Assembly (NCBI GenBank): GCA_031273145.1
Contig: JAISSL010000272.1
Location: 1-13,461, forward strand
From: Zoogloeaceae bacterium
GTDB taxonomy: Bacteria > Pseudomonadota > Gammaproteobacteria > Burkholderiales > Rhodocyclaceae
Direction of reading: 5' to 3'
Length of the DNA: 13,461 nt
Under the pieces are notes generated by a model. That model saw only the letters and a program-made list of their open reading frames with translations, searched no databases and was not told where the DNA came from. Below, in pieces: positions 1-13,461 of the stretch (within the stretch, counting starts at the first letter, position 1; each line of letters starts with the position of its first letter). Both the position numbers and the translations under genes were made by a program.

Positions 1-1257
1 TTCAAGTTCAGCGGTCAGATGTTCCCAATCCCGGCACGTCATGCTCGCCGCAATTAATGCGCGGGTTGCCTCATCGGTAGGCAGCATGTGCGTTTGCTGG
101 TCTTCCACGTATTGCAGGCGATGCTCCAGTTTTCGCAAAAAATGGTACGCCAGGCGGAGATCGGATTCGGTCGTGGCCGGCAAGATGGCGTGTTCCACCA
201 ACGCGCTCAACACTTGCAGCGTGGGACGGATTTGCAGGCTCGTGTCGCGCCCGCCGCGCACCAGTTGAAAAACCTGAGCGATGAATTCGATTTCCCGACT
301 CCCGCCCTGCCCCAGCTTGATGTGTCCTACCCTATCCTTGCGCGCGACTTCGCGCCGAATCTCGCTATGCAGGTCGCGCATGGCGTTGATTGCGCCATAG
401 TCGAGATAGCGGCGAAAGACGAAAGGGCGCGTGGTTTGCCGCAGTTGCTCAATCCAGTAAGGCTGTTTACCTTCCGCATTGATGCCGCTGTTGAGTACCC
501 GCGCCTTGATCCAGGCATACCGCTCCCATTCCCGTCCCTGCGCGATGAAATAGGTTTCCAGAGCCGCAAGGGAGGAGACCAGCGGGCCGGAATCGCCATT
601 CGGGCGCAGGCGCATGTCGACCCGAAAAACCTGCCCATCTTCGGTAATGTCGCCCAATATCGCAATCAGGCGCTTGCCCAGACGGGTAAAGAATTCGTAA
701 TTTTCGATTTTTGCGGGACCAGCCGTTTCGCCATCTTCCGGGTACACGAAGATGTAATCCACGTCGGATGAGACGTTCAGTTCCCGCCCGCCCAGCTTGC
801 CCATGCCGATGACCATCAGGCGTTGCGGGATGCCGCTTTCATCCAGCGGTTCGCCGTGACTGCGGACAAGGGCGGCATGTTGAAAGGCAAGCGCCGCGTT
901 GGTCGCCACGTCGGCAAGCAGGGTCATGGCTTCCGTGACCTCGGCAAGCGGGGCAAGCCCCGCCAGATCGCGCAGTTCGATATGCGCCATCGCCTGCTGC
1001 CGCATGTGCCGCAGTTGCCGCTTTAAGGTAGCTTCATCTTCGGCGGCAGGTTCCAGATGGGCGAGGAGCAGAGCTTCGCAAAGCGGGGAATGCCAAGATA
1101 CGTGCAGCCGTTCCGGGAGTTCGGGACGGGCGGTAAAGAGGCGGCGCAGATAGCCGCTGTGCGTGAGCGCGCGCGTAAGCGCATTCTGCCATTTTGTATC
1201 GGAGGCTGGGGCAGCAGGGGACGCGGGAAGAGAAGAAGGTTCAGGCAGGTTTTCCAT
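1..1257 (-). CDS. glnE: Glutamate-ammonia-ligase adenylyltransferase, N-terminal part (cut by left edge)
   Basis: GlnE attaches AMP to, and removes it from, a tyrosine of glutamine synthetase in response to PII, so matching ammonia assimilation to nitrogen supply in the cytoplasm. The frame is open from the window edge to an ATG at 1257 and gives the first 419 residues; the family is about 900 or more residues, so the C-terminal adenylylating half lies outside. Residues about 151-170 carry the family signature GMGKLGGRELNVSSDVDYIF, whose DxD (Asp165, Asp167) is the metal-binding site of the N-terminal (deadenylylating) nucleotidyltransferase domain. VDMRLRPNGDSGPLVSS follows, also typical of GlnE. 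The start fits the usual N-terminus; upstream there is no strong Shine-Dalgarno, and a TATAAA lies only 6 nt before the ATG. It reads in the same direction as the barrel genes but is separated from them by a terminator and a repeat element. Identification is firm. Confidence 0.95.
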   Translation of the reverse strand, partial: MENLPEPSSLPASPAAPASDTKWQNALTRALTHSGYLRRLFTARPELPERLHVSWHSPLCEALLLAHLEPAAEDEATLKRQLRHMRQQAMAHIELRDLAGLAPLAEVTEAMTLLADVATNAALAFQHAALVRSHGEPLDESGIPQRLMVIGMGKLGGRELNVSSDVDYIFVYPEDGETAGPAKIENYEFFTRLGKRLIAILGDITEDGQVFRVDMRLRPNGDSGPLVSSLAALETYFIAQGREWERYAWIKARVLNSGINAEGKQPYWIEQLRQTTRPFVFRRYLDYGAINAMRDLHSEIRREVARKDRVGHIKLGQGGSREIEFIAQVFQLVRGGRDTSLQIRPTLQVLSALVEHAILPATTESDLRLAYHFLRKLEHRLQYVEDQQTHMLPTDEATRALIAASMTCRDWEHLTAELE

Positions 1258-1310
1258 AGCCACTTTATACGCGACATCCGCCTGAAAGTGTAATGGATTT
1301 TTGCGTCCCT

Positions 1311-1441
1311 CCACTCCGTCATTCCCGCGTAGGCGGGAATCCAGGGTTTTTATGCCGGCGTGGCGTAGGGGCATATTATTTCCTTCATGTGAAAACCCTT
1401 GTTCCTACTGGATTCCCGCCTACGCGGGAATGACGGAGTGG
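1311..1441. repeat. 131-bp MITE-like element with perfect 34-bp terminal inverted repeats
   Basis: Positions 1311-1344 and 1408-1441 are exact reverse complements (34 of 34). Each arm contains its own palindrome, ATTCCCGC-GTAG-GCGGGAAT, which fits the ATTCCCN8GGGAAT pattern known from the neisserial dRS3 family and from similar intergenic repeats in other betaproteobacteria. The inner flanks also pair partly (gggttttt near 1345 with gaaaaccc near 1391). The 63 bp between the arms codes for nothing recognisable. It lies in the 328-nt gap between the barrel gene and glnE, ending 54 bp upstream of the glnE start. A non-autonomous mobile repeat or paired REP is the likely nature; no flanking target duplication was established. 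Confidence 0.8.
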
Positions 1442-1514
1442 TTACTGTTTTTATCATTTTCTGACTGCAACAAGGTCTTGACACGCCCTTGCGGGCGGCG
1501 GTATTGCAGATGAC

Positions 1515-1548
1515 AAAACGCGCCACCCTCTTAAAAAAGGGTAGCGCG
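1515..1548 (-). terminator. Rho-independent terminator after the first barrel gene
   Basis: Arms 1519-1529 and 1538-1548 (CGCGCCACCCT and AGGGTAGCGCG) pair over 11 positions with one mismatch around an 8-nt loop. Read on the minus strand, the stem is followed by four T (1518-1515). It lies about 40 nt past the stop codon at 1586 and separates the barrel gene from glnE. Confidence 0.7.
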
Positions 1549-1585
1549 TAGTACCGTCTGCGAGACTTGCCTCTTGCGTCAATGC

Positions 1586-2493
1586 TCAGAATGAAACGCC
1601 GATTTTGAGGCCGAATTCCTTGGTGTTGTTTTTGGGTTCATAAAGGGGTGTGCGAACCCAAATCTCCGTAGTACCAACCGTACAACAATAAAGATCACCT
1701 TCTTGGGAATCCGATTCTGCGATGTTCCAGTATCGGTAAAAAGGTTCGACAAAAGCTTTCACTTTCCCGAAATCCTTTTCCCCTTTTACGGAGAATCTTA
1801 GCCCGTATCCGCTCGTTTGCCGAAATTTCAACTTCTGATCCCTGCCGTATCGGTCATAGAGGTGCGTTGTATTTTCGCCACTCAGCAAAAAATCAACTTC
1901 AGTGTTGAAAGCAACACCCCAGCCGTGTGGCATAGACAATTTCCAGTCCGCGCCTACCGGCATGTAATAGTAGACCTGTTCGCGTTCATAATCGCCAGGC
2001 ATGGAGTCTTTTTCATCCACATGGTAGCGATAACCGAAGCCTATGTACGGAGCGGTCGAAAATTTCTGGGTCAATCTGGCTTCAACGCCAAGCGCGAGAA
2101 CAAAATCATTGTAGCGAAAGGTATCGCCTTTATACTTGAGTTTCTCCCCGCTTACTATGTAGCTGCCTTCATACGTGAGGTCTTCGCTTGCGCTGGACAT
2201 ATAATGGTATCGTGCGCGAAGCTGACCCGACAAACTTTCGTTAAAACGGCCATCAAGCAGGTATTGAACTGAAAGTCCAGACATTGACCCATAGACTTTC
2301 ATGTGACCCGGTTCCTCGTATTCATAGTCGGAAAATTCCAACGCGGCGTCGAAATTGTGCGTGACTCTTTTGGCTGCCGAACCTTTGCTCTGCGCGAATG
2401 CGGGCGCGCAAAAAACGAAAAGAAGCGCCACAACCAGCAGCAGTTTGCTGAGATTGGCTGAGATTGGCTGAGATTGGCTGAGATGGATTTCAT
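1586..2493 (-). CDS. Putative phase-variable outer-membrane beta-barrel protein, out of frame at its 5' end in this sequence
   Basis: Third cassette, in transcription order, of three paralogues. The barrel frame is open from above 2493 down to the stop at 1586. It encodes a mature protein with alternating aromatic/polar strands (APYIGFGYRY, PVGADWKLS, FVEPFYRYWNI) and ends FGLKIGVSF, with the terminal Phe expected of Bam-inserted outer-membrane proteins. The ATG at 2491-2493 is preceded by a GGGAG ribosome-binding site and begins MKSIS, as in the siblings. However, 62 nt, including a 10-bp tandem repeat, separate it from the first in-frame GTG (2431), so the ATG frame runs instead to a 64-residue dead end (stop at 2299). 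The GTG has no ribosome-binding site and would keep only half of the signal peptide (MALLFVFCAPAFAQ). With two repeat units fewer or one more, ATG and barrel join and give a full signal peptide with an AFA cleavage site. The exact barrel family was not recognised. A sequencing or assembly error in the repeat is the main alternative. Confidence 0.75.
2447..2484 (-). repeat. 10-bp tandem repeat (3.8 copies) inside the signal-peptide coding region
   Basis: Plus strand: GCTGAGATTG three times in perfect register (2447-2476), then GCTGAGAT (2477-2484). The coding-strand unit is TCAGCCAATC. Because 10 is not a multiple of 3, each gain or loss shifts the reading frame, so one copy number in three is productive. 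The two paralogues have no such repeat at the matching place. Confidence 0.95.
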
Positions 2494-2577
2494 TTTGATC
2501 TCCCTGGTGGAAAAGGTCTCGCTCTTGTCTTGGCCCTGCATGGCGGCGGGCAAGCCCGAGAAATTCAGAATGGGTAT

Positions 2578-2606
2578 ATGTTAGAATGGAAAAAATTGAT
2601 TGTCAA
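2578..2606 (-). promoter_or_regulatory. Near-consensus sigma70 promoter of the phase-variable barrel gene
   Basis: On the minus strand: -35 TTGACA (2606-2601), 17-bp AT-rich spacer, -10 TAACAT (2583-2578). Transcription would start near 2571, leaving an untranslated leader of about 78 nt before the ATG at 2493. The -35 is perfect and the spacing optimal. Confidence 0.8.
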
Positions 2607-2629
2607 GTGGATATTTTGAAAATTTTTAA

Positions 2630-2663
2630 GGAGATCGGGAACGAAAAATGCAGCCCGATCTCC
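2630..2663 (-). terminator. Hairpin after the middle barrel gene
   Basis: Perfect 10-bp arms GGAGATCGGG (2630-2639) and CCCGATCTCC (2654-2663) around a 14-nt loop, about 20 nt past the stop at 2684. On the minus strand it is followed by TTAAAAATTTTC, a weak T-rich tail. A related hairpin follows the next paralogue (3789-3818), so it belongs to the duplicated cassette. Confidence 0.6.
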
Positions 2664-2683
2664 CGCCAAATCCTCCAAGCCGC

Positions 2684-3652
2684 TCAGAAGGTGACGCCGA
2701 TCCTCAGGCCGAATTCCTCCGTCCTGTTTTTGGGGAACTGAAACTCATAATCAATGGGCTGATTAGTCCGTCGATCATAAAAGTAATCGCGCTCGGTACG
2801 CGATTTCTCGATGCTCCAGTAGCGGTAAAAAGGCTCGGCAAAAATTCGCATGGCTCCGAAATCCCTCTCGACCTTCAGGGCGAATTTCAGGCCATAGCCG
2901 CCATCCTGCTTGACGTACACGTATTCGTCCTTGTCGCGCATGTAGTACTCGTCGTCATCAAAACGAATCTGATTTTCGCCGCTCATCAGGAGATCAAGCT
3001 CGGTGTTGAGAGAGAGTTTCCAGGCGCGCGCCGGAAAAAGTTTCCAGTCCGCGCCCAGCATCAGATACGAGGCGCTATACGTGCGTTCACTTTCCATGAC
3101 GTGACTGGTCATCACGTTCCTTTCCATGTAATCGTCATCGGTAAAGGAACGAAAACCGTACCCCAGATAGGGCGCGAGCGAAAAATTTTCAGAAAGCCCG
3201 GCTTCAGTGCCAATCGCAAAGGCAAAATCAAAAACCCGCTGGGTAACGTCACCGCTCTGCTTGTAGCCGACAGAATCCTCATAATCGAGACTGCCACCAT
3301 ACATATAACTGAGTCGCGTGCGAACCTGAACCGGCATGGATTCCCTGACCCGGAAAATATCGCCCTGGTATTGCATGGAAAATCCCACCATTGTCCCATC
3401 AACTTTCATCTCCCTCGGTTCCTTGAATTCATAGCTGGAGACTTCGGGAGCGATGCTGAACAGGTGCTTTTTGCGGGACGGTTGTTTTTGCATGAACGGG
3501 CGCTTTTTTTCTGTTTTTTGCGCAGGTTCTGTTGCTTGCACAGAATCTGTTTCTTGCACAGATTCCGTTTCCTGTTCTTGTGCAAATGAGGACGTGCAAA
3601 AAACAAAGAACAGACCTATCGCCAGGAACAGTCTGCTGATATGCGTTTTCAT
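2684..3652 (-). CDS. Putative outer-membrane beta-barrel protein, paralogue 2
   Basis: Predicted exported protein of 322 residues, probably inserted in the outer membrane; function unknown. The start at 3652 was chosen because AAGGAG (3659-3664) lies 6 nt upstream and MKTHISR matches paralogue 3; the upstream extension is leader sequence. The signal peptide has its hydrophobic core at about 8-21 and ends SFA before Gln. Residues about 25-60 form a hydrophilic Glu/Gln/Lys linker built from 6-residue repeats (TESVQE, TDSVQA, TEPAQK), absent from the siblings. The barrel follows: YEFKEPREMKVDGTMVGFS, APYLGYGFRSF, LMLGADWKLF, FAEPFYRYWSI, ending FGLRIGVTF with the terminal Phe. It has its own promoter and terminator-like hairpin. 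Membrane location is inferred from signal peptide, strand pattern and C-terminus. Confidence 0.85.
   Translation of the reverse strand: MKTHISRLFLAIGLFFVFCTSSFAQEQETESVQETDSVQATEPAQKTEKKRPFMQKQPSRKKHLFSIAPEVSSYEFKEPREMKVDGTMVGFSMQYQGDIFRVRESMPVQVRTRLSYMYGGSLDYEDSVGYKQSGDVTQRVFDFAFAIGTEAGLSENFSLAPYLGYGFRSFTDDDYMERNVMTSHVMESERTYSASYLMLGADWKLFPARAWKLSLNTELDLLMSGENQIRFDDDEYYMRDKDEYVYVKQDGGYGLKFALKVERDFGAMRIFAEPFYRYWSIEKSRTERDYFYDRRTNQPIDYEFQFPKNRTEEFGLRIGVTF
3528..3581 (-). repeat. Three imperfect 18-bp repeats coding the linker of paralogue 2
   Basis: Units 3528-3545 and 3546-3563 differ at only two positions; 3564-3581 is more diverged. Being a multiple of 3, copy changes would alter linker length but not the frame, unlike the 10-bp repeat in the neighbouring gene. 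Confidence 0.75.
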
Positions 3653-3745
3653 CTTCGTCTCCTTGAGAGAAAATTGGGTACGGGTCTCGCGTTTGCCTCC
3701 GCCATTCATGGCGGAAACAAGGTCGGGGCGACTCAAAGCAAAATC

Positions 3746-3774
3746 ACGGTAGCATTAAAAGGACGGGGGGTCAA
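3746..3774 (-). promoter_or_regulatory. Probable promoter of barrel paralogue 2
   Basis: Minus strand: TTGACC (3774-3769), 17-bp spacer, TACCGT (3751-3746). It sits at nearly the same distance from the ATG (about 94 nt) as the stronger promoter of paralogue 1, supporting common descent of the whole cassette. The -10 is weak. Confidence 0.5.
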
Positions 3775-3788
3775 GTTGGTTTTCAGGA

Positions 3789-3818
3789 AGATCGGGAACG
3801 AGCCGCGCCACCCGATCT
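3789..3818 (-). terminator. Hairpin after barrel paralogue 3
   Basis: Arms AGATCGGG (3789-3796) and CCCGATCT (3811-3818), 14-nt loop, about 16 nt past the stop at 3834. The stem matches the hairpin at 2630-2663. There is no clear T-run on the minus strand, so it may be an RNA-stabilising or attenuating hairpin rather than an efficient terminator. Confidence 0.45.
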
Positions 3819-3833
3819 CCCCGACCAACCCGC

Positions 3834-4706
3834 TCAGAACGCAATGCCAAGTTTCATCCCGACTTCCTGCGTTTCGTTTTTGGGGAAGTACACCGGGTGT
3901 ACTTCCCAATTAGAATCCTCCACGAACTTGGCTTTTGATCTTGGGATGTTCTGATAGCGGTAAAAAGGCTCGGCGAAGACGCTGATTCTCCCGAAATCCA
4001 TTTCAACCTTTGCGGAGAGCCTTATGCCATATCCATCTTCGTGCCTGAAGGTGCTGGCCTTGTCTTCAATATCACCCCACGCGTCTTCGTCATACTCGCG
4101 GTAACGACTCACTCTGGTTCCGCAGTTTGACACATAATCGAGTTCGGTGTTGAAAACAAGTCTCAAGTTGCGACTCGGAGCCAATTTCCAGTCAGCGCCC
4201 AGCGGCCAGTACAGACACTCCTGCTTGCGCTCGGGGTTGTGATAACTGAGATCCCAGGTTTTATCCAGAAACCGGCGATAACCTATCCCAATGTAGGGTG
4301 CGACAGAAGAATTTCCGCCTAAACGAGCCTCCCCGCCAACCGCCAAAGCCCAGTCATAAAACCGATGCTCTTCTCCGCTGCGCTTTTCGGGAGGGTGGTA
4401 GCCATCTCTGTCGCGGTAACCGTCAATGTTGGATTCGAGATTGTTACTCGTCATATAAATGACGCGCGCGCGAAGCGATGAGCGGGCAGCCAGATATTGC
4501 AGGGAAAAACCCGCCATCGTGCCATCAGTTTTCGCGCCCGGTTCCGTGTATTCATAGCTGGAAACTTCCGCCGCGATGGAAAAAGGGTGCACGACCATTA
4601 CCTTTTTCTCGGCCTTTCTTTCGTCGGAATCCTGTGCCGATGCGGCTACGCAAAAGGCAAGGCCAAGCCCCGCCGCCAACAACCGTCTGCTGATATGAGT
4701 TTTCAT
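3834..4706 (-). CDS. Putative outer-membrane beta-barrel protein, paralogue 3
   Basis: Predicted exported beta-barrel protein of 290 residues; function unknown. The start at 4706 (MKTHISRRLLAAG) has AAGGAG 6 nt upstream, and the leader and first codons are nearly identical to those of paralogue 2. The signal peptide ends ASA before Gln. Conserved blocks shared by all three paralogues are a SYEYTEPG opening strand, APYIGIGYRRF, PLGADWKLAP, FNTELDYV, FAEPFYRYQNI and a final VGMKLGIAF ending in Phe. It carries cysteines around the middle (ERKQECLYW, SNCGT) that paralogue 2 lacks, and it lacks the Glu/Gln linker of paralogue 2. First of the three in transcription order. The AT-rich region around 4797 probably holds its promoter. 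Confidence 0.85.
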   Translation of the reverse strand: MKTHISRRLLAAGLGLAFCVAASAQDSDERKAEKKVMVVHPFSIAAEVSSYEYTEPGAKTDGTMAGFSLQYLAARSSLRARVIYMTSNNLESNIDGYRDRDGYHPPEKRSGEEHRFYDWALAVGGEARLGGNSSVAPYIGIGYRRFLDKTWDLSYHNPERKQECLYWPLGADWKLAPSRNLRLVFNTELDYVSNCGTRVSRYREYDEDAWGDIEDKASTFRHEDGYGIRLSAKVEMDFGRISVFAEPFYRYQNIPRSKAKFVEDSNWEVHPVYFPKNETQEVGMKLGIAF

Positions 4707-4796
4707 CTTCGTCTCCTTGATCGAAAATTGAACCTGGGTTACGCGCCTGCCTTCAGGCATTCAGACCAGAGGCAAGCGCGAATCAATACATGAGGA

Positions 4797-4802
4797 AGTA
4801 TA
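4797..4802 (-). promoter_or_regulatory. Possible -10 element of barrel paralogue 3
   Basis: TATACT on the minus strand, 91 nt upstream of the ATG, the same place as the -10 boxes of the other two cassettes (85 and 94 nt). No convincing -35 is present at 16-18 bp, so it would be weak or activator-dependent. Confidence 0.35.
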
Positions 4803-4952
4803 GTATGCAAAATGGTGCTCGACCTGAACCAAAATGTTACCATGTGTTGTCATATGCAACATTGTACAAAACCCGGCAGGCGCGTTTTCTGTTGAACCAT
4901 GTGTACCTTTTGCCCTTTCCCGGCGGTTTTGCAGACAGCAACAGCAGGTCTT

Positions 4953-4993
4953 GCGGGCTATAAGCCCTGCGGGCGGCAGGTTGCCGCCCCTAC
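4953..4993 (-). repeat. REP-like pair of palindromes
   Basis: Two adjacent hairpins: GGGCT-ata-AGCCC (4955-4967) and GGGCGGCA-ggt-TGCCGCCC (4971-4989, perfect 8-bp arms). On the minus strand the second is preceded by GTAG (4993-4990), the tetranucleotide that marks many REP elements mobilised by RAYT transposases. A shorter related stretch (GGTCTTG..GCCCTTGCGGGCGGC) occurs near 1471-1499, consistent with a dispersed family. The element lies downstream of aat but has no T-run, so a terminator role is uncertain. Confidence 0.55.
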
Positions 4994-5036
4994 GCGCAAT
5001 TTCAGTTGCAACAGATTTTGCAAATGAAGATGGTTT

Positions 5037-5786
5037 TCAATCGCTGTCCGCAAGACCCCAGATCAGACGCGCTGGCCAGCGGGCAGGCGGCTGCTCAATC
5101 AGGCGGGACAACCGGGTCAGAAACCCGGCGCGGTCAATTTCCCGCCCGCCCAGTGAGGCCAGATGCGCGGTTTTCATCTGGCAATCAATCATGCCAAACC
5201 CTTCCCTACGCAAATGGGAAACGAGCAGCGCAAACGCAATTTTGGAAGCATCCGGGCGGCGAGCAAACATGGATTCGCCATAAAACATCCGCCCAATGGC
5301 AACCCCATACAGGCCGCCCGCCAGCTCTCCCCCTATCCAGGTCTCAACACTATGCGCGTAACCCGCGTGATGCAGCGCGGTATAAGCGGCGGCAATTTCG
5401 GACGTAATCCAGGTGCCGCGCTGTCCCGCCCGCGCAATTCCGGCACAGGCAGCAATGACTTCGGCAAAGGCGCTATCTACCCGCACCTCATACCCGCCCC
5501 GTCGCAAAACCCTGGCAAGCGAGCGGGAAAGGCGAAATTCCTCCGGGAACAGCACCATGCGCGGATCGGGATTCCACCAGAGCGGCTCCGGCGAGGTCTC
5601 GTCGTACCAGGGAAAAATTCCCTGCCGGTAAGCAGCCAGCAAGCGGGAGAGAGAAAGATCGCCGCCCACCGCGTACAAATCATCATCAGGCAGAATGCGG
5701 CGCATCGGGGTCGGCGCGTCTCCCTGTCGCCAGAATTCAGGATGCACCAGAAAATGCGCCTCCGCCTCGGATAAATCAGCCGCCAT
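5037..5786 (-). CDS. aat: Leucyl/phenylalanyl-tRNA-protein transferase
   Basis: Cytoplasmic enzyme that transfers Leu or Phe from charged tRNA to proteins with N-terminal Arg or Lys, making them substrates for ClpS/ClpAP (bacterial N-end rule). The 249-residue product has the usual length and order of family blocks: GGDLSLSRLLAAYRQGIFPW (about 41-60), WWNPDPRMVLFPEEF, RGTWITSEIAAAYTALHHAG, SVETWIGGELAGGLYGVAIG, RMFYGESMFARRPDASKIAF and GFGMIDCQMKTAHLASLGGR. The start at 5786 is the only ATG before the conserved region, but the N-terminus (MAADLSEAEAHF) is slightly longer than in many homologues and has no strong ribosome-binding site. It begins 52 nt after the NlpC/P60 gene stop and is probably co-transcribed with it. 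Confidence 0.95.
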   Translation of the reverse strand: MAADLSEAEAHFLVHPEFWRQGDAPTPMRRILPDDDLYAVGGDLSLSRLLAAYRQGIFPWYDETSPEPLWWNPDPRMVLFPEEFRLSRSLARVLRRGGYEVRVDSAFAEVIAACAGIARAGQRGTWITSEIAAAYTALHHAGYAHSVETWIGGELAGGLYGVAIGRMFYGESMFARRPDASKIAFALLVSHLRREGFGMIDCQMKTAHLASLGGREIDRAGFLTRLSRLIEQPPARWPARLIWGLADSD

Positions 5787-5838
5787 GCGTCAATAGCAAA
5801 GGAATAGCACCAAAACCCTCAGGATGCGCGTCCCGGCT

Positions 5839-6399
5839 TCATATGCCGCCAAACCCGGCAGCAGGCTCGCGCTCTGCCGTCTGCGTCTGAAGCACACGTC
5901 GCGCCCCGTTATAACGCCCCCGCCAGTAGTGGTTCATCATGCTATCCATACGTACCGACCCTTTGGCGCTGGGGGCGTGGAGAAAATAATCATCGCCCAG
6001 ATAGATGCCGACATGAGAAAAGGCGCGGCGTCTCGTATTGAAAAAGACCAGATCGCCCGGCTTCAAGTCATTCCGGTCGACTTCTTCGCCTAGCTCCGCC
6101 TGCTCCCTGGTAGTGCGCGGCAAAACCAGACCCGCCCCCTCACGATAGATGAACTGCACGAAGCCGCTGCAATCCAGCCCCGTCTCCGGCTGGATGCCGC
6201 CAAAGCGGTAGCGGGTTCCCACGACGGAAAACCCTTTTAACAGCACGTCCTGTGCCGTATTGGAGTAGCGTTGAAACAGCGATGTTCCTGAATTCTGGGC
6301 ATTCGACCCGGTATCCGCCAGAGCGGTTCCACAAGGAACCCCAAGAAAGAGCAGTACCGCGAAAAAAAAGCCACCATGCCGGTTGCAGAGTTTTACCAT
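5839..6399 (-). CDS. Exported NlpC/P60 (C40) peptidoglycan endopeptidase
   Basis: Predicted cell-wall hydrolase cutting stem-peptide bonds (typically gamma-D-Glu to meso-diaminopimelate) in the periplasm. The 186-residue product has a signal peptide (hydrophobic core about 11-21, ending ALA near 28) and one NlpC/P60 domain. Cys77 in TGLDCSGFVQFIY is the nucleophile, His129 in FSHVGIYLGDD the base, and His141 in FLHAPSAKGSVR the third catalytic position. The ATG at 6399 was chosen; a TTG at 6408 would add three residues (MLE), and an upstream ATG runs into a stop. There is no clear Shine-Dalgarno. A TTGACA lies only about 30 nt upstream, so the transcript may have a very short leader. Divergent from the REC-GGDEF gene and probably first in a unit with aat. 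Confidence 0.92.
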   Translation of the reverse strand: MVKLCNRHGGFFFAVLLFLGVPCGTALADTGSNAQNSGTSLFQRYSNTAQDVLLKGFSVVGTRYRFGGIQPETGLDCSGFVQFIYREGAGLVLPRTTREQAELGEEVDRNDLKPGDLVFFNTRRRAFSHVGIYLGDDYFLHAPSAKGSVRMDSMMNHYWRGRYNGARRVLQTQTAEREPAAGFGGI

Positions 6400-6404
6400 T
6401 TCAA

Positions 6405-6433
6405 GCAATCATGAAATAATTTGTGCGTGTCAA
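6405..6433 (-). promoter_or_regulatory. Possible promoter of the NlpC/P60-aat unit
   Basis: Minus strand: perfect -35 TTGACA (6433-6428), with a poor -10 (TGATTG or GATTGC) at 16-17 bp. Transcription would begin at or beside the ATG at 6399, implying a nearly leaderless message. Only the -35 is convincing. Confidence 0.35.
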
Positions 6434-6480
6434 TTTAAGGGAAAATCCTTCTCCTGTAAAGTGATAACCCTTCGTTCGCC

Positions 6481-6486
6481 AAGGAG
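6481..6486 (+). promoter_or_regulatory. Ribosome-binding site that fixes the GTG start of the REC-GGDEF gene
   Basis: AAGGAG with an 8-nt gap before GTG at 6495. It decides for the GTG start, which immediately precedes the REC-domain beta-1 strand (HILVVDDS). Confidence 0.8.
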
Positions 6487-6494
6487 ATTTTGCC

Positions 6495-7631
6495 GTGTCC
6501 GACCTGCCTCACATTCTGGTTGTTGATGATTCAAATGTGGTTCGCACCGTGCTCAACCAGCATCTGAAAGACGTGTACGAAATCCGCGAGGAAGTCGACG
6601 GTGAATCCGCCTGGCAGGCACTGGTGCTTGATACGTCCATCGCGGCGGTCATCTCCGACCTGCAAATGCCCGTACTGGACGGCCTTGGCCTCTTGGAGCG
6701 CATTCGCTCCTGCCGCCTTTCCCGGCTGCGCGATATTCCCTTCATCCTGATTTCCAGCGAGGAAGATCAGGCCATGCTGGAAAAATTCAAGGCGCTTGGC
6801 GTATCCGATGTCATCTCCAAGAACATCAAGGCATCCGACCTGAAAACCCGTCTGCATGGCCTGCTGCAATTCTCGCTAACCCAGCAATCGCTGGAACAAT
6901 CCCTCGCAAGTCAGACCAAGGACGCAAAAACCGGCTTATTCACCCGCCGCTATATCGAACTCCATGCCGCGCAGTCCATCTCCTACTCCCTGAGGCACGA
7001 TACGCCCTTCTGCCTGATGATTATCGGCTTCGACAATTACGCGCGCATCATCTCCCAGTTAGGGGAAGAAAAGGTGGAAAGCATCGGAACCAAATTCGCG
7101 CAAAAGATTGCGGACAAGATACGCAAGGAAGATAGCGTCGGCCTTTTTTCGCCCGGGCGGTTTGCCGTGGTTTCCCCCGGCACCGCGCCGGAAGCCTGCG
7201 CCATTTTCGCCCGCCGGCTTCGTCACGCAATTGCGGAAGCGAACATTTCCGCCAAGGGACAGCGCATTCCCCTCACCATGAGCGCGGGAATTGCCAGCGT
7301 TCCCTCGGATGACGCCTCTTCCGCCGAACAACTGATGGAACTTGCCTATCAACGGATGGAAGCGGCCATTGCCGCCGGGGGGAACCGCACGGAATACGGC
7401 AAGATTATCAAGGCCAACCGTCGCGCCGCAAGCGCGATGCGCGTAGATCAGGCGCTCGAATTAATCCGCGCGCAACAGTTTAAAACCGTGATTCCGCAAT
7501 TGCCCGCCCTGGGGAAACAAATCCTGCCCCTGCTTCACCTCATGCAGAAGGAATTTGAACTGGAATTTCCCCTGGAAGAACTGGAAAAAAATCTCGCCGC
7601 GCGTAAATCGCGCCCATCAGCTAAAGGATGA
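6495..7631 (+). CDS. Response regulator with degenerate GGDEF domain
   Basis: Cytoplasmic signalling protein of 378 residues. Residues 5-122 are a REC domain with the full phosphorylation apparatus: acidic pair Asp11-Asp12, phospho-acceptor Asp55 (VISDLQMP), Ser87 and Lys109. Residues about 145-302 are a GGDEF fold (TGLFTRRYIELH, then LMIIGFDNYARI), but the signature reads SPGRF (219-223) instead of GGDEF, and the first metal-binding Asp is Gly178, so diguanylate cyclase activity is unlikely. An RxxD motif (Arg210-Asp213) stands exactly five residues before the signature, where the c-di-GMP inhibitory site lies in active enzymes. The last 75 residues form a helical tail of unknown role. The protein could be a phosphorylation-gated c-di-GMP receptor or scaffold. 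No kinase gene is adjacent. Starts at GTG with a good ribosome-binding site. Confidence 0.9.
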   Translation: MSDLPHILVVDDSNVVRTVLNQHLKDVYEIREEVDGESAWQALVLDTSIAAVISDLQMPVLDGLGLLERIRSCRLSRLRDIPFILISSEEDQAMLEKFKALGVSDVISKNIKASDLKTRLHGLLQFSLTQQSLEQSLASQTKDAKTGLFTRRYIELHAAQSISYSLRHDTPFCLMIIGFDNYARIISQLGEEKVESIGTKFAQKIADKIRKEDSVGLFSPGRFAVVSPGTAPEACAIFARRLRHAIAEANISAKGQRIPLTMSAGIASVPSDDASSAEQLMELAYQRMEAAIAAGGNRTEYGKIIKANRRAASAMRVDQALELIRAQQFKTVIPQLPALGKQILPLLHLMQKEFELEFPLEELEKNLAARKSRPSAKG

Positions 7632-7666
7632 CGCTTCTCTTTGCCATAAATGGCGAAGAGAAGCGT
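7631..7666. terminator. 15-bp hairpin between convergent genes
   Basis: Arms ACGCTTCTCTTTGCC (7631-7645) and GGCGAAGAGAAGCGT (7652-7666) pair at 14 positions plus one T-G position around a 6-nt loop. The stem begins at the last base of the REC-GGDEF stop codon and ends 25 nt before the stop of the opposing zinc-ribbon gene. It has no T-run on either side, so it is best read as a bidirectional 3'-end hairpin, possibly with factor help. Confidence 0.55.
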
Positions 7667-7691
7667 GACAAGGCGCGTTGTTGCGCCAATG

Positions 7692-8825
7692 CTACTGACA
7701 GAGCAGGCTGGGGCCGGTACAGACGTGTGGCGCGGGGCGGGCGTTCGCGGCAGCGCGCGCAGCCCGTTGCTGTTCCTCTGCCTTTTTCGCTGCTGCTCTT
7801 TCCCGCTCGGCGTTAGCCGCCCGTTGTTCCTCCGCCCTTTTCGCCGCCGCTCTTTCCCGCGCTGCGGCTGCGGCTCTTTCCCGCGCGGCTGCGGCTTTTG
7901 CCTTTTCCCGTTCTGCGGCAAGAGCCTTTTCCCGCTCTTCGGCAGCAAGGGCTTCCTGTTCTGCCTCCGCAGATAATGCTTCTTCCGCAGAAGGTTCAGC
8001 TTCCGCAGGCGCTTCCCCTTCTTCTCCCGGCGCTTCTTCTGGCGACGCGCCTTCTTCATCAAGCGGCTCGGTTGCCTCCTCTGGCGCATCCGTCGTCAGG
8101 ACGGGAGGAGTTTCCGGCGCGGCTTCTTCCGGTTTTTCTCCAGAGAAGACGGAAAACCAGATTGCCACCGCCAGTAGCGCCAGCGCCATGACAACGATGC
8201 CCATTATCAACGGAAGGCGGGAAGCAGGCGTCGGAGTCGGCGTTACGGTCTCTAAAGCGTCCTCCTGCATGGCAGGTTCGGAAGTATCACTCTGCGGTAT
8301 GGCTTGCGAAACCTTGTCCTGCGCGACCGTTTCCGAAATGCTTTCCTGCGGCGCAACTTTCACAGTGCCGTACTGCATGGCGGGTTGGGAAGTGGCGCTC
8401 TGCGGTATGGCTTGCGAAACCTCGCCCTGCGCGACCGTTCCCGAAATGCTTTCCTGCGGCGCAACTTTCACAGCGTCGTACTGCATGGCGGGTTGGGAAG
8501 TGGCACCTTGCGGTACAGTTTCCAAAACGCTGTTCTGCGGAACGGTTGCCGAAACGTCGTTTTGCGGCGCGGCGACTATGGCGGGTTCCGGGTACGCGAT
8601 GATTTCCGCCACGGGCACGGTTGCCGCCGCTACCGCCGTTTCTGGTACGGGAGCTGCGGCTGCCGTTGCCGTTACCGCCAGCCCCGCGCCGCAATGCCTG
8701 CAAAACCGAGCGGACAGGGGATTGGGAGACTGGCAGGCAGGGCAGGGGCGCATAAGCGCTTGTCCGCAATTCCGGCAGAAGCGGGTTGGGCTGGATTGTG
8801 GCGCGTTGCAATGCGGACAATTCAT
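7692..8825 (-). CDS. Double zinc-ribbon, single-pass membrane protein with TolA-like helical C-terminus
   Basis: Not assigned to a named family. Of 377 residues, 1-50 hold two treble-clef zinc ribbons (Cys3/6/17/20 and Cys28/31/42/45). Residues 51-200 are a Pro/Ala/Gln-rich linker with a near-identical 36-residue repeat (108-143, 144-179, start of a third). Residues 204-227 are one hydrophobic helix. Residues 230-290 are Glu/Pro/Ala-rich, and about 285-362 form an Ala/Glu/Arg/Lys helix resembling the long TolA arm. The tail (HVCTGPSLLCQ) has two more cysteines. A cytoplasmic zinc-ribbon end and a periplasmic helix is the simplest topology, by inference. GAGG upstream supports the ATG at 8825. 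It starts 10 nt after the preceding gene, also a zinc-ribbon membrane protein, so the two are almost certainly one operon and may act together. The charged-helix part may simply be low-complexity sequence. Confidence 0.85.
   Translation of the reverse strand: MNCPHCNAPQSSPTRFCRNCGQALMRPCPACQSPNPLSARFCRHCGAGLAVTATAAAAPVPETAVAAATVPVAEIIAYPEPAIVAAPQNDVSATVPQNSVLETVPQGATSQPAMQYDAVKVAPQESISGTVAQGEVSQAIPQSATSQPAMQYGTVKVAPQESISETVAQDKVSQAIPQSDTSEPAMQEDALETVTPTPTPASRLPLIMGIVVMALALLAVAIWFSVFSGEKPEEAAPETPPVLTTDAPEEATEPLDEEGASPEEAPGEEGEAPAEAEPSAEEALSAEAEQEALAAEEREKALAAEREKAKAAAARERAAAAARERAAAKRAEEQRAANAERERAAAKKAEEQQRAARAAANARPAPHVCTGPSLLCQ
8290..8505 (-). repeat. Two near-identical 108-bp tandem repeats inside the zinc-ribbon gene
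   Basis: Copies 8290-8397 and 8398-8505 are in exact 108-bp register and differ at only a handful of positions; partial copies flank both ends (about 8254-8289, and degenerate sequence after 8505). They code the 36-residue linker repeat and keep the frame. Such high identity points to recent duplication or ongoing copy-number change. Confidence 0.9.
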
Positions 8826-8835
8826 GGCGCAGACC

Positions 8836-9711
8836 TCAACTCAGGCGGTTGCCGCATTCGCCGCAAAAGGTATCGCCCGGTGCAAGCGGCGCGGCGCATT
8901 TGGGACAATTTGTCGCGGAAGCTGCGGCTGGCTGCGCGGACAAGGTAGGCTCAACGGGTGACGCGGGCGGCGGCAGAGCTGGGTTCGCCTGCTTCGCGCC
9001 AGAACACATCCGACCACCACTCCGCTCAATGCCAATCAGGATCGGCACGGTCATGACCATTGCCAATACGAACAGCAGGAGATTGGTGAGCAAGGCCACG
9101 CAAAAAATAACGCGCGCCCCGAGACGAATGGCCTGTACAAGCATAGCTACCCCAAGCGCCCGGTGAAAATGCGTGTCATATTGCTGGGTCAGCAGGGTTG
9201 GCGAATTGACATCTTTTTCCTTTCGCGCTTCCAGAGCTGCCAAACCCTCCGACAGATAGGTATCCCAGCCGGAAACGTAGGCACTGCGCCGGTTTTCGGG
9301 AATGCGCCGCATGAGTTCCAGCACCAGCTTGCTGTGTTCCTCGTTGCTGTTCGCCTCTCCGAATCTGTATTTCTTGACGATGCTTACGATGTTATCGCCG
9401 TATTTTTTGGTGAGTGTGACGAAATCGCCTTCCACGACTTTTCGTACACTGTACTGTGATCCAAGCCCCAGCCAACCCGCAACCTGCGCGCCCAGAGCCA
9501 ATTTTCTGCTTTCGTCATCATCTTCTTCCACGCCATAGCGCGGTACCGAAAAATCGTTGTCAACAAAAGTGGCCGATAAGCAGAATAGGGTGTATACGCT
9601 TGCCACAAACGCCACCACCGCCAGTATCCGGCAAACCCAATGGGCAGCGACGAACAGGGGCAAATCAAGACTGAAGTTTCGCATGGAAACTTTTTGGATG
9701 GTCATATTCAT
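8836..9711 (-). CDS. Two-helix membrane protein with C-terminal zinc ribbon
   Basis: Not recognised as a named family. The 291 residues comprise a hydrophobic helix at about 24-48, a soluble, charged, mostly helical region (about 50-195) predicted to be periplasmic, a second helix at about 199-228, a Pro/Ala linker, and a zinc ribbon at the end (Cys269, Cys272, Cys283, Cys286; NCPKCAAPLAPGDTFCGECG) that would lie in the cytoplasm. The start at 9711 has GGAG 6 nt upstream; ATGs at 9705 and 9684 are possible alternatives. It is first of a two-gene operon with the double zinc-ribbon protein (10-nt gap), and follows alaS after a 92-bp gap containing a T7 run on the coding strand. Two adjacent membrane proteins with cytoplasmic zinc ribbons suggest a partnership, but the role is unknown. 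Confidence 0.85.
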   Translation of the reverse strand: MNMTIQKVSMRNFSLDLPLFVAAHWVCRILAVVAFVASVYTLFCLSATFVDNDFSVPRYGVEEDDDESRKLALGAQVAGWLGLGSQYSVRKVVEGDFVTLTKKYGDNIVSIVKKYRFGEANSNEEHSKLVLELMRRIPENRRSAYVSGWDTYLSEGLAALEARKEKDVNSPTLLTQQYDTHFHRALGVAMLVQAIRLGARVIFCVALLTNLLLFVLAMVMTVPILIGIERSGGRMCSGAKQANPALPPPASPVEPTLSAQPAAASATNCPKCAAPLAPGDTFCGECGNRLS

Positions 9712-9803
9712 GTGCTTCTCCCGAAGATTGAATAAAAAAAGAGGGTGAATGATACCAAACTGCTATGAAATGCAGGGCACAAGTTTACCTCATTCATGGC
9801 GGC

Positions 9804-12449
9804 TCAACATTTTGCATCAAACCATTTTTTCACGCTTGTTTTCACGCTTGCCAGTGCGCCGGCCAGTTTTTCCGGCTCTGTGCCGCCGGCCTGCGCCATG
9901 TCCGGCCTGCCGCCGCCCTTGCCGCCGACTTGTTGCGCGACGAAATTCACCAGTTCCCCGGCTTTGACCTTGCCCGTCAAATCGGCAGTTACGCCCGCAA
10001 TCAGGCTTACCTTGCCGTCCGCAACAGTCGCCAGCACGATGACGGCGGATTTGAGTTTGTCTTTCAGTTTATCCAGCGTTTCGCGTAAGGTCGCGGGGTC
10101 AATGCCTTCCAGCGTGGCGGTCAGAAGTTTTGCGCCGTTGCCGATTTCAAGGGACTGTCCGGCAAGGTCGTCAATCTGGCTGCCCGCCAGCTTCGATTTC
10201 AGCCGGACGACTTCCTTCTCAAACGCTCTCGTCTGTTCAATCAGGCCGGTAATGCGCTCGGCCAAGGCTTCCGGTTGCGCCTTCAGGAGCGCGGCGATTT
10301 CCTCTACCCGTTCTTCCTGTGTTTGTAGATAGGCGAGCGCATTCAACCCCGTTACCGCTTCGACGCGGCGCACGCCGGCGGCCACGCCGCTTTCGAAGAT
10401 GATTTTGAATAAGCCGATGTCGCCGGTACGTTGAACGTGCGTCCCGCCGCAGAATTCTTTGGATGTGCCGATGGAAAGCACCCGCACCGTGTTGCCGTAT
10501 TTCTCGCCAAATAGCATCAACGCGCCGGTTTTTTGCGCGGCTTCCAGCGACATCACCGCCGCCTCGGTGGCGGTATTGTGCAGGATTTCCGCATTTACCA
10601 GACTTTCCACCTTGCGGATTTCGGCGGCGGACATCGGCGCGTGGTGGGCGAAGTCGAAGCGGGTCTTATCGGGATCAACCTGCGAACCCTTCTGCTGGAC
10701 ATGGCTGCCCAACACTTCCCGCAACGCCTTGTGCATGATATGGGTGACGGAGTGATTGCGGGCAGTGGCGGCGCGGGCTTCCACGTCAACTCTGGCGCTC
10801 ACCTTGTCGCCGGTACGCAGTACCCCGGTTTTGACGATGCCGTGATGCCCGAAAACCGCCGCCTGGATTTTTTGCGTGTCCTCAACGGCGAACAGTCCCG
10901 CGCCTTTCAGTTCGCCCCGGTCGCCGACCTGCCCGCCGGATTCGGCATAGAAGGGCGTGTTATCGAGCACGACGACGCCAAATTCGCCCTCGTTCAACTG
11001 CGGGACGGTTGCGCCATCCCGGTAGAGCGCGAGAATCTCGCCCGTGGCTTCCAGCGTGTCGTACCCCTGAAAATTCGTATCTGCGCCGGTATAGTCGAGA
11101 TTGGCGACCATCCTGAATTTTCCGGCTGCCCGCGCCTGTTCCTTCTGCCGCGCCATGGCGGTATCGAAGGCGGCAGTATCCACCGTCACGCCGTGTTCGC
11201 GGCACATGTCGGCGGTGAGATCGAGCGGAAAACCGTAAGTGTCATGCAGCTTGAAGGCCGTCTCGCCGTTGAAGACTTTCAGATGCTTTGCCTGCAATGC
11301 CGCCAGTTCCGCTTCCAGAATCGCCATGCCGTGTTCGATGGTGGCGAAAAAGCGTTCTTCTTCGGCTTTCAGGGTTTCCATAATGCGCGGCTCGCCGCTG
11401 ACGAGTTCCGGGTAAGCCGCGCCCATTTCGGCAACAAGATCGGGGACGAGGCGGTAGAAGAAAGCCATCCGCATACCGAGTTTGTAGCCGTGCCGGATGG
11501 CGCGGCGGATGATGCGGCGCAGCACAAAGCCGCGCCCCTCGTTGCCGGGAATCACGCCGTCGGCAATCAAAAAGGCGCAGGCGCGAATGTGGTCGGCCAG
11601 CACCTTGAGGCTTGGGCTTTCCATGTCGGCGGTCGAAGTCTCACGCGCGGCGGCGGCGATGAGATTCTGGAACAAATCAATCTCATAATTGGAATGCACG
11701 CCCTGCAACACGGCAGAAACGCGCTCCAGCCCCATGCCGGTATCCACGCTCGGTTTGGGCAACGGGTGCATCACGCCTGCTTCGTCGCGGTTGAACTGCA
11801 TGAAGACGTTGTTCCAGATTTCGATGTAGCGGTCGCCGTCCTCGTCCGGCGTACCGGGCAGCCCGCCGGGGATGTGCGCGCCGTGGTCGTAGAAAATCTC
11901 GGTGCAGGGGCCGCAGGGGCCGGTATCGCCCATCATCCAGAAATTATCGGAAGCATAGCGCGCGCCCTTGTTGTCGCCGATGCGGATGACGCGCTCCGGG
12001 GCAAGCCCCACCTCTTTCGTCCAGATGGCGTAGGCTTCATCGTCCTCGGCATAGACGGAGACGTAGAGCCGCTCCTTCGGCAGCTTGAAAACTTCGGTGA
12101 GCAACTCCCAGGCGTAGAGAATCGCGTCGCGTTTAAAGTAATCGCCAAAGGAAAAATTGCCGAGCATCTCGAAAAAGGTGTGGTGCCGGGCGGTATAGCC
12201 GACGTTTTCCAGATCGTTGTGTTTGCCGCCCGCCCGCACGCATTTTTGCGAAGTCGTGGCGCGGGTGTAGGGACGCTTGTCGAACCCAAGAAACACGTCC
12301 TTGAACTGGTTCATGCCCGCGTTGGTGAAGAGCAGGGTGGGGTCTTCATGCGGCACAAGCGAGCTGGAAGCGACAATCTGGTGTCCCTTGGACGCAAAGA
12401 ATTTCAGGAACTGCGCGCGGATTTCGGCGGATTTCATGGAACGACCCAT
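9804..12449 (-). CDS. alaS: Alanyl-tRNA synthetase
   Basis: Charges tRNA-Ala with alanine and clears mischarged Ser/Gly; essential and cytoplasmic. The 881-residue product is full length with all domains: class II catalytic core ([20 protein letters not shown]; motif 2 region [20 protein letters not shown]; motif 3 region [17 protein letters not shown]), tRNA-recognition domain, editing domain with the zinc ligands HSVTHIMH (about residue 565) and CGGTH (about 665), and the C-Ala domain with [12 protein letters not shown] near 850. Family members usually start like MKSAEIR, which here is the fifth codon (ATG at 12437), so the true product may be 877 residues; neither ATG has a clear ribbon of Shine-Dalgarno bases. 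A TAAAAT about 20 nt upstream could be the -10 box. Monocistronic as far as seen. Confidence 0.97.
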
Positions 12450-12612
12450 AGCAGAAAACTTGCTATTTTACCGGGAATTGCCCCGAACAACCCAGACAGG
12501 ATTTACAGATGTCGCTCTTTTGCGCGGATTCCACGCAGGAACTCTCAGACTGGTGTCTTGCAGGTCTTGCAGACGACAACTGAAAAACCATTGGTACTGG
12601 GGCGAATCTTGC

Positions 12613-13461
12613 TCAGAATATGTCTCCCTGCTTCCCGGTTTTTTCTTCCACACTGGCCTTTTTGAAGGTGGTAGCGCCGTAGGAAAGGTCAAGGTATTCC
12701 GCCCGTTCGCTACCATTCAACAATCCGGCAATGGTGAGGATTTGCAGTTTGCGAAACGCCTCTCCGTTAGCGGGACTGGTGTAATAACCCGCTTTGACGG
12801 CTTCTGTCGTCATGGCCTTGGTCGGTTGCGCCAACGTGACAAACAGGCCAATTGCCGCCTTTTCCCGCTCAACCACATGAGCCAGTTCGCGGATCATTCT
12901 CACTTCCACGTTTTCGCCCCCCTTCACGGATACCACAATTTTCTTGTGCGTCTTGCTGCCGTCCTGAAAGAAAATCATGCCATCAATGCCGCCATCCGCG
13001 CCTTTTTTCTTGCCCTGATAGGGTTGCGCGTTGACCAACGAGCAAGCCCACCACTGGAACTGATATTTGTCGCGCCTTGCCAAATCCATTGCGCCTTCTA
13101 GGTCCTTGGGCGTACCATGCACCTCAAAGCCGATTTCGGGAAATGCGTCCTTCAAGCGTTTTTCAATCAACGTGATAGCCAGGTGGGTAATGTCAATGCC
13201 AATCCACTGGCGCTTCAGTTTTTGCGCGGCATGAACCGCCGTGCCACAACCGCAGAACGGGTCAAGCACCACCTCTCCTTCTCTGCTGCTGGCGCTGACA
13301 ATGCGTTCCAGCAAGGCAAGCGGCTTTTGCGTCGGGTAGCCAAGGCGCTCTTGCGCCTGGGAATGTATAGGGGCTACATCATCCCAAAGGTCGTCAACGG
13401 TTTCGCCTTCCAGTTCGTCTAAAAAACGCTTCCGCCGAATCCTGTGAGATTTATCGGCGGG
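12613..13461 (-). CDS. Beta-class DNA methyltransferase fused to an Mrr-like nuclease domain (cut by right edge)
   Basis: C-terminal 282 residues of a longer protein; the frame stays open to the window edge. Fragment residues 42-47 are YPTQKP and 66-75 include the SAM-binding motif I, LDPFCGCGTA, as in N6-adenine/N4-cytosine methyltransferases. Motif I lies near the end, so the catalytic DPPY and target-recognition region must be upstream, outside the window (beta-type order). From about residue 135 a second domain follows: GADGGIDG (154-161) and VVSVKGG (176-182), then VEREKAAIGLFVTLAQPTKAM, resembling the Mrr-type PD-(D/E)xK restriction fold. The usual Glu/Gln before the catalytic Lys is Ser (SVK), so cutting activity is uncertain. 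It could be a self-contained restriction-modification protein or a solitary methyltransferase with a vestigial nuclease. It ends 163 bp before alaS, which reads the same way. Confidence 0.88.
   Translation of the reverse strand, partial: PADKSHRIRRKRFLDELEGETVDDLWDDVAPIHSQAQERLGYPTQKPLALLERIVSASSREGEVVLDPFCGCGTAVHAAQKLKRQWIGIDITHLAITLIEKRLKDAFPEIGFEVHGTPKDLEGAMDLARRDKYQFQWWACSLVNAQPYQGKKKGADGGIDGMIFFQDGSKTHKKIVVSVKGGENVEVRMIRELAHVVEREKAAIGLFVTLAQPTKAMTTEAVKAGYYTSPANGEAFRKLQILTIAGLLNGSERAEYLDLSYGATTFKKASVEEKTGKQGDIF

What the first reader, a model, noticed from the sequence alone, without database searches (positions are those of the whole stretch)
2431..2493. Phase-variable outer-membrane protein: 10-bp repeat in the signal peptide, caught in the OFF frame
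Seen: 3.8 copies of GCTGAGATTG lie between a well-placed ATG (2493) and a fully open barrel frame. ATG to the first in-frame codon (GTG 2431) is 62 nt, so the ATG frame is off and ends after 64 codons. Deleting two units or adding one makes the distance 42 or 72 nt and creates a standard signal peptide (with two fewer: MKSISANLSKLLLVVALLF, then VFCAPAFA). Known: heptamer, octamer and other non-triplet repeats in 5' coding regions switch surface proteins of Neisseria and Haemophilus by slipped-strand mispairing. Inferred: this barrel gene switches the same way, with one copy number in three ON. A strong promoter and intact downstream frame argue against simple decay.
Basis: partly seen in the sequence, partly recalled or inferred. 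Interest (0 to 1): 0.85.

Follow-up and report, generated by a model that had tools for sequence, protein, structure and literature searches.

The report
On/off repeat in surface-protein signal peptide
A gene for a bacterial surface barrel carries a stuttered 10-letter repeat in its export signal, and the repeat count in this assembly puts the gene out of frame; because the gene is otherwise intact and other genes of the same genome carry similar repeats at the same spot, it is very probably a genetic on/off switch of a known general type in an uncultured bacterium.

Summary
Confirmed: a perfect 38-bp array of a 10-bp unit (3.8 copies, 2447-2484) lies between a well-placed ATG (2493, minus strand) and an intact outer-membrane barrel frame. 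The ATG frame is OFF and ends after 64 codons. Chance does not explain it (period-10 self-match run of 28 bases; 9-12 in ten simulations).

Best explanation (0.8): translational phase variation by slipped-strand mispairing, working like neisserial opa. New support: (1) the OFF barrel frame keeps 54 of 54 near-invariant family sites; (2) the genome holds five lipoprotein genes with heptamer arrays of 5.9-14.9 copies between ATG and lipobox, one of five in frame; (3) it has 20 poly-C/G tracts of 9 or more, some in surface-glycan genes, and one (11 C) between start codon and signal peptide of a distant barrel paralogue.

Not shown: copy-number change at this locus. No reads and no second genome with this gene were available.

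New member of a known kind; the genome-wide placing of repeats at signal-peptide starts is the more novel part.

The parts
2447..2484 (-). 10-bp tandem array, 3.8 perfect copies, in the signal-peptide n-region
   Evidence: TRF; chance control
2491..2493 (-). ATG start codon
   Evidence: read; aligns with the ATGs of both neighbouring paralogues
2500..2505 (-). Shine-Dalgarno-like AGGGAG, six bases before the ATG
   Evidence: read
2578..2606 (-). sigma-70-like promoter TTGACA-17-TAACAT, 10 of 12
   Evidence: number of sites in the region no higher than in shuffles
2299..2493 (-). ATG frame as assembled (OFF), 64 codons and stop
2408..2443 (-). hydrophobic core of the signal peptide, in the barrel frame
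   Evidence: mean Kyte-Doolittle 3.46 over 12 residues
1586..2491 (-). open barrel frame (301 codons and stop), OpcA-like outer-membrane barrel
2684..3652 (-). in-frame barrel paralogue b2
   Evidence: 45% identity; no array at its 5' end
3834..4706 (-). in-frame barrel paralogue b3
   Evidence: 43% identity; no array at its 5' end

Best explanation
The array is a slipped-strand phase-variation switch of an OpcA-like outer-membrane barrel gene. The unit is 10 bp, so each unit gained or lost moves the barrel frame relative to the ATG; one copy number in three gives an exported barrel, the others a short peptide. The array lies in the polar n-region before the hydrophobic core, so in-frame forms of different length should all be exportable and the mature barrel stays the same. 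SHOWN: the array, the frame relation, the intact and conserved barrel frame, the predicted fold, and the same architecture at five other loci of this genome. INFERRED: that copy number changes in the population, that in-frame forms are exported, and that the benefit is surface diversity (phage or grazer escape is a guess).
For: Perfect non-triplet array between ATG and signal core, beyond chance. OFF frame keeps 37 of 37 invariant and 54 of 54 near-invariant family columns. Five heptamer loci with ATG at the array's edge and a lipobox behind it, copies 5.9, 6.3, 10.3, 10.7 and 14.9, one of five in the ATG frame, three of the OFF ones with downstream frames of 325-347 codons. A metagenomic relative of these lipoproteins, P0049, reads through the same heptamer peptide in frame. 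20 poly-C/G tracts of 9 or more, some in FkbM-methyltransferase and Wzy_C frames. 11 C between start codons and signal peptide of the barrel paralogue on C174. Precedent: opa (PMC3745409, passage).
Against: No copy-number variation was seen, since no reads or second genome with this gene were at hand. 3.8 copies is few. Four barrel homologues in another genus have intact starts and no array, as have b2 and b3. 0 of 19 same-genus genomes hold the barrel or the heptamer. A very recent loss of function would also leave the conserved sites intact.
Confidence: 0.8

Rival explanations
1. Young pseudogene: slippage lengthened the array, put the gene out of frame, and the gene is now lost for good.
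For: The gene is out of frame as assembled; two in-frame paralogues stand beside it and could cover its role.
Against: No decay: 54 of 54 near-invariant sites and a 301-codon open frame. The same kind of start-region array recurs in five other genes of the genome in differing frames.
Confidence: 0.1
2. Assembly error: the true unit number is in frame and the gene is always on.
For: The source is a draft of 294 contigs, 86% complete, and several long poly-C tracts lie at contig ends.
Against: A 38-bp array is shorter than an ordinary short read (general knowledge), and both flanks are unique: the unit pair occurs nowhere else in the genome.
Confidence: 0.06
3. The barrel is made at the present copy number from another start (such as GTG 2431) or by programmed frameshifting.
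For: GTG 2431 is in frame and leaves part of the hydrophobic core; the database protein P0001 begins there.
Against: By eye there is no Shine-Dalgarno-like sequence before GTG 2431, no basic n-region behind it and no clear slippery site; the ATG has a good Shine-Dalgarno and aligns with the paralogues' ATGs.
Confidence: 0.04

Closest known systems
Neisseria opa genes
   Same: Non-triplet repeat in the leader-peptide coding sequence of an outer-membrane barrel; unit number sets the reading frame (PMC3745409, passage).
   Different: CTCTT pentamers there, a decamer here; the best fold match here is OpcA, not Opa.
Neisseria opcA
   Different: opcA switches through poly-C in its promoter (PMC3447861, passages); here the array is in the coding start. 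16-17% identity.
Heptamer lipoprotein genes of the same genome (C19, C32, C41, C201, C224)
   Same: Non-triplet array between ATG and the hydrophobic part of an export signal.
   Different: 7-bp unit, lipobox, unrelated mature protein, more copies.

Membership tests
SSR-driven translational phase-variable gene (contingency locus) | Perfect tandem repeat of a non-triplet unit at the 5' end of the coding sequence | tested here: met
SSR-driven translational phase-variable gene (contingency locus) | Intact downstream frame that another unit number would join to the start codon | tested here: met
   301 open codons, conserved sites kept; frame arithmetic
SSR-driven translational phase-variable gene (contingency locus) | Unit number differs between cells, clones or strains at this locus | not testable with these tools
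   No reads; no second genome with this gene in the searches made
SSR-driven translational phase-variable gene (contingency locus) | Reversible switching of the protein | not testable with these tools
   Needs culture, reporter or proteomics
OpcA family (Pfam PF07239) | Match of the focal protein to the Pfam model | tested here: not met
   No OpcA hit for P0001 at E up to 1, though 8 of 15 family members hit it, best E 2.4e-8
OpcA family (Pfam PF07239) | OpcA fold | tested here: met
OpcA family (Pfam PF07239) | Poly-C tract in the promoter as in neisserial opcA | tested here: not met
   No C/G run of 9 or more in the window among the 20 found in the genome
Opa family | CTCTT pentamers in the leader-peptide sequence | tested here: not met
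   The unit is a decamer; it works like opa but is not filed as an Opa

The most novel reading that the evidence does not exclude
This uncultured lineage uses the start of the export signal as a general switch site. At least three unrelated repeat kinds (a 10-bp array, a dispersed 7-bp array in a lipoprotein family, and a dispersed poly-C start cassette with 15 matches in the genome) have been placed independently between start codon and export signal of surface or exported proteins, giving a large combinatorial set of switches. The poly-C cassette would be a portable element that makes the gene it lands on switchable.
Probability: 0.4. Interest if true: 0.8.

Novelty: new member of a known kind. 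Interest (0 to 1): 0.6.

Why it matters
Repeat-driven phase variation is studied mostly in small-genome pathogens (PMC11475388 says so in its abstract as listed). Here an unnamed draft genome, with no evidence on its host or habitat in hand, carries an apparently rich set: an OpcA-like barrel, lipoproteins and glycan-related enzymes. If unit numbers vary in the metagenomic reads, it becomes possible to ask what selects for surface switching there. It also shows how automatic annotation hides such genes by giving them internal starts (P0001, P0044, P0047).

Tried and rejected
Chance origin rejected. Decay of the barrel frame tested and not supported. The doubled decamer unit elsewhere in the genome: none. 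Barrel homologues in other same-genus genomes: 0 of 19. Empty site: nlpC lies beside aat in 11 of 15 fetched same-genus loci, but neither barrels nor glnE matched in the flanks held, so no empty site could be defined. Viral collection: one distant barrel, L240, not informative.

Internal start as a mark of an OFF gene: I considered it for P0007, P0008, P0011, P0013 and P0036, because the OFF genes P0001, P0044 and P0047 of this genome are listed that way. I dropped it, because P0037, the in-frame neighbour b2, is also listed from an internal start; contig ends could explain others.

P0006, a metagenomic barrel homologue, has an N-terminus that back-translates with perfect period 7 over 8 residues; 1 of 3,000 random 8-residue stretches did so (the pool itself held two heptamer proteins). 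I could not name the genus.

Papers: searches for phase variation with environmental or assembled genomes, and with decanucleotide repeats, gave no direct precedent (0 papers; 1, PMC5231331; 0; none of the 12 listed of 1,043 holds 'slipped-strand mispairing'). Passages of PMC11868660 and PMC5084427 were seen and not used.

Full report
WHAT IS THERE. On the minus strand an ATG at 2493, with AGGGAG six bases upstream, opens a frame that runs into 3.8 perfect copies of a 10-bp unit (2447-2484). The ATG frame ends after 64 codons. Another frame, open for 301 codons from 2491 to a stop at 1586-1588, encodes a signal-peptide core, a likely cleavage site and a barrel; the other two frames hold 11 and 15 stops. 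ATG to GTG 2431 is 62 nt, so the gene is out of frame as assembled. Aligned with its two in-frame neighbours the gene has 29 extra nucleotides exactly at the array, and each neighbour has the core of the repeat once. In ten Markov simulations no period-10 self-match run exceeded 12 bases; here it is 28.

THE GENE IS NOT DECAYING. In a 15-member family alignment the OFF frame keeps all 37 columns that are invariant in the other 14 and all 54 columns invariant in at least 13 of them. The in-frame neighbours b2 and b3 break 7 of 59 and 11 of 61 such columns (the first 100 alignment columns were left out). Codon-position GC is 0.53, 0.39 and 0.52, with the low second position also seen in b2 and b3. 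A very recent knock-out would look the same, so this excludes long decay only.

THE FAMILY ELSEWHERE. The protein search gave 32 matches, the window's own protein included and the best other one 47% identical over its full length. A profile search of 395 genomes of the bacterial family matched 8, of which four (the own genome and three of one other genus) scored over 390 bits; a search of that other genus matched 4 of 21. The four homologues there (L027, L036, L037, L038) have intact starts and no array within 150 bases before to 120 after their start; one has a run of 7 A.

THE GENOME REPEATS THE DESIGN. The window is contig 96 of a 294-contig, 1.98-Mb draft. In 123 contigs (782,866 bases, 13,578 of them masked) I listed perfect arrays: homopolymers from 9, period 2 from 6 copies, period 3 from 5, period 4 from 4, periods 5-20 from 2.8. 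Period 7 or more gave four: this decamer and three heptamers. The others were nine homopolymers, one dinucleotide, one tetramer of 13.5 copies, five pentamers of 2.8 copies and one hexamer of 3.0. A pattern search of the whole genome found five heptamer loci, and none in 19 same-genus genomes. All five have ATG at the array's edge and an export signal with a lipobox-like cysteine straight behind it; copies are 5.9, 6.3, 10.3, 10.7 and 14.9. Only C201 is in the ATG frame. Three OFF loci keep downstream frames of 325, 347 and 334 codons; the fifth, C19, runs off its contig. P0049, a metagenomic relative, has the same repeated peptide in frame before its cysteine.

POLY-C/G TRACTS. The genome has 20 tracts of 9 or more. 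The 19 same-genus genomes have 5-39 (median 20; 2 of 19 below 10); of 40 others of family and order, 27 are below 10 (median 5, recounted; genome sizes and completeness differ, and the tool's reversed-pattern control says nothing for a homopolymer). Tracts lie inside an FkbM-methyltransferase frame (12 G) and a Wzy_C frame (9 G), and 10 C lie at the 5' end of another methyltransferase frame. On C174 a barrel paralogue (36% identity) has 11 C between its in-frame ATGs and its signal peptide. Other tracts are in proline-rich frames or intergenic, so not every tract is a switch. Many belong to one dispersed element with a conserved leader: a DNA search gave 15 matches here and two in each of two same-genus genomes, of 40 genomes searched.

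MECHANISM. Best reading: slipped-strand mispairing changes the unit number, and one number in three joins the ATG to the barrel. The array sits before the hydrophobic core, where length should matter little. opa works so, with CTCTT in the leader (PMC3745409, passage); neisserial opcA also varies, but through promoter poly-C (PMC3447861, passages). What selects for switching is not known; phages or grazers are my guess.

WHAT SPEAKS AGAINST OR IS MISSING. No reads and no second genome with this gene; few units; no arrays in the homologues; promoter-like sites no more frequent than in shuffles. Whether the assembled unit number is the majority state is unknown.

NOVELTY. The kind is known: repeat-driven frame switching of a surface protein. 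The literature searches returned no direct precedent in the titles, abstracts and passages seen; they cover an open-access library only.

Noticed in passing
L170, L171, L172, L173, L174 (G000 contigs C19, C32, C41, C201, C224): Five lipoprotein genes whose ATG stands at the edge of a heptamer array (5.9-14.9 copies); one of five in frame; not found in 19 same-genus genomes.
   Followed up: yes
L009:804-893, L095, L097, L101, L104, L106 and others of G000: Dispersed element with a start codon, a conserved leader of about 36 bases, a poly-C tract and a conserved tail; 15 matches in the genome and two in each of two same-genus genomes of 40 genomes searched. Possibly a portable switch cassette.
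   Followed up: partly
L103:429-1538 (minus): A DUF3617 frame with 26 C between an ATG and its signal peptide, at such an element.
   Followed up: no
L122:8564-8575, L157:5986-5994, L101:1502-1511: Poly-G/C tracts inside an FkbM-methyltransferase and a Wzy_C frame and at the 5' end of another methyltransferase frame.
   Followed up: partly
L210:2172-2225: Tetramer GACT, 13.5 copies, about 160 bases before the open frame of a methyltransferase-like protein on the minus strand; role unclear.
   Followed up: no
P0006: Metagenomic barrel homologue whose signal-peptide residues fit a 7-bp repeat at the same place; DNA not available.
   Followed up: partly
window 3509-3571: 18-bp repeat (3.5 copies, a multiple of 3) just behind the signal peptide of b2, which changes length and not frame.
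   Followed up: no
window 1316-1440: Inverted repeat with ATTCCCGC...GCGGGAAT arms between glnE and the barrel genes, read by eye.
   Followed up: no
window 8265-8515: 108-bp repeat, 2.3 copies, inside the open frame 7692-8825, which looks by eye like a zinc-ribbon membrane protein.
   Followed up: no
window 12613-13461: Frame with N6_N4_Mtase and Mrr_cat/NA-iREase1 matches, a methyltransferase with a restriction-like domain, cut by the contig end.
   Followed up: no
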